Shown here: positions 1 through 64,000 of the stretch, one piece after another
Numbering within the stretch: position 1 is the first letter of the stretch
How the letters are laid out: the number at the start of each line of letters is the position of its first letter
Source of the DNA: Helicobacter jaachi
GTDB taxonomy: Bacteria; Campylobacterota; Campylobacteria; Campylobacterales; Helicobacteraceae
Assembly: GCF_000763135.2 (NCBI RefSeq)
Contig: NZ_JRPR02000006.1
Span: forward strand, 1 to 64,000
Direction: 5' to 3'
DNA: 64,000 bases
Made by a program: the position numbers and the translations under genes
The notes under the pieces: generated by a model
The model's database searches: none
What the model saw: only the letters and a program-made list of their open reading frames with translations
Told to the model about the DNA's origin: nothing

Positions 1-202
1 GTGATAAGACAAAGGAATAAGCATATACCAAAGAGTGCGCTTAGTGTTTGGTATGTTTGGCTTACATCAAATTGAGATACATCACTGCTATAAATAGCAT
101 AGGGAGTAAATACACAAATCATAAAATAAATATTAATAATAGCAAGGATTGAAATATTGCGATAATTTAAATATTCTTTAGGAGTAAGGGAGGTGTGGGG
201 AG
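1..202. repeat. Direct repeat, copy 1 (sulfatase N-terminal module)
   Basis: This stretch matches 4246-4447 with a single visible difference (A at 141, T at 4386) and diverges sharply after position 202. It encodes the first TM part of the sulfatase-type proteins on the minus strand. The left end of the repeat is outside the window. Such identity between paralogues suggests recent duplication or gene conversion. Confidence 0.93.
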
Positions 203-1034
203 TAAAGATTTTAGAAAAAAGATTTGTAACAAAAGAGGAGGATTGCGTAGTATTTGATTTGGGGTTATTATTAGATTCTGTAATTTTTATAGAATCTAGA
301 TTGTGTGTATTTGCAGAATCTGTCTCCTCCTTAGATTCTCTTACCCTCTTACAAAGTGTCTTGCACAAAGCAAATAGAGTATTACTTGTCCAATACAATA
401 CCAAACTACTAGGCATATCATAAAGTAAGATAAAAAAGATAAAGGCTATACATATGCCTTGTATTTTGCCTGCTGAAATCTTGCCTTTTAATACCATATT
501 TGTATTATCTGTGCGCGTATAATACACATTAAGCAAGGTAAAAATAAGCATAAGTATAGGCAATATATGAATAAAACTAAAGCTATCTCCTAAGAAATGT
601 ATAGAATCTGCTTTGCTTAAATCATCTATCCATAAAAAGCTAGCACCCTTTAGAGATTCTAAATGATTAAATAATATCCACACACTTATAAAGAATGGGA
701 TTTGTAAAAGTAATCCTCCTAGAGAGAATAGGGCATAGATGGGGTGGAAGTGGTGTTGTTTATAAAGTGTGCGGATATAGCTTTGGAGTTCTGCTCCTTT
801 AAAGACTTTTTTAAATTCTTTGATTTTAAGATTAAGCCTAGATTGCAAGATATTAAATTTTAAAGCCTGTTTATCGCTTAGATTAGTGAGCTTTAGTAAA
901 AATATATTAATGCCAAAGCTTAGAAAGATAATAGAGAGGGGGAGGCTGCCACAGAGCGCAAAAATTCCCTCAAACACAAAGCCCAAAGCACTTTGCAAGG
1001 GATAAATAAAAATGTAATAGAGTATCTCAAGCAT
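1..1034 (-). CDS. YidC/Oxa1-like domain fused to sulfatase-type membrane module (partial)
   Basis: The frame is open from an ATG at 1034 to the left edge, about 344 codons, so the C-terminus is outside the window. Residues 1-232 resemble YidC/Oxa1 insertases: a TM segment, a charged loop with LYKQHHFHP, a TM reading LLLQIPFFISVW, the block FLWIDDL, and a last TM ending in SSLVLYWT. A hydrophilic ES/DS-rich linker (about 233-270) follows. After it the protein matches the N-terminal TM region of the sulfatase-like protein encoded at 2559-4586, almost identically at the DNA level. The conserved arginine of the first YidC TM seems replaced by asparagine (SFGINIFLL). The ATG overlaps the stop of the TagF-like gene by 8 nt, which suggests coupled translation. 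Family membership is solid; fusion to a sulfatase C-terminal domain beyond the edge is inferred from the paralogue. Confidence 0.8.
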   Translation of the reverse strand, partial: MLEILYYIFIYPLQSALGFVFEGIFALCGSLPLSIIFLSFGINIFLLKLTNLSDKQALKFNILQSRLNLKIKEFKKVFKGAELQSYIRTLYKQHHFHPIYALFSLGGLLLQIPFFISVWILFNHLESLKGASFLWIDDLSKADSIHFLGDSFSFIHILPILMLIFTLLNVYYTRTDNTNMVLKGKISAGKIQGICIAFIFFILLYDMPSSLVLYWTSNTLFALCKTLCKRVRESKEETDSANTHNLDSIKITESNNNPKSNTTQSSSFVTNLFSKIFTPHTSLTPKEYLNYRNISILAIINIYFMICVFTPYAIYSSDVSQFDVSQTYQTLSALFGICLFLCLI

Positions 1035-2435
1035 ACGCCACCCCCTGCTCTATCATCTTATCTAGCTCTCTTAGGCGCGAGATAGGCTGTATATAGGCTT
1101 TAAGCCTAGATTCTATCACTTCGCGCTCAATTTTCAAAAGCTCAAGCGCAGACACCATTCCTGCATGATGAGGGTGCTGCCATAAAAGTGCTTTTATCTC
1201 ATCAATGCTTTGTGCGTGTGAATACAGCGCACTATCTACTAACTCCTTTATGCGCGGGAAATCTACAGCCTTAATCCGCCCGCCAATCCTATCTAGCGCC
1301 TTAAAAGTCCATATAGAATCTCGATTTATATCCGCCATATCATAGCCGCTTAAATCCATATCGTTATCGATAGTTATCACAGGCTTGCCTTCCAAGCACA
1401 CAAAATCAAATATCACACTAGAAAAATCCGAAATCATCATATCTGCGCGCGCAAAAGCTAAAATATTAGGCGTCCCCTCGTCCCATTGCACATTGTCGTA
1501 GCTTTTTAGAGTATTTTGAAGCGTGTGGATATTCTCCCGCTCACGTGGGCTAATGAAGCTCTGTGGGTGAGGGCGAATGATGATATTATATTGCGTTTGC
1601 GCAAGTGGAAGTAATAGCTCTAAGCCATATTTGCTAAGCAAGGTCTCCTTTCCCCATGATGGCGCGACTAGAATGGTGGGCGCTTGAGATTTTGCGCTAG
1701 AATTTATATCTTGCTTTATGTGCGAGGCAGCATTACTTAGCTCATCAAGATAAGTTGAACCCGTGATGGCAATGTATTTGGCGCGCACATTATGTGCAGA
1801 TTCTATATCGCGCACAAAATCGCGCTGCACAGCATTTGCTACCAATACAGAATCAAAATAATCCACGCCAAACACGCGATAAGTCATAGGAGAGAGCGAA
1901 TGCACAATATGGCAATAGTGCGCCACACCGCGATTACGCTTAATGTGTAACACATCTAGTCCGGGCGTTGTTAGCACAAACACATCGGCGCGCAAACGAT
2001 TTAAGAAGCTATATGCTTTGTTCCCCTGCCCTATGTAAAGAAAAGTGCCGCGAGTGCTAGATTCTGTGCGCTTTAGTGCTGGGTCAGTAGTGCTTGAAGT
2101 GTAATAAGTATAAGGGTGCTTAAGAGAATCTAGCGCATCAAGAACGGGCTTAAAAGTGCCATAATACTGGTCTCCCTCGCAATAAAAGACAATCCCACTA
2201 GCGTTGCTCTGGTAGGTTTGGCTGGGCTTACCCCCCCCCCCCCGATAATTATGGGGTTTGCGCCAAAGCTAAAAGAAGTGATTTTATAAAAAAGATTTTT
2301 AACAAAAAACACCGCAGAGGCAAAGAGTGCCACTGCAGAGGAGAGTAACAGCGAGCCACTGCCCGGGTCAAGATAAGCAAACGCCGCGTTTGGCGCCATA
2401 CAAAGCAGGAAAACTAAAAAACACCATCTTTTCAC
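1027..2435 (-). CDS. TagF/TagB-like CDP-glycerol glycerophosphotransferase, phase-variable (interrupted at the poly-G tract)
   Basis: The gene starts at a GTG (2435) preceded by AAAGG. It encodes a signal or TM segment, the small-membrane-protein motif AYLDPGSGS, a second TM, then a run of 13 G (13 C on the plus strand, 2231-2243). At 13 the frame shifts and stops at 2130. At 11 or 14 it stays open to 1027 and gives about 468 residues. The downstream part is a glycerophosphotransferase of the TagF/TagB family, with RPHPQS and SDFSSVIFD as the usual active-site signatures. It would transfer glycerol-phosphate or a similar polyol-phosphate to a surface glycan; the substrate is inferred. Its stop overlaps the start of the YidC fusion gene. 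The sequence shown is in the OFF phase unless the tract length is miscalled. Confidence 0.85.
2231..2243 (-). repeat. Poly-G (13) contingency tract in TagF-like gene
   Basis: There are thirteen consecutive C on the plus strand. Read on the coding strand, the tract follows codons for III and encodes glycines. The full gene is in frame with 11 or 14 residues, so 13 is an OFF length. Slipped-strand mispairing at G/C tracts is the known phase-variation mechanism in Helicobacter and Campylobacter. Confidence 0.9.
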
Positions 2436-2558
2436 GCTAAAAACCTTTCAAAGTGTGATACAAACTTGGCTACTTTTGCCACTAAGGCTAAGGTTAAAAA
2501 GCCAAGAACGCTAATAAAATCGCGTATTGTAGGCAAAAAGTGCTTAAGGTGATATAAA

Positions 2559-4586
2559 TTAATGTGCATGGAGCAACTCGCTTGGGATTTGATTATCCTG
2601 CAGAGGAATGCTTCTCCAATGCTCTTTGTTGTGCATATCGCCCTCCACGCTGTATGCGGCATTAAAAATCCATTGGTTTGTCTTGTGCAAGTCAATTATC
2701 CACGAAATAGGCAAAGTATGGATAACTTTGCGATTTTTAGGATAATTTTTAAGCACATTTGGCGCGACATTTGGGCAACCTTTGGGTAGATTCTCACAAA
2801 AAATACTCACTATGTCATAGTTTGCCATGAGGCGAGAATCTACCTCCAACGCACCTTGTGCATTGAAATCCTTAAACAAAAACAAAGCATCAGGGCGCGA
2901 ATAAATAGGTATATCAATACTATCAAATCCGCTATGGTCGCTCACTACAAAAATTTGTGTGTTATCATAAATATCATTATCCTTAAGCCATTGCACATAA
3001 TCATTTAAATACAACAACGCACACGCCTCCGTATCATAGTGCTGATAATAATATGCGCGTATTGCCTCATTTGTCTCTATCATTTGCGCGTTATGCTCAT
3101 AATCATTCCACGCGCTTTTATCACTAAAAAATTGACATTTTTTGTTGTGAAAATACATTCTATAAGGCACATGTGTCATTAACGAATGCAGATATTTAAA
3201 TGTGGGCTTAGTTGCATTTGTATTGCCAATATGCGTATAGGCGTAAAATGATGAAGAAGCCGTGATACTTGCGAGTGTATCGCTATTTTTATGCTCTGTA
3301 TCCCTTAAAAGCCACATGCCATTGCGATAGATTCTAGGGCGGAAATAAAGCTCTGGTGCGAAGCGAAATAGTCCGACACTAAAAAGCTGCACGATTTGAT
3401 AATCTTTATAAGTGTTTTTGTAAATACGCTCAACCTGCTCTTGTAAATTTTGCTCATAAAGATAATAACTTTGGAATCTGCCTAAATTTTCAATGGCAAA
3501 AATACCGCTTTGCTGATATTGCTTAAGGGCTTTGATACCCTGCGCACTCACAGCAAGCGAATAAGCCACATCATAGCCATTTTGCACAAAATGCGCTCCC
3601 ATATCATCAAAGGCTTTTGTGATACTCTCTTTAAGATTATCACCCCTTGCATTCATATTATACGCGGCATAATACTCACCGCCAATAAGTGTAGCAATAC
3701 TATGGATAGTAGAATCTGTAGTAGATAGCGTATTATCAAAAAGCACAAAGCCTGAGAGATTGTCTTTTAAATATGGAAACTGCGCAAAAATATAGGGCGT
3801 ATGTGAGCCGCTAAACATATCAAGCACAAAAATGACAATATTTTTATGCGTTTTTGAATACGAAAATAACTCATTTTCATAAGGCGCAATACTTTGAGAG
3901 CTAGATTCTGTATTTTTTGGCGTAGAATATAGAATCTGCACAAAAGACACGCAAGTAAGTATGCTTAAAGTAATAAAAATAATGCCAAAGATATGTTTAA
4001 GCCATTTAAAAAATACTAACACAACTAAGCAAGATAGCCCAACAGATAGAAAAAAATAAGTAAATCGCTGCGTGCGAAACTGCATATCTAAAAAGGCGGG
4101 ATTTTGTATCACAAAATGATTCATCGCCCCATAATTCCCAGCCAATACAAAAGTATAAACCAACCCGATGCAAAGTATCACACTCACACCATAACTGCCT
4201 AGTTTTAGTAATCTTGTGTGATAAAAAAAGCTTGTAATGTAAATCGTGATAAGACAAAGGAATAAGCATATACCAAAGAGTGCGCTTAGTGTTTGGTATG
4301 TTTGGCTTACATCAAATTGAGATACATCACTGCTATAAATAGCATAGGGAGTAAATACACAAATCATAAAATAAATATTAATAATTGCAAGGATTGAAAT
4401 ATTGCGATAATTTAAATATTCTTTAGGAGTAAGGGAGGTGTGGGGAGGGAATAGAGTGTGAATAAGCCTAGCAATATGACCTTTGCACAAAGCATCGCCA
4501 CAAGTACTAGAATCCTTAGCGAGTGGCTCTTTTTGGGATTGCACGGGCTTTTTTGTGCATAGATTTTTGCCAAAGCCACTAAACAT
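2559..4586 (-). CDS. Membrane sulfatase/phosphoglycerol transferase-like protein
   Basis: A protein of about 675 residues. I prefer the ATG at 4586, although TTG at 4592 is in frame just upstream. The N-terminal 55 residues are a soluble linker, followed by five or so TM segments (about 65-220). A periplasmic alkaline-phosphatase-superfamily domain follows, with the metal/nucleophile strand NIVIFVLDMFSGSHT near residue 250, HSLMTHVPYRMYF in the middle, and the metal-binding VVSDHSGF near 580. LtaS, OpgB and arylsulfatases share this fold. Next to a TagF-like gene, a role in adding or transferring phosphoglycerol-like groups on a surface glycan is a reasonable inference. It is a paralogue of the module at the left edge but has no YidC-like domain. 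Its start overlaps the possible end of the leader frame at 4799. Confidence 0.82.
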   Translation of the reverse strand: MFSGFGKNLCTKKPVQSQKEPLAKDSSTCGDALCKGHIARLIHTLFPPHTSLTPKEYLNYRNISILAIINIYFMICVFTPYAIYSSDVSQFDVSQTYQTLSALFGICLFLCLITIYITSFFYHTRLLKLGSYGVSVILCIGLVYTFVLAGNYGAMNHFVIQNPAFLDMQFRTQRFTYFFLSVGLSCLVVLVFFKWLKHIFGIIFITLSILTCVSFVQILYSTPKNTESSSQSIAPYENELFSYSKTHKNIVIFVLDMFSGSHTPYIFAQFPYLKDNLSGFVLFDNTLSTTDSTIHSIATLIGGEYYAAYNMNARGDNLKESITKAFDDMGAHFVQNGYDVAYSLAVSAQGIKALKQYQQSGIFAIENLGRFQSYYLYEQNLQEQVERIYKNTYKDYQIVQLFSVGLFRFAPELYFRPRIYRNGMWLLRDTEHKNSDTLASITASSSFYAYTHIGNTNATKPTFKYLHSLMTHVPYRMYFHNKKCQFFSDKSAWNDYEHNAQMIETNEAIRAYYYQHYDTEACALLYLNDYVQWLKDNDIYDNTQIFVVSDHSGFDSIDIPIYSRPDALFLFKDFNAQGALEVDSRLMANYDIVSIFCENLPKGCPNVAPNVLKNYPKNRKVIHTLPISWIIDLHKTNQWIFNAAYSVEGDMHNKEHWRSIPLQDNQIPSELLHAH
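4246..4447. repeat. Direct repeat, copy 2 (sulfatase N-terminal module)
   Basis: This is the partner of 1-202, with one mismatch. The copies are in the same orientation 4,245 bp apart, so recombination between them would delete or duplicate the TagF-like gene together with parts of both sulfatase genes. Confidence 0.93.
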
Positions 4587-4679
4587 CGCCAAAGCCCTGC
4601 GCGCAAAGTAAATCGCCTACAAAATATAAAAAGAAGTAAAAATAAAAGGAAAAAAATAGAGCGTAAAAGTAAAAGGAGA

Positions 4680-4799
4680 TTAAATAACTATAAGACTGCC
4701 CCCCCCCCCCCGCAGAGGCATTGCGCTAGCGCGCACCAAACGCACTAATGCAAAATGCTTATAAATGCAGCTATAAGAGCCATATTGTAAAAATCCCAT
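4680..4799 (-). CDS. Short phase-variable leader reading frame upstream of the sulfatase-like gene
   Basis: An ATG at 4799 is preceded by GGAGG at 7 nt spacing. The frame encodes 26 or so residues and then enters a 13-G tract (4699-4711). At 13 G it stops at 4680 (39 residues). At 12 it would stop at a TAG near 4690. At 11 or 14 it continues as an aromatic-rich hydrophobic segment (72-73 residues) and stops at 4579, overlapping the ATG of the sulfatase-like gene by 8 nt. No similarity is recognised. It could be a real small membrane protein, a coupling leader or the remnant of a larger gene. The good ribosome site and the tract favour a functional, switchable frame. Confidence 0.5.
   Translation of the reverse strand: MGFLQYGSYSCIYKHFALVRLVRASAMPLRGGGGSLIVI
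4699..4711 (-). repeat. Poly-G (13) contingency tract in leader frame
   Basis: There are thirteen C on the plus strand. The tract lies in frame with the ATG at 4799. Only lengths of 3n+2 (11 or 14) carry translation to the start of the sulfatase-like gene; 13 does not. Confidence 0.88.
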
Positions 4800-4896
4800 A
4801 AACAAGCCTCCAGCAAACTTTTTGTAAATCAAATGCAAAGTGAAAACTAAAATTTTACAAAAGCACTACTTAAGATGTTATAAATTCATATTTGCT

Positions 4897-4902
4897 TATA
4901 AT
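4897..4902 (+). promoter_or_regulatory. -10 element for the DUF4149 gene
   Basis: A perfect TATAAT lies 31 nt upstream of the ATG at 4933, with an AAGGAG ribosome site between them. A clear -35 box is not visible, which is normal for sigma-80/70 promoters of this group. Confidence 0.5.
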
Positions 4903-4932
4903 GCGCCTTTATCACACTGCAAGGAGAATTTA

Positions 4933-5433
4933 ATGCGATTTTATAAAACCATTCGTGCGCTTGATGCGCTTTATTTGCTTTTGCTTGGTATGGGTGCGGG
5001 CTGCATTATGACTTTGGCAATGGCTGCCTCGACCATTTTTAAGGCTTCTGCATTCTTACCGCAGCTCTCAATTAGTGATAGCGGCTTGCTTATGGGCGAA
5101 ATTTTCGTAAAAAGTAGTATGTTTTTCTATGTTTTAGCCATAGTAATTATTTTGTATGAACTGCTTACATTTTTTAGCGCGCAAGCCTTTACCCGCAGCA
5201 ATCAACGCCGCTTGTGGCTGCTTGTTGGAGGGATTAATGTCATTATGATTTTTCTTTTTACGCTCTATTATATGCCCTACATTATGGAGGCTCAAAGTCT
5301 TGGCACGGTAGGCACAGAGGAGTTTAATGCTATGCATAAACAAAGTGAGCTTGTTTTTAAAATTTTATTTTTCACTTTGATACTTAGCATACTTTGGCGC
5401 GCCATTGTCGGCAGCACGCCACGCAGCAAATAG
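4933..5433 (+). CDS. DUF4149 family integral membrane protein
   Basis: 166 residues with four TM segments. The first carries LLLLGMGAGCIMTLAM, the second MFFYVLAIVIILYELL, the third LWLLVGGINVIMIFLFTLYY, and the fourth lies near the C-terminus (ILFFTLILSILW). This fits the DUF4149/TMEM205-like family, whose function is unknown. An AAGGAG at 4921 places the start at 4933, not at the in-frame ATG at 4840. It stands alone between the surface cluster and a convergent nikA gene. Confidence 0.75.
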   Translation: MRFYKTIRALDALYLLLLGMGAGCIMTLAMAASTIFKASAFLPQLSISDSGLLMGEIFVKSSMFFYVLAIVIILYELLTFFSAQAFTRSNQRRLWLLVGGINVIMIFLFTLYYMPYIMEAQSLGTVGTEEFNAMHKQSELVFKILFFTLILSILWRAIVGSTPRSK

Positions 5434-5458
5434 GCTACATAGAATCTAGCCTAACATT

Positions 5459-5497
5459 TATAGAATCTAGCTTGCAACTCTGCGTCTAGATTCTATA
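5459..5497. terminator. 12-bp inverted repeat between convergent genes
   Basis: TATAGAATCTAG (5459-5470) and CTAGATTCTATA (5486-5497) can form a perfect 12-bp hairpin with a 15-nt loop. It lies between the ends of the DUF4149 gene and nikA, where a bidirectional terminator would be expected. The arms are the dispersed AGAATCTA word found throughout the window. Its terminator role is inferred. Confidence 0.5.
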
Positions 5498-5508
5498 TTT
5501 TATAGAAT

Positions 5509-7068
5509 CTACTCATACATTTCCCAAAATGGCACTTCATAGCCTACCACGCCCATTTGTATGCCCTTAATTTTTTTATGCGCAATGGCTTTATTTTTTT
5601 GATAAGTAAGCGGCACATACACGCCACTATCATAGAGTAAGCCCATCACTTCCTGCAAAGTTTTATAAAAAATAGGCGATGTGGGGCTAAGGCTTATGAG
5701 ATGCTTAATGCGCTTATCAATGTGAGGTTTGGCACTTAGCCCTTTTTGCGCGCTAAAATCAATATGGCTAGGAATAAGCATAGAGTGCAGCACGCTCAAA
5801 GGCTCATAAGGCGCACCCCAAGTCTCGCCAAAAGCCATATCAAAAGCCCCATTAATTAGGCGATTGCGATATATAGTTGGCTCACTCGCGCTTAATCGCA
5901 CGCTAATGCCTACATTTTTTAAATCATTCTGTATGATTTCAGCCATCATTTTATGCGCTGGATTATCGCCGCTAAAGAGGATTTCTATGCTTTTTGTGGG
6001 TATATGCGCTAAATGCGGCTTATTAGGGCTAGATTCTATATTTGGCGTAAGTGGCTCCATACGCACAGCCTCCTTGCTATGACATGCAAGGAGACAATCC
6101 GCCACTTCTTGTGTTTGCGCATACACTGCCTTTATTAGTTGGACTTTATCAATACTTTGAGCAATAAAAGTGCGCAGCTGCTTACTTTCTTGCTCATTTT
6201 TGCCTGTAAGATTAGGCGAAGCGGAATTAAGCACAAGACTCACACTATACAGCGGCGGGCTAAGATATGTGGCAAATTCCTTACTTTTTTCATGCAGATT
6301 ATTAAAAATGGCTATTGGAATTTGGTCATACCCATAAATTAAATCAATCTGCCCGCTCCTAAGGGCTGCAATTTTAGCATTTGCATCAAAAATAACTTTT
6401 AACACCACCTCATCATAGTAGAGCTTGTCATTCACCGCTTTATCCCAATAGTGCGGATTTTTGCGCAGTGTATCGCTTATGCCCAATTTAGAATCTACAA
6501 GCATATACACGCCTGTGCCTATGGGCTTTGGATTAGTTTTTAATAAATCTAAATCTTTAGGAAATGCGCTAGGAGCGAGGAAGCGAAATGGGCGCGGCGT
6601 GGCTAGCTCATTAAGCGCGGGACTATATGGCTTTTTAAGAATGAGCAAGATAGTGTATTCATCTACAATTTGCACATCTGCTAGATTGGCAACCAGCGCA
6701 CTCCAAGAATGTCGCGCCCTATTTTTAAGAATGCTTTGGAAATTAATTACCGCAGCCTTAGCGTTAAATGCCTCTCCGTTTGAAAACTGCACACCTTTGC
6801 GCAGATAAAATGTATAGCGTAGCCCATCTTCGCTTATACTCCACGAAGTAGCAAGGCTAGGCACAATCTTGCCATTTTTATCCACCCGCACTAAGCCTTC
6901 ATAAATGCTATTTTGGGCAAACATCGCGTTGCCACGATAGCCTTGTGGGTTCATAGCGCCAATATTTTCAGACACTGCCATAATAAGCCTATGCTCACCC
7001 CACATAATGCCTACAAAGCATGCGCATACAGCCCCTACACACCACAAACTTTTTAATATTCCACACAT
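5509..7068 (-). CDS. nikA: Nickel ABC transporter substrate-binding protein (NikA-like)
   Basis: About 519 residues with a signal peptide (MCGILKSLWCVGAVCACF). It belongs to solute-binding family 5 and resembles E. coli NikA along its length. Blocks such as MNPQGY..MFAQNSIYEGLV, RHSW, PRPFRFLAPSAF, TWGAPYEP and PSHIDF match positions that in NikA carry the Arg, Trp and His residues around the nickel-chelate pocket. I chose the ATG at 7068, preceded by GGAG at 9 nt, over an in-frame TTG at 7113 with no ribosome site. No permease or ATPase genes are adjacent, so its membrane partners are elsewhere. It is divergent from a TonB receptor, which suggests joint nickel control. A dipeptide or other ligand cannot be excluded. 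Confidence 0.85.
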   Translation of the reverse strand: MCGILKSLWCVGAVCACFVGIMWGEHRLIMAVSENIGAMNPQGYRGNAMFAQNSIYEGLVRVDKNGKIVPSLATSWSISEDGLRYTFYLRKGVQFSNGEAFNAKAAVINFQSILKNRARHSWSALVANLADVQIVDEYTILLILKKPYSPALNELATPRPFRFLAPSAFPKDLDLLKTNPKPIGTGVYMLVDSKLGISDTLRKNPHYWDKAVNDKLYYDEVVLKVIFDANAKIAALRSGQIDLIYGYDQIPIAIFNNLHEKSKEFATYLSPPLYSVSLVLNSASPNLTGKNEQESKQLRTFIAQSIDKVQLIKAVYAQTQEVADCLLACHSKEAVRMEPLTPNIESSPNKPHLAHIPTKSIEILFSGDNPAHKMMAEIIQNDLKNVGISVRLSASEPTIYRNRLINGAFDMAFGETWGAPYEPLSVLHSMLIPSHIDFSAQKGLSAKPHIDKRIKHLISLSPTSPIFYKTLQEVMGLLYDSGVYVPLTYQKNKAIAHKKIKGIQMGVVGYEVPFWEMYE

Positions 7069-7165
7069 AGAATCTAGCTCCAAAAAGTTATTTTTAGACC
7101 AAAAATATTTCAAAAATTACATCAAAATTTATAGTTATTAAATCAATAATATGCAAATGAGTTAA

Positions 7166-7207
7166 ATAGTAATATTTATTTAGCATTTTTTATTATAATA
7201 GTAATAT
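7166..7207. promoter_or_regulatory. Candidate operator: direct repeat ATAGTAATAT in the nikA/receptor intergenic region
   Basis: ATAGTAATAT occurs at 7166-7175 and again at 7198-7207, 32 nt apart, which is three helical turns. The region is very AT-rich and lies between two divergent genes of likely metal uptake. NikR or Fur would be obvious candidates, but I do not see a clean copy of either consensus. Confidence 0.3.
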
Positions 7208-7232
7208 ATTAATCATAAAATGAGGAGCAAGT

Positions 7233-9395
7233 ATGAAAAAGATTTGTATATTTTATATTTTCATATGCATATTTTGTATCGCTCATGCGGAGAATACACA
7301 TACCTTAAGCAAATCCGTGGTGACAGGAAATGCGCTTGCTACTGATGTGGAAAAAATCCCGGGCAATGTGAGTGTGGTAGATTCTAAAACCATCGAGAGT
7401 TCGCCCAATAGTAAAATTACAGATATTATCAAAAAACTTCCCGGTGTGCGTATAGATAATGATGGTGGCTTCAATCCTCGTCCAAAAATCAAAATACGCG
7501 GCATTAACTATGGCACGCTTGTAATGCTTGATGGCGTGATTTTAAGCGATTTAGAGGGCGAGGCTAGAATCTTAAATCAAATTTCACTCTATGATGTGGA
7601 GCGTGTGGAGGTGGCACGCGGGAGCTTTTCTAGCCTCTATGGTGCAGGAGCCATCGGCGGGGTGGTAAATTTCATCACTGCTATGCCTACGCAATTTCAA
7701 TCACAAGTTCTCATCGGCTATGGCAATGGATTTAAGCAAGATAGTGCGGATAAAAATGTAATCCGCGCCTATGCGAGTATAGGCGATGCGTTTTTTGATA
7801 AAAGTTTGCGCATAAAGCTAAGCGCTGGCTTTGCAAGCACTGATGGATATGCAAGCTTCCCCGCTACTTTGCCAAGTGGTGAGAATACAGATTCTATCTT
7901 AGGCGTAATTACTGACAAAGCAGGCAATCGCATTATCGGTAGCGGAGGAAATCGCCAAAACAGAATCTATGATATTCGCTTGAGGGCTGAATATGATGTG
8001 AGTGAATCTGGCACACTTTCAAGTATGATAAGCTTTTCAAATAACACCTATGACTTTAAAAATTTTAAGAGCAACATCACAGATTTGCAGGGCAATCCCA
8101 CAGATTTGGTAAATAATAAAGACTATTTTGTAGGCTCTGGATGGGGCGGTATGGGGACATACTCACATTTACTGGGAAATATCTCCTATCAGCATAATTT
8201 TACAGAATCTACCCTCAAGCTCTCCTACTCCTCGCTTAATTTATTTAGCCTCTGGCAAGATGCAACGCAAGGCGTGAGCGATAGAAATGGCGGAGTAGGC
8301 ACAACGCAAGATATAAACTCATCAAGCAATTACTTTGATATACTCTACCATATTGATATAAGTCCAAAGCACGCGCTCAACACCGCTTTGCAATTTCGCC
8401 ACTATGATTTCACGCAACTTAATAAAAATATGACAAATTGGCGTGATTATAACTCCCGCACAGATACTTTTCGCAGCTATGGGGGAAAGGCATTTGTGGC
8501 TTCTGGCTATGTGAGCCTAGATTCACAATGGCTTAATAATCTCTCAACTAGCCTTGGTGCGCGCTATGATTATTGGCAAAATTTTGCAGGCTATTTCACA
8601 GATAATAATAATCCTGCTACTAATCGCACTAATCAAAGCATCGTAATTTCGCACATAAGCCCAAAAGCGGGCATAAACTACCTTATAGAATCTATGCCCG
8701 GACTTTTATTCAAAAGCTCTGTGGGCAGTGGCTTTAGAATGCCAACTATACGCGATATGTATCAGTATAGGACATTCTGGGAGAGTAATCCCGACCTCAC
8801 GCAAGAAAATGCCATAAGCTTTGACATAGGCGCAGAATACACAAATAAATGGCTACAAACAAGCCTCTATTTTTACAATATAGAGTTGTGGAATATGATT
8901 TATCGCTCTGGCTCTGGCACACAGGCTAGCCCTTATAAAAATATCAATACTGCGCGTGGACGCATTCAGGGCGTGGAGTTAAGCGCGGCTTTATCATTAC
9001 TAGAAAATCTTAGCCTTGAAGGAAACTATACACTTACACTTGCAAGCATTGTCAAAAATGATGCAAATCCGCAAACAGAGGGCAATCAACTCGCTGCCAC
9101 GCCCAAACATATGGCAAATATAAGCCTAAACTATCTGTCCCAAAGTGGCTTTTATGGCTCAATATGGGCGCATTATGTCCCTGCTTTTTATGCTAGTGAT
9201 TTAAATACGACACCGCTTAGCAATACTTTTGGCAATTATGATACGCAATTTAGCCTAAATTCCAAATGCGGCTATATGTTTAAAAATGGCATTGATATAT
9301 CGCTAAGCCTAAATAATCTCACAGATAATCGCTACTATGATTTTTACCTCGTAGCGGGGCGCAACTACTATGCGCAAATACGATATAAATACTAG
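7233..9395 (+). CDS. TonB-dependent outer membrane receptor
   Basis: 720 residues with a signal peptide ending in IAHA. A plug domain (about 28-160) carries KLPGVRIDNDGG, IRGINYGTLVMLDGV and DVERVEVARGSFSSLYGAGAIGGVVNF. A 22-strand beta-barrel follows, ending in a terminal aromatic (RYKY), as usual for outer membrane barrels. The ligand cannot be read from sequence. The divergent NikA-like gene suggests nickel or a nickel chelate, as for FecA3/FrpB4 of H. pylori; heme, cobalamin and siderophores remain possible. GAGGAG precedes the ATG. Energy would come from TonB-ExbBD. Confidence 0.88.
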   Translation: MKKICIFYIFICIFCIAHAENTHTLSKSVVTGNALATDVEKIPGNVSVVDSKTIESSPNSKITDIIKKLPGVRIDNDGGFNPRPKIKIRGINYGTLVMLDGVILSDLEGEARILNQISLYDVERVEVARGSFSSLYGAGAIGGVVNFITAMPTQFQSQVLIGYGNGFKQDSADKNVIRAYASIGDAFFDKSLRIKLSAGFASTDGYASFPATLPSGENTDSILGVITDKAGNRIIGSGGNRQNRIYDIRLRAEYDVSESGTLSSMISFSNNTYDFKNFKSNITDLQGNPTDLVNNKDYFVGSGWGGMGTYSHLLGNISYQHNFTESTLKLSYSSLNLFSLWQDATQGVSDRNGGVGTTQDINSSSNYFDILYHIDISPKHALNTALQFRHYDFTQLNKNMTNWRDYNSRTDTFRSYGGKAFVASGYVSLDSQWLNNLSTSLGARYDYWQNFAGYFTDNNNPATNRTNQSIVISHISPKAGINYLIESMPGLLFKSSVGSGFRMPTIRDMYQYRTFWESNPDLTQENAISFDIGAEYTNKWLQTSLYFYNIELWNMIYRSGSGTQASPYKNINTARGRIQGVELSAALSLLENLSLEGNYTLTLASIVKNDANPQTEGNQLAATPKHMANISLNYLSQSGFYGSIWAHYVPAFYASDLNTTPLSNTFGNYDTQFSLNSKCGYMFKNGIDISLSLNNLTDNRYYDFYLVAGRNYYAQIRYKY

Positions 9396-9424
9396 CTTTT
9401 AAGCAGTTTTAATATAAGGCTTAA

Positions 9425-9430
9425 TATAAT
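9425..9430 (+). promoter_or_regulatory. -10 element upstream of fcl
   Basis: TATAAT lies 44 nt before the ATG of the fucose synthase gene, in the short gap after the TonB receptor gene. Confidence 0.4.
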
Positions 9431-9474
9431 ACCCCCTTTTTGCATTGATAGAAGCTCATATTTAAGGGGAGTGC

Positions 9475-10527
9475 ATGCACAAAGATTCTAAAATCTTTAT
9501 TGCCGGGCATAGAGGACTAGTAGGCTCAAGCATACTTGCATTATTACAAAAGCAGGGCTACACGCAACTGCTTACCAAAACGCGCGATGAACTTAATCTC
9601 CTCTCATTTGCCGCTACAGAGGATTTTTTTAGCGCACATCGCCCAGAATATGTGTTTTTAAGCGCGGCAAAGGTGGGAGGCATTGCCGCAAATAACACTT
9701 ACCGCGCGGATTTTATTTACGAAAATCTAGCCATACAAAATCACATTATTTTTAATGCCTACAAATATGGAGTGAAAAAACTGCTATTTTTGGGCAGCTC
9801 ATGTATTTATCCTAAGCACGCTCCACAGCCAATTAGAGAAGATTCATTGCTTACAAGTGAGCTAGAATACACTAATGAGCCTTATGCGATTGCTAAAATT
9901 GCGGGTATTAAGATGTGCGAAAGCTTTGGATTGCAGTATGGCTGCGATTTTGTGTCGGTTATGCCTACTAATCTTTATGGGAATAATGATAATTTTAACC
10001 TTGAAACCTCTCATGTCCTCCCCGCCCTGCTGCGCAAAATTCACTTAGCCAAACTCTTATCACAAGAGCAATATACGCAAGTTGAGCTTGATACAAATCT
10101 TAAAGGCGAAGCATTAAAAGACTACCTACAAAAGTATGGTATAACATCTAAAAGCGTGCAAATATGGGGTGATGGCACACCTCGAAGGGAGTTATTGCAT
10201 GTTGATGATATGGCGGCGGCTTGTGTATTTGTGATGCAACATATTTCATTTGATATGCTCAAAAAACAGCACACAGAAGTGCGAAATACACATCTAAATG
10301 TCGGCTATGGCTCTGATGTGAGCATTGCAGAGCTTGCACTACTCATTAAAGACATAATAGGCTTTAATGGGGAGCTTATTTTTGACACCACAAAGCCTAA
10401 TGGCACGCCCCAAAAGCTTATGGATTCTCATAAACTAAATGCGCTTGGCTGGCAGCCTAAAATTCCTCTAAAAGAGGGCATACAAAGCGTTTATGAGCAT
10501 TATTTACGCACACATAAACTCATATAG
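9475..10527 (+). CDS. fcl: GDP-L-fucose synthase
   Basis: 350 residues of the short-chain dehydrogenase fold. It converts GDP-4-keto-6-deoxymannose to GDP-L-fucose (epimerase and NADPH reductase). The Rossmann motif GHRGLVGSS is at residues 11-19. The catalytic Ser lies in LFLGSSCIYP, and the Tyr-Lys pair in EPYAIAK. AGGGGAG precedes the ATG. The family is usually about 310-320 residues; the extra length falls around 190-230 (a segment with SQEQYTQVELD). GDP-mannose dehydratase is not in the window. The product would feed a surface glycan. Confidence 0.92.
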   Translation: MHKDSKIFIAGHRGLVGSSILALLQKQGYTQLLTKTRDELNLLSFAATEDFFSAHRPEYVFLSAAKVGGIAANNTYRADFIYENLAIQNHIIFNAYKYGVKKLLFLGSSCIYPKHAPQPIREDSLLTSELEYTNEPYAIAKIAGIKMCESFGLQYGCDFVSVMPTNLYGNNDNFNLETSHVLPALLRKIHLAKLLSQEQYTQVELDTNLKGEALKDYLQKYGITSKSVQIWGDGTPRRELLHVDDMAAACVFVMQHISFDMLKKQHTEVRNTHLNVGYGSDVSIAELALLIKDIIGFNGELIFDTTKPNGTPQKLMDSHKLNALGWQPKIPLKEGIQSVYEHYLRTHKLI

Positions 10528-10544
10528 AATCTACGGAGATAATT

Positions 10545-11339
10545 ATGCAAAAAGTAAGGATTGTTTTAAAAGTTGGCACTTCAAATTTATGCAATGGAGA
10601 GGAAATTGATAAGGGGCAGATTCTAAATTTGGCACAGATTATAAGCGAGCTTAAAGTGCGCTTTGATGTGATATTAGTAAGCTCTGGTGCTATGGCTAGC
10701 GGATACACAAAGCTACAAATTCCAAGAGATTGTGTGCAAAATAGGCAAGCCCTAGCAAGTATCGGGCAGCCCTTGCTTATGGAATCTTATCGCGTGGCAT
10801 TGGAGCAATGCAATATCCTTAGCGCACAACTTTTGCTCACTGGAGGTGATTTTGACTCGCGCAAAAGCACGCATTTTGCGCGCAATACCATTGATGTGCT
10901 GCTCGCTCATAATGTGCTGCCTATTATTAATGAAAATGACGCTACGGCTACAAGCGAGCTTATCTTTGGCGATAATGATAGGCTAAGCGCGCATGTGGCG
11001 CATTATTTTGATGCAAAATTGCTTGTGATTTTAAGCGATATTGATGGCTACTTTGATAAAAATCCTCATCAATACCCTGATGCGAAGATTTTGCCCATTG
11101 TGCATAGCATTTCAGAATCTGCCCTGCAAGAATCCCACACGCCACATAGCCACTTTGCCACAGGTGGGATTGTAACTAAACTTATGGCAGCGGATTTTTT
11201 ACTTAAGCGCAATGGTATGATGTTTTTAAGCCATGGGCGCAAGCTTGATATTCTAAGGGATTTGCTTCTGCATGGCTTGCAGCGCTCTGGCACACTTTTT
11301 TGCCCTCTAGATTCTCGGGGCTTAAAGGCATTAGTATGA
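10545..11339 (+). CDS. proB: Glutamate 5-kinase
   Basis: 264 residues, the amino-acid kinase domain only; the C-terminal PUA domain found in E. coli ProB is absent, as in several other bacteria. It catalyses the first step of proline synthesis. Visible motifs are VLKVGTSNLC at the start, VSSGAMASG, INENDATAT and GDNDRLSAHVA, and GTGG-like binding at HFATGGIVTKL. Its stop overlaps the fmt start (ATGA). H. pylori lacks this pathway, so its presence fits an enterohepatic species. Confidence 0.92.
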   Translation: MQKVRIVLKVGTSNLCNGEEIDKGQILNLAQIISELKVRFDVILVSSGAMASGYTKLQIPRDCVQNRQALASIGQPLLMESYRVALEQCNILSAQLLLTGGDFDSRKSTHFARNTIDVLLAHNVLPIINENDATATSELIFGDNDRLSAHVAHYFDAKLLVILSDIDGYFDKNPHQYPDAKILPIVHSISESALQESHTPHSHFATGGIVTKLMAADFLLKRNGMMFLSHGRKLDILRDLLLHGLQRSGTLFCPLDSRGLKALV

Positions 11340-12250
11340 GGCTAATTCTAGCGGGCAGTCCTGCTTTTGCCACGAATGTTTTTATGCCTCTTTTTGATTG
11401 TGAAGATTTTAAGATTATAGGGCTTATTTGTCAGCCCGATAAACCATTTGGACGCAAAGGAGAGCTAAAGCCTCCTCACACAAAGCAAAGCCTTGCCCAT
11501 ACAGGTGTGCCTATCTTTCAACCCGCACGCATTGATGACGCATTTATCGCCCAAATAAGCGCGCTTAAGCCTCATGCGATTGTTGTTGTCGCCTATGGCG
11601 TGATACTCCCTCAAGCATTTTTGGATATTGCGCCTTGCATTAACCTGCATGCCTCTATTTTACCGCATTGGCGCGGAGCAAGCCCTATGCAGCAAATGAT
11701 TGTGCATAATGATAAATATTTTGGCATAACAGCTATGAAAATGACGCAAAGGCTTGATAGTGGCGAGATTCTAGCACTCTCTTATATGGCCAATACAGGA
11801 CAAAATATTAGTGAGTTAGGCGCGCAACTTTCAGCACGCGGAGCAAGGCTTATCCAATATGTGCTTACGCATTTAGATGATATTGAGCCTTTAGCCCAGA
11901 GTGATGCAGATGCAAGCTATTGTGCGAAAATTAAAAAAAGCGATGGCTGCGTGCGGCTAGATTCTGCAAAAGATGTGTATAGTGCGTATTTAGCTTATTG
12001 TGAGTGGCCCCATATTTTCATACAAAGCCCAAATGGCTATACGCTTAAATTTTTTGACACTACACTTATAGAATCTACGCAGTCACACAAAGCAGGTGAA
12101 ATCCTAGCTATAGAATCACAAGATATTATCATAGGCTGCGCGCGAGGAAGCCTGCGCATTAAAACCTTACAGCAAGAAGGTAAAAACAAGCTTCACGCAG
12201 CACTTTATGTGCGTGGGAAACGCTTAAATGTAGGAGATGTGCTGTGCTAG
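11336..12250 (+). CDS. fmt: Methionyl-tRNA formyltransferase
   Basis: 304 residues. It formylates initiator Met-tRNA using 10-formyltetrahydrofolate. The start MRLILAGSPAFA is typical, and the catalytic region INLHASILPHWRGASP carries the Asn-His pair, with DSGEI further on. The C-terminal OB-like domain is present. The ATG overlaps the proB stop by 4 nt, and an upstream in-frame start inside proB is unlikely. It is followed by birA with a short overlap. Confidence 0.94.
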   Translation: MRLILAGSPAFATNVFMPLFDCEDFKIIGLICQPDKPFGRKGELKPPHTKQSLAHTGVPIFQPARIDDAFIAQISALKPHAIVVVAYGVILPQAFLDIAPCINLHASILPHWRGASPMQQMIVHNDKYFGITAMKMTQRLDSGEILALSYMANTGQNISELGAQLSARGARLIQYVLTHLDDIEPLAQSDADASYCAKIKKSDGCVRLDSAKDVYSAYLAYCEWPHIFIQSPNGYTLKFFDTTLIESTQSHKAGEILAIESQDIIIGCARGSLRIKTLQQEGKNKLHAALYVRGKRLNVGDVLC

Positions 12251-12924
12251 AGGCAGATATTGCTACGCTTAAAAACCATATCTATTATTTTGACACGCTG
12301 CCATCCACGCAGACTTACGCTCTTAGCGCACTTAAAGATAATACCTACAAGCCGCCTTTTTGCATATACGCTGCGCACCAAAGCCACGCCATAGGCAGCA
12401 GAGGCAATCAATGGGAGAGCGTAAAAAGAGCTATGGCATTCTCTTTTGCGCTCTCTTGTGAGAGTTTGCCTAGGGATTTAAAGATAGAATCTAGCTCCAT
12501 TTTTTTTGGTGTGATAATGCAGCAATTCCTCGCCTCGCTTGGCTCGCAAGTATGGCTTAAATACCCTAATGATTTATATATTAAAAAGCGCAAAATGGGG
12601 GGGATTCTCACGCAAAAGGTTAAAAATGCTCTTATATGTGGCATTGGCATTAATCTTAGTAGCCCACAGCCCTCAAAATATGGTAGTTTAGAAGATTTGA
12701 TAAGCGCAAATTTAAAGCCACAAACCTTTTTGAATGATTTTTTTGAAAGCTTTAAAAATTTTCATTCTTGGAAGCAGATTTTTAGTATTTATAAGTTAGA
12801 ATTTCACAAAAACAAATCCTATTTTTTTCATTTTCATCAACAGCGAATCTGCCTCAAAGACGCTACACTCAATGAAGACGGCTCGCTTAACATTAATGGA
12901 GAAAATTTTTATAGCTTACGATGA
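12244..12924 (+). CDS. birA: Biotin--[acetyl-CoA carboxylase] ligase
   Basis: 226 residues with only the ligase domain; there is no N-terminal helix-turn-helix, so it is unlikely to be a repressor. Motifs include the biotin/adenylate loop region GSRGNQWES and KYPNDLYIKKRKMGGIL, the counterpart of KWPND. A GTG start overlaps the fmt stop by 7 nt. The conserved order fmt-birA-parA-parB is typical of this group. Confidence 0.9.
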   Translation: MLEADIATLKNHIYYFDTLPSTQTYALSALKDNTYKPPFCIYAAHQSHAIGSRGNQWESVKRAMAFSFALSCESLPRDLKIESSSIFFGVIMQQFLASLGSQVWLKYPNDLYIKKRKMGGILTQKVKNALICGIGINLSSPQPSKYGSLEDLISANLKPQTFLNDFFESFKNFHSWKQIFSIYKLEFHKNKSYFFHFHQQRICLKDATLNEDGSLNINGENFYSLR

Positions 12925-12938
12925 TGGAGGTTTTAGAA

Positions 12939-13724
12939 ATGTGTGAAATTATAACCATAGCCAATCAAAAAGGTGGTGTAGGTAAAACGACCACTACAGT
13001 GAATCTAGCAGCCTTTTTGGCATCGGCAAAAAAGCGCGTGCTTGTGATTGATTATGACCCGCAGGCGAATGCGACCACAAACTTTGGTATCCGCCGCAAT
13101 GAGATAGAATCTGATATTTATCATGTGCTTACAGGCTCTAAAAAACTCTCCCAAATCATACTTAAAACTGATGTGCAAAACCTTGATATTGCGCCATCAA
13201 ATATCGGGCTAGCAGGTATTGAGAAAGAATTTTATAATAAGAATAACGCCAAAGGGCGCGAGCTACTTTTAAGTAAAAAAATTGAAGAAGTCAAAGAGCA
13301 GTATGACTTTATCATTATTGACTCTCCGCCAGCGCTTGGCTCGCTTACAGTCAATGCGCTAGCGGCTGCAGATTCTGTAATCGTGCCTATTCAATGTGAA
13401 TTTTTCGCCCTTGAGGGCTTGGCGCAACTTTTGCAAACTATAAAGCTTTTAAAAGATACGATTAATCCAAATCTTTACATCAAAGGCTTTTTGCCTACTA
13501 TGTATTCAGGGCAGCATAATCTCTCAAGGCAGGTGTTTAACGAGCTTAAACAGCATTTTAGTAAAGAGCTTTTTAAAGATGAAGATGAGTTTATCATTGT
13601 GCCGCGCAGCGTGAAGCTCGCAGAATCTCCAAGCTTTGGAAAGCCTATAATGCTGTATGATACGCGTTCAAATGGCAGTATCGCCTATGAAAATCTCGCT
13701 AGAGCAATCCTACAAGGGGCGTAA
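12939..13724 (+). CDS. parA: Chromosome partitioning ATPase ParA/Soj
   Basis: 261 residues. It has the deviant Walker A KGGVGKTTT near the N-terminus, Walker A' with DYDPQAN and Walker B IIIDSPP. It works with ParB in origin segregation. GGAGG at 7 nt supports the ATG at 12939; an earlier ATG at 12921 overlaps birA but has no comparable site. Confidence 0.95.
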   Translation: MCEIITIANQKGGVGKTTTTVNLAAFLASAKKRVLVIDYDPQANATTNFGIRRNEIESDIYHVLTGSKKLSQIILKTDVQNLDIAPSNIGLAGIEKEFYNKNNAKGRELLLSKKIEEVKEQYDFIIIDSPPALGSLTVNALAAADSVIVPIQCEFFALEGLAQLLQTIKLLKDTINPNLYIKGFLPTMYSGQHNLSRQVFNELKQHFSKELFKDEDEFIIVPRSVKLAESPSFGKPIMLYDTRSNGSIAYENLARAILQGA

Positions 13725-13729
13725 GCATA

Positions 13730-14590
13730 ATGGCAAAAAAGAAGGCACTAGGCAGAGGGTTGGGCGCCATTCTCTCCGAAACAGCAGAAGCTTATGAGCA
13801 AAGCCTTAGCGATAATTCATCGCTCGTGCTAGAGCTTGATATTGATGTCATTAAGGTAAATCCACATCAACCGCGCAAGACTTTCAATTCTCAAGCTTTG
13901 CAGGAACTTTCAGAATCTATAAAAGAGCATGGGTTGCTTCAACCTGTTATTGTCTATGATAATGGCGATGGCGATTATATTCTTATCGCTGGGGAGCGTA
14001 GGCTAAGGGCTTCTAGGCTTGCGGGATTAAGCAGTATTAGAGCGATTGTAGCAGAAGTTAATAAAAAGCATCTGCGCGAATTAGCCATTATTGAAAACAT
14101 TCAGCGCGAGGATTTAAATGCCATTGAGCTTGCTCTTTCATATCAAGAACTGCTTGAGGAATATGGCATAACGCATGAGGAGCTCTCCAAACGCGTGAAT
14201 AAATCGCGCGCGCATATCACAAATACGCTGCGACTCCTGCAATTAAGTCCTGAAATTCAACAAATGATTGCAGAAGATAAAATCACTCAAGGGCATGCAA
14301 AAATGCTTGTTACGCTTGATGAAAAGGAGCAAAAACTGCTTGCAGATTCTATCATAGGGCAGAAACTAAATGTGCGCGATACTGAAACACTCATCAAAAA
14401 AATAAAAGATAAACATACTAAGAATAATCTAAAAGCATACACAAAAACACTTGATAATCACCTATTGCAAACACTCCAAAATAAACTTAAATCTATAGGC
14501 ATAAAAAGTCAAATTAATGCTTCAAAAGTGAGCATTAATTTTCAAAGTGATGCTGAAATTACCACTTTAATAAAAAAAATTTCAAAATAA
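13730..14590 (+). CDS. parB: Chromosome partitioning protein ParB/Spo0J
   Basis: 286 residues. The N-terminal ParA-stimulating peptide region KKALGRGLGAIL is followed by the ParB/CTP-binding motifs HQPRKTF and GERRLRASRLAG. Next come NIQREDLNAIE and a helix-turn-helix (THEELSKRVNKSRAHITNTLRLL). The C-terminus is Lys-rich, for dimerisation. It starts 5 nt after parA. I saw no convincing parS site nearby. Confidence 0.95.
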   Translation: MAKKKALGRGLGAILSETAEAYEQSLSDNSSLVLELDIDVIKVNPHQPRKTFNSQALQELSESIKEHGLLQPVIVYDNGDGDYILIAGERRLRASRLAGLSSIRAIVAEVNKKHLRELAIIENIQREDLNAIELALSYQELLEEYGITHEELSKRVNKSRAHITNTLRLLQLSPEIQQMIAEDKITQGHAKMLVTLDEKEQKLLADSIIGQKLNVRDTETLIKKIKDKHTKNNLKAYTKTLDNHLLQTLQNKLKSIGIKSQINASKVSINFQSDAEITTLIKKISK

Positions 14591-14666
14591 ACTATACTTT
14601 TAAGGTTTAATATATTTTAACTTGTTAGAATATTTGGAGTTTTTAAATTTTTCATAAGGAGATGCG

Positions 14667-15092
14667 ATGAGCATTACCCTCAATCCCTATCTTATGCTAC
14701 TTGTTTTTATCACCTTTATGTTTCTCATCTATGTACTCAATCAATGGCTTTTTAAGCCTATGTTTGCCTTTATGAATGCAAGGGATAATGCTATTGCGCG
14801 TGATTTGTCAAATGCTCAAAGCCACAAGGAGCAAACTCAACATATTGATGATGAGATAGCACAAACGCTTGCTCTTGCGAGGAAAGAAGCTGCGCAGATT
14901 CTGGAAACTGCTACAAAAGAGGCTAAACATGCTTATGAGCAAAACATAAATGCCAAAAAGGCTGAGAATGACAAGAAACTTGCATTATTTAAGCAAGAAT
15001 TGCAAGAGCAAAAAGCACAGCTTTCTAATGAGCTGCGCGAGCAATTGCCTATTTTTAGAAATAGCTTAAGTGCCAAATTGCACCAAATTTAA
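14667..15092 (+). CDS. atpF': ATP synthase F0 subunit b'
   Basis: 141 residues with one N-terminal TM (LMLLVFITFMFLIYVLNQWLF) and a long alanine/lysine-rich coiled coil. It forms the peripheral stalk together with subunit b. It is the first gene of the atp run and is preceded by AAGGAG. Subunits a and c are not in this window; in Helicobacter they are encoded elsewhere. Confidence 0.9.
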   Translation: MSITLNPYLMLLVFITFMFLIYVLNQWLFKPMFAFMNARDNAIARDLSNAQSHKEQTQHIDDEIAQTLALARKEAAQILETATKEAKHAYEQNINAKKAENDKKLALFKQELQEQKAQLSNELREQLPIFRNSLSAKLHQI

Positions 15093-15101
15093 GGAGTTTT
15101 G

Positions 15102-15620
15102 ATGAGAAAGATATTTGCCTATGTAATCCTTATCGCCTCTCCTTCGTTTTTGCTTGCCGCTTCTGTAAGCATTCAAGATAGCGATTTTATCCAGCGCGTA
15201 ATCAACTTTGTAATTTTTGCAGCCATACTTTGGTATTTTGCCTTTGATTCTATAAAGGGTATCTTTGTGAATAGGCGAAATGCTATTGCCGCGCGCTTAC
15301 AAGAAGTGCAGGACACCCTCCACAAGGCTAAACAAGAAAAGGAATTAGCTCAAAAGCGTTTAGAGGAAAGCAAAGAAAGAGCAAAAGAGATTGTAAATGC
15401 TGCCAAGCAAGAGGCGTATTTGGTTGAGCAAAAATATAATGAGCAAATTAAAAAAGATATAGAAATGTTTAAATACGCGCTTGAAGCTAATATGGAGCTT
15501 GAGAAAAGAAGGGCTATACAAGAGAGTGTGAGTGCCTTGCTCAATGAGCTTATGCAGGATTCTCAAGTGCAGCTCAATAAAGATGATTATGTTAATATCA
15601 TCACAAAAAGGATTTCATAA
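15102..15620 (+). CDS. atpF: ATP synthase F0 subunit b
   Basis: 172 residues. A signal-like N-terminus is followed by a TM (VINFVIFAAILWYFAF) and then a coiled coil with KEKELAQKRLEESKERAKEI. AAGGAG places the start at the ATG at 15102. The gene is 9 nt after the b' gene, and its stop overlaps atpH by one base (TAATG). Confidence 0.92.
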   Translation: MRKIFAYVILIASPSFLLAASVSIQDSDFIQRVINFVIFAAILWYFAFDSIKGIFVNRRNAIAARLQEVQDTLHKAKQEKELAQKRLEESKERAKEIVNAAKQEAYLVEQKYNEQIKKDIEMFKYALEANMELEKRRAIQESVSALLNELMQDSQVQLNKDDYVNIITKRIS

Positions 15621-16141
15621 TGCTAAGCATTGCAAAAAAATACACTCAAGCCCTTATAAATTCGAGTATTAAACTAGATGAAATGCTGAATATCCTTAAA
15701 GATTTATCAAGCTCACTACAGGATAAAAAAGTTATGAGCATTATTGCTTCGCCTTTTTTAAATAAAACACAAAAAGAGCAGCTTTTATTAGAATCTATAG
15801 GCAATGTCGATGTGAAAATTCAAAATTTCTTTCGCCTCTTAGTTGAAGAGGATAGAATCCAGCTCATTCCCTACATTGCTCAAGAGCTTGAAAAATGCTT
15901 ATTGGCACGCAAGAAAGAATATGCCGCTACACTTGTGAGCAAGGAGGAGTTAGATTCAAAAACGCTTGATAAGATACAAGCCTCACTAGCAAAAAAGCTT
16001 GGTGTGAAGCTAAGTATTAAACAAAAAATAAGCGGAACAGATGGAATAAGGCTAAGTGTGGAGGATTTAGGCATTGAGGTGTCTTTTTCTAGAGAGCGTT
16101 TTAGCAATGATTTGAAAAATCATATCCTTAAAGCACTTTAA
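15620..16141 (+). CDS. atpH: ATP synthase F1 subunit delta
   Basis: 173 residues, the OSCP/delta family, linking the stalk to the alpha/beta head. The start reads MLSIAKKYTQALINS, and the C-terminal signature is DGIRLSVEDLGIEVSFSRERFSNDLKNHI. Its ATG overlaps the atpF stop. Confidence 0.93.
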   Translation: MLSIAKKYTQALINSSIKLDEMLNILKDLSSSLQDKKVMSIIASPFLNKTQKEQLLLESIGNVDVKIQNFFRLLVEEDRIQLIPYIAQELEKCLLARKKEYAATLVSKEELDSKTLDKIQASLAKKLGVKLSIKQKISGTDGIRLSVEDLGIEVSFSRERFSNDLKNHILKAL

Positions 16142-16161
16142 TTTATTAAAAGGAGAAAAAA

Positions 16162-17676
16162 GTGAGCACAAAAATCAAAGCAGAAGAAATTAGCTCAATC
16201 ATCAAAGAAAGAATTGAGAATTTCAACATTAACATCGATATTAGCGAGACAGGCAAGGTTATTGCATATGCTGATGGCGTTGCTAAAGTGTATGGCTTAA
16301 ATAATGTGATGTATTATGAAATGGTGGAGTTTGATACTGGTGATACAGGCATTGCCTTTAACCTTGAGGAAAGTAGCGTGGGGGTTGTTGTGCTTGGTGC
16401 TGGGCGCACTATCAAGGAAGGTACTTCTGTTAAGCGTTTGAAAAAACTTATGAAAGTCCCTGTGGGTGATGCGGTTGTTGGGCGTGTGATTAATACACTA
16501 GGTGAGCCTATTGATGGCAAAGGAGCCATTGAGGCAAGCGAATATCGTTTCGTGGAGGAGAAAGCTCCGGGTATTATGGCGCGTAAATCCGTTCATCAAC
16601 CACTTCAAACAGGTATCAAGGCTATTGATGCCCTCGTGCCTATTGGTCGCGGGCAAAGAGAGTTGATTATTGGTGATAGACAAACTGGTAAAACCACCGT
16701 GGCAGTTGATACTATCATTAATCAAAAAGGGCAAGATGTTGTATGTATCTACGTCGCTGTGGGGCAAAAGGAATCAACTGTAGCTCAAGTAGTGCGCAAG
16801 CTTGAAGAACATGGAGCTATGGAATACACTGTTGTAGTTAATGCGCCTGCTTCTTTCTCCGCTGCTATGCAATTTCTAGCTCCATATACTGGAGTTACCA
16901 TTGGTGAGTATTTTAGAGATAATGCTCGCCATGCGCTTATCATCTACGATGATTTGAGTAAGCATGCTGTGGCGTATCGTGAAATGTCACTTATTTTGAG
17001 ACGACCACCCGGACGCGAGGCTTTCCCCGGAGATGTCTTTTATCTACACTCTCGTTTGCTTGAGCGCGCTGCAAAACTCAATGATGAGCTTGGTGCTGGC
17101 TCTTTGACAGCGTTGCCAATTATTGAAACGCAAGCGGGCGATGTGGCTGCCTATATTCCTACTAATGTTATCTCTATCACCGATGGGCAGATTTTCCTTG
17201 AAACGGATTTATTTAACTCTGGTATCCGCCCAGCAATTAATGTCGGTCTATCTGTTTCAAGAGTTGGTGGCGCGGCACAAATTAAAGCTACTAAGCAAGT
17301 GGCAGGGACATTGCGCCTTGACTTGGCTCAATTTAGAGAGCTGCAAGCATTCTCGCAATTTGCCTCCGACCTTGATGAACTTAGTCGCAAACAGCTTGAA
17401 AGAGGGCAAAGAATGGTTGAGATTCTTAAGCAGCCTCCCTACTCTCCTCTAGCCATTGAAAAACAAGTAATTATTATCTACGCTGGCGCGAATGGTTTCC
17501 TTGATAGTATTCCTGCAAGCAAGGTGGTAGAGTTTGAAGCCGAACTTTACCCATTCCTAGAAGCAAAGTATCCTAAAATTTTTGAGGATATTAGTGTGAA
17601 AAAAGCGCTTGACAAGGATATAGAATCTGAGCTTAATAGGGTGCTTGAAGAATTTAAAGCAAATTTTGGAGCGTAG
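16162..17676 (+). CDS. atpA: ATP synthase F1 subunit alpha
   Basis: 504 residues, full length. The P-loop GDRQTGKT is near residue 170, and the family signature [14 protein letters not shown] is near 360. The start codon is GTG after AAAAGGAG. Confidence 0.98.
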
Positions 17677-17689
17677 GTAAGGAGCTTTT

Positions 17690-18586
17690 ATGGGTGGCAA
17701 CCTCAAAGATATAAGAAAGCAGATAACAAGTGTTAAGAACACACAAAAGACGACTAAAGCTATGAAGCTTGTCTCAAGCTCCAAGCTAAAAAAAGCCGAA
17801 GAGCTAGCACGCCGCTCTAAAGCGTATGCAACACAACTCAATGAGATGTTTGATGATGTGATAGCAAAAATACGCTTGCGAGGACTTGATAGCATAAATA
17901 GTCGTTATTTTGCAAAATCTAAAGATAGGCAAATTAAGAAGCTAGATATTATCTTTATCACTGCCGATAAGGGTTTATGCGGTGGCTTTAATATCGCTAC
18001 TATCAAGGAAGTTATGCGGCTTATGACACTATACAAGCAGCAAGGTGTTAAAGTGCGCCTAAGAGGTATTGGCAAAAAAGGTATTTTATTTTTTGCTTTT
18101 AACGACATTGAGGTGCTTGATAAAGTCGTAGGTTTAAGTGCTATGCCTACTTTTGAAAAAGCTGTAGAGTTTATTGATAATGTGGTGGAAGATTTTCTAA
18201 GCGGCGCAACTGATGAAGTGATAATAGTCCATAATGGATTTAAAAATATGATTTCACAAGAATTAGAATCTCGCGCAATCTTACCGCTCACTATTAATGT
18301 GGAGCAAGATACTCACGCTGCGGCGATTATCAATATTGAGCCAGAAGATGAGGAGGACATCATACTTGATGAGCTAGCCAAAAAGTATATACAATACAAC
18401 ATGTATTATGCTTTAGTAGATTCTCTAGCTGCGGAGCATAGCGCTAGAATCCAAGCTATGGACGCTGCTACAAATAATGCAGGGGATTTGGTTAAAAGCC
18501 TTACTATATCTCTTAATAAGGCAAGGCAGGAGGCTATCACAACAGAGCTTGTGGAGATTAATGCCGGCGTTGAGGCTATTAAATAA
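17690..18586 (+). CDS. atpG: ATP synthase F1 subunit gamma
   Basis: 298 residues, the central rotor stalk. The N-terminal helix ([24 protein letters not shown] is its conserved part, residues 4-27) and the C-terminal helix ([16 protein letters not shown]) are both present. Confidence 0.97.
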
Positions 18587-18604
18587 ATTTATAAAGGAGA
18601 ATAA

Positions 18605-20005
<1,401 letters not shown>

Positions 20006-20014
20006 GTGTTAATT

Positions 20015-20407
20015 ATGGATAATCTCACACTCAGCATTGTTACTCCTTACGGCAGTATTTATAATGGCGAGGTTAAATATGTTGTTATGCCCGGTAGTGA
20101 GGGGGAATTTGGTGTTTTCCCCGGACACTGCAATCTTTTTGCACTCCTTAAGGTGGGTGTGATTGAGTTTGAAACTCCCAAAAACAAAAAGGAGCTTGTA
20201 GCAATTAATTGGGGATATGCCGAAGTCTCATCTGCTGATATTAAAGTCATCGCCGATGGGGCTGTAGCCATTGGTGGTAGTGCAGAATCTGAAATTGCTC
20301 TAGCCCTTGATAATGCCAAAACGCTCCTTAAGCAAGCCACTAGCGATAATGCCTTACTTGGTGCTGTAGTTTCTCGCATTGAAAATGTGGCAAAAAGCAG
20401 AATCTAA
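20015..20407 (+). CDS. atpC: ATP synthase F1 subunit epsilon
   Basis: 130 residues, with the N-terminal beta-barrel (VTPYGSIYNGEVKYVVMPGSEGEFGVFPGH split over 10-40) and a C-terminal helical pair. The ATG at 20015 follows AGGTG at 7 nt; the in-frame GTG at 20006 is too close to the atpD stop. It ends the atp run, and the Tol genes follow directly. Confidence 0.94.
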   Translation: MDNLTLSIVTPYGSIYNGEVKYVVMPGSEGEFGVFPGHCNLFALLKVGVIEFETPKNKKELVAINWGYAEVSSADIKVIADGAVAIGGSAESEIALALDNAKTLLKQATSDNALLGAVVSRIENVAKSRI

Positions 20408-20412
20408 GTCAC

Positions 20413-20976
20413 ATGGGAACACTAAGGCATTTTTTTGATGAAAGCACGATAACTACTATTGTCGTGCTTGTATGGCTCTCTTTTTACTTTCTTATCACAC
20501 TTTGGATTTATATTTATAAAAGCTTTACTTTGAGCGATTGGCTCTCCACAGAGAAATATCACCTTGAAATGCTCCTTGCTAAAAGCATTCTTATTCCAAA
20601 AAATACTTTCCTTAACGCCCTGCTTGAAAAAAATGAAGGGCGTGTTTCAAGGGAATTATTGCAAGTATGGAAACTTAAGGCTACTCAGAGTGCTACCTCC
20701 TCGCTTGTGTTTTTAAGCCTTGTTGCTTCTACAGCACCATTTATAGGATTATTTGGCACAGTGGTTGAAATTTTAGAAACCTTTAGCGTATTAGGCGGGG
20801 GCAATGTCTCCTTTGATGTGATAGCGCCAGTTATCTCAAAAGCCCTTGTAGCAACTGCAGCAGGCATTCTTGTAGCGATTCCAGCTTACTCATTCCATTT
20901 GCTCATTAAACGCAAATGCTATCAAATCGCTACATGCATTCAAATGCAAATTGACCTTATCCTTGCGAGCAAGTAG
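20413..20976 (+). CDS. exbB: TolQ/ExbB-family proton channel protein
   Basis: 187 residues with three TM segments (about 15-35, 95-120, 140-165). It has the MotA/TolQ/ExbB signature APFIGLFGTVVEILETF and ALVATAAGILVAIPAYSFH. With the next two genes it forms a proton-driven motor. The following tolB-pal-cpoB genes suggest a TolQ role; in this group the same set may also power TonB. Confidence 0.88.
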   Translation: MGTLRHFFDESTITTIVVLVWLSFYFLITLWIYIYKSFTLSDWLSTEKYHLEMLLAKSILIPKNTFLNALLEKNEGRVSRELLQVWKLKATQSATSSLVFLSLVASTAPFIGLFGTVVEILETFSVLGGGNVSFDVIAPVISKALVATAAGILVAIPAYSFHLLIKRKCYQIATCIQMQIDLILASK

Positions 20977-20998
20977 ATTCTATAAGTGAGCAGATTCT

Positions 20999-21400
20999 AT
21001 GAATAATGATGAATTTGATTGGGAGGAAAAGCCAGAGCTAAATATCACGCCACTTGTGGATATTATGCTAGTCCTCTTAGCTATCCTTATGGTAAGCACG
21101 CCTACGATTACTTATCAAGAGGATATCACTCTCCCCAAAGGTTCTAAATCAAAAAAAGTCGCTCAAGATTCTATGCTCGAAATCCGTATAAGCGCAGATA
21201 GAAAAATTCACATTCGTGATAAAATATATGAATTTCAAAATTTTGCGGATTCTTTTGTGCTATTTAGTAAAAATTTTGATAAGGACATAAATATTTTTAT
21301 CCGCGCAGATAAGAATCTTAAATATGAAGATGTGATATATATTCTTAAAACCGCTAAAGAATCTGGCTTCCTTAAAGTATCCCTTATCACTAGCAGCTAA
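20999..21400 (+). CDS. exbD: TolR/ExbD-family protein
   Basis: 133 residues. One TM (ITPLVDIMLVLLAILMVS) carries the conserved Asp of the proton path in LVDIMLVLL, and a periplasmic domain follows. The gap to exbB is 22 nt. Confidence 0.9.
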   Translation: MNNDEFDWEEKPELNITPLVDIMLVLLAILMVSTPTITYQEDITLPKGSKSKKVAQDSMLEIRISADRKIHIRDKIYEFQNFADSFVLFSKNFDKDINIFIRADKNLKYEDVIYILKTAKESGFLKVSLITSS

Positions 21401-21401
21401 G

Positions 21402-22097
21402 ATGAATAACGCTCTTTTATTTATTGCAAGCGGTATTATTTCCTTTTGTACTTATTGTCTTATTATCATCGCGCTTGTTTTTACTCTCTTTCGCCAAGCG
21501 CCTACACATTATGCCTCCCTTAGAGAATCTGCCCTATCCCTTCACGCCATAAGCATTGAGGCAATCATTGATGACAAGCCCACTCCTAGCCCAAGTCAAA
21601 AGCCCGCCACAAGCAATAATCCACTTGCTGGCTCTGGCATCAAAGATATATTTAACAATATAGATAGTAATCAGCCCTCACAAAATGCCCCTATAGGCGA
21701 TAATCGAGAAAAAATTGAGCAAAATGCAAAAGAGCAAAAGCTCAAAGATTTGCAATCAGCCACACAAGAGTTACAAAACAAACTTAACGCCCTAAATAAT
21801 CTAACCATCAGTACGCAGAGCAATCAAAGTGAAGGAGAATATGATGAGTGGTATGCTCAAATTGAAAAAATGATACTCCAGCAATGGCAACAGACTTTTT
21901 ATGTTGAAGATAAAATGCAAGCATTGGTAAATATTCGCATTGCAGACAATGGAGTTTTTAGCTATAAAATTGTAAAATACTCTGGCAATGTGGCTTTTGA
22001 TGATTCTCTTAAAGCCATGCTTGAGGCATGCACGCAAATGCACTTTCCGCCACACCCTAAGGGAGCAAGGGAGATTGCCACTACTTTTAAAAATTAA
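21402..22097 (+). CDS. tolA: TolA/TonB-like energy transducer
   Basis: 231 residues. An N-terminal TM (about 5-30) is followed by a proline/glutamine/lysine-rich spacer with a helical part (LKDLQSATQELQNKLNAL). A C-terminal TonB/TolA-type domain follows (WYAQIEKMILQQWQ, VNIRIADNGVFSYKIVKYSG, FPPHPKG). Position between exbD and tolB points to TolA. The names TonB and TolA are not separable from the sequence alone. Confidence 0.82.
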   Translation: MNNALLFIASGIISFCTYCLIIIALVFTLFRQAPTHYASLRESALSLHAISIEAIIDDKPTPSPSQKPATSNNPLAGSGIKDIFNNIDSNQPSQNAPIGDNREKIEQNAKEQKLKDLQSATQELQNKLNALNNLTISTQSNQSEGEYDEWYAQIEKMILQQWQQTFYVEDKMQALVNIRIADNGVFSYKIVKYSGNVAFDDSLKAMLEACTQMHFPPHPKGAREIATTFKN

Positions 22098-22106
22098 AGG
22101 AGACTT

Positions 22107-23363
22107 ATGAGACTAATTGGACTTATATTATTGCTAGGCATTCAGCTTTTTGCCGTTGATGCGACCTTAGAAATTGTCAAAAATACCAACAAGATTCCAT
22201 ATATTGTAGTTGAAAGACTAGATAGTGAGAATGCTGATTTTGGCGCAAAAGTGCTTAAAATGCTAGTGGCAGATTTAAAAGTAAGCGGGCATTTTCAAGT
22301 CTATGATGGTGGCGTGAGTAAGGCTCAAACAATCACCTATAAAGACTATGCAGACAAAAAAATTGACTTACTCGCACAAATTAAAGTGAGCAAATCCTCA
22401 AATGCCATAACAGGCACAATATTGCTTTATGATATTAATCGTTCAAAGCTCGCCTACACCAAAGAATATACAGAAAATGACTTAAAGCGCTTCCCTTTCA
22501 TTGCCCACAATATGACCATAGATGTTAATAGTTATATACAAGCCCCAAGCATACAATGGATGCAGCGCCTCGTCGTGCTTTCACAATACACTACTTCGGG
22601 TAGCAGTGAAATTCTCATCGCAGATTATACACTTACATACCAAAAAGTAGTGGTTAGAGGAGGACTTAACATATTTCCAAAGTGGGCAGATTCTAAACAA
22701 GAAAGCATTTACTACACAAAATACCTTGATGTGCCAACTATTGTTAAGCATAATTTAGTGAGTGGGCAAATTGAAAGGCTGGTAAGCAGCGAGGGTGTCG
22801 CTATCGTTTCTGATGTCAGCAAAAATGGAGAGAATCTTATCCTTAGCCTCTCACCCACCGCGCTTTCTGATTTGTATATTTATAATACAAAAAGCACCAA
22901 TATGCGCAGACTCACCAATTATTCGGGGATAGATGTTGATGGTAAATTTGTAAATGATGAAAAAGAGATTATTTTTGTATCCGATAGACTAGGATATCCT
23001 AACATATTTATGATGCGCATTGATGGTGGTGGCACGGAACAGGTTGTGTTGCATGGCAGGAACAATAGCGCTGTTACATCAAATGGAAAATATGCCGTCT
23101 ATACAAGTCGAGAAACAAATAACGAGTTTGGAAGCAATACTTTCAATCTTTATCTTATCTCGCTTGCTCCGGGCTCAAATTATATTCGCCGACTTACAGC
23201 AAGTGGCAAAAATCAAATGCCTAAATATTCTCACGATGGCGGGACTATTATGTATCTTAAGCATTATAAAGCCCAAAGTGCGCTAGGCATTATTCGTATA
23301 GATTACAATACAAATTACTTTTTTCCACTCACTAGAATGAAAATCCAAGCTTTTGATTGGTAG
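22107..23363 (+). CDS. tolB: Tol-Pal system beta-propeller protein TolB
   Basis: 418 residues. A signal peptide ends near LFAVDA. An N-terminal alpha/beta domain (to about 135) is followed by a WD40-like propeller with repeats such as IFVSDRLGYPNIFMM and MPKYSHDGGTIMY. It binds Pal in the periplasm. Confidence 0.93.
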   Translation: MRLIGLILLLGIQLFAVDATLEIVKNTNKIPYIVVERLDSENADFGAKVLKMLVADLKVSGHFQVYDGGVSKAQTITYKDYADKKIDLLAQIKVSKSSNAITGTILLYDINRSKLAYTKEYTENDLKRFPFIAHNMTIDVNSYIQAPSIQWMQRLVVLSQYTTSGSSEILIADYTLTYQKVVVRGGLNIFPKWADSKQESIYYTKYLDVPTIVKHNLVSGQIERLVSSEGVAIVSDVSKNGENLILSLSPTALSDLYIYNTKSTNMRRLTNYSGIDVDGKFVNDEKEIIFVSDRLGYPNIFMMRIDGGGTEQVVLHGRNNSAVTSNGKYAVYTSRETNNEFGSNTFNLYLISLAPGSNYIRRLTASGKNQMPKYSHDGGTIMYLKHYKAQSALGIIRIDYNTNYFFPLTRMKIQAFDW

Positions 23364-23424
23364 AATTTGCACTATTTACTTTTGTTGCATAGAATAGCCC
23401 ATATTTACTTTTAAAGGAGACAAG

Positions 23425-23901
23425 ATGAAAAAATACATCGTAACAGGTGTTCTAGTCGCGCTTATTTGTGCTGGTTGTTCAGAGCCTGAAGCAGCGGATT
23501 CTGGTTCTGGTACTGCCGCAAACAAGCCTAGCAATGGGGATAATTTCGTAGATTTAACTACAGATACTGCTGCTGGCTATGCAAAGGTATTATTTGATTT
23601 TGATAAATACGACATTCGCACCGACATGGAAGACCGCGTAGAAAAAAGTGCTACTGCACTCAAAAACACAGGAGCAAAGGTTGTTCTTGAAGGACATACA
23701 GACTCTTATGGTTCAGACGCTTACAATTATGCGCTTGGTACAAAAAGAGCCAATGCGGTAAAAAATGCCCTTACAACACGCGGTGTAAATGCTTCTCAAA
23801 TTAAGACTGTGAGCTATGGCGAAAGCAAGCCTACTTGCACAAGCGATACACCTGAGTGTAATCAAGAAAATAGACGCGTTGAATTCAAACTCGCACAGTA
23901 A
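23425..23901 (+). CDS. pal: Peptidoglycan-associated lipoprotein
   Basis: 158 residues. A lipoprotein signal peptide ends in the lipobox LICAGC. An OmpA-like domain binds peptidoglycan, with ILFDFDKYDI-type start (VLFDFDKYDIR) and EGHTDSYGSDAYNYALGTKR. The C-terminal part CTSDTPECNQENRRVEF is typical. AAAGGAG precedes the ATG. Confidence 0.95.
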   Translation: MKKYIVTGVLVALICAGCSEPEAADSGSGTAANKPSNGDNFVDLTTDTAAGYAKVLFDFDKYDIRTDMEDRVEKSATALKNTGAKVVLEGHTDSYGSDAYNYALGTKRANAVKNALTTRGVNASQIKTVSYGESKPTCTSDTPECNQENRRVEFKLAQ

Positions 23902-23924
23902 CACATTTTAAGGCATAGAGTTTG

Positions 23925-24776
23925 GTGAAGCGGCTTCTACTTTTCGCTATACCCATTCTCCTGTGTGCCAATGAACCCTCCGCTTTTGAAAAACAAAGCG
24001 GAGTCACCAAAAACGACATAAAAACCCTCCAAAGTCTTATTACTAGTCTTCAGCAAAGAGTTGATACTATTCAACAAGCCCAAGAGGGCATATCAAGCCT
24101 TTATGAATCTCAAAGCTCCAAACTTCAACAGCAAATCATACAAACCACGCAGCAAGCAAAAGATATAGAGGAGCTAAAAACGCAAAGCGCGCTTTATGAG
24201 AATCTTAAGCAACAAGTTGATACCAACACGCAAGATATTCAAACGCTTAAAGCGCAGATTCAAGAGATTAATCAAACGCTCTCTACCCTCAATCAAACTA
24301 TCCTTAACGAACTCAAAGCCCTAAGCAATCCAAACCCTGCAAATCAAGCAAATAAAGATTCTAAGCCAGCCACTCCCACTATAGATTTTATCAAAGATAA
24401 AAATAAAAAAGCAGAAATTTTCACTCAAGCACAAGAAATGTTCAATAAGGCCGAATATGAGCCTGCAAAAGCACGCCTTGAATGGTTTGTAGAAATTAAT
24501 TACAAAAAAGCTCAAAGCCATTTTTACCTTGGCGAGATTGCTCTCAAAAGTAAATCATACAACACCGCTATTTACCACTACAAAGAAAGTGCGCTTATAA
24601 ATGATAAGGCAAAATATATGCCTACACTTTTGCTACATTCTGCCAAATGTTTCAACGCTATCAAAGATACAAATAATTATAATAAGCTTTTGGATTCTTT
24701 AGTAAGTAACTATCCTACGAGCAAAGAAGCCCAAGAAGCGAAAAAGCTAAAAAATCAACACAAGGACAAAAAATGA
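23925..24776 (+). CDS. cpoB: Tol-associated TPR protein CpoB/YbgF
   Basis: About 283 residues. A signal peptide (start GTG at 23925) is followed by a Gln-rich coiled coil (about 25-130) and then C-terminal tetratricopeptide repeats (FTQAQEMFNKAEYEPAKARL, AIYHYKESALI, LLHSAKCFNAI). It links Tol-Pal with cell-wall synthesis in other bacteria. Its stop overlaps the slyD start (ATGA). Confidence 0.87.
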   Translation: MKRLLLFAIPILLCANEPSAFEKQSGVTKNDIKTLQSLITSLQQRVDTIQQAQEGISSLYESQSSKLQQQIIQTTQQAKDIEELKTQSALYENLKQQVDTNTQDIQTLKAQIQEINQTLSTLNQTILNELKALSNPNPANQANKDSKPATPTIDFIKDKNKKAEIFTQAQEMFNKAEYEPAKARLEWFVEINYKKAQSHFYLGEIALKSKSYNTAIYHYKESALINDKAKYMPTLLLHSAKCFNAIKDTNNYNKLLDSLVSNYPTSKEAQEAKKLKNQHKDKK

Positions 24777-25339
24777 TTGCACCAAATAAAGTTGTAAGTA
24801 TCGAATATGAGGTATTCAATCAAGCCGATAATGCACTGCTTGATTCTAACAAGGGCGGCTCACCACTAGAATTTCTTGTCGGTTCAGGGCAGATTATTAG
24901 CGGACTTGAGAATGCCCTCATAGGCGCAAATGTAGGAGATAATATCAAGGCTACCATTCAGCCAGAAGATGCTTATGGCACTTATCAAAGCGATTTTGTG
25001 CAGGAAGTGCCACGTGAACAGTTTGAGAATATTGATTTAAAGGCTGGAATGACGGTTTTTGGACAGAGTGAAGATGGGCAAGTAACGCAAGTGAGCGTGA
25101 AAGATTTTAACGATAAATTTGTAATTATTGACTACAATCACCCCCTAGCTGGCAAAACGCTAGATTTTGATGTAAAAGTGCTTGATGTGCGCGAACCAAC
25201 AGAAATGGAGATTTTACAAGGTGGCGTTGGCGGGGGCTGTGGCTGTGGCAGTGGCGAAGGGCATCACCATGGTGGCGGTGGTTGCTGCGGTGGTGGCGGA
25301 CACGCTCATGGTGGCGGGGGCTGTGGCTGCGGACATTAG
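24773..25339 (+). CDS. slyD: FKBP-type peptidyl-prolyl isomerase with metal-binding tail (SlyD)
   Basis: 188 residues. The FKBP domain with an inserted chaperone flap covers about 1-150 (SPLEFLVGSGQIISGLENAL, EDAYGTY). The tail from about 152 consists almost only of Gly, Cys and His, with clusters such as GCGCGSGEGHHHGGGG and GCGCGH. In SlyD of other bacteria this tail binds nickel and supports hydrogenase or urease maturation. The tail starts at about 25225 and is built of near-repetitive GGTGGCGG-type DNA, so it may vary in length. Confidence 0.93.
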   Translation: MIAPNKVVSIEYEVFNQADNALLDSNKGGSPLEFLVGSGQIISGLENALIGANVGDNIKATIQPEDAYGTYQSDFVQEVPREQFENIDLKAGMTVFGQSEDGQVTQVSVKDFNDKFVIIDYNHPLAGKTLDFDVKVLDVREPTEMEILQGGVGGGCGCGSGEGHHHGGGGCCGGGGHAHGGGGCGCGH

Positions 25340-25349
25340 GCATTAGTGT

Positions 25350-25381
25350 TTATAGAATCTAGGGCAACTTAGATTCTATAA
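25350..25381. terminator. 12-bp inverted repeat downstream of slyD
   Basis: TTATAGAATCTA (25350-25361) and TAGATTCTATAA (25370-25381) form a perfect stem with an 8-nt loop just after the slyD stop. It uses the dispersed AGAATCTA word. The terminator role is inferred from position. Confidence 0.5.
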
Positions 25382-25419
25382 TTAGATTCTATAAATGATG
25401 ATTTTGTGATTTAATTGCT

Positions 25420-25444
25420 AGATTCTATAAATTTTATAGAATCT
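25420..25444. repeat. Perfect palindrome upstream of tRNA-Sec
   Basis: AGATTCTATAAA and TTTATAGAATCT flank a single T. This is a second AGAATCTA-based palindrome within 70 bp. It ends 8 nt before the tRNA and could act in termination of upstream transcription or in tRNA leader processing. Confidence 0.6.
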
Positions 25445-25452
25445 GCACTTTT

Positions 25453-25550
25453 GGAGGACTAGTGTCCCTGGTGGGCGCCGTGGGCTTCAAACCCATTGAA
25501 GGGTTAGGTGTCTAATCCTTGGGGAGTTCGATTCTCTCGTCTTCCTGCCA
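25453..25550 (+). tRNA. selC: Selenocysteine tRNA (anticodon TCA)
   Basis: The anticodon loop CTTCAAA has TCA at 25487-25489 on a GTGGG/CCCAT stem. The D stem is six base pairs long (GTGTCC/GGGCGC), as in tRNA-Sec. The variable arm is a long hairpin (AAGGGTTAG/CTAATCCTT), and the T arm holds GTTCGATTC. CCA is encoded. The acceptor stem pairs GGAGGAC with GTCTTCC, leaving T-G before CCA. The standard eighth pair would be a T-T mismatch with the base at 25452, so the 5' end is uncertain by one base. It implies selenoprotein synthesis; no selenoprotein gene was recognised in the window. Confidence 0.93.
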
Positions 25551-25590
25551 TTAATGACGACTAAAAAGACTTTAACTTAAAGGTATTGCT

Positions 25591-25857
25591 ATGGAAGCGC
25601 AACTTATGGCACTGGCAGTTCAAACTTATAAACTTACACTTATTTTGTCCCTCCCTATGCTTTTAGCTGGGCTGATTGTGGGTTTGCTTGTGAGTATTTT
25701 TCAAGCCACTACGCAGATTAATGAAATGACACTCACCTTTGTGCCAAAGATTCTAGCCGTTGTGGCGGTGATTATTTTTGCTATGCCTTGGATGATTAAT
25801 ATGATTACTGATTACACGCGTATGCTGCTTACGATGATTGCTAATATTAATTTCTAA
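25591..25857 (+). CDS. fliQ: Flagellar export protein FliQ
   Basis: 88 residues with two TM hairpin helices (LTLILSLPMLLAGLIVGLLVSIFQATTQINE split across 15-45, and VPKILAVVAVIIFAMPWM). It belongs to the core of the flagellar type III export gate. The TAA overlaps the murB ATG (TAATG), and fliQ-murB adjacency is also known in H. pylori. Confidence 0.94.
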   Translation: MEAQLMALAVQTYKLTLILSLPMLLAGLIVGLLVSIFQATTQINEMTLTFVPKILAVVAVIIFAMPWMINMITDYTRMLLTMIANINF

Positions 25858-26660
25858 TGCAAACGCGCCTTATTAATTTTGCGACCTATTCAAGTCTTAA
25901 AATCGGCTCTACGCTTGAAGTCTCACTCATTCAAACTCTACAAGATGCTACTTTTGCTCATTTACAGAATCTAACTATCATAGGGCAGGCGAATAATCTC
26001 CTCATCTCCCCCACTGCACAGCATTTGGCTATGCTTGACAAAAACTTTGCGTATATTAAAGACTGCTATGAAGATTCTCAACATCTCATCGAAATTGGCG
26101 GCGCATATAGCTCTGGGCGTATTTTTCATTATTTTAAGGCGCACAATCTCTCTGGAGCGGAGTTTTTGCAGGCGCTACCGGGGAGTCTTGGAGGGCTAGT
26201 AAAAATGAATGCAGGTATGAAGCGATATGAAATCAAGCAGCTCATTCATTCTGTCAATATTAATGGAGAGTGGCATAATATAGAATCTATCCCTATGAAT
26301 TACCGCGATAGTGGGATAAATGGCGTTATCCTCGCGGCTAGATTCTATAAAAATATAGGCTTTAATGATGAGCTGCAAAAGATGTTTAATGTCCTGCGTA
26401 AAGCTCACCCAAAGGAGCCAAGCTGCGGGAGCTGTTTTAAAAATCCTAAGGGCGATTTTGCTGGCAGACTTTTAGAATCTGTAGGCTTAAAGGGCTATAG
26501 TATCGGCGATGCTGCCTTTAGTCAAAAACATGCTAACTTTCTTATCAATAAAGGCAACGCGACTTTTGCAGATGCTATAAGCCTTATTGAGCTTGCAAAA
26601 AAGCGTGTGTTTGAGGCAAGCGGCATTACTCTAGCGTGTGAAGTGTGCATTGTGCAGTAA
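25857..26660 (+). CDS. murB: UDP-N-acetylenolpyruvoylglucosamine reductase
   Basis: 267 residues. It reduces UDP-GlcNAc-enolpyruvate in peptidoglycan synthesis with FAD and NADPH. Motifs are LPGSLGGLVKMNAG, the Tyr/Ser region PSCGSCFKNP, and GYSIGDAAFSQKHANFLIN. It is shorter than E. coli MurB (342), consistent with a compact type II enzyme. Confidence 0.94.
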   Translation: MQTRLINFATYSSLKIGSTLEVSLIQTLQDATFAHLQNLTIIGQANNLLISPTAQHLAMLDKNFAYIKDCYEDSQHLIEIGGAYSSGRIFHYFKAHNLSGAEFLQALPGSLGGLVKMNAGMKRYEIKQLIHSVNINGEWHNIESIPMNYRDSGINGVILAARFYKNIGFNDELQKMFNVLRKAHPKEPSCGSCFKNPKGDFAGRLLESVGLKGYSIGDAAFSQKHANFLINKGNATFADAISLIELAKKRVFEASGITLACEVCIVQ

Positions 26661-26931
26661 AATATGCGCACCACTATTATACACCACTACAATAGCGCCA
26701 TTTTGCGCATTTATAGCATTGTGCAGTATGTTTTGGCACTTTTGTCCCTTTATCCCTCACTTATCAAATCCAGATTCTATAAAGATACATTCCACAAAAT
26801 CTATTTACAGAATCTAGTCCTTAAAAACTGCTTTTGTGTATGGAGCTTAAAGCACGATGCAAGCTTACTATAAGGATTTTTTGCTATAATCGTGCGCTTA
26901 TTTTAGATTTTGCGTATATTTTGGAGTGTCA
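26661..26931. other. Intergenic region murB-secG
   Basis: I see no supported gene here. A 69-codon open frame (26664-26873) has no ribosome site and its middle is made of the AGATTCTATAAA word (RFYK). A 13-bp sequence, GCATTGTGCAGTA, is repeated at 26647-26659 (end of murB) and 26716-26728. The extended -10 box for secG lies at the right end. Confidence 0.5.
26882..26890 (+). promoter_or_regulatory. Extended -10 promoter of secG-frr-thrS-infC
   Basis: TGCTATAAT is an extended -10 element 41 nt upstream of the secG ATG, at the start of a tightly packed plus-strand run. Confidence 0.55.
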
Positions 26932-27333
26932 ATGACTACCTTTTTTCTTATCACACAAATTGTTTTAGCAGTGATTATTACCATTGCCGTGCTTTTGCAA
27001 AAAAGCTCAAGTATCGGGCTTGGCGCGTATAGCGGAAGTAATGAATCTGTCTTTGGGGCGAAGGGTCCTGCAGGATTTTTAGCAAAATCTACAATGGTTT
27101 TGGGCTTGCTTTTTGTGCTTAATACCATTGCCTTAAGCTATGCGTATAATAAACAAAGTCAAAAAAGCGTGCTAGATTCTATGCAGACTACTTCACAAAA
27201 TAGCACTTCGCCTGCTCCTAGCGTAAATACAGATGAGAGTGCCAATGCTTTTATTGTTGATGAGAATATTCCCTCCGCGCCGCTACTCAACGATGCAGCA
27301 AGCAATGAAGCAAACAAAGCAGATAATAAATAA
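26932..27333 (+). CDS. secG: Protein-export membrane protein SecG
   Basis: 133 residues with two TM segments (FFLITQIVLAVIITIAVLLQ and FLAKSTMVLGLLFVLNTIALSYA). They are joined by the SecG loop with SSSIGLGAYSGSNESVFG. A polar Ser/Asn-rich tail follows. TTTGGAG at 5 nt supports the ATG at 26932; a GTG at 26926 overlaps that site. Confidence 0.92.
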   Translation: MTTFFLITQIVLAVIITIAVLLQKSSSIGLGAYSGSNESVFGAKGPAGFLAKSTMVLGLLFVLNTIALSYAYNKQSQKSVLDSMQTTSQNSTSPAPSVNTDESANAFIVDENIPSAPLLNDAASNEANKADNK

Positions 27334-27342
27334 AGGAGCGTT

Positions 27343-27900
27343 ATGTTAGGCGAGATTTACCAAAATGCAAAATCGCACATGGACAAGACGATAGATTCAT
27401 TGCGTAGAGATTTTAGCACACTGCGCAGTGGTAAAGTAAGTGTAAGTATTTTGGATAATATCCGCATAGATTATTATGGCACGCCAACCCCGCTCAATCA
27501 AGTTGGCTCTGTGATTGCCCAAGATGCCACAACTATCATCATCACGCCATGGGAGAAGCCACTCATTAAAGATATTGAAAAATCTATCCAAGAGGCTAAT
27601 ATAGGCGTTAATCCAAACAGCGATAGTGAGTGCGTGAAGCTCTTTTTCCCCCCTATGACGCAAGAGCAGCGCAAAGAAATTGCCAAAAATGCTAAATCTA
27701 TGGGAGAAAAGGCAAAAGTTGCCATTCGCAATATTCGTCAAGATGCTAATAATGCCATTAAAAAGCTTGAAAAAGATAAGACTATCACAGAAGATGAGGG
27801 CAAAAAAGCACTTGATGAGATACAAAAATACACTGATGAATTTGTGAAAAAATGCGATGATATGGTCAAGCACAAAGAAGAAGAGGTTATGAAAGTATAA
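27343..27900 (+). CDS. frr: Ribosome recycling factor
   Basis: 185 residues, the full length of the family. [20 protein letters not shown] and the three-helix bundle ends ([28 protein letters not shown] region, 105-135) are clear. thrS starts at the very next base after its stop. Confidence 0.97.
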
Positions 27901-29715
27901 ATGAGCGAAGTTATAGGCATTAAGCACAATCAATCTATTTATGATATTTGCACGGCAAAAGAGCTTGGCATTAGCGGGGATAATATTCTTTTTAATAATT
28001 CTAAAGAATCTTTGTCTATTATCCGTCACTCCTGCGCACACCTTATGGCGCAAGCTATTAAGGCGCTGTATCCAGAGGCACAATTTTTTGTAGGACCGGT
28101 GGTTGATGAGGGATTTTATTATGATTTTAAAGTAGATTCTAAAATTAGCGAGGAGGACTTGCCTACCATAGAATCTAAAATGAAAGAAATTGCTCAAAAT
28201 GCCTATCCTATCAATAAATACACCCTTTCACGACAAGAGGCGCAAATAAAATTTGGCAACGATGAGCTAAAGTTGGCTGTAATGAGCCGCATACCAGATG
28301 ATAATCTTAGTATCTACGCGCAAGGGGATTTTGAGGATTTATGCAGGGGACCTCATTTGCCAAATACAAAATTTTTACAACATTTTAAGCTCACAAAAGT
28401 CGCAGGTGCGTATCTTGGTGGCGATGAACACGCACAAATGCTTGTGAGAATCTATGGCATTGCTTTTGCGGATAAACAATCGCTTAAAGATTATCTCTTT
28501 GCTATGGAGGAGGCAAAGAAGCGTGACCATCGCAAACTTGGGCAAGAAATGGGACTTTTCACTTTCGATGAGGAAATTGGAGCAGGGCTGCCTATATGGC
28601 TGCCAAAGGGTGCTAGGCTGCGCCAAAATATCGAGCGTTTGCTCACCACAGCGCTTAATGAGCGAGGGTATGAGCCTGTTAGGGGACCTGAAATACTAAA
28701 AAGTGATGTATGGAAAAAAAGCGGGCATTACGCCAACTACAAGGAAAATATGTATTTTACTACCATTGATGAGCAAGAGTATGGCATTAAGCCTATGAAT
28801 TGTGTAGGGCATATCAAAGTCTATCAAAGCTCTCCGCGCAGCTACAGGGAATTACCGCTTAGATTCTATGAATATGGCATTGTGCATAGACATGAGCGAA
28901 GTGGCGTGCTGCATGGTTTATTGCGTGTGAGGGAATTTACGCAAGATGATGCGCATATTTTTTGCAGAGCAGAGCAGATTGAGGAGGAAGTTAATCATAT
29001 CATTGCTTTCACAAAAAGCATAATGCATGCCTTTAGTTTTAAATATGAAATGGAGCTATCCACGCGCCCAAGCAAATCAATAGGCAGCGATGAAGTGTGG
29101 GAAAATGCCACGAACGCGCTAAAGAAAGCTTTGGAGCAAAATAAGATACATTATGAGATTGATGAAGGTGGCGGGGCATTTTATGGTCCAAAGATTGATA
29201 TTAAAATTACTGACGCCATAGGGCGCAAATGGCAGTGCGGCACGATACAAATTGATATGAATCTCCCTGAACGCTTTGAGCTAAGCTATACTGATGAGCA
29301 TAATGCGCAAGTGCAGCCGGTGATGATTCATCGTGCTATACTTGGCTCATTTGAACGATTTGTGGCGATTTTGACAGAGCATTTTGGGGGTGAATTCCCA
29401 CTTTTTATTGCTCCTACACAAGTAATTCTTGTCCCCATCGGTGATGCGCAACTTGAGTATGCAAGGGCTTTGCGTGATAAAATTATTACGCAAAGCGGCG
29501 CGTATGCTGAAGTTATGGATAAAAATGAAAGTCTAAGCAAGAAGATTCGCCTAGCTGAAAAGCAGCGCGTGCCTTTGATTATTGTCTTAGGAGCAAAAGA
29601 GGTGGAGAGTAAAATACTCTCAATCCGTGACAGGCGGGAGAAATCACAATATGAACTCCCTGAAGGTGAGTTTCTCACCATACTTAAAACAAAAATAGGA
29701 GAGGTTGCCTTTTGA
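27901..29715 (+). CDS. thrS: Threonyl-tRNA synthetase
   Basis: 604 residues. The editing domain has [10 protein letters not shown] and DLCRGPHLP. The catalytic class II core has the zinc ligands in MNCVGH and the motif [21 protein letters not shown], then [11 protein letters not shown] and the anticodon-binding domain. The N-terminal TGS part is reduced to about 40 residues before the editing domain, shorter than in E. coli. The stop overlaps infC. Confidence 0.97.
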
Positions 29716-30236
29716 GCAAAGAAGATGTATTACTCAATGAAGAGATAAACTTTAAAGAAGTGCGTTGCGTGAGCGATGATGGGGAGATGTATGGCGTTAT
29801 TTCCTCTAAAGAGGCTTTGAGCTTGGCTCAAAAAGCGGGGCTTGATTTAGTGCTTATTTCGCCCAATGCAAATCCGCCTGTGTGTAAGATAATGGACTAT
29901 GGCAAATTCCGCTATCATGCTGAAAAAAAGCAAAAAGAGGCGCGCAAGAAGCAAAAGCAAATCGAAATTAAAGAAATCAAGCTTTCTACGCAAATTGCGC
30001 AAAATGACATTAACTATAAAGTCAAGCACGCCATTGAATTTTTGCAAGCAGGCAAGCATGTGAGGTTTAAAGTATTTCTAAAACAGCGTGAGCTAAGCAT
30101 TCCTCAAGCAGGTATGGAGACATTGCATAAAGTCGCGCTTATGCTTGAAGATATTGCAGTAGCGGAAAAAGAGCCAAAGCTAGAGGGCAAATACCTCAAT
30201 ATCCTCTATGTGCCAAAGAAAAAAGACAAACATTAA
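29712..30236 (+). CDS. infC: Translation initiation factor IF-3
   Basis: 174 residues. The signature [21 protein letters not shown] is split over 52-72, and both domains are joined by a Lys-rich helix. The start is TTG (29712), overlapping the thrS stop as TTGA. Rare starts are characteristic of infC, which autoregulates through its start codon in E. coli, so the TTG may have meaning. infC-rpmI-rplT follow the usual order. Confidence 0.96.
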
Positions 30237-30256
30237 TCTTATGAAAGGAGACAATA

Positions 30257-30451
30257 ATGCCAAAGATGAAAACAAATCGTGGTGCAGCTAAACGCTTTAA
30301 GCTTAAAAAAAATGCCATCAAGCGCGGCAGCGCGTTTAAAAGTCATATCTTGACAAAAAAATCGCCTAAGCGCAAAGCACATCTTAACGCACCAAAATAT
30401 GTTCACAGCACTAATGTTGATTCTGTAAAAAGCCTACTTTGTATGGCATAG
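30257..30451 (+). CDS. rpmI: Ribosomal protein L35
   Basis: 64 residues, very basic. The start [18 protein letters not shown] is typical of L35. AAAGGAG lies upstream. Confidence 0.97.
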
Positions 30452-30522
30452 AATCTAGCTCCCCACAGCATTTGTGGGCAAGAGAAGCGTAAGCTTACAC
30501 CTTATATGGTAAAGGAGAAAAA

Positions 30523-30876
30523 ATGAGAGTAAAAACAGGCGTTGTTCGACGAAGAAGACATAAAAAGATTCTAAAACTTGCTCGAGGCTTTTATAGCGGG
30601 CGTCATAAGCATTTTAGAAAGGCAAAAGAGCAGCTTGAGCGCAGCATGTGCTATGCGTTCCGCGATAGGAAGCAAAAGAAGCGTGATTTTAGGCGATTGT
30701 GGATTACGCGTATTAATGCGGCTTGCAAAATCAATGGCACGAGCTATTCGCGCTTTATGCACGCGTTAAAGCTAGCTAATATCGAGCTTGATAGAAAAGT
30801 GCTAGCGGATATGGCGATGAATGATGCTCATGCGTTTAATGCGATTCTAGGCAGTGTCAAAGATAAATTAAAATAA
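30523..30876 (+). CDS. rplT: Ribosomal protein L20
   Basis: 117 residues. The start [20 protein letters not shown] and the motif [21 protein letters not shown] are diagnostic. AAAGGAG precedes the ATG. Confidence 0.98.
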
Positions 30877-30899
30877 AAGTGGGGGCTACCCCTCACTTT
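30876..30899 (+). terminator. Hairpin terminator after rplT
   Basis: AAAGTGGGGG, CTA loop, CCCC-T-CACTTT form a 10-bp stem with a one-base bulge, directly at the stop codon. A clear T run does not follow, so it may be a weak intrinsic terminator. Confidence 0.6.
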
Positions 30900-31251
30900 G
30901 GCAAATAGAGCCGTAATGTATAGAATCTTAAAAACTGCTCTAGATTCTATACATTACAGAATCTAGGGGCATTTAGGCGCTGCCGCATAACAAAGTATAA
31001 AATTGATGATTACTACACGCTCATCAATTTCACATTTAAAGGCTAGATTCTATAATGCCGCGCTGTTGCTTTTTCATAAAGCCGCGCGGTCTTGTTTGCT
31101 GGCAAGTGAATTGCCATCAAACGCCTAAAGTATAAAGTTATAGCTGCTTGCACATCTATTAACTTATTTTTTAAGGTTAGATTCTATAAACACTCACATA
31201 TTACAAAATATTATAGAATCTAGCGCGCCACATATGAAAGGAGAGTGATTT
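30900..31251. repeat. Non-coding region rich in inverted repeats
   Basis: No gene is supported here. A perfect 16-bp inverted repeat, GTAATGTATAGAATCT (30913-30928) with AGATTCTATACATTAC (30942-30957), has a 13-nt loop. A second perfect 10-bp inverted repeat is AAATTGATGA (31000-31009) with TCATCAATTT (31021-31030). The right part (31083-31194) resembles part of the trxB-dapB gap. These could be structured RNA or a degenerate mobile repeat. Confidence 0.6.
31122..31194. repeat. Dispersed intergenic repeat, copy A
   Basis: The unit CGCCTAAAGTATAAAGTTATAG...AAGGTTAGATTCTATAAACAC matches 57593-57670 in both halves, with a variable middle. Both copies have CGCGGTCTT nearby. Within the unit AAGTTATAG pairs with CTATTAACTT. 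Confidence 0.65.
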
Positions 31252-32409
31252 ATGCAGGATATTCCACAATTTGCGCAAATGCAAAATGCCGCCTTTCCAT
31301 TTTTAGGCTCTGTGCTATTTATTTTGCTACATATTTATATGTATAAAGCCCTGCTTAAATCCCTATCCACTAAGCCATTTGTTCGCCTCGTGTGGAAAGC
31401 GCTTACCGCCATAAACGCCCTATGCTGCATTGCTTATTTATTTTTGCGCGATAGTGCGCAAGTCCCACAAGCCATATATTTTCTGCTTTCACTTTCTTTG
31501 GGTATAACTTTCTTGCTTACAATGGCAGCCCTGCTCTATCAATGCTGCTCCCTTATTATTATGACCTTTCGTTCCAAATCTGCCCGCTCACGCGCACGCC
31601 ATAGGGCAAAAGTGAGTATCTTTATCCTAAGCCTTATAATGCTTGGCATTGGCACTTACAATGGCGTAAAAAAGCCCACTATCGTGCATAAGACACTAGA
31701 GATTGAGGGTCTAAGCACGCCTTTTAGAGTAGCAGTGCTTAGCGATGTGCATATCGGCGGGCTTATAGAGCAAAACAGGGTAAAACAAATAGTAGAAATG
31801 ACAAATGAGCTTGATGCGGATATGATTTTTCTCACGGGCGATATTGTCGATGCACCGCTAAAGCATGTGGAGCTAGCCGTTAATGAGCTGCAACATCTTA
31901 AAGCGCGCGAGGGAGTTTTTTATATCCTAGGCAATCATGAGTATTTTCACGATATTTATAATATTATTGAGAAGCTTAAAGGGCTAGGCTTTCATGTGCT
32001 TATCAATGAAAGCTACACCATTGCTGATACGCTTAATATCGTAGGCTTGGCTGATTTTATGGGGCTGCGCGTGGGCTATTTGCAGCCTGATATAAAGCAG
32101 GCATTACAGCATATTAATCCAAATGTGCCCACCATTCTCCTAGCCCATCAGCCCAAAATCATTTACTCCCTTCAAGCGCCATTTGACAAAATTGATTTAG
32201 TGCTAAGCGGACATACACATGGAGGGCAAATCTTTCCTTTTTCACTTGCTATGCTTTTGCAGCAGCCCTATATTTCAGGCTTGCACACGCTTGAAAATCT
32301 CCATAAGACAAAAGTGTATGTCTCGCAAGGCACAGGATTTTGGGGACCACCTATGCGCATTGGAAGCGAATGCGAAATCACTCTGCTTGAGCTTGTGCCC
32401 CCGCAGTAG
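31252..32409 (+). CDS. Membrane-anchored metallophosphoesterase (YkuE/YaeI-like)
   Basis: 385 residues. Four N-terminal TM segments (to about 145) are followed by a calcineurin-like phosphoesterase domain with the complete metal-binding set LSDVHIGG, TGDIVDA, GNHEYF, LLAHQPK and SGHTHGGQIF. Relatives in other bacteria act on lipid or cyclic-nucleotide phosphoesters; the substrate here is unknown. GGAGAG precedes the ATG. The last 32 bases overlap the convergent DUF2393 gene. Confidence 0.88.
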   Translation: MQDIPQFAQMQNAAFPFLGSVLFILLHIYMYKALLKSLSTKPFVRLVWKALTAINALCCIAYLFLRDSAQVPQAIYFLLSLSLGITFLLTMAALLYQCCSLIIMTFRSKSARSRARHRAKVSIFILSLIMLGIGTYNGVKKPTIVHKTLEIEGLSTPFRVAVLSDVHIGGLIEQNRVKQIVEMTNELDADMIFLTGDIVDAPLKHVELAVNELQHLKAREGVFYILGNHEYFHDIYNIIEKLKGLGFHVLINESYTIADTLNIVGLADFMGLRVGYLQPDIKQALQHINPNVPTILLAHQPKIIYSLQAPFDKIDLVLSGHTHGGQIFPFSLAMLLQQPYISGLHTLENLHKTKVYVSQGTGFWGPPMRIGSECEITLLELVPPQ

Positions 32410-33121
32410 TGCTATCTTTTATAGAATCTTGTGTGTTATTTGGCGTAGATTCTATATCATCTTTCTTATCGATAAGCGTGGCAGTATTTTGCGTATGTGT
32501 GGGCATTGTAGGCTGTGTGGGCGCTTGTGGATTATGTGATGAAATGCCCTTTACGTGCTTGCTCTGCATTTTTTGTGCAAATTTATTAGACAAATAGCAA
32601 TCGACATAGATTCTATACAAAAATGGCTCTTTCCCCTCTACCTTAGGCACTATCACAGCAAAATCCTTGCTCTCCCCTACTTCAATGTCAATATCAATGG
32701 TAATATATGATGAATGTTTAGGCAAAATGCTATTTAACACGCCAAGCGCCACGCTACCCTTTTCATCTCGCACCTCATTTACAGCAATATGGCATTCATT
32801 AATGGCAACCTTGCCTTTATGGGTAATGCTCCCACTAACAAAAAAGCCCTTTGTATATTGCATAGCGTGCGCACTTGTAATATTTACATCAATTTTATAC
32901 AAAATATCGCGCATAACAAAATGCAGCACAAAAGGCATAGCAAAAATCACCGCCATAGAAAGCAAAAAACAAAATCGCGCCAGAAATCGCCAACCTCTGA
33001 GCAATAACCCCAGCGTAAAAATCATAATAAATACAAAAAATCCCGCAAGCAGCGCGCCTATTTCATACACAGACAAATACGAGACCATTTGCAAAAGAAG
33101 TGCTTTGATATTTTCAAACAT
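32378..33121 (-). CDS. DUF2393 family membrane protein
   Basis: 247 residues. Two N-terminal TM segments (about 18-40 and 48-70) precede a soluble beta-rich domain (FFVSGSITHKGKVAINECHIAVNEV), as in the DUF2393 family limited to Campylobacterota. A low-complexity tail rich in Thr, Gln and Asp follows. Function is unknown. It is the last gene of the minus-strand run beginning at 39354. Confidence 0.75.
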   Translation of the reverse strand: MFENIKALLLQMVSYLSVYEIGALLAGFFVFIMIFTLGLLLRGWRFLARFCFLLSMAVIFAMPFVLHFVMRDILYKIDVNITSAHAMQYTKGFFVSGSITHKGKVAINECHIAVNEVRDEKGSVALGVLNSILPKHSSYITIDIDIEVGESKDFAVIVPKVEGKEPFLYRIYVDCYLSNKFAQKMQSKHVKGISSHNPQAPTQPTMPTHTQNTATLIDKKDDIESTPNNTQDSIKDSTTAGAQAQAE

Positions 33122-33130
33122 TTATACTCT

Positions 33131-33826
33131 TTATTTATTTTTGCGCGAGGCTTTTTCGTCTATGCCACTTTGCGCAGTGCGTCTGCGCAATTCTTGTAAA
33201 ACCAATTCAGGCGAAATATGCTCTAAGGCTAAGCCTACAAGGATATGATAAAATAAATCCGCGCATTCATAGATAATTTCCTCTTTTTGCCCATCTTTTA
33301 GCGCGAAGCTTAGCTCCCCTGCCTCTTCAATAATTTTTTTGCCCACTCCATTTGCGCCTTTTGCTAGCAAAGAAGCCGTATATGAGCGCTCCACACTCTC
33401 CCCGCGCCTTTGCTCAATGGTATGATACAACTCATCTAAAATATGATAAATAGGTAATTTTTGGGGTTGGGAAGCTAAATTTGTAGGCTGTGCGCCTAGT
33501 GTTGGCAAATATGATTGAAAAAAGCAGCTTTTTTCTCCTGTGTGGCACGCTACGCCCACTTGCTCCACAATAAAAAGCAAGCTATCATTATCGCAATCAA
33601 GGCGTATTTCTTTGATGCGCTGTATATGTCCGCTTTGCTCACCCTTTTGCCAGATTCTATGTTTGGAGCGAGAAAAATAATGCGCTAAGTGCGTTTGCAA
33701 TGTAAGCTCAAGAGATTGCTTTGAAGAGTATGCGAGCATAAGCACTTTGTGAGTTTGGTATTCCTGCACGATAGTGGGGATAAGCTCATACCGCTCCCAC
33801 TCAATGCGCTCAAAGCCATCTTGCAT
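33131..33826 (-). CDS. hisIE: Bifunctional phosphoribosyl-AMP cyclohydrolase / phosphoribosyl-ATP pyrophosphatase
   Basis: 231 residues. The HisI half holds YFSRSKHRIWQKGEQSGH and CHTGEKSCFF, the zinc/metal site region. After a linker the HisE half has the helical signature AKGANGVGKKIIEEAGELSFALKDG and EEIIYECADLFYH. It performs steps 2 and 3 of histidine synthesis. HisH is encoded at 55872, so the his genes are dispersed. Confidence 0.95.
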   Translation of the reverse strand: MQDGFERIEWERYELIPTIVQEYQTHKVLMLAYSSKQSLELTLQTHLAHYFSRSKHRIWQKGEQSGHIQRIKEIRLDCDNDSLLFIVEQVGVACHTGEKSCFFQSYLPTLGAQPTNLASQPQKLPIYHILDELYHTIEQRRGESVERSYTASLLAKGANGVGKKIIEEAGELSFALKDGQKEEIIYECADLFYHILVGLALEHISPELVLQELRRRTAQSGIDEKASRKNK

Positions 33827-33829
33827 ACA

Positions 33830-34924
33830 CTACTGCCCTACAATTGCATTTTTCTGCTTGCTTTTAGAATCTACCCAGATATTTGGCACTGCCCCGCCGG
33901 GTGTTAGGAAAATCTGCGCATTTGCATTGTCTTTTAATGCCTCATTAAATTTGCCTTGTGTTTCAATCTGTCGCAACTCAAGTAAGCGTTGCGAGAGGCT
34001 TTCATTCACTAACTTATTTGCCTCGCTCTGCCCTTTTGCCTCAATCTCTAGCGCGTCAGCCTTACCCTTTGCGCGCTCGCGCAGTGCATTTGCCTCTTCT
34101 TTAGCCTTTTGCGCATCTCTTTTAGCAAGCTCCACACCCTCAATGCGCGTTTTTACTTGTTCGGGCAAAACAATTTCACGCAGCTGGATAGATACTAGCC
34201 TAACAGGTTGATTTGGCGTTGCATCAAGTTTGTTTTTAAAGCCTGTGTAGATAAGATTTGCCACTTCATCGCGCTTTGTAGGTAGCTCCTCTGTGGGATA
34301 ATTACCCACAGCACTACGCACAACATCGCGAATTACAGGATTAATAATCTTTTGCTCCCATAGTGTGCCATATTCAGCAATGGTTGCAGGCACTTTCTCG
34401 CGCACAAGTTGATATTGCACGGTGAGTTCTATAGAAATAGTCATACCACTTGTATCCATAACATTAATCGCATCATTGCGTAAAATACTCTGCTCCCTGC
34501 CTACGCTTCCCATATCCTCGCTGCGCGAAAAGTTAATCGTCCTCACCTTTGCATCAACAATAATCACATCTTGAATAATAGGCACAAAAAAGTGCAAGCC
34601 CGGCTCAAGCGGCACAGGATTATACTGCCCTGTGGTTACTTTGATGCCCACTTCACCGGCATTGACAATCACAAATGGACGCGCCGCGATAAAAATAATA
34701 AAAAGCAGCGCGACAATAATAATCACCCCAAGCCATTTGCCACTAGGCATAGAGGGCATGGGCAAAGATTCTATATTAAATCCCCCTCCATTGTTATTGC
34801 CTCGATTATTAGTTGGGCGATTACCCCCACCATTCCCCCTATTATCTTCAGCCTTGCTATTAGCATTCTTTTCATCAAGCTGGGCGCGTTTCTTTTTAAG
34901 ATGTTCATTTAAATCAATGGGCAT
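33830..34924 (-). CDS. SPFH/prohibitin-family membrane protein (HflC/HflK-like)
   Basis: 364 residues. A Gly/Asn-rich cytoplasmic N-terminus is followed by one TM (LGVIIIVALLFIIFIAARPF) and an SPFH domain (NAGEVGIKVTTGQYN, LEPGLHFFVPIIQDV). A long charged helix with KRDAQKAKEEANALRERAKGKAD comes next, then a C-terminal segment. Such proteins form membrane rings that control the FtsH protease or membrane organisation. GAGGAG at 7 nt supports the ATG at 34924, which is one base after the ilvE stop. Confidence 0.85.
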   Translation of the reverse strand: MPIDLNEHLKKKRAQLDEKNANSKAEDNRGNGGGNRPTNNRGNNNGGGFNIESLPMPSMPSGKWLGVIIIVALLFIIFIAARPFVIVNAGEVGIKVTTGQYNPVPLEPGLHFFVPIIQDVIIVDAKVRTINFSRSEDMGSVGREQSILRNDAINVMDTSGMTISIELTVQYQLVREKVPATIAEYGTLWEQKIINPVIRDVVRSAVGNYPTEELPTKRDEVANLIYTGFKNKLDATPNQPVRLVSIQLREIVLPEQVKTRIEGVELAKRDAQKAKEEANALRERAKGKADALEIEAKGQSEANKLVNESLSQRLLELRQIETQGKFNEALKDNANAQIFLTPGGAVPNIWVDSKSKQKNAIVGQ

Positions 34925-34925
34925 T

Positions 34926-35858
34926 TTATTTCTCCTCGTCAATATAAGTTAAGTAATGCGCGTATTTGGGATTTTCTCCGTTCACTACATCAAAGTATGC
35001 CTTTTGCAAAGATTTAGTAATCTCCCCAGCACTCCCGCTGCCAATTGCACGCGCATCAAGCTCCCTAATAGGCGTAATCTCCGCTGCTGTGCCTGTGAAA
35101 AACGCCTCATCAGCAATATACACTTCATCACGCGTAATACGCCGCTGCTCCAAAGGAATACCCATATCTTTGGCAATCTCAATAGTCGTAGCCTGCGTGA
35201 TAGATTCTAAAGTATTATCATAAGGAGGCGTGATGAGCTTGCCATTTCTTACGATAAAAAAGCACTCTCCGCTACCCTCTGCTACAAAGCCATTATCATC
35301 AAGGAGTAACGCCTCATCACATCCGCAAGAAATCGCCTCATGCTTTGCCATTTGAGAGTTTAAATAATTTGCTGCTACCTTTGCTTTGCCCATAATTGCT
35401 TTAATAGGGTTGCGCACAAAAGAGCTTGTTTTTACCTTAATGCCATTAGCAATGCCATCTTCACCCAAATACGCGCCCCACTCCCACGCCGCAATAGCCG
35501 CATTCACAGGCGCACTAATATGATTAAGTCCCATTACTCCATAGCCTAAATAAATAATAGGGCGTATATATACATTGCCCTTATAGTCTGCCCTATTAGC
35601 GCGCAATAGCTCAATTTGTGCAGATTCTAATTGTGCTTGTGTGTAGGGCGATTTAATACAAACAATTTTTGCAGAATCTAAGAGCCGTTTTGTGTGTGCT
35701 TCAAGGCGAAAAATCGCTAAGCCTCTCTTAGTCATATACGCCCTTGTGCCTTCAAACACAGCATTGCCATAATGTAAAGTGTGCGTAAGGATATGCGTGG
35801 TAGCCTCTGCCCACGGCACAAGCTTGCCATCTTTCCAAATGAATTGCGCTTCTTTCAT
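34926..35858 (-). CDS. ilvE: Branched-chain amino acid aminotransferase
   Basis: 310 residues, class IV PLP aminotransferase. Motifs are LHYGNAVFEGTRAY near the start, GKAKVAANYLNSQMAKHEA, DEALLLDDNGFVAEGSGE and FFTGTAAEITPI. GGAGG at 8 nt marks the ATG at 35858, giving the usual family length; an upstream in-frame start adds an unlikely extension. Confidence 0.94.
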   Translation of the reverse strand: MKEAQFIWKDGKLVPWAEATTHILTHTLHYGNAVFEGTRAYMTKRGLAIFRLEAHTKRLLDSAKIVCIKSPYTQAQLESAQIELLRANRADYKGNVYIRPIIYLGYGVMGLNHISAPVNAAIAAWEWGAYLGEDGIANGIKVKTSSFVRNPIKAIMGKAKVAANYLNSQMAKHEAISCGCDEALLLDDNGFVAEGSGECFFIVRNGKLITPPYDNTLESITQATTIEIAKDMGIPLEQRRITRDEVYIADEAFFTGTAAEITPIRELDARAIGSGSAGEITKSLQKAYFDVVNGENPKYAHYLTYIDEEK

Positions 35859-35914
35859 AGAGTTGTCCTCCGTTGTATTTTGAATCCTAGATTCTATCAA
35901 AAGTTTGTAATATT

Positions 35915-37885
35915 CTATGTCGCTTGGCTTAATTGCATATTTTGCTCCTCCAAATCTAAATACTGCGCGATTTTAGATTCTAACTCATTTTCTACATCTG
36001 CAAGCTCTTTTGCTAGCGTGCTAATGCCCTGTTGCTCATAAATTTGCGGATTACTCAAAGCCTCTTTTAATGCCTTTTGCTTTTGCTCTAATTCCTCAAT
36101 TTCAAGGGGTAGAGACTGCAGGGCAAGCTTTTGCTTATAGCTTAGCTTTTGAGGCTTCTTTGGCGCATCTGGCTTGTGTTTTATAGAATCTAGCTTTTTA
36201 GATTCTATATTTTGGGATAATGTCTGCTCAAACTCGCTAATCTCGCGTAGATTCTGTGCAATCTCTAAATATTGACTATACAAAATATGGCTTTGCACCA
36301 CCTCACCATCGCCCTCAAAGACAAGCAATTTATGCGCGAGTTTATCCACAAAATACCTATCATGACTTACAAAAATGACCGCGTTTGAAAGGCTTAGGAG
36401 ATATTCCTCAATGATATTAATAGTTTGTATATCTAAATCATTTGTAGGCTCATCAAGGATAAACACATCTACTTCCTTAGTAAAAAGCAATGCTAACGCC
36501 ACACGGTTTTTTTCCCCGCCGCTAAGCGAGCCAATTTTATGTGTGAGAAACTCTTTAGGGAAAAGAAAATTTTTCAAATACCCATATATGTGCATATGCT
36601 TGCCGCGCACCTCAATATGCTCACCGCCATTTGGGCAAAAAGTCTCTAATAAATCCTTTTTATCATCAAGCATATTGGTATGCTGCTCAAAGTATCCTAT
36701 GCGTATGTCGCCCTTTTTTACCACTCCAGAATCTGCACTCTGCTCGCCTAGCAGAATTTTTAATAAACTTGACTTGCCAGAGCCATTTTTACCCACAATA
36801 GCTATCCTATCGCCCCGCAAGATTCTCAAATTTAAATCTTTAAACAACACCTTGCCCGCAATGCTTTTATGCAAATGCTCAATCTCAAACAAGCATTTTT
36901 GATTATTTATCCCCTCTTCTCTATTAAACGCTTTTTGCTCGCGCTCGAGTTCAAGACGCATTTTGCGTATGGTGGAGGGATTTTTCTTTGCTTCCTCACG
37001 CATTTGCAAAATTTTATTTTTTCGTCCCTCATTACGCTTTAATCGTGCCTTAACGCCCTGCCTTAGCCACTGCTCCTCATTTTTTAAAAGTTTTAGAAGT
37101 TTTTCATGCGCTTTGCTTAAATGCTTTAAAATCTCCTCTTTTTTGCTCAAATATTGTAAATATCCACCCTCAAAACTGCGCAATTGCCCCTCATCAATCT
37201 CAACAATGCGCGTAGCAACTTTATCAATAAAATACCTATCATGGCTAATAAAAACTAAAGTCTTATGAGATTGCAACAAATAATTTTCTAAAAATGCCAC
37301 CATTTCTACATCAAGGTGATTGGTTGGCTCATCAAGGAGCAAAATATCGCAAGGCTCTAGCAGCAGACTTGCTAATGCTACGCGCTTTTGCTCACCCCCA
37401 CTTAGAGAATTAGCTAGCCTATCTTTAAAGCCTTCTAGCTCAAAGTATGCTAAAATCTCCTCCGCCCTACTTTGCAAATCCCAGCCCCTATGCTCATCAA
37501 GATACGCGCTAAGCTTTGCATACTCTTCTAGCATATCTTTGCTAGGCGCGCTAGTTTGCGCCATTTGCGTTTGTAAAAGCTCCAATCTTTCATACGCGCT
37601 TTTAAGCTTGCCCATACTTTCTATAAGCACGCTAATCACGCTTGCTTGAGGTTTAAAAATAGGCTTTTGTGCTAAAGATAAAATATGTAAATGCTTTAAT
37701 CCCATACGCTCGCCGCTATCAAAACTAAGCTTTCCAGCGATGATATTTAATAAGCTTGACTTACCAGAGCCATTTTTACCAATAACAGCAATACGCTCAC
37801 CTTGAGCGATATTAAGAGAGATATTTTTAAGTAAGATTCTATGTTCATACTGCTTGCTTACTTCTTGCAGGGAGAGGAGATTCAT
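35915..37885 (-). CDS. ABC-F family ATPase (Uup-like)
   Basis: 656 residues. It has two ABC domains without TM segments. The first has GKNGSGKSSLLNIIAG, SLSGGEQKRVALASLL and LLDEPTNHLD; the second has GKNGSGKSSLLKILLG, SLSGGEKNRVALALLF and LDEPTNDLD. A linker and a C-terminal coiled coil (from about 560) resemble Uup. Such proteins act on the ribosome or on DNA/translation stress. The region before the coiled coil contains an AGAATCTA palindrome read as IESKKLDSI (36182-36209). The ATG overlaps the preceding gene (ATGA). Confidence 0.92.
   Translation of the reverse strand: MNLLSLQEVSKQYEHRILLKNISLNIAQGERIAVIGKNGSGKSSLLNIIAGKLSFDSGERMGLKHLHILSLAQKPIFKPQASVISVLIESMGKLKSAYERLELLQTQMAQTSAPSKDMLEEYAKLSAYLDEHRGWDLQSRAEEILAYFELEGFKDRLANSLSGGEQKRVALASLLLEPCDILLLDEPTNHLDVEMVAFLENYLLQSHKTLVFISHDRYFIDKVATRIVEIDEGQLRSFEGGYLQYLSKKEEILKHLSKAHEKLLKLLKNEEQWLRQGVKARLKRNEGRKNKILQMREEAKKNPSTIRKMRLELEREQKAFNREEGINNQKCLFEIEHLHKSIAGKVLFKDLNLRILRGDRIAIVGKNGSGKSSLLKILLGEQSADSGVVKKGDIRIGYFEQHTNMLDDKKDLLETFCPNGGEHIEVRGKHMHIYGYLKNFLFPKEFLTHKIGSLSGGEKNRVALALLFTKEVDVFILDEPTNDLDIQTINIIEEYLLSLSNAVIFVSHDRYFVDKLAHKLLVFEGDGEVVQSHILYSQYLEIAQNLREISEFEQTLSQNIESKKLDSIKHKPDAPKKPQKLSYKQKLALQSLPLEIEELEQKQKALKEALSNPQIYEQQGISTLAKELADVENELESKIAQYLDLEEQNMQLSQAT
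36182..36209. repeat. Palindromic AGAATCTA element inside the ABC-F gene
   Basis: TATAGAATCTA and TAGATTCTATA flank a short spacer. On the minus strand they are read in frame as IESKKLDSI, in a linker ahead of the coiled coil, where an insertion would be tolerated. Confidence 0.6.
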
Positions 37886-39354
37886 TGCACCTCAAAGGTC
37901 TTAATTTGAGCCAAAGATAAAAGGGCAAAATTCGTATTTTTATTGCGTTTAGATTCTTTACCAATTTTGATGATAGAAGCAGGCGTTTGAAATTTCAGTT
38001 CAGAATCTATGTAGATAAGCTCAAAGGCTTGACGATTAACCGCGCTAAAATACTCAATTTCTTTATGATAAATCACCACATTATAAAATTTGCTCGCAGA
38101 CATAATCTTAATTTTTAAATCTAGCCCAAAGTTTGGATTATCTGTAAAAATTAAAAAGTGCTTAGCATTTTTTGACATATACTTATTGTAATACTGATAC
38201 ACTGCATATTCATTATCACGCAGCTTGCCTTTATCGAGCATTTTTACATGATTGCCCAAAAATGTCATCGCGCAAAATGGGCTATTAATATTATGCTTAA
38301 AAAATACATTTTTAATCGCTAAAGAACTCATACCCAAATGCCATAATTTATTATCAATATGCGTAGCACAAATATCCATAGCCTCTTTAGTTTTGCTAAT
38401 AAGAATCTCATACATTTTGTGGAATACCTCTTCAAATTTCACTAAATTTTCTTTCTTAAAATTATCAGAGAGTGCCTTTAGCCTATCAATAGTCGCACTT
38501 AGAATCTTAATATCAGATTCAGCCTTAGTAATAATCGCTCTAGTCCTTATAGCACGCTCCTCTAAAGCCTTTGGGTCGCCCTTTTTGGCATCAAGCTTAG
38601 ATTTAATCGAGCGCAGCTCCATAGAGCCTACGCGGATTTTATTTTGCAAGGAGAGCTTTTTTTCATTAAAGGTCTCAATCGCTCTTAGCACGCCCTTATA
38701 ATGATACTGCACATCAAGGAAGCATTCTTGATAAATTTTATCGGGCGTAAGATTAGTATTAGTTTGAAAATGTCGATAAGAGTATTCTAATTTTTTAAGC
38801 ACCTGCATATCATCGGCAAAATTATCCATAGTAATGTGCCTATCATTAAACACCAAATAATCAATCGCCTTTGACAAATAAGGCTTAATCACAATGTAAT
38901 TAATCTTTTTTTGCGGCTCTTCGCCATCGTCCATTCCCGCAATAGAATTTAGGGCGTTAAACTCCTCTTGGAAATACTCCTTTATACTTTCAGGAATAGG
39001 CGTGCTAAGCTGGATACTATTTAATTTTAAATAATTTGTCTCTGCAAAAATCTGCTTAGCAATAGCCGCTTTAGCATCAGCCTCTTTACTTTTTAGCTCA
39101 TCATCAGTATTAGTGCGCCAAAAGTCAATCTCGCGTATCAGCCCACCTTCAGGGAAACTTTGATAGCGCGAAGCCTTGCAATCTGTGATGACATACCCGC
39201 CATCATCAAGCCTAAATTCTACAAGCATACCCGCACTTGGCATCATTCGTTGGTCATGCCAGCTTGTATTGCGTAATTCAAAAATCTTTTTTGAAGCATT
39301 CACCACAACGCCATTTTTTGTTTGATTAGAATATCTTAATATCTTGCCATGCAC
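37882..39354 (-). CDS. Hypothetical protein: small beta-barrel N-terminus, coiled coil, receiver-like C-terminus
   Basis: 490 residues. I cannot name it. Residues 1-65 look like a cold-shock/OB-type barrel (GKILRYSNQTKNGVVVN, ...GMLVEFRLDDGGYVIT). The middle (about 215-320) is a long Lys/Glu-rich helical region. The end (about 395-465) has the strand/loop pattern of a response-regulator receiver (HFLIFTDNPNFG, VVIYHKEIEYF, ELIYIDSEL), apparently without the usual phosphate-accepting aspartate. It has no TM segment. It leads the minus-strand run and overlaps the ABC-F gene by 4 nt, so a role linked to translation or stress is possible but unproven. Confidence 0.75.
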   Translation of the reverse strand: MHGKILRYSNQTKNGVVVNASKKIFELRNTSWHDQRMMPSAGMLVEFRLDDGGYVITDCKASRYQSFPEGGLIREIDFWRTNTDDELKSKEADAKAAIAKQIFAETNYLKLNSIQLSTPIPESIKEYFQEEFNALNSIAGMDDGEEPQKKINYIVIKPYLSKAIDYLVFNDRHITMDNFADDMQVLKKLEYSYRHFQTNTNLTPDKIYQECFLDVQYHYKGVLRAIETFNEKKLSLQNKIRVGSMELRSIKSKLDAKKGDPKALEERAIRTRAIITKAESDIKILSATIDRLKALSDNFKKENLVKFEEVFHKMYEILISKTKEAMDICATHIDNKLWHLGMSSLAIKNVFFKHNINSPFCAMTFLGNHVKMLDKGKLRDNEYAVYQYYNKYMSKNAKHFLIFTDNPNFGLDLKIKIMSASKFYNVVIYHKEIEYFSAVNRQAFELIYIDSELKFQTPASIIKIGKESKRNKNTNFALLSLAQIKTFEVQ

Positions 39355-39469
39355 CTTTATGCTCCTATATTATTTAATATTTCTTTAAGATTTAAGCTCA
39401 CAACAAAAATGCACATTCTAGCTAATTAAAAATAAAAAAATCATTATGAATTTCTAAAATTCTTTATGA

Positions 39470-39475
39470 TATAAT
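39470..39475 (+). promoter_or_regulatory. -10 element upstream of ftsK
   Basis: TATAAT preceded by TGA lies about 140 nt before the ftsK coding start, divergent from the gene ending its 5' side at 39354. The 5' leader would hold an AGAATCTA/TAGATTCTATAAA inverted pair (39556-39583). Confidence 0.45.
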
Positions 39476-39598
39476 GCGCGCTTTTTAAATCCAAATGCTT
39501 TTACATAAATTTACAGCACACGCGCAGTTTTTGGGCGTATCTTTAGTGCTTTTATAGAATCTAAACAGGCTAGATTCTATAAATTTTTAAAGCAACAC

Positions 39599-39614
39599 AA
39601 AAGGACATCTCATA
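39599..39614 (+). promoter_or_regulatory. Ribosome site with apparent ATA start of ftsK
   Basis: AAAAGGA (39599-39605) is followed at 6 nt by ATA (39612). The frame then reads KKLYLYIALNIILLF, a typical positive-then-hydrophobic N-terminus, and an in-frame stop lies at 39588. No ATG, GTG or TTG occurs in this frame before the TTG at 39651, which has no ribosome site and would cut the first TM. Confidence 0.55.
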
Positions 39615-42600
39615 AAAAAACTATATCTTTACATCGCGCTTAATATCATTTTGCTTTTTTTATCCATTGCGACTATCATAGGCGATTATGGGCTTGTAGG
39701 GAACTTTGGCATATACTTTGCCACGCTTAATCTTAACATTTTTGGCTATATCGCTTATGTGTATTTGCCCTTATTGCTCTACCCGCTTTTTAGATTCTAT
39801 AAAAGCCCCACTATCACCTTTAGGCGGCTTGAACTCATCGTATCATGCTCGCTTTTTTTCATAGCGCTTTTAATCTTGCAATCCCTTAGCCTGCAACAAG
39901 GCGCATTTGGCAACGCAATAGTGCTTTTTTTAAAAAATTATATCGGCTATGTTGGCGTGTGGGTGCTTGATGTATTCTTTTTTATATTTGCTTGGCTTAT
40001 TTTCACGCAGCGCAATATTGATGTGCTTTTAAAACAGACAAAAAACAAGTGCCTTGTGGCGTTTGATGTCATTAAACACATAAGTTTATTGCTCTACGCC
40101 TTAGGTGTAAAACTCACAAAAAGCTTTCTTGCCTTTATCCGTCCGCATATACATAATCTCTTTGCCAAAAAAACGCAAGATGTCCTTGACTTGCAATCCG
40201 CTGCGCAAGAGCGCACCAAGGCTCCAAGCTATGATTTTAAAGATGTGCTTGTGGAGAGGGCATTTGATGAAATGGCACAAAGTCCTAATGCTGCTCCTAA
40301 TGCTACTAATATAACGCACACTCCCATGCCTGCTGTAGATTCTATAAATACAGAATCTACAGACTCTCAAAATGTATCGCCCACTCAAGCAGATTCTATA
40401 AACACAAATATCCAAACTAATGCCGATACAAGCGCAAGTGCGCCACTTTTAGAGATTGTAGAATCCTCACAAAGCGATATGAATTTAGAGGAGTTTTTCA
40501 AAACACAAAGAATAAAACATCAAGATATGCTTAAAAATCTTAAAAACCAGCCGCACACTGCCCTATCTCAGCCCGCTATAGAGCTTACAGAATCCCTTAA
40601 GCACACTCAAGCCAATATCTCACAAGAATCTACATCATCTAAATCCATTCCCACGCCCCCACCGCGCCCCATTAACCCAGATGTATTTTTGCAATCTGCG
40701 CAACATACTGTATCTACAAATACAGAATCTACCTCCATTGCGGCATCTAGCACACAGGCAAGTATTAAAGAGGAGAATATCAAAGCCGCATCGCACACTA
40801 AAGAATATGGGCAAATGCTAGATTCTATGCAGGATAAAAAAAGTGTGCAAAGCACGCAAGCAGATACGCAAGTGCCTGAAAACAAAACGACATATGATGA
40901 TAATCTTTTTGCTAAAGAGATGCCATTTATTCCCATTCCACCGCTTCAACAAACGCCTAAACAAGAGCGCGCGCCACATTTTGCAAATACAGAATCTGCC
41001 ACAGATTCTATAAGAGTAGATTCTACAAACACAGAATCTGCCCACACAGAATCTACAAATACGCAATCCACCACCCTAGCGCAAAATAGCGCGCAAAGCA
41101 CGCCTATGCCACAAACCCTTGAACTTGATATTAAAGAAATTACAGAATCTAATCCCACGCAGTGGGTAGATTCTATCGTGCAAGAAATTCCCACAAAAGA
41201 AGTCCCTACGCAAAAAATCCCTCCGCAAGCACCCCACGCGCAAGAGCCAAATCACAAGCCCACCCATACTCGTGTAACAGAGCTTGCTGAAAATAAAGCA
41301 CTTTTAAATAACCTTGAATATGGCAAAGTGAATAAGCCTCTTAATTTTAAACTTCCCTCTACAAGCCTGCTTAACCAACCTCTAGGCGAGAAAGTAGAAA
41401 TTGATGGCAGCGAGATTGATAGAAAGATTGAGGATTTGCTCTCAAAGCTTAAGATGTTCCGTGTGGAGGGCGATATAGCGCGCACATATTCAGGTCCTAT
41501 TGTTACTACATTTGAATTTCGTCCCGCGCCCAATGTGAAAGTGAGCAAAATTCTTACCCTTGAAGATGACTTGGCTATGGCTTTGCGCGCGCATTCAATC
41601 CGCATTCAAGCGCCTATCCCGGGCAAAGATGTGGTAGGCATTGAAATACCCAATAACCATACGCAAACTATCTATCTGCGCGAAGTATTAGAATCTGATT
41701 TGTTTAAAACCTCCACTTCGCCGCTCACGCTTGCGCTTGGCAAGGACATTGTAGGCAATCCCTTTATCACAGATTTAAAAAAACTGCCGCATTTGCTCAT
41801 CGCAGGCACAACAGGCAGCGGGAAAAGTGTGGGCATTAATGCGATGATTTTATCCCTGCTCTATAAAAATTCACCAGATAATTTAAAGCTTTTAATGATT
41901 GACCCCAAAAAGGTGGAATTTAGCATTTATGCGGATATCCCTCATCTCATCACGCCCATTATTACGCAGCCCAAAAAGGCGATTGTAGGCTTAAATAGCG
42001 CTATGGCTGAAATGGATAGACGATATGATTTAATGAGTGAAATGCGCACCAAAGATATTGATAGCTACAACCGCAAAGTGCTAAGTGAGGGCGGAGAAAA
42101 ATTTGCATATTTGGTGATTATTATTGATGAATTAGCGGATTTAATGATGACAGGAGGCAAAGAAGTGGAATTTGCGCTAGCGCGTATTGCTCAAATGGGG
42201 CGCGCGTGCGGCATTCACATTATCGTAGCTACGCAGCGCCCAAGCGTTGATGTGGTAACAGGACTAATCAAAACCAATCTCCCCTCGCGCATTAGCTACA
42301 AGGTGGGCAGCAAGATAGATTCTAAAGTTATCCTTGATACCTTTGGCGCAGAATCTTTGCTAGGCAAAGGCGATATGCTATTTACCCCGCCGGGATTAGG
42401 TGGCGTTATGCGCTTGCACGCGCCATGGAATACTGAAGAAGAAATTGAAAAAGTGGCAGAATTTTTAAAAGCCCAACAAGTGGCTCAATACGATAAACAT
42501 TTTATGCTTGATGAGCGAGATAATTTAGTAAGTAGCAACGCAGATAGCCAAAATGGCGAGAATAGCGATTTACTAAGCGAGGCAAAAAATATTATTTTGC

Positions 42601-42746
42601 AAGATAGAAAGACTTCGGCAAGTTATCTACAAAGGCGATTATCTATAGGCTACAATAAGGCGGCAAACTTGGTCGAGCAGCTTGAAAATGAGGGCTTTCT
42701 CTCCGCGCCAAATATTAAAGGTGTGCGCGAAATACTTGGGCAGTAG
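39612..42746 (+). CDS. ftsK: DNA translocase FtsK
   Basis: About 1044 residues from the apparent ATA start (1031 from TTG at 39651). It coordinates chromosome segregation and division at the septum. Four or so TM segments lie in residues 1-165. A long disordered linker (about 190-570) is rich in Gln, Ser, Thr and Glu and contains several AGAATCTA-derived stretches (VDSINTEST, TESATDSIRVDSTN). The motor domain follows with Walker A AGTTGSGKSVGIN, Walker B LVIIIDELADLMM and VATQRPSVDVVTG. The gamma winged helix (SYLQRRLSIGYNKAANLVEQL) ends the protein. Confidence 0.93.
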   Translation: MKKLYLYIALNIILLFLSIATIIGDYGLVGNFGIYFATLNLNIFGYIAYVYLPLLLYPLFRFYKSPTITFRRLELIVSCSLFFIALLILQSLSLQQGAFGNAIVLFLKNYIGYVGVWVLDVFFFIFAWLIFTQRNIDVLLKQTKNKCLVAFDVIKHISLLLYALGVKLTKSFLAFIRPHIHNLFAKKTQDVLDLQSAAQERTKAPSYDFKDVLVERAFDEMAQSPNAAPNATNITHTPMPAVDSINTESTDSQNVSPTQADSINTNIQTNADTSASAPLLEIVESSQSDMNLEEFFKTQRIKHQDMLKNLKNQPHTALSQPAIELTESLKHTQANISQESTSSKSIPTPPPRPINPDVFLQSAQHTVSTNTESTSIAASSTQASIKEENIKAASHTKEYGQMLDSMQDKKSVQSTQADTQVPENKTTYDDNLFAKEMPFIPIPPLQQTPKQERAPHFANTESATDSIRVDSTNTESAHTESTNTQSTTLAQNSAQSTPMPQTLELDIKEITESNPTQWVDSIVQEIPTKEVPTQKIPPQAPHAQEPNHKPTHTRVTELAENKALLNNLEYGKVNKPLNFKLPSTSLLNQPLGEKVEIDGSEIDRKIEDLLSKLKMFRVEGDIARTYSGPIVTTFEFRPAPNVKVSKILTLEDDLAMALRAHSIRIQAPIPGKDVVGIEIPNNHTQTIYLREVLESDLFKTSTSPLTLALGKDIVGNPFITDLKKLPHLLIAGTTGSGKSVGINAMILSLLYKNSPDNLKLLMIDPKKVEFSIYADIPHLITPIITQPKKAIVGLNSAMAEMDRRYDLMSEMRTKDIDSYNRKVLSEGGEKFAYLVIIIDELADLMMTGGKEVEFALARIAQMGRACGIHIIVATQRPSVDVVTGLIKTNLPSRISYKVGSKIDSKVILDTFGAESLLGKGDMLFTPPGLGGVMRLHAPWNTEEEIEKVAEFLKAQQVAQYDKHFMLDERDNLVSSNADSQNGENSDLLSEAKNIILQDRKTSASYLQRRLSIGYNKAANLVEQLENEGFLSAPNIKGVREILGQ
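40335..40405. repeat. 71-bp coding repeat, copy in ftsK
   Basis: It begins with the palindrome TAGATTCT-ATAAATAC-AGAATCTA and ends with another AGATTCTATAAA. About 65 of 71 positions match 48852-48922. It is read as VDSINTEST...ADSIN in the FtsK linker. Confidence 0.85.
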
Positions 42747-42818
42747 CGTTAATAAGTGTTTAATTTAAGTTTATAGAATCTTAGTTTGTTAAAAATTTAA
42801 GATATTAGGAGCATTTAG

Positions 42819-44276
42819 ATGCAATCTAACACATTAAAAACCATTTGCGTATTTCACATATTTTTTTTAGGATTTTTGCTTTTAAATAGCGCATTTGCCA
42901 TTGATTTCAAAGAAGCCCCAAAGGCGCAAAAGCGCATTAATCCGCAAGAGGGCAACGATAGCATTTATTCTTACAACTCTTCCATTGAGGACGCCAAAAA
43001 AGCAGTGGTGAATATCTCTGCGCAAAAAACTATTAATAATCAACTCTCTCACCCTATGTTTAGCGACCCATTTTTCCAACAATTTTTTGGCGATATTTAT
43101 GGGCAGGTGCCTAGAGAACGCTTTGAACGCTCACTTGGAAGTGGTGTAATTATCTCAAACGATGGCTATATTATTACTAACTATCATGTGATTGAAGATG
43201 CGAGCAAAGTGCTTGTATCGCTAGCTGATAATCCCAAAGAATACGCCGCAAAAATCATTGGCACAGATGCAAGAAGTGATTTAGCTGTTATTAAAATTGA
43301 GCAAACAAATCTTTCACCTATTGCTTTTGCCCAAAGTGCTAATGTGCTTGTGGGCGATGTGGCTTTTGCGATAGGCAATCCCTTTGGCGTGGGCGAAACT
43401 GTTACGCAAGGTATTGTCTCCGCACTTAATAAAACAGGCATAGGCATTAATGATTATGAAAACTTTATACAAACTGATGCTTCTATAAATCCGGGCAACT
43501 CTGGCGGTGCGCTGGTAGATTCACGCGGTGCGCTTATTGGCATTAATACAGCCATTTTGTCGCGCACAGGTGGAAATCACGGCGTGGGGTTTGCCATTCC
43601 TTCAGATATGGTAAAAAAGATTGCCAAAGAGCTTATCGAAAAAGGCAGCATTAAGCGTGGATTTTTAGGCGTGGGTATCCAAGATGTAAGCAGTGATTTA
43701 AAAGATAGTTATAATGATAATACCGGCGCGGTGGTCATTAGCCTTGAGCCTCAATCCCCTGCGGCAAAAGCTGGGCTTATGGTATGGGACTTAATCACGC
43801 ACATCAATGGCAAAAAAGTCTCAAGTGCGGCTGAACTTAAAAACCTCATCGGTATGCTTTCTCCCAATGAAAAAGTGGTGGTAAAATTTATCCGCGACAA
43901 GCAAGAGCGCGTAACGCAAATCACACTCACAGAGCAGCCAAACACGCAGCAAGGCAAGCAAAACCCTGCAGCCCAAGACAATCAAAGCAACTCCTCACTT
44001 AATCTACAAGGCTTAGAAGTAGCCGAGCTTAATAACAGCACGCGCCAACGCTATAGAATCCCAAATGGCGTTGATGGCGTGGTGGTTACACGCGTTAGCC
44101 CTAACTCAAAAGCACAAGAGGCAGGATTTGAAATAGGCGATGTTATCGCGCAAGTTGAGAGTATGCCCATTAGAAAGCCTGCGGATTTAAGCACTGCTTT
44201 CACGCGCTTTAAAGATAAAAATAAAAGAATCCTTGTCTATAGCGCTAATGGCACAAAAACCATTCTCATCAAATAA
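42819..44276 (+). CDS. degQ: Periplasmic serine protease DegQ/HtrA
   Basis: 485 residues with a signal peptide (about 1-27). The trypsin-like triad is H123 (TNYHVIED), D154 (ARSDLAVIK) and S228 (INPGNSGGALV). Two PDZ domains follow (about 285-370 and 395-480), separated by a Gln/Asn-rich linker. It degrades or refolds damaged envelope proteins. AGGAG precedes the ATG. A run of eight T lies in the signal-peptide codons and might be slippery. Confidence 0.95.
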   Translation: MQSNTLKTICVFHIFFLGFLLLNSAFAIDFKEAPKAQKRINPQEGNDSIYSYNSSIEDAKKAVVNISAQKTINNQLSHPMFSDPFFQQFFGDIYGQVPRERFERSLGSGVIISNDGYIITNYHVIEDASKVLVSLADNPKEYAAKIIGTDARSDLAVIKIEQTNLSPIAFAQSANVLVGDVAFAIGNPFGVGETVTQGIVSALNKTGIGINDYENFIQTDASINPGNSGGALVDSRGALIGINTAILSRTGGNHGVGFAIPSDMVKKIAKELIEKGSIKRGFLGVGIQDVSSDLKDSYNDNTGAVVISLEPQSPAAKAGLMVWDLITHINGKKVSSAAELKNLIGMLSPNEKVVVKFIRDKQERVTQITLTEQPNTQQGKQNPAAQDNQSNSSLNLQGLEVAELNNSTRQRYRIPNGVDGVVVTRVSPNSKAQEAGFEIGDVIAQVESMPIRKPADLSTAFTRFKDKNKRILVYSANGTKTILIK

Positions 44277-44287
44277 GGAGTGCGCAA

Positions 44288-45124
44288 GTGGTAATGCTTG
44301 ATAATAGGCAGCTCACGCTTATAAAAGAGCGGCTTTATAAATATTGTGGTGTGTTTTTGAGCGATTCAAAGCTTACAATGATAAAAAATAGAATCTACCG
44401 CCTTATGCGGGAGACGCAAATCCACGATATTGATACGCTACTTTCTCAAATTGAAAGCAATACTAAAATTAGACAGCAATTTATTAATAGCTTTACCACT
44501 AATAAAACAGATTTTTTTCGCGAGGATTTTCACTTTCAAGATATGATTGACCGCTCTTTGCCACTACTTTTTAAACTCAATAAACCCATTAAAATCTATT
44601 GTTGTGCCTCCTCCACAGGGCAAGAGCCATATTCTATTGCTATGAGCGTGCTGTATGCTAAGAAATTATATTCAGCTTCTACACCTGTGAGTATTATTGC
44701 TACAGATATTGATACAGATGTACTGCAAGAGGCTATGGAGGGCGTTTATACTATTGACTTTAATGTAGAAAAATTCCCAAATTGGTGTGATGTGAATGAG
44801 TATTTTGACGCAGTAGATGAGGGCAAGACGCAAGCTGTGCGGATTTTAAAAGTAAAAGATAAACTAAGGTCAATGATTACTTTTAAGCAAGTTAATCTCT
44901 TTGATAAGCGCTATCCTTTTATGCGAGATGAGTTTGATATATTATTTTGCCGCAATGTGCTTATTTATTTTAAGCAGCAAGACCAGCAAGATATTCTAGC
45001 GCGCCTTATTGACACGCTTCGCATTGATGGGACATTTTATCTAGGGCATTCAGAAAGTCTCTATCATTTTGTGGATAAATTTGAAAAGCTTGGCAATAAA
45101 ACTTTTGTGAAAATAAAGGCGTGA
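44288..45124 (+). CDS. cheR: Chemoreceptor methyltransferase CheR
   Basis: 278 residues. A small N-terminal helical domain is followed by the SAM-dependent domain with NKTDFFREDFHF, CCASSTGQEPYSIAM and DILFCRNVLIYF. It methylates glutamates of chemotaxis receptors. AGGAG at 7 nt supports the GTG at 44288. It is followed by cheB with overlap; H. pylori lacks both, other Helicobacter and Campylobacter have them. Confidence 0.93.
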   Translation: MVMLDNRQLTLIKERLYKYCGVFLSDSKLTMIKNRIYRLMRETQIHDIDTLLSQIESNTKIRQQFINSFTTNKTDFFREDFHFQDMIDRSLPLLFKLNKPIKIYCCASSTGQEPYSIAMSVLYAKKLYSASTPVSIIATDIDTDVLQEAMEGVYTIDFNVEKFPNWCDVNEYFDAVDEGKTQAVRILKVKDKLRSMITFKQVNLFDKRYPFMRDEFDILFCRNVLIYFKQQDQQDILARLIDTLRIDGTFYLGHSESLYHFVDKFEKLGNKTFVKIKA

Positions 45125-45126
45125 TA

Positions 45127-45822
45127 ATGCTGCTTATGGAAACGACTAAATATCACCCAGACACTATTTTAAAAAGTAATCCTTGCAAAATCATACGCGG
45201 CAAGCTTGTGGTGATTGGCGCTTCTACAGGCGGAGTTGATGCGCTCTCTTATATTTTTTCTCGCCTGCCGGCAAAGCTCCCTCCCATAGCGGTGGTGCAG
45301 CATATCCCTCCCACTTTTGGTTCTTCATTTGTTAAAAGACTAGATACACTCTCTGAGCTTAGTATCTGTGAGGTTACAAGCAAAGTGCCGCTTAAGGATA
45401 ATCATGTGTATGTAGCAGGTGGGAATAAGCATATGGTGATTGATTTTGCTATGGGGTCATACTATGCGCGCTCGCTTGATGAGGAAAAGCGTATATCGCG
45501 GCATAAGCCTAGCGTGGATATTTTATTCCGCAGTGCTAATAACGCCGCAGGGCGCTCTGCACTAGGCATCATACTCACAGGAATGGGCGATGATGGCTGT
45601 ATAGGCTTAAAGGAGCTGCACGATAATGGCGCGCATACACTCGCAGAAAATGAGGAAGATTGCGTGGTGTTCGGTATGCCCAAAAAGGCTATTGAAATGG
45701 GAGCTGTGAGTGAGATTCTAAGCCTTGATATGATTATTCACCGCATTATTGATTACGCGCAAAAGCCGCTTAAAGCGCTACTTAAAGATGATGAAGAGCC
45801 TGCTATCTTGCCACAGAAATAG
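45127..45822 (+). CDS. cheB: Chemoreceptor methylesterase CheB (catalytic domain only)
   Basis: About 231 residues. It contains only the methylesterase domain and no receiver domain, as in Campylobacter, so it is not controlled by phosphorylation in the usual way. The triad is Ser in VIGASTGGVDAL, His in VVQHIPPTFGSSFVKRLD and Asp in GMGDDGCIGL. The start could be GTG 45121, ATG 45127 or ATG 45136; AAGG is best spaced for 45127. Confidence 0.92.
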   Translation: MLLMETTKYHPDTILKSNPCKIIRGKLVVIGASTGGVDALSYIFSRLPAKLPPIAVVQHIPPTFGSSFVKRLDTLSELSICEVTSKVPLKDNHVYVAGGNKHMVIDFAMGSYYARSLDEEKRISRHKPSVDILFRSANNAAGRSALGIILTGMGDDGCIGLKELHDNGAHTLAENEEDCVVFGMPKKAIEMGAVSEILSLDMIIHRIIDYAQKPLKALLKDDEEPAILPQK

Positions 45823-45910
45823 TCTATTTTAATCTTGAAAATTCTAAAATTTTAAAATAATTGCTAAAGTATGACTTGCATTGAGTATATTAGAATCTAG
45901 ATTCTAAAAA

Positions 45911-46414
45911 ATGGTTAGCAAAATGACAATATTAGGGATTATTCATCTGCTGTGTGCGTGCGTGGTGGTGGGCTATTTGGCGTATGATGTGCTTGTGTTT
46001 AGCTTTTTTAAAAAAAATCGAAATGAGAGCGAATTTAAGTCATTAAAGCGTGAGATTCTAAAGCCTAGCGTGATTTTGCTAGGGAGTGCGTTTTTAGGCT
46101 TAATGCTTAGCGGGGCGGGACTTGCTAGCTTTTATATTGATACAAGTAATGGAATCTTGCAAGGAATATTTATGGTATTTAAAGAGGGGCTTTTAGAGAT
46201 TAAAGATTTCTTAATAGATTCTAAAAATTTGAATTTTTATGGCATATTAACGCTAAAATTGCTAACTATTTCACTGCTATTTATTTTCACACCTATATCA
46301 TTTTTTTATATTTTAGTGCTAAAAAAGGCTGACCCAATGCGTAGATTTTATCATCATTTAGCATTGATAATATGTCTTATAGCCGTGATTTTAGCTCGCC
46401 TCCTAGCACATTAA
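45911..46414 (+). CDS. CopD-like integral membrane protein
   Basis: 167 residues with four TM segments: MTILGIIHLLCACVVVGYL, PSVILLGSAFLGLMLSGAGL, LTLKLLTISLLFIFTPISFF, and HLALIICLIAVILARLL. The arrangement is like the CopD/DUF2269-type small membrane proteins that may bind heme or metal; I see no decisive motif. No clear ribosome site lies before the first ATG, so the ATG at 45923 is also possible. Confidence 0.6.
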   Translation: MVSKMTILGIIHLLCACVVVGYLAYDVLVFSFFKKNRNESEFKSLKREILKPSVILLGSAFLGLMLSGAGLASFYIDTSNGILQGIFMVFKEGLLEIKDFLIDSKNLNFYGILTLKLLTISLLFIFTPISFFYILVLKKADPMRRFYHHLALIICLIAVILARLLAH

Positions 46415-46433
46415 TTTTGTTTAATCACAGAAT

Positions 46434-47786
46434 CTAAAAATAATCACTAAAGTAGGCTTTGCCTTCTGGCAGGATTTCTTCTAGTTTGTTAATGGCGTTA
46501 TCGCTTGCTTCTAGGCGTCCTATGCTACGCAAATACAAAGGGCGTTTGTAGCCAAGTAGCATTGCACTTAGCGTTTGAATGTCTAGTTTTATAATCTCTG
46601 CGGATTTTATAGAATCTGCCTTTTTAGATTCCATAAATTCTAAAGATTCTATAAACCCCCTTTCTACCATCTCCACCTTAAAGCCCTGCGCGCTAAAATG
46701 CAGCACAAAAGCCATATTATTCCACTCTAAAAGCGGGTCGCTTACCACAAGGCAGAGCGTGAAACTGCTCTCCACACTATCAAAAGGATAGCGCTCCAAA
46801 AACTGCGTCACATCGACAATGCGCGCCATAATATACGGGCTAATGCTCTCCTTAATATGCCCATCTTCAAGCAGAAACGCAAGGCTATGATTGCTATAAT
46901 TCGCGCCTTCAATTCGCTCAAACATACTCTTATGCGCCTCGATATAGCCCCAAAGCCCATGCCGCGCCTCCTCATTCAAGTAAATCATCTCCTTAATCTT
47001 AAAAATATCATTCTCCAGCAAATAGACGATATAGCCCGTGGGCTTATCACTCTCATCATAATAAATCGCCACAATCGTATCCTCGACATCCCATCGCCAG
47101 TATTCATTCCACGCCAGACTATCGCGCACAAGGCAGCCATGCGTCTTACTTGCAAACTCATTATGCAGCGCAATCAAATCGGGGTGATTTTCGCACACAC
47201 GCTGCATCATGCCATTTACCGCAGGCGGCTTTGGGAACTGATTATCCTTAATGCTAAAAGTCATTTTGTCGCTCACAATCTCAAAGCCGCGCGAACGATA
47301 ATATGGTATCGAATACGGATACAGACACGCGATACTCTGCCTGCTATCACGCATAATCTTTAGTATCTCTTTCATCAAATCCGCCATAAGCCCAATGCCC
47401 GAATACTCCGGGTAAGTCGCCACGCCCGTGATGCCGCCCATCGCATAGATTTGATTGTAGATATTCATTTTCATAGGATATAGCGCGATTTGGGAGACGA
47501 GCTTGTCGTTTGGAGATTCTGTGAGTTTTTTGGAATCTAGATTCTGTGAGTTTGGAGAATCTGTAACTTTTTTAGAATCTTGCCCCTTATCAAACCAGCC
47601 TAGCACTTTTGCGTGCTGCAAAATGGGATACTTTGAACGTTTAATAGAATCATCACTCCAGCCTGTGAAAAGCAAATCGCTATCAGTGACCTGAAAGGCA
47701 TATCTAAGCAATTCATTAAACTGCTCAATATGGCTAGTATCAAGCATTTTCATAACTAATCTTTGCCTAATTTGAGACTTTTTCAT
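46434..47786 (-). CDS. Eis-like GNAT N-acetyltransferase with SCP2-like C-terminus
   Basis: 450 residues. An N-terminal GNAT domain has GGITGVATYPEYSGIGLMADLMKEIL, with the acetyl-CoA loop in YSGIGLM, and PYSIPYYRSRGFEIV. A second GNAT-like part and a C-terminal sterol-carrier-like region follow, as in the Eis family. Eis acetylates amino groups of drugs or proteins; the substrate here is unknown. Residues near 78-110 hold two 14-residue repeats, SKKVTDSPN and SKKLTESPN, encoded by 42-bp DNA repeats of AGAATCT type (47509-47580). An AAAGGA precedes the ATG. Confidence 0.82.
   Translation of the reverse strand: MKKSQIRQRLVMKMLDTSHIEQFNELLRYAFQVTDSDLLFTGWSDDSIKRSKYPILQHAKVLGWFDKGQDSKKVTDSPNSQNLDSKKLTESPNDKLVSQIALYPMKMNIYNQIYAMGGITGVATYPEYSGIGLMADLMKEILKIMRDSRQSIACLYPYSIPYYRSRGFEIVSDKMTFSIKDNQFPKPPAVNGMMQRVCENHPDLIALHNEFASKTHGCLVRDSLAWNEYWRWDVEDTIVAIYYDESDKPTGYIVYLLENDIFKIKEMIYLNEEARHGLWGYIEAHKSMFERIEGANYSNHSLAFLLEDGHIKESISPYIMARIVDVTQFLERYPFDSVESSFTLCLVVSDPLLEWNNMAFVLHFSAQGFKVEMVERGFIESLEFMESKKADSIKSAEIIKLDIQTLSAMLLGYKRPLYLRSIGRLEASDNAINKLEEILPEGKAYFSDYF
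47509..47580. repeat. 42-bp tandem coding repeat in the Eis-like gene
   Basis: TTTGGAGATTCTGTGAG... at 47509 recurs as TTTGGAGAATCTGTAAC... at 47551, a 42-bp period that keeps the reading frame. It encodes the SKK(V/L)T(D/E)SPN motif twice. Confidence 0.7.
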
Positions 47787-47928
47787 ATTTTATCCTTTGT
47801 AAATGTTTTAAAAGCGCAATGCGATAGCAAGGCAAAGTATGGCAAGAAGCAATGCTAGAAGTATAATCCATACTCACATATAAATTACAAATATATGCGC
47901 GATTTTAAAGAGCTAAAGCCCACAAGGC

Positions 47929-47957
47929 TTGACAAGAGGCAATTTTTTCTATATAAT
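47929..47957 (+). promoter_or_regulatory. Consensus promoter of tRNA-Asn
   Basis: TTGACA at 47929-47934 and TATAAT at 47952-47957 are separated by exactly 17 bp. Both are perfect matches to the vegetative sigma consensus, 16 nt before the mature tRNA. Confidence 0.85.
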
Positions 47958-47973
47958 CACCAGCTTTATATAT

Positions 47974-48048
47974 TCCGGATTAGCTCAGCGGTAGAGTAGG
48001 TGGCTGTTAACCACTTGGTCGCAGGTTCGAATCCTGCATCCGGAGCCA
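47974..48048 (+). tRNA. tRNA-Asn (anticodon GTT)
   Basis: 75 nt with encoded CCA. The acceptor stem is TCCGGAT/ATCCGGA. The D arm is GCTC...GAGT, the anticodon loop CTGTTAA has GTT at 48006-48008, and the T arm is GCAGGTTCGAATCCTGC. All stems pair well. Confidence 0.97.
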
Positions 48049-48184
48049 TAGAAGCCTACAAAGCATGTCATCTCGCATTTTCTACACATCACACAACCCT
48101 TTTACTAGTTTTACTGAACTTCCCGACCTAACCACGCACTTTAAAGCACTTAAACCCTGCCTTGTGTTCAAAAATGATAAGATA

Positions 48185-48215
48185 TGCTATAATCGCGCAT
48201 CTGACTATAAAGGAG
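48185..48215 (+). promoter_or_regulatory. Extended -10 promoter and ribosome site of GT-C-like gene
   Basis: TGCTATAAT (48185-48193) is followed by AAAGGAG ending at 48215, 5 nt before the ATG at 48221. This fixes the start at 48221 and excludes an upstream in-frame start at 48065. Confidence 0.7.
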
Positions 48216-48220
48216 TATGT

Positions 48221-49946
48221 ATGAATAGGCATTTTAACGGGGGGGGGGGATAATCTAAAGAAGCTCTGCTCCACTCGCAGACTTAGTGTTATTTTATTTT
48301 TACTTTTTGTATGCGCTTATTGCGTGTTTTTGGTGTCCTTTAGCCGCTATGGATTTAATCTTGATGATATTTGGATGTGGCTTGAAATTTATGAACATAA
48401 ACCCGTATGGAATGGCTACAATCCTAGCATGGGGCGCTTTTTCCCACTTGCAAGCCTTGACCTTAATGTGCTTATGCAATTCTCTACCTCGCCTTATATA
48501 TTTTTTGCTTTTAATGCACTACTAGCGCTTATATTTGCGCTCACTTGGTTTTATATGCTCTCTTTTGTAAGCCAAAAAATTTGGCTTAATATCCTACTTA
48601 TCGCATTTTTTATGCTAAGCATGGGATTTGTGATAGTTACTTTTGGGATTTGCTATCCTGAGCGGCTGCTTGTCGTGTTTTTAAGCATTTTTATTATAAC
48701 TTCAATGCTCTACCTGCGCGCTCCTACGCTAAGCCTTTTTATGCTAGGCATTTTGATGATTAATCTATGCATTTATCTTAAAGAACCAATGTTTATTGCA
48801 GCATTTGTCTTTGGCTTTATGCTCTTTATCTCCACGCTGCGCATAAGCTTCGTAGATTCTATAAACACAGAATCTACACACTCTCCAAATGTATCGCCCA
48901 TTCAAGCAGATTCTATAAATTCCCACAAAAAAGCGCTGCGCTTCTATGCGCTAGGCATTATGAGTAGCGCGGCTCTTTATGCTTTAATATATGCCCTATT
49001 TATCCTCCCGCAAATGACAAAGGTTTATAACAGAGCCACGCCATTTACTAATACCCTTGTGGTAAAAATACAAGGCTGGATAAATTTTATCCTTAATGAT
49101 GGGCTAATCATCGCTCTTACTCTAGCGATTGTGTGCTATAGAATCTACCTTATTTTACGCGGGCGCGATAAGATTAGGGCGCTTTTTGATGGGCTTTTGT
49201 GCGCGTGTTTGGCGTATATGCTTGTATATTTTGCGCTTGGGATTTTTGAAGTATATTATTTGCTGCCTTGCTATATATGGAGCGGCGTGGCGATTATGTA
49301 TTATTTATTTACGCAAGGCTATATTAAGCGCCTTGTGATGAAACTTTGCATCGCATTTGGACTGCTTGGATTTTTTAGCAGCTCGTTGCCTATGGGATTT
49401 TATACGATGATAAATCTTAAAGCAATGGCTGTGCAGTTTAATGAGCTTCTTGATTTTAGCGCCAAATACATCGCCCAAAACCCACACACGCGTATATATT
49501 TTGATGGCACGGGCAGGGGGCGAGATATTTACCCAGACTGGTATGTGCGCTACTTTATTGAATACCTTAATAGAATCTACAATGTAAAAGATTTTGATGT
49601 AATGAGCGCTATGCCAAATGGCAAAGATATCGTGCTAGATTCTATAAGCCCTTATAGTTATTATAATAACCTTACAATCACCAAGCCGCAAGTAGGCGAT
49701 TTACTTATCCTTAATAACACCACAAGCATTTATGCTGATAGTGCTTATATTGCGCAGCTTGCCTCATCGCACTCCCTTATATTCACAAGCACATTTTCAA
49801 GCATTCCCTACATCAGTATCCGCTCTGTGATTAAGGGGATAAATTTTAAATTTATCGGTGCTCAAAGCGCACTATTAGGCAATGCAAATATGTTTCATCT
49901 GCCGTTAGAAACCTATGTCTTTAAAGTGCAAAATCTTGCACTTTAA
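48221..49946 (+). CDS. Polytopic GT-C/GtrII-like membrane glycosyltransferase, phase-variable (interrupted at the poly-G tract)
   Basis: The start MNRHFN is followed by an 11-G tract; at 11 the frame stops at 48253. At 10 or 13 G it continues DNLKKLCSTRRLSVILF into the long frame and yields about 574 residues. Ten or more TM segments follow. The first periplasmic loop holds RYGFNLDDIWMW, an acidic motif placed as in GtrII-type and other GT-C glycosyltransferases that use lipid-linked sugars. The C-terminal part is periplasmic (TRIYFDGTGRGRDIYPDWY). A surface-glycan glucosylation role is inferred. A loop near residue 215 carries a 71-bp repeat also found in ftsK. Confidence 0.75.
48239..48249 (+). 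repeat. Poly-G (11) contingency tract in GT-C-like gene
   Basis: Eleven G directly after the AAC of MNRHFN. The full gene needs 10 or 13; 11 ends the frame at TAA 48251-48253. Confidence 0.9.
48852..48922. repeat. 71-bp coding repeat, copy in GT-C-like gene
   Basis: About 65 of 71 positions match the block in ftsK (40335-40405), in the same reading frame, encoding VDSINTEST...ADSIN. It sits in a loop between TM segments. Confidence 0.85.
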
Positions 49947-50103
49947 CTTTTGGGGCTTATAGAATCTACCCACAATATAAAATCTAAAAGTAAGAATATA
50001 TTTTATTTTATGGTTTTTTAAGTCAAAAATTTTAATAATTCGCGCGTTTTTTTGGCTTTAAATTTGCATTAATTTTTATTTTTAATTTGTTAAGGAGCTG
50101 GCT

Positions 50104-52186
50104 GTGCGTGTAAATAAAATTTATAAAATCCCTTTAGTGGGATTATTCCTCTCCTTAGTTTGTTCATTTTTAATAGCTGATGAGCAAACTAATGGGGGGG
50201 GGGGCAGAGAGAAAAGAGGTAGATACAAAGGTTGCTAAAAGTGTAAATCTTGGCACTTCTATTGTAAGTGATACCAAAACCCAAAGAGAAATATTTTATG
50301 AAAATGATAATATTTCCTCCATTAATGGCGAGGCATTAGAAAAGCTTAGAATTACTAATTCTAAAGATTTAGCTTCGGTATTTTCAGGGCTTTATATATC
50401 AAGCGAAGGGAGCGATTCTGTGCCTCAAATAAGCCTGCGTGGGCTTAATACAGGATATTTTTATAATCCTAGCGTGCGACTTTATATTGATGGCGTGCCT
50501 CAAGATATATTTTTTATCTCCCAAGAATTGCTTGATGTAGATTCTGTAGAATTATTTAAAGGCATGAGCGGCACGCTCTTTGGTGAAAACGCACAAGCAG
50601 GCGTGTTATCCATTAACTCAAATATGGCAACCAACACTCCACGCGCTCGTGCTACTTTTACTATGGGGCAGCTAGATAGGTCAATCAGCGGCAGTGCGAG
50701 TGGAGCCATTGTGCAAGATAAATTATATGCCAAAGTGAGCTTTAAGCATGCAGATTATTTAGGGCAGATTAAAGATTTAAGCACCAACAAGCTAGCCGAT
50801 ACGCAAGATGTTAATCTCGCGCGCGTTTCACTGCTCTATGATGATGGCAAGTGGTTTTTAGGAGCGGATTATTATTTAGACAAAAGCACATTGCATGATT
50901 TAATATACCTTACTGATAACGAGCGCAATGACAAAAACAATATCGTGCATAACTTTGGCACTAGCCCTATCCCTACGCTTAATCGCACTATACAAACCGC
51001 AGCTATAAAGGGCGGCTACTACACAGATAATTTTAATATTAAAAATGTTTTTAGTGTGCAAGATAGGGCATTATCTGTTAATAATAATAATTTTATCATC
51101 GACCAAAATCAACGCAGTTTTGCCAACGAGCTAAAGGCTACACAAACTTATGAAAATGGCTCAAGCTCGCTCTATGGCGCGTATATCTCATATAATGACT
51201 ACATACACAATCACATTAAACACGCCAACAGACAAAATGATAAAAATAACTTAAGCACCCTAAATGCTGCCCTTTTTACTGACCACAAAATCGCTTTGCC
51301 CGCACACTTTGATGTGGGATTAGGCTTAAGATATAGCTATTATAAAAGTTTTATTGACTACACACAAGGCAATAGCGCAATTCCAAGCTTTGCAGACAAT
51401 ACAGACAAACATCAATTATCGCCACGCATTACGCTATCTTACACACTTGCAGACGCACATAAGCTCTACACTTCAGCAGCTAGAGATTTTAAAGCTGGTG
51501 GCTTCCCCAATGTAATAAATAATCAAGCGTTTTTACGCTACTACAAGCCAGAATACACCTACACCACAGAGTTTGGCTATAAAGGGCTATTTTGGCAGGA
51601 TAGAATCTACATAAACGCAGATTATTTTTATATCTACGCACAAAATCGCCAAGAATATATGATGATTGATGAGACCACGAGTATTATTGGCAATATGGGC
51701 GATATGGTCTCACATGGCTTTGAGCTTGAGAGTAAATTCCAATTTTTGCGCGATAGCTTTTTTATGCTAAATTTCGCTTACATTAATGCAGATTACAAAA
51801 AAGCAACTAATCCCTTTACCGGAGAGGTGCTAGATTCTCAACGCGTGTTTTATACGCCAAAGTTTAATCTTAACGCCAGCCTTGATATGATTTTATGGCG
51901 TAACAGCGTGGCAAATCTTTACTTTAACACCCTTGTATCACACAAAAGTCAAGTATGGTTTAGCACCACAGGCACAACGCTTGAATTTAGTCAAAAGCCC
52001 TATACACTATGGGATTTAGGCTTGCGTGCGGAGTTTAGTAATAATCTAAGCCTTGCTTTTAAGGCAGAAAATGTGCTAAATACGCTTTATGATACTTATG
52101 GGTATAATCGACCAGCAGAGGGTGGCAATCAGCACAGAATCGGACGCTTAAGAAACTACAGCCTAACGCTTAGCTATAGATTCTAA
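50104..52186 (+). CDS. TonB-dependent siderophore-type receptor, phase-variable (interrupted at the poly-G tract)
   Basis: A GTG start at 50104 has AAGGAG at 6 nt and encodes a signal peptide (IPLVGLFLSLVCSFLIA). An 11-G tract follows and shifts the frame to an early stop. At 10 or 13 G the signal peptide joins the long frame, giving about 693 residues. The plug domain has ISLRGLNTGYFYNPSVRLYIDGVPQDIFF and VDSVELFKGMSGTLFGENAQAGVL; the barrel ends SLTLSYRF. It resembles FyuA/pesticin-type receptors. A shorter start at 50180 would lack the signal peptide and is not credible. A PepSY protein follows. Confidence 0.85.
50194..50204 (+). repeat. Poly-G (11) contingency tract in TonB receptor gene
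   Basis: Eleven G after the AAT codon of the mature N-terminus (DEQTN). The receptor frame needs 10 or 13. Confidence 0.9.
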
Positions 52187-52240
52187 TGCTATAAATACTT
52201 AAGGCACAATGCAGCATAAAGCCAATACAAAAGGATAAAA

Positions 52241-52978
52241 GTGAAACTTTTTAAAAGAAAAAATTATTTGGCGTGGCATTTGTATATTAGCCTCTTTTTT
52301 ATCCCTATGGCGCTTATGTATAAAATCACAGGTATTGTGGGGATTCTAGGCTATTTTGGTGATAATAAAGTGTATGAAGTTGCTTTGAGTAGTGCGCAAA
52401 AAGCAGCACTTACAGAGATTATAGAATCTAGCAAGATAGATTCTATAAATGCTACGACTGCAAGCACAGCAGCTAAGCAAAATAGTGATTTTATAGAATC
52501 TACCACAGAATCTACAGGCGCGCAAGAAAGCAAAAATACACAAAAAGCAAATTTACAAGAGATAAAGCTCCAAGAGCCTAGCGGCTTTGATGTGGAGCGC
52601 CTCAAAAATCAGTTTATAAAATTTCTTATCGATAATGAGATTAAACTCCCCGCTAGCACGAATTTCCAAAAGGCTAGGCATAAAAATGGCTACACGCTAG
52701 GTAGTCCTGCGTATAGAATCGAGCTTGAGCTAAATAATCCGCCCAAAGTCAAACTCTACACAAACGATTGGCTAGGTAATCTTGTCGCGCTACATTTTGC
52801 GCGTGCGGGCGTGGCGTTTAATGTGCTTGCCTTTAGCTTTGTGGTGTTTATGTTTATTACTTATGTCACAGGGCTTTTGATGTGTGATTTTAAGAAAAAT
52901 GGTAAAAAGTATTTTTTAGCGATGTTTGTTGGGCTACTTGTTACTACTACACTTGGCGTATATGGGCTGTATTTTTAG
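52241..52978 (+). CDS. PepSY-associated TM protein
   Basis: 245 residues. An N-terminal TM preceded by KRKNYLAWHLYISLFFIPMAL (residues 5-25) is typical of PepSY TM proteins. A periplasmic domain and two C-terminal TM segments (FVVFMFITYVTGLLMC, KYFLAMFVGLLVTTTLGVYGLYF) follow. It lies 54 nt after the TonB receptor gene, the usual arrangement in iron uptake, where such proteins may reduce or process siderophore iron. Residues 60-100 contain AGAATCTA-derived ES/DSI stretches (IIESSKIDSIN, DFIESTTEST). Confidence 0.8.
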   Translation: MKLFKRKNYLAWHLYISLFFIPMALMYKITGIVGILGYFGDNKVYEVALSSAQKAALTEIIESSKIDSINATTASTAAKQNSDFIESTTESTGAQESKNTQKANLQEIKLQEPSGFDVERLKNQFIKFLIDNEIKLPASTNFQKARHKNGYTLGSPAYRIELELNNPPKVKLYTNDWLGNLVALHFARAGVAFNVLAFSFVVFMFITYVTGLLMCDFKKNGKKYFLAMFVGLLVTTTLGVYGLYF

Positions 52979-53039
52979 CAACTTCTTTAAATGTCCATTT
53001 TAATGCCTGCAGACCGCCCATGCTGTGCAGCGATTGTGT

Positions 53040-53063
53040 TATAGAATCTCGCTAGATTCTATA
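53040..53063. terminator. Inverted repeat between convergent PepSY and purH genes
   Basis: TATAGAATCT (53040-53049) and AGATTCTATA (53054-53063) form a perfect 10-bp stem with a 4-nt loop (CGCT), between two convergent gene ends. A terminator role is inferred, as at 5459-5497. Confidence 0.55.
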
Positions 53064-53068
53064 CGCAC

Positions 53069-54604
53069 TTAATGCAAAAAGTGCCTTATGTGCGTAAAAT
53101 ACATCGCCATATTATATTCATTACAAGCCGCTATCACTTCATCATCGCGGATACTCCCACCGGGCTGGATAATCGCGCTTACACCTATGCTATGCGCCAT
53201 ATCTATGCTGTCTCTAAATGGGAAAAACGCCTCCGAAGCGCATACACAGCCTTGCAAATCTAGCCCCATATCCTTTGCCTTTGCAATGGCTGCCTTTGTG
53301 GCATCAACGCGGCTTGTCATACCCATACCAATGCCCACAAGTGCGCCATTTTTGACATAAGCCACACTATTTGACTTAGTAAGCGCAGCAATGATATAGG
53401 CAATCTTTAAATCTAGCATTTGCTCCTTTGTAGCGGCAATTTGTGTGACTAATGTAGCGTTTTGGACCTCATTTGCTTGAAACTTATCACTATCTTGGAG
53501 TAAAAATCCCCCCTGCACATGCTTAAAGTCATATTCATCGCAAGGCAGGCTTAAAAAAGCGCTATTTTGCGTAAAAATTTTCATACGCTTTTTAGATTGA
53601 AACACTGCTAAAGCCTCGCTTGTAATATCTCCGGCTACAAGCACTTCTACAAAAATCTTATTTATCTCCTCTGCTAGCTTAATATCCACCACGCCATTAC
53701 ACGCTACCACGCCGCCATACGCGCTCACATTATCGCAAGCTAGCGCGTGGATATAAGATTGTAATAAATCCTCCTTAAGCGCAAAGCCACAGGGATTACC
53801 ATGCTTTACAATGCACACAGCCTTTGCCTGCTCCCCAAAGCTTGTAGCAATCTTAATGGCTGCATTCATATCTGCGATGTTATTAAAGCTTGGCTCGCCT
53901 TTTTTAATCACAAAATGCGTATTATAGAATCTGTCATATTCATATAGCGCGCCTTTTTGATGTGGATTCTCCCCATAGCGCGTTTGCATAACCTGCCTGC
54001 CTGCGATAAAATGATACGCGCCAAAGCCTCCATTAAAACGCTTATTCATATAATTTGCAATCATCACATCATAATTTGCCGTATGCTCATAGGCTTTAAT
54101 CATCATCTCTTGGCGCAAGGCTAGCGTATTTTCTCCATTACGCAAGGCATATATAATTTTAGCATAATCATCTTTGTGTGTAACCACCAGCACATCATTA
54201 TAATTTTTTGCCGCGGCGCGCACAAGCGTTGGACCGCCAATATCAATATTTTCAATAATCTGCTCTAAATCCTCAGTTGCCTCAATAGTTTGCTTAAAAG
54301 GATAGAGATTAACGCACACAAGATTAATAGCGCCAATGCCCTTTTCTTTAGCTATCTTTTCATCTTTATCTAGCCCCCTGCGATAGAGAATCCCCCCATG
54401 GATTTTGGGGTGTAAAGTCTTCACGCGCCCATCAAACATCTCCTCACTCTGTGTATAGTGGCTTATATCAATGGCTTTTATGCTAGCTTTTGTAAGTGTC
54501 TCTAATGTCCCTCCTGTGCTTAAAATCTCAAAGCCCAAATCACTTAAATCTTGTGCAAATTCTACAATGCCCTCTTTGTCGCTCACGCTTAATAACGCAT
54601 ACAT
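53069..54604 (-). CDS. purH: Bifunctional AICAR formyltransferase / IMP cyclohydrolase
   Basis: 511 residues, full length. The N-terminal MGS-like IMP cyclohydrolase domain starts [15 protein letters not shown] and has [14 protein letters not shown]. The AICAR transformylase domain has [12 protein letters not shown] with the catalytic Lys-His. It performs the last two steps of purine synthesis. It is divergent from the exonuclease gene. Confidence 0.97.
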
Positions 54605-54665
54605 ACCTGTCCTTGTTGGGAAATTTTGGTAGTATTTTAACCATATTTTTTAAGAAGGCAATAAA

Positions 54666-55634
54666 ATGACTTGTGTCTTTGATATTGAGACTATCCCTGA
54701 TTTTCACCTGTTAAGCAGCACTTTTGGCTATGAAGGCACTCCCTTGCAAATCGCGCAAGCAGCATTCAAAGCCCAATATGAAAAAAGCGGGAGTGAGTTT
54801 TTGCCTATTTGCTTTCATCGCGTGATAAGCATTGCGAGTGTAATTTGTGATGAATATGGCAGATTTGTGAAAGTGGGCAATTTTGGCAATGCATTTATAG
54901 AATCTGCTTTTATAGAATCTACACCATCTGAGGGCGTAGATTCTATAAATGAGCCTACTTCAAGGACATTTTTAGATACTTTAGAATCTACCCTTCTAAG
55001 CGAATTTTGGCAATTTATCAATAAAAATAATCCAAAGCTTGTAAGCTTTAATGGCAGGGGGTTTGACATACCTACTATGCTCTTACGCGCTATGCGGTAT
55101 AATATAGGTGCGTGGGCGTATTTTGAGCAGAAAAATCCAGCGCTTAATAAGAGCAAATGGGATAACTACCGCGTGCGATATTGTGAGGATTTCCATACGG
55201 ATTTATATGAGAGTTTGGGGCATTTTGGCGCGGCGCGCAATCTTAATTTAGACGCGCTATGCAAAATGCTTGATTTAGTGGGCAAATACGATATGAGCGG
55301 CGCGCAAGTGTATGAAACCTATTTGGGCGAGAGTATAAGCGATAAAAATACAGAATCTACAGACATAGAATCTAAAAAAGCAGCCCTTGAGGTGATTAAT
55401 CACTACTGCCATAGCGATGTGCTTAATACTTATTGGCTCTATCTTAAATACGAGGTGCTAAGGGGCGTGCTACTTGAGAGCGATTATTACGCGCTTTTAG
55501 AAATTTTGCATGAAAGACTACCTAAAGATAAGCCCTATTCGCAGATTTTTACTGCCACGCTTAAAAGGCATATTGCAGATTATGCACGCACAAACGCACA
55601 GCACACAGATTCTATAACGCTAGATTCTATATAA
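54666..55634 (+). CDS. Predicted 3'-5' exonuclease (PolB exonuclease-like)
   Basis: 322 residues with the DEDD fold. VFDIETIPD gives the first Asp/Glu pair, LVSFNGRGFDIPTMLLRAM the second Asp, and HYCHSDVLNTYWLYL the last Asp. NLDALCKMLDLVGK is typical of this family (DNA_pol_B_exo2). The DNA substrate is unknown. Two stretches derive from AGAATCTA elements: FIESAFIEST...VDSIN (54893-54950) and the last residues (DSITLDSI), where the stop follows the element. Confidence 0.85.
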   Translation: MTCVFDIETIPDFHLLSSTFGYEGTPLQIAQAAFKAQYEKSGSEFLPICFHRVISIASVICDEYGRFVKVGNFGNAFIESAFIESTPSEGVDSINEPTSRTFLDTLESTLLSEFWQFINKNNPKLVSFNGRGFDIPTMLLRAMRYNIGAWAYFEQKNPALNKSKWDNYRVRYCEDFHTDLYESLGHFGAARNLNLDALCKMLDLVGKYDMSGAQVYETYLGESISDKNTESTDIESKKAALEVINHYCHSDVLNTYWLYLKYEVLRGVLLESDYYALLEILHERLPKDKPYSQIFTATLKRHIADYARTNAQHTDSITLDSI

Positions 55635-55642
55635 GGCTATGT

Positions 55643-55879
55643 ATGCACACACCCTACACCACAAAAAATGGCGAAATCACCACCAAAGAAGATTTAATAC
55701 AAGAAATTGAGGCATTGCTTAATCAGCTGCCTGCAAAATCCCCCACTACCCTTTCAATATCGGTTATGAGCGTGATGAGCTGCAGGGATTTAGAAAATGT
55801 GCGCGATGGGCTTTTATCTAAGCAAAAAGACATTATCGCGCGCAATCAGCAGTGGCTCATAGGTTTAGCGCATGAATAA
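55643..55879 (+). CDS. Small hypothetical protein
   Basis: 78 residues, soluble, with predicted helices (KEDLIQEIEALLNQLP) and a conserved-looking core SVMSVMSCRDLENVRDGL. I do not recognise a family. It overlaps the hisH start by 8 nt, which supports that it is translated. Confidence 0.6.
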   Translation: MHTPYTTKNGEITTKEDLIQEIEALLNQLPAKSPTTLSISVMSVMSCRDLENVRDGLLSKQKDIIARNQQWLIGLAHE

Positions 55880-56510
55880 AATTGGTATTATCAATTATGG
55901 CGCGGGCAATCTTGGCAGCGTGAAAAACGCCCTTGCTTTCATACAAAATCAAATGCCTAGTATGCCGCCTTTTGAGGTATGTATAGAATCTAGCCCAGAG
56001 CGATTAAAATTGTATGATAAACTTATTTTGCCCGGCGTTGGCGCATTTGGTAGTGCGATGAATGCACTTCATAGCACTTCGCTAAGCGAGGCTATTTGTG
56101 AGTTTGCACAAAGTGGCAAATTCATACTAGGCATCTGTCTAGGCTTGCAACTTCTTTTTGAAAAAAGCTTTGAATTTGGCGAGCACAAGGGGCTTGGGCT
56201 TATAAGCGGTGAAGTAGTGGGCTTTAACAATACAGGGCTTAAAGTGCCGCATATCGGCTGGAATAATTGCTATTTTACCACACTTGGCAAGCAATCGCCA
56301 CTTTTGCGGGACATTAAAGATGGGAGTTTTTTTTATTTTGTGCATAGCTTTCATATTAAAACTAGCGAGGCATTTATCTTAGCTTATTGCGAGTATGGCT
56401 ACCCCTTTGGAGCGATAGTGAATAAAGATAATCTCTTTGGTATTCAACCTCACCCGGAGAAAAGCCATAATGTAGGGCTTTGCTTGCTTAAAAACTTTCT
56501 TGAACTCTAA
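55872..56510 (+). CDS. hisH: Imidazole glycerol phosphate synthase, glutaminase subunit
   Basis: 212 residues, class I glutamine amidotransferase. The nucleophile Cys is in LGICLGLQLLFE, and the His-Glu pair in GIQPHPEKSH. The start IGIINYGAGNLGSVKNAL is typical. It provides ammonia to HisF, whose gene is not in the window. Confidence 0.95.
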   Translation: MNKIGIINYGAGNLGSVKNALAFIQNQMPSMPPFEVCIESSPERLKLYDKLILPGVGAFGSAMNALHSTSLSEAICEFAQSGKFILGICLGLQLLFEKSFEFGEHKGLGLISGEVVGFNNTGLKVPHIGWNNCYFTTLGKQSPLLRDIKDGSFFYFVHSFHIKTSEAFILAYCEYGYPFGAIVNKDNLFGIQPHPEKSHNVGLCLLKNFLEL

Positions 56511-56529
56511 AGGTAATACATTTACTTTT

Positions 56530-56579
56530 GGATAATTTTAATAAGATTTAATAATGGATAATTTTTATAAATTAAGGAG
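56530..56579 (+). promoter_or_regulatory. Upstream region of trxB with direct repeat
   Basis: GGATAATTTT occurs at 56530-56539 and 56556-56565, 26 nt apart, just before the AAGGAG of trxB. The stretch is very AT-rich. It may hold a promoter and an operator; in related bacteria trxB belongs to peroxide-stress regulons, but no clear box is seen. Confidence 0.3.
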
Positions 56580-56584
56580 TAAAG

Positions 56585-57520
56585 ATGATTGATTTAGCAA
56601 TTATTGGTGGTGGTCCAGCTGGGCTTAGCGCAGGTTTATACGCAACACGCGGCGGAATTAAAAATGTAGTGCTTTTTGAAAAAGGTATGCCCGGTGGGCA
56701 AATCACAGGCAGCAGTGAGATAGAAAATTATCCCGGTGTCAAGGACATTGTGAGCGGTATGGAGTTTATGGAGCCTTGGCAGGAGCAGTGTTTTCGCTTC
56801 GGATTGCAGCACAAAATGAGCGAGGTAAGCCAAATCACAAAGCAAGATAAGATTTTTAGAATCCACCTAAGTGATGGCAGTGTAGATGAAGCAAGGGCAG
56901 TCATTTTTGCCGCAGGTGGTAGCCCAAAGAGGGCAAACCTCAAAGGAGAGAGCGAATTTTGGGGAAGAGGCATTAGCACTTGCGCTACTTGCGATGGCTT
57001 TTTTTACAAAGACCAAGAAGTGGTCGTGCTAGGTGGCGGCGATACTGCGCTTGAAGAGGCTGTGTATTTAAGTCGCATTTGCTCTAAAGTGTATTTAATC
57101 CACAGAAGAAATGAATTCCGCGCCGCGCCAAGCACGATTGAGCATGTGAGAAGTAATAGCAAAATTGAAATTATCACTCCTGCGGTGATTGAGGAGATTA
57201 AAGGCGATAAGGCAGGCGTTACAGGCGTGCTTATTAAGCATACAGATTCTAATACGACACAAGAAATTAATGTAATGGGCGTTTTTATCTTTGTGGGCTA
57301 TGATGTGAATACTGCCACACTCAAACAAGATGATGGCTCTATGCTCTGTGAGTGCGATGAGTGGGGAAGTATCAAGGTTGATTTATCAATGAGAACAAGT
57401 GTAAGTGGGCTATTTGCCGCAGGTGATGTGCGCACGCAGGCGGCAAAACAAGTCGTATGCGCCGCAGGTGATGGCGCAACAGCTGCATTGCAAGCAATTG
57501 CGTATTTAGAACATAAATAG
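56585..57520 (+). CDS. trxB: Thioredoxin reductase
   Basis: 311 residues. It has the FAD motif [15 protein letters not shown], the redox-active CATC in [11 protein letters not shown], the NADPH motif [13 protein letters not shown] and the C-terminal [10 protein letters not shown]. It reduces thioredoxin in the cytoplasm. Confidence 0.96.
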
Positions 57521-57770
57521 ATTCTATCATGTCCGCACTTATTGCGCTTACGCGCTGTGCGGTCTTACAATTTCACGGCAGAGCCGCTCATTGCGCCTAA
57601 AGGATAAAGTTATAGCTTAGCTTTAGCTAATCTATCAACTTAGTTTTTGAGGTTAGATTCTATAAACACCGCGCGGTCTTACAGCGACACTACCTCAAAC
57701 TTAAACGCCCTCGTATAGATTCTGTAAATATAGAATCTATATAATTCCTTATTTTTAAAAAGGAGTTTTT
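57521..57770. other. Intergenic region trxB-dapB with dispersed repeat
   Basis: No gene is supported. GCGGTCTTAC occurs twice (near 57559 and 57673), flanking the repeat unit at 57593-57670. A further AGAATCTA pair lies at about 57717-57741 before the dapB ribosome site. Confidence 0.6.
57593..57670. repeat. Dispersed intergenic repeat, copy B
   Basis: GCGCCTAAAGGATAAAGTTATAGC and GAGGTTAGATTCTATAAACAC resemble the copy at 31122-31194; the centre differs. Both copies lie downstream of genes. Confidence 0.65.
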
Positions 57771-58538
57771 ATGCTACAAATTGGGATTTTTGGAGCGACA
57801 GGGCGTGTGGGAAAGCTGCTTATTGATGAGATTTTAAACCATGAGCAATTTGAACTCTCAAGCGTATATGTGCGCAATGAACTACAATACTCTCTACCGG
57901 CTAGCACAATGATTACAAGGGATTTTGAAGTATTTTTGCAATCAAGCGATGTCATTATTGATTTTTCATCGCCAGAGGCTACAAAAGCCCTGCTTGAGGT
58001 AGCACCTACCCACCCTACTCCGCTAGTCATTGGCACAACGGGCTTAGATAATGATACATATAATTTGCTTGAGAGCGCGGCTAATAGTATGCCTATCCTC
58101 TATGCGGCTAATATGAGTAAAGGCATAGCTATGCTTGATAAAATCGCAGCCCTTGTAGCAGCAACGCTCAAAGAAAGTGATATAGAAATTTGCGAAATAC
58201 ACCACCGATACAAAAAAGATGCGCCCTCCGGCACGGCTTTAAGCTTGGCGCAAAGTTGCGCTAAAGCGCGAAATCTCAATCTAGATTCTGTGCGTGTGAG
58301 CGGGCGCGATGGGCATATTGGGCAAAGGAGGGCAGATGAAATTGGTGTGATGAGCCTACGCGGTGGAGATGTGGTGGGGAGACATACGATTGGATTTTAT
58401 CTTGATGGAGAGTATTTAGAGCTTACGCATAATGCCACTTCACGCCTTACTTTTGCCAAAGGCGCGCTCGATATGGCAAGCTTTATTGTAAGGCAGGAAA
58501 ATGGCTTGTATAGCATTCAAGACGCGCTTAATTTATGA
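57771..58538 (+). CDS. dapB: 4-hydroxy-tetrahydrodipicolinate reductase
   Basis: 255 residues. It has the NAD(P) motif GIFGATGRVGK and the signature EICEIHHRYKKDAPSGTALSLA with catalytic His and Lys. It acts in lysine and diaminopimelate synthesis for peptidoglycan. AAAGGAG precedes the ATG. Confidence 0.96.
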   Translation: MLQIGIFGATGRVGKLLIDEILNHEQFELSSVYVRNELQYSLPASTMITRDFEVFLQSSDVIIDFSSPEATKALLEVAPTHPTPLVIGTTGLDNDTYNLLESAANSMPILYAANMSKGIAMLDKIAALVAATLKESDIEICEIHHRYKKDAPSGTALSLAQSCAKARNLNLDSVRVSGRDGHIGQRRADEIGVMSLRGGDVVGRHTIGFYLDGEYLELTHNATSRLTFAKGALDMASFIVRQENGLYSIQDALNL

Positions 58539-58653
58539 GAGCTAAGCCGCACTTAAAACGCGTGTAGATATAGAATCTACTTATTAGTTTTGTTGCTATA
58601 CAATTGCGCGAAAACACAAAATGAGGGCAAGCCCTAGATGAAGAGTTGGGAAA

Positions 58654-60057
58654 ATGAAGAGTTGGAATGAAGAATGTGCTGTTGTGGGCGTTTATAATGT
58701 CGATAAGGCAAGTGTATTAAGCTATTATTCACTTTTTGCCATGCAGCATCGCGGACAAGAGGCAAGCGGCATTTCTGCGAGCAATGGCACAAAAATCACC
58801 ACCATTAAAAGCACAGGCTTAGTAACTAAAATTTTTACACAAAAACGCCTCGATAAACTCACAGGACGCTCAAGCATAGGGCATAATCGCTACTCTACAG
58901 CGGGCGAAGATTCTATAAATGACGCTCAACCTATCTTTGCTCGCTATGATTTGGGAGAAATGGCTATTGCACATAATGGCAATCTCACAAACGCCAAAGA
59001 AGTGCGCGAAATGCTCATTAAAGAGGGCGCTATCTTTCAAAGCCACCTTGATACAGAAAATCTAATCCACCTCATCGCCCGTAGCAAAAAGCAATCTTTG
59101 ACAGATAGGATTATAGACGCGCTTCAACATGTAGATGGCGCGTATTGCTTTATTTTCCTTTCACGCACAAAAATGTTTGCTATCCGCGATAGATATGGCT
59201 TGCGCCCTTTGAGTTTGGGCAAAATTTACAATGATGATGGCAGCATAGGCTATGTGGTGGCTAGTGAGAGTTGTGCGTTTGATTTGGTGGGAGCGGAATT
59301 TGTGCGAGAGATAAAAGCGGGTGAGATGCTTATTTTTGATGGGGCGTATGCTATGCAAGATTCTCAACCCAAAAGCATTCAAGTATTTGAGCCAAATCCG
59401 CACCCCTGCGTATTTGAGCATGTCTATTTTGCGCGCCCTGATAGCAATGTGTTTGGCTATAATGTCTATAAAGCGCGCAAGCAAATGGGCATCGAGCTAG
59501 CCAAAGAGCATAAAATTAAAGCGGATATGGTGATTCCTGTGCCAGATTCTGGAGTGGCGGCTGCGATTGGCTATAGCAAGCAAAGTGGCATTGATTTTGA
59601 GCTAGGTCTCATACGCAATCACTATGTAGGCAGGACATTTATTGAGCCTACGCAGCAGGAGAGGGAGCTAAAGGTTAGGCTCAAGCTTAATCCTATAAGA
59701 GAATTAATTGCTGATAGAGAAATCATTGTCATTGATGATTCTGTGGTGCGCGGCACTACAAGTAAGCAGATTATTAAAATATTACGACAAGCGGGAGCTA
59801 AAAAAATTCATTTACTCATTAGCTCTCCGCCTACTATTTCACCTTGCTTTTATGGTGTGGATACGCCTCATAAAGAGCAGCTTATTTGTGCAAATAAAAC
59901 TATCGAGGAAGTGCGCAAATATATTGGCGCAGATTCTCTAGGCTTTTTGTCCATTAAAGGCTTAGTAAAAAGTATAGGCAGTGAGGGCAAAACCTTGTGT
60001 AAAGCCTGCTTTGATGAATGCTATGTTGATGATTATACGAATAACTTAGGTGGCTAA
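58654..60057 (+). CDS. purF: Amidophosphoribosyltransferase
   Basis: 467 residues. A short propeptide (MKSWNEE) precedes the N-terminal nucleophile Cys in ECAVVGVY. The glutaminase domain has MQHRGQEASGI and HNRYSTAG. The PRPP site is VIDDSVVRGTTSKQI. It performs the first committed step of purine synthesis. A 12-base segment ATGAAGAGTTGG also occurs just upstream (58638), so the true start could be there only if out of frame signals are ignored; 58654 fits the family. The stop overlaps the next gene. Confidence 0.96.
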   Translation: MKSWNEECAVVGVYNVDKASVLSYYSLFAMQHRGQEASGISASNGTKITTIKSTGLVTKIFTQKRLDKLTGRSSIGHNRYSTAGEDSINDAQPIFARYDLGEMAIAHNGNLTNAKEVREMLIKEGAIFQSHLDTENLIHLIARSKKQSLTDRIIDALQHVDGAYCFIFLSRTKMFAIRDRYGLRPLSLGKIYNDDGSIGYVVASESCAFDLVGAEFVREIKAGEMLIFDGAYAMQDSQPKSIQVFEPNPHPCVFEHVYFARPDSNVFGYNVYKARKQMGIELAKEHKIKADMVIPVPDSGVAAAIGYSKQSGIDFELGLIRNHYVGRTFIEPTQQERELKVRLKLNPIRELIADREIIVIDDSVVRGTTSKQIIKILRQAGAKKIHLLISSPPTISPCFYGVDTPHKEQLICANKTIEEVRKYIGADSLGFLSIKGLVKSIGSEGKTLCKACFDECYVDDYTNNLGG

Positions 60058-61019
60058 TGCGTGTTATGCTAAGTGTGGGGCGTTATTTTAAAAAACGCTT
60101 TGGCTCTAGGGTGAGGAAAATCCCCATCTCTTTGCAAGGCTTTACCTGCCCTAATATAGATGGCTCGCTCGCGCGTGGTGGGTGCATTTATTGCGATAAT
60201 GAAAGCTTCTCGCCAAGCCTTATTAAGCTTGATAAAATCTCGCAAGTCAAGATGAATTTTTCACTAAAAAATAATCCATTGCTAGATAAGCAACTCCACC
60301 AGCTTGAAGAGCAGTTTTATTGGCATTCACAATTTCATAAAGATAAATTTGATATTAGTAAATATATGGTGTATTTTCAATCTTATACAAACACTTACGC
60401 GCCATTTGATACGCTTAAAGCCCTCTACGATAAGGCTTTAAGCTTCCCAAATGTCGTGGGGCTAAGCATTGGCACGCGCATTGATTGCGTGCAAGATGAT
60501 GTGCTTAACCTGCTTGGCGAATATGTTAAAAAAGGCAAAGAAATTTGGCTTGAGTATGGCATACAATCTGTGTATGATAAAACTTTAGAGATTACAAACC
60601 GCGCCCATAGCATTGCTGGAGCGCAAGAGATGTTTGAGAAAACGCGCAAAAAAGGCATTAAGGTATGTGCGCATTTAATCTATGGGCTGCCTGAGGAAAG
60701 CCCTGAAATGATGCTGCACTCGCTAGATTCTGTATTGACATGGGGGATTGATGGGATTAAAATTCACCCGCTTTATGTAGTGAAAGGCACGCGTTTAGCA
60801 AAGCTCTATAAGGACGGATTATATGAGCCTATCACTATGGAGACTTTTAGCACGCTTATTGTGAAATCACTAGAGAAAATCCCGCCAGATGTGGTGGTGC
60901 AGCGCATAAGTGCAGGCGCGCATGATGAAAGCCTGCTTGCGCCTAAGTGGTGCTTTGATAAAAATATCCAAATGCGCTATATCCGTGATAAGCTTAAATC
61001 CGCCGGCATAGAATATTAA
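60057..61019 (+). CDS. Radical SAM protein, TIGR01212/YhcC family
   Basis: 320 residues. The iron-sulfur cysteines lie in FTCPNIDGSLARGGCIYC. WLEYGIQSVYDKTL and HLIYGLPEE are family motifs. Family members are uncharacterised or related to Elp3-like tRNA modification. The ATG overlaps the purF stop (TAATG). Confidence 0.88.
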   Translation: MRVMLSVGRYFKKRFGSRVRKIPISLQGFTCPNIDGSLARGGCIYCDNESFSPSLIKLDKISQVKMNFSLKNNPLLDKQLHQLEEQFYWHSQFHKDKFDISKYMVYFQSYTNTYAPFDTLKALYDKALSFPNVVGLSIGTRIDCVQDDVLNLLGEYVKKGKEIWLEYGIQSVYDKTLEITNRAHSIAGAQEMFEKTRKKGIKVCAHLIYGLPEESPEMMLHSLDSVLTWGIDGIKIHPLYVVKGTRLAKLYKDGLYEPITMETFSTLIVKSLEKIPPDVVVQRISAGAHDESLLAPKWCFDKNIQMRYIRDKLKSAGIEY

Positions 61020-61031
61020 GTGGGTTAGATT

Positions 61032-62096
61032 CTAAAAATCTGCTGCCCACTCAAGCGCAAAATTCATAAACTCCATAGCCCTCCAATGTATTAAAGTATA
61101 CGGCGTTTTGATACAGCCCTGCCCCTCAAAATTAAGCGTAATCACAAAAATATGCGTATAATGGAGCTTTTTTAGCTTAGATTCTATACCCTCTTGCGTG
61201 CTAAATGGAATGAATACAAACACGCCAAGCGCGCAGATAAACTCCCCCATATCGCCATAGCTTACTTCAGGGCTTTTTTTATCACGCAAACAAAAATTAA
61301 AAAGTTCTAATAAAAGCATATTTTCTAATATAGCAAGCAAATTTTTGTCATTCTGCACGCATAAAGGCAAGCTAAAATCATAAAAATATAGTTTTTTACT
61401 TTTAGTATGCGTGTGTGGCACAAGGTAGATAATGCCGCGCTCCTGCAGAGATTGCAAAAGTGGGTAGATTCTATCTTTTGAAATTTTATGCGTTTTTTTG
61501 AGCATCGTATAGACATAATTTGGCGTAAGCTCGCGCCCTTGCATACGCAATAATGCAGTAAAAATCTCAAAATCATTCCATAAGGCAAGCTTTAGTATTT
61601 CTTGCTTGCGCGGGATTTTATGGCTTGGCGGGAGGAAGGCAATTTGAGGCAAATTCCCCTCTTTCAAAAAAAGATTGAATAAATTATTTATGGAGAGATT
61701 TTTATTATCAAAGCTCACATATTCTTCAAAGCTTAAAGCACTAATGAATTTAGGCTGAAAATCCTCTGGGCAGTGCGTAATACTAGCTGCAATAAGAATA
61801 ATTGACTTAAGATTTGGCAAAGAAAGTGCAGGCGTGTAATTATCTACAATGAGCAGCTCAAGATGACGCTCAAGGTATGATTTAAGGATAAAGGCATTTG
61901 CAGATTCTATATCTATGCGACAATCTGCGCAATTAATATAAAGCACCTTTTTATGTCGCGCAGCATAGAGTAATGCTAGAGCGCTTTTCCCCACACCCGG
62001 CGCACCATATAAAAATATTTTGCCCTCTTTTAGCCCATATCTGCGCGGCTTTAGCCCTGCTACACCCTCAAGGTATGTGCGCGATATATCCTGCAT
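61032..62096 (-). CDS. AAA-type ATP-binding protein
   Basis: 354 residues. The Walker A is GAPGVGKSALALLYA near residue 32 and the Walker B-like LELLIVDN near 82. Beyond about residue 150 the pattern resembles the winged-helix and DUF4143-like end of AAA proteins of the DUF4143 type (LLQSLQERGIIYLVPHTH, KLYFYDFSLPL). Function is unknown. It starts 5 nt after the end of the larger AAA protein gene, so they are likely co-expressed. Confidence 0.78.
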   Translation of the reverse strand: MQDISRTYLEGVAGLKPRRYGLKEGKIFLYGAPGVGKSALALLYAARHKKVLYINCADCRIDIESANAFILKSYLERHLELLIVDNYTPALSLPNLKSIILIAASITHCPEDFQPKFISALSFEEYVSFDNKNLSINNLFNLFLKEGNLPQIAFLPPSHKIPRKQEILKLALWNDFEIFTALLRMQGRELTPNYVYTMLKKTHKISKDRIYPLLQSLQERGIIYLVPHTHTKSKKLYFYDFSLPLCVQNDKNLLAILENMLLLELFNFCLRDKKSPEVSYGDMGEFICALGVFVFIPFSTQEGIESKLKKLHYTHIFVITLNFEGQGCIKTPYTLIHWRAMEFMNFALEWAADF

Positions 62097-62101
62097 AGAA
62101 T

Positions 62102-63853
62102 CTAGCGCCCAAAGCCCATACTTTTAGTGCTATCAAAATTCCCACTTAACTCGGCTTTGATGTGGGCTACAAAGTCTTCTTGCGTAAAAATTGGCTCTTT
62201 TTTGGTAGCGACTTTATAGGCTGTATTTTTAATCACTAAATTAATTTGCCCGCCGCTTAAATCGTATTGCGCAAGATTATGCGCTAGCTGCTCTCTTGTG
62301 TGTGCGCCAAAGTGTGCGTGCTGTGGGAGGAGCTTTAGCCATAGGGCTTCCCTTTGGGCTTTATCAGGGCGCTTAAACTCAATTTTATAATTAAAGCGGC
62401 GTGAAAATGCACTATCAAAATTTTCTAAAAGATTAGTCGTAGCGATTAAAATGCCCTCAAATCGCTCAATTTGCTCTAAGAAAATATTTTGCATTTGATT
62501 ATGCATTTTATCCGCGCTGCTGCCATTACTCGCGCGCGCGCTCAAAAATTGGTCAGCCTCATCAAGCAGCAAGATAGGCTCATTTTTGATATTTTTACTC
62601 ATATCTTTGTAGCTATCAAAAATTTTACGCACATTTTTTTCAGACTCGCCCACATACATCGATAAAATCTTGGAGCAATCAAAGCTTAGAATCTGCTTTT
62701 TTAAACTCTTAGCCAAAGCCATAGCGGTGATTGATTTGCCAGTGCCAGCTGCTCCATAGAGTAAAATTTTAGAATCTATGCCCCTCTTTTTATCCTTTAT
62801 ACCCCACAGGCGCAGCAAATGCACGACATTATTATCCATTTGTGCAAGCAGATTATTCAAAATCTCGCGCGTGTTACTATGCAAAATAATCTCACTCATA
62901 TCATACTTTGGCTCTAAAAGCTCAAAAATCTCTTGCTTTTTAATGAGTGTTGTAAGATTAACTTTAGTCTTTTTCTTTTTGGGGTGGATAATGCTTTGTA
63001 GTATTTCTTCAGGGATAAAAAAATTGCGCGCAATGCCGCCAAATGGATTAATAATCTCATCATAATCAATCAAACCCTTTTGGATAAGATTAGCATTCTC
63101 ATCAAGTAAAGGGCGATGTTTAATCTTATCATACTCATCAAGTGAAATAAGCTCAAGCAAAGTATTCATATCGCGCAAATTCCCATCACTTGCTGCATAT
63201 TCCTCTTTCAGCAGGGCAAAAAATATAATTTGCTCTTTTTGCTCCAAATGATGCTCTTTAATAAATTTAAGGATAGCAATATCTTTAGTAGTAAGCTTTA
63301 ATCGCGCTTGGATAGAATCTTCTAATAACTTTAGGCGATAATTTGCACGCGAGAGCGCTTGAGAATCTGGCAAGGGAGAAAATTTCAAGCCATTCATTTT
63401 ATAGAGCAAATCAATATGAGCAAATCTATCTTTTAAATACTCCAAATGGTCTTCATAAGGCGTGATTTCTGGCATTTCGACATTAAGCGAGCCATCTTCT
63501 AATAGTTTTAAAAAAGTATGAGAGAGTGTAATATTTTCGTGATAAAGCTCAAGCAAAGCCATATCGCTAAGCTTTGGAGTTTGCAAAAATGAAATTTGAT
63601 TTATCCACCCTAATTCAATGAGATGGCGCACACAGGGCAAAAATGTAAGATTATGTAGCCCTTGCTTATCCGCTTGCTTGCATGGGAAAGTTTTGCTCAA
63701 AACACTATACACGACAAAGTCCATATCGCCCTCAAGCATAGTTTTTGCCATATATTGCAGGATTTTGCCCTCATCTTCGCTGCATTTGAGCAGTTTAAAA
63801 ATATTATTTTGTTTTAAATGTTTGCATTGAATAAAGTTTAGATAATGCTTCAT
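62102..63853 (-). CDS. AAA+ ATPase (FtsH/CDC48-like motor)
   Basis: 583 residues. An N-terminal region of about 330 residues without recognised motifs is followed by a classical AAA domain: Walker A LYGAAGTGKS, Walker B PILLLDEADQFL, sensor 1 IATTN and arginine finger SRRFNYKIEF. No TM segment or protease domain is seen, so it is not FtsH. The ATG overlaps the upstream ABC transporter stop (ATGA). A substrate-remodelling role is inferred only from the fold. Confidence 0.8.
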   Translation of the reverse strand: MKHYLNFIQCKHLKQNNIFKLLKCSEDEGKILQYMAKTMLEGDMDFVVYSVLSKTFPCKQADKQGLHNLTFLPCVRHLIELGWINQISFLQTPKLSDMALLELYHENITLSHTFLKLLEDGSLNVEMPEITPYEDHLEYLKDRFAHIDLLYKMNGLKFSPLPDSQALSRANYRLKLLEDSIQARLKLTTKDIAILKFIKEHHLEQKEQIIFFALLKEEYAASDGNLRDMNTLLELISLDEYDKIKHRPLLDENANLIQKGLIDYDEIINPFGGIARNFFIPEEILQSIIHPKKKKTKVNLTTLIKKQEIFELLEPKYDMSEIILHSNTREILNNLLAQMDNNVVHLLRLWGIKDKKRGIDSKILLYGAAGTGKSITAMALAKSLKKQILSFDCSKILSMYVGESEKNVRKIFDSYKDMSKNIKNEPILLLDEADQFLSARASNGSSADKMHNQMQNIFLEQIERFEGILIATTNLLENFDSAFSRRFNYKIEFKRPDKAQREALWLKLLPQHAHFGAHTREQLAHNLAQYDLSGGQINLVIKNTAYKVATKKEPIFTQEDFVAHIKAELSGNFDSTKSMGFGR

Positions 63854-64000
63854 GCTTTGCTCCGTTTTGTTTTATGCGGGACTTCAAGTTCTATGCGCCT
63901 TTGACATCGCTCAATAGTGCTTAAGCGGTGGGCGATAATAAGGAGCGTTTTTTGTGCGGCGACATCATAAATAGCGTCCATAATATTAGATTCTGTTTGA
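63850..64000 (-). CDS. ABC exporter ATPase domain, C-terminal end (partial)
   Basis: The last 49 residues are visible, ending at TGA 63850-63852. NIMDAIYDVAAQKTLLIIAHRLSTIERCQ holds the H-loop histidine of ABC exporters (residues 3-30 of the visible part). A short basic tail follows. The rest lies beyond the right edge. Confidence 0.8.
   Translation of the reverse strand, partial: QTESNIMDAIYDVAAQKTLLIIAHRLSTIERCQRRIELEVPHKTKRSKA

Follow-up and report, generated by a model that had tools for sequence, protein, structure and literature searches.

The gene at the edge of this stretch raises the question of what a domain of the YidC/Oxa1 insertase family does when it is carried in one frame with a membrane enzyme of the sulfatase fold. 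The window analysed here is the first 64 kb of contig C6 (G000:C6:1-64000) of a 1.9-Mb genome in 35 contigs. On its minus strand, positions 3-1034 form a single open frame of 344 aa that extends past base 1, at the contig edge. A preliminary description of this DNA had claimed that one continuous frame holds the late YidC landmarks, a linker and a transmembrane block of sulfatase type. The frame bears this out: it contains the three landmarks named there (LYKQHHFHP, FLWIDDL and SSLVLYWT), a linker, and the block, which is shared with a stand-alone sulfatase gene. The parts of the frame are as follows.

348-1034, minus strand: YidC-like (Oxa1 superfamily) domain, residues 1-229, with five core transmembrane helices and Asn at the groove-arginine position (residue 43).
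180-347, minus strand: variable linker, rich in Ser, Asn and Lys, approximately residues 230-285, predicted to be cytosolic.
3-179, minus strand: first part of the five-helix transmembrane module that belongs to the sulfatase half; the rest of the module and the catalytic domain are on contig C14 (G000:C14:16571-18340, minus strand).

The N-terminal domain matches Pfam 60KD_IMP (PF02096) at residues 33-227 with 75.5 bits (cut-off 35) and NCBIfam yidC_oxa1_cterm with 85.9 bits versus a cut-off of 84.3. Where the contig ends, the frame runs into a repeat, and three further features are needed to follow it.

1-202, no strand assigned: repeat copy 1 (transmembrane module), where the contig breaks.
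4246-4447, no strand assigned: repeat copy 2, within the stand-alone sulfatase gene.
2559-4592, minus strand: stand-alone sulfatase-family paralogue of 677 aa, with the same transmembrane module and a different catalytic domain.

The two repeat copies differ by one mismatch only, and a contig break inside a repeat with a fixed overlap is a typical outcome of short-read assemblers. Window positions 1-99 are identical to the terminal 99 bases of C14, no alternative overlap length fits, and C14 is the sole contig end that matches the window edge. Joining C14 and C6 gives a frame of 901 aa with no stop codon, in the order YidC-like domain, linker, five-helix module and sulfatase-fold catalytic domain, and the run of genes on C14 that lies 3′ of the fusion has the same order as in G004 and G006, two relatives with the locus on one contig. 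Because of the 99-base overlap in the repeat, the stop-free frame and the shared gene order, the join is well supported, short of the proof that reads would give. The leftward extension suggested in the preliminary description, which had considered that the catalytic domain might be absent, thus finds it outside the window, on C14, where the fusion matches Pfam Sulfatase with 39.4 bits (cut-off 25). In this assembly, a run of 11 C residues (C11) at position 16686 of C14 causes a frameshift close to the C terminus, so that about the last 50 residues are unlike those of the relatives. That the contig edge has joined unrelated genes might be suspected from the window starting in a repeat that is also present in another gene, but this is highly improbable, as the YidC-like domain, the linker and the first transmembrane helices form one frame within one contig, the whole fusion lies on single contigs in many other genomes, and the gene order on C14 agrees with that of the two relatives. 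As the origin of the fusion family, an assembly artefact is ruled out by the single-contig fusions elsewhere and by synteny. In this genome, the fusion protein and the stand-alone sulfatase are identical over about 100 residues of the transmembrane module and differ on both sides of it, a pattern indicative of recent recombination between their genes.

The systematic scan covered Campylobacterota and found the YidC-like protein in 17 of 397 genomes, in six genera of one family, and also in one genome from another family (G054), giving 18 carriers. A search for the same domain pair, as the preliminary description had proposed, returned an uninterrupted fusion of 840-971 aa on a single contig in ten other scanned genomes (G033, G040, G022, G046, G031, G310, G299, G302, G294, and G117), and the fusion is also present in H. 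bilis and in a record labelled H. rappini, which is apparently the same record as G310. The frame is broken inside the catalytic domain at a G14 tract in G004 and interrupted by an assembly gap in H. cinaedi. The halves are separate genes with a 4-bp overlap in G032 and G120, and the YidC-like gene is likewise separate in G002, G036, and G054. Because the split forms are scattered on the tree of the YidC-like domain, which requires three changes, fusion or fission has occurred more than once, in a direction that the tree leaves undecided. A scan of a multi-phylum genome collection with patterns from this protein, which reaches close relatives only, yielded hits in H. bilis, H. rappini, and H. 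cinaedi alone. A plasmid search with the fusion gave weak matches only, over the YidC part, which were ordinary YidC where annotated, and a literature search found no description of YidC combined with a sulfatase, LtaS, phosphonate or glycerophosphotransferase. H. bilis ATCC 51630 seems to have repeated copies of the 2.9-kb fusion gene, as it is present on three contigs (L057, L058, and L059) at 99.9-100% identity and with different flanks.

The preliminary description had placed the fusion in a surface-polymer cluster with a TagF-like partner, and this setting proved to hold, the TagF-like gene being linked in every carrier.

1027-2435, minus strand: TagF-like gene (PF04464), which overlaps the start of the fusion by 8 bp and whose reading frame is disrupted in this assembly by a C13 tract (2231-2243).

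This gene is immediately upstream in all 18 loci: in 15 it overlaps by 4-14 bp, and in the others the gap does not exceed 22 bp. Of the 397 genomes, 21 have a member of the TagF-like family, among them all 17 YidC-like carriers (Fisher p ~2e-26, uncorrected for relatedness, which makes the association look stronger). The four TagF-like genomes without the YidC-like gene hold broken fragments (G003 and G024), a contig end (G020) or a distant match (G079). Because G003 and G024 have TagF-like remnants without a YidC-like gene, and G003 also has sulfatase remnants, loss of the whole module in these two genomes is suggested. The start of the TagF-like protein (window 2244-2435) is a membrane segment with YLDPGSGS, and YLDPGTGS is found at the same place in G302 and G054.

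Genes that follow this core differ between genomes. A fusion of PEP mutase and cytidylyltransferase domains, a phosphonopyruvate decarboxylase and an AEP aminotransferase are found in G022, G117, G120, G032, and G002; PEP mutase, the decarboxylase and an iron alcohol dehydrogenase are found in this genome, G299, and G310, a set that would fit hydroxyethylphosphonate; and a nucleotidyltransferase-choline kinase fusion with an EamA transporter is found in G036, G046, G031, and G040. PEP mutase and phosphonopyruvate decarboxylase score above their NCBIfam cut-offs and the AEP aminotransferase just below its own; adjoining the core of G302 and G294, no headgroup supply genes were recognised. The neighbour genes are thus predicted to supply aminoethylphosphonate, a hydroxyethylphosphonate-like group or CDP-choline. 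The preliminary description's "self-contained" machine does not fit this arrangement, as the module relies on separate genes for the activated headgroup. LicD is a usual transferase for such groups, and a match to it was found in only 3 of the 17 carriers and not in this genome. The module resembles the Lic1 (phosphocholine) and Pnt (phosphonyl tailoring) systems in its genes for CDP-choline, or for a phosphonate and its cytidylyltransferase, with the type varying by genome, and in providing a precursor for surface decoration in a phase-variable way, namely CDP-choline or, as PntC suggests by analogy, CMP-phosphonate (PMC6697681). It differs from them in that 14 of the 17 carriers lack a LicD match and have a core of TagF-like, YidC-like and sulfatase components beside the supply genes instead. 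The 993-aa protein at L011:12245-15226, with APS-kinase-like and PEP-synthase-like domains, is conserved in this cluster in both G004 and G006.

In the enzyme half, hydropathy indicates about five helices between the variable linker and the catalytic domain, and we infer that the latter lies on the outer side of the membrane. Six residues, Asn207, Asp214, Thr251, His432, Asp516, and His517, are invariant in 20 aligned family sequences. With Thr251, by its position and from general knowledge, taken to be the nucleophile, the domain appears to keep the residues expected of a Thr-nucleophile transferase of the alkaline phosphatase superfamily. Profile comparison with solved structures gave weak matches to sulfatases, phosphonate monoester hydrolase and lipoteichoic acid synthase, of which the last was weak (E = 0.009) and the sulfatases matched better. 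Because these matches are weak, the assignment by sequence is clear at the level of the superfamily and not at that of the exact substrate. LtaS, OpgB and EptA transfer phospholipid headgroups; the fusion shares with enzymes of this type about five transmembrane helices followed by a domain of predicted sulfatase fold, the invariant Thr at the nucleophile position, and the His and Asp-His metal ligands, whereas it is remote from them in sequence, has a YidC-like domain attached and is linked to phosphonate or choline activation genes. Structure predictions of a relative's full fusion (L060, 962 aa) and of the YidC-like domain of the window, from alignments of six and four sequences, had mean pLDDT values of 37 and 39, too low for a usable model and probably so due to these small alignments.

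The YidC-like domain belongs to the YidC/Oxa1 insertase family (PF02096) by its five-helix core, its landmark motifs and a match above the curated cut-off, which was obtained in all 18 carriers. It differs from the family in lacking the large periplasmic domain, in being fused to, or operonic with, an enzyme, and in its much weaker scores, with 66-85 bits for full-length YidC-like copies versus 208-223 bits for the normal YidC copies. A normal YidC is also present in all 18 carriers, and replacement of it by the YidC-like protein is ruled out. In a joint tree, the two kinds form separate clades on opposite sides of a branch with support of 100/100; its long branches make the finer branching among the YidC-like sequences unreliable. 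The YidC-like domains keep the core helices as well as LQ.PFF and PS.L.LYW as motifs and show consistent substitutions: the cytosolic hairpin has His where normal YidCs have Asn, and Lys takes the place of Pro behind the first core helix. The groove arginine, described as strictly conserved in the YidC family and at a position that is positively charged in its homologues (PMC8920935), is Arg in 17 of 17 normal Campylobacterota YidCs and Asn (15), Gln (5) or Arg (0) in 20 YidC-like domains. The Tyr517 position is Trp in the YidC-like proteins, and Trp also occurs there in normal Campylobacterota YidCs, which retain the Arg.

These observations bear on the suggestion in the preliminary description that the YidC half might insert or hold its own fused enzyme or the TagF-like partner. 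On this view, the domain would have no role in the chemistry and would act as an insertase or chaperone dedicated to one client, either the transmembrane module of its enzyme or the TagF-like protein with its membrane anchor. In favour, the domain retains the YidC sequence signature, these supposed clients are encoded next to it in every genome, and the groove arginine of E. coli YidC is dispensable as long as Tyr517 is intact (PMC8920935). However, the arginine is replaced in every readable member, S. mutans YidC2, which also has Trp at the Tyr517 position, needs its arginine (PMC8920935), and a normal YidC is kept in each genome. Moreover, G042 has stand-alone sulfatases with the same transmembrane module, yet its YidC-like gene survives only as a broken remnant. 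We regard a dedicated insertase as rather unlikely. The other part of the suggestion, that the YidC half cooperates with the enzyme, is favoured by the gene order, which is conserved, and by the finding that fused forms coexist with split ones.

Comparison of the loci establishes a conserved core, made up of a TagF-like transferase, a YidC-like domain and a putative Thr-nucleophile sulfatase-fold enzyme, linked to interchangeable genes for predicted small, CDP-activated headgroups. The probable role of the gene set is to attach phosphonate or phosphocholine groups to the cell surface. We suggest, with a probability of about 0.5, that a phase-variable module for surface decoration has the fusion as its membrane component, with the TagF-like protein loading the headgroup, the YidC-like domain passing the lipid and the fused domain performing the transfer. 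In this scheme, the cytosolic TagF-like enzyme would use the CDP- or CMP-activated headgroup to load a lipid; the YidC-like domain, altered in its groove and no longer a general insertase, would move the loaded lipid across the inner membrane to its outer face; and the fused periplasmic domain would pass the headgroup on to a glycan or lipid of the surface, in the manner of LtaS, OpgB and EptA.

The lipid-passing step is the least certain of the scheme and may fail even if the rest holds; EptA-type enzymes are not known to need a dedicated lipid translocator, which counts against it. Because PF04464 enzymes normally act on polymers, the TagF-like protein may also act on a glycan and not on a lipid. 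Passage of a lipid by the YidC-like domain is suggested by the scrambling of phospholipids by E. coli YidC in vitro, lipid movement having been shown for insertases reconstituted in liposomes (PMC10491306), and by this analogy we hold the step as a tentative proposal, somewhat below even odds. Going further, a YidC-superfamily protein might have turned into a dedicated carrier that takes a phosphonate or phosphocholine lipid from the TagF-like enzyme and hands it to the fused periplasmic transferase; we consider this doubtful, and, if true, it would be a new LicD-free route for surface decoration. A domain serving only as a scaffold, which tethers the TagF-like protein and the sulfatase-fold enzyme in one complex, would agree with the constant linkage to both partners and with the existence of fused as well as split forms, but would alone leave the conserved pattern of the core helices and the cytosolic hairpin (HPI.AL, LQ.PFF, and PS.L.LYW) unexplained, and we think it quite improbable.

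In surface phosphonate tailoring, the steps after formation of the C-P bond have been described as enigmatic, and that carbohydrate or lipid acceptors take up activated AEP is no more than a presumption (PMC6697681). The surface-decoration module proposed here would be a concrete candidate for the transfer step, common to the phosphonate and phosphocholine types, and its YidC-like domain would be a natural test of the Oxa1 fold specialising for lipid movement.

In most loci, the TagF-like gene contains a poly-G/C tract of 8-15 bases or is closely preceded by one; several neighbouring genes have such tracts too, and the window has one beside the stand-alone sulfatase gene.

4699-4711, no strand assigned: C13 tract upstream of the stand-alone sulfatase gene, a possible expression switch.

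In C. jejuni, switching of a CDP-glycerol glycerophosphotransferase gene has been described to alter the capsule and phage sensitivity (PMC8949473). This phase-variable enzyme, which is connected with resistance to phage CP39, may be comparable in kind to the TagF-like protein, and the abstract mentions no YidC-like or sulfatase partner for it. Two more G11 tracts are found at window positions 48239 and 50194, outside the cluster studied here.
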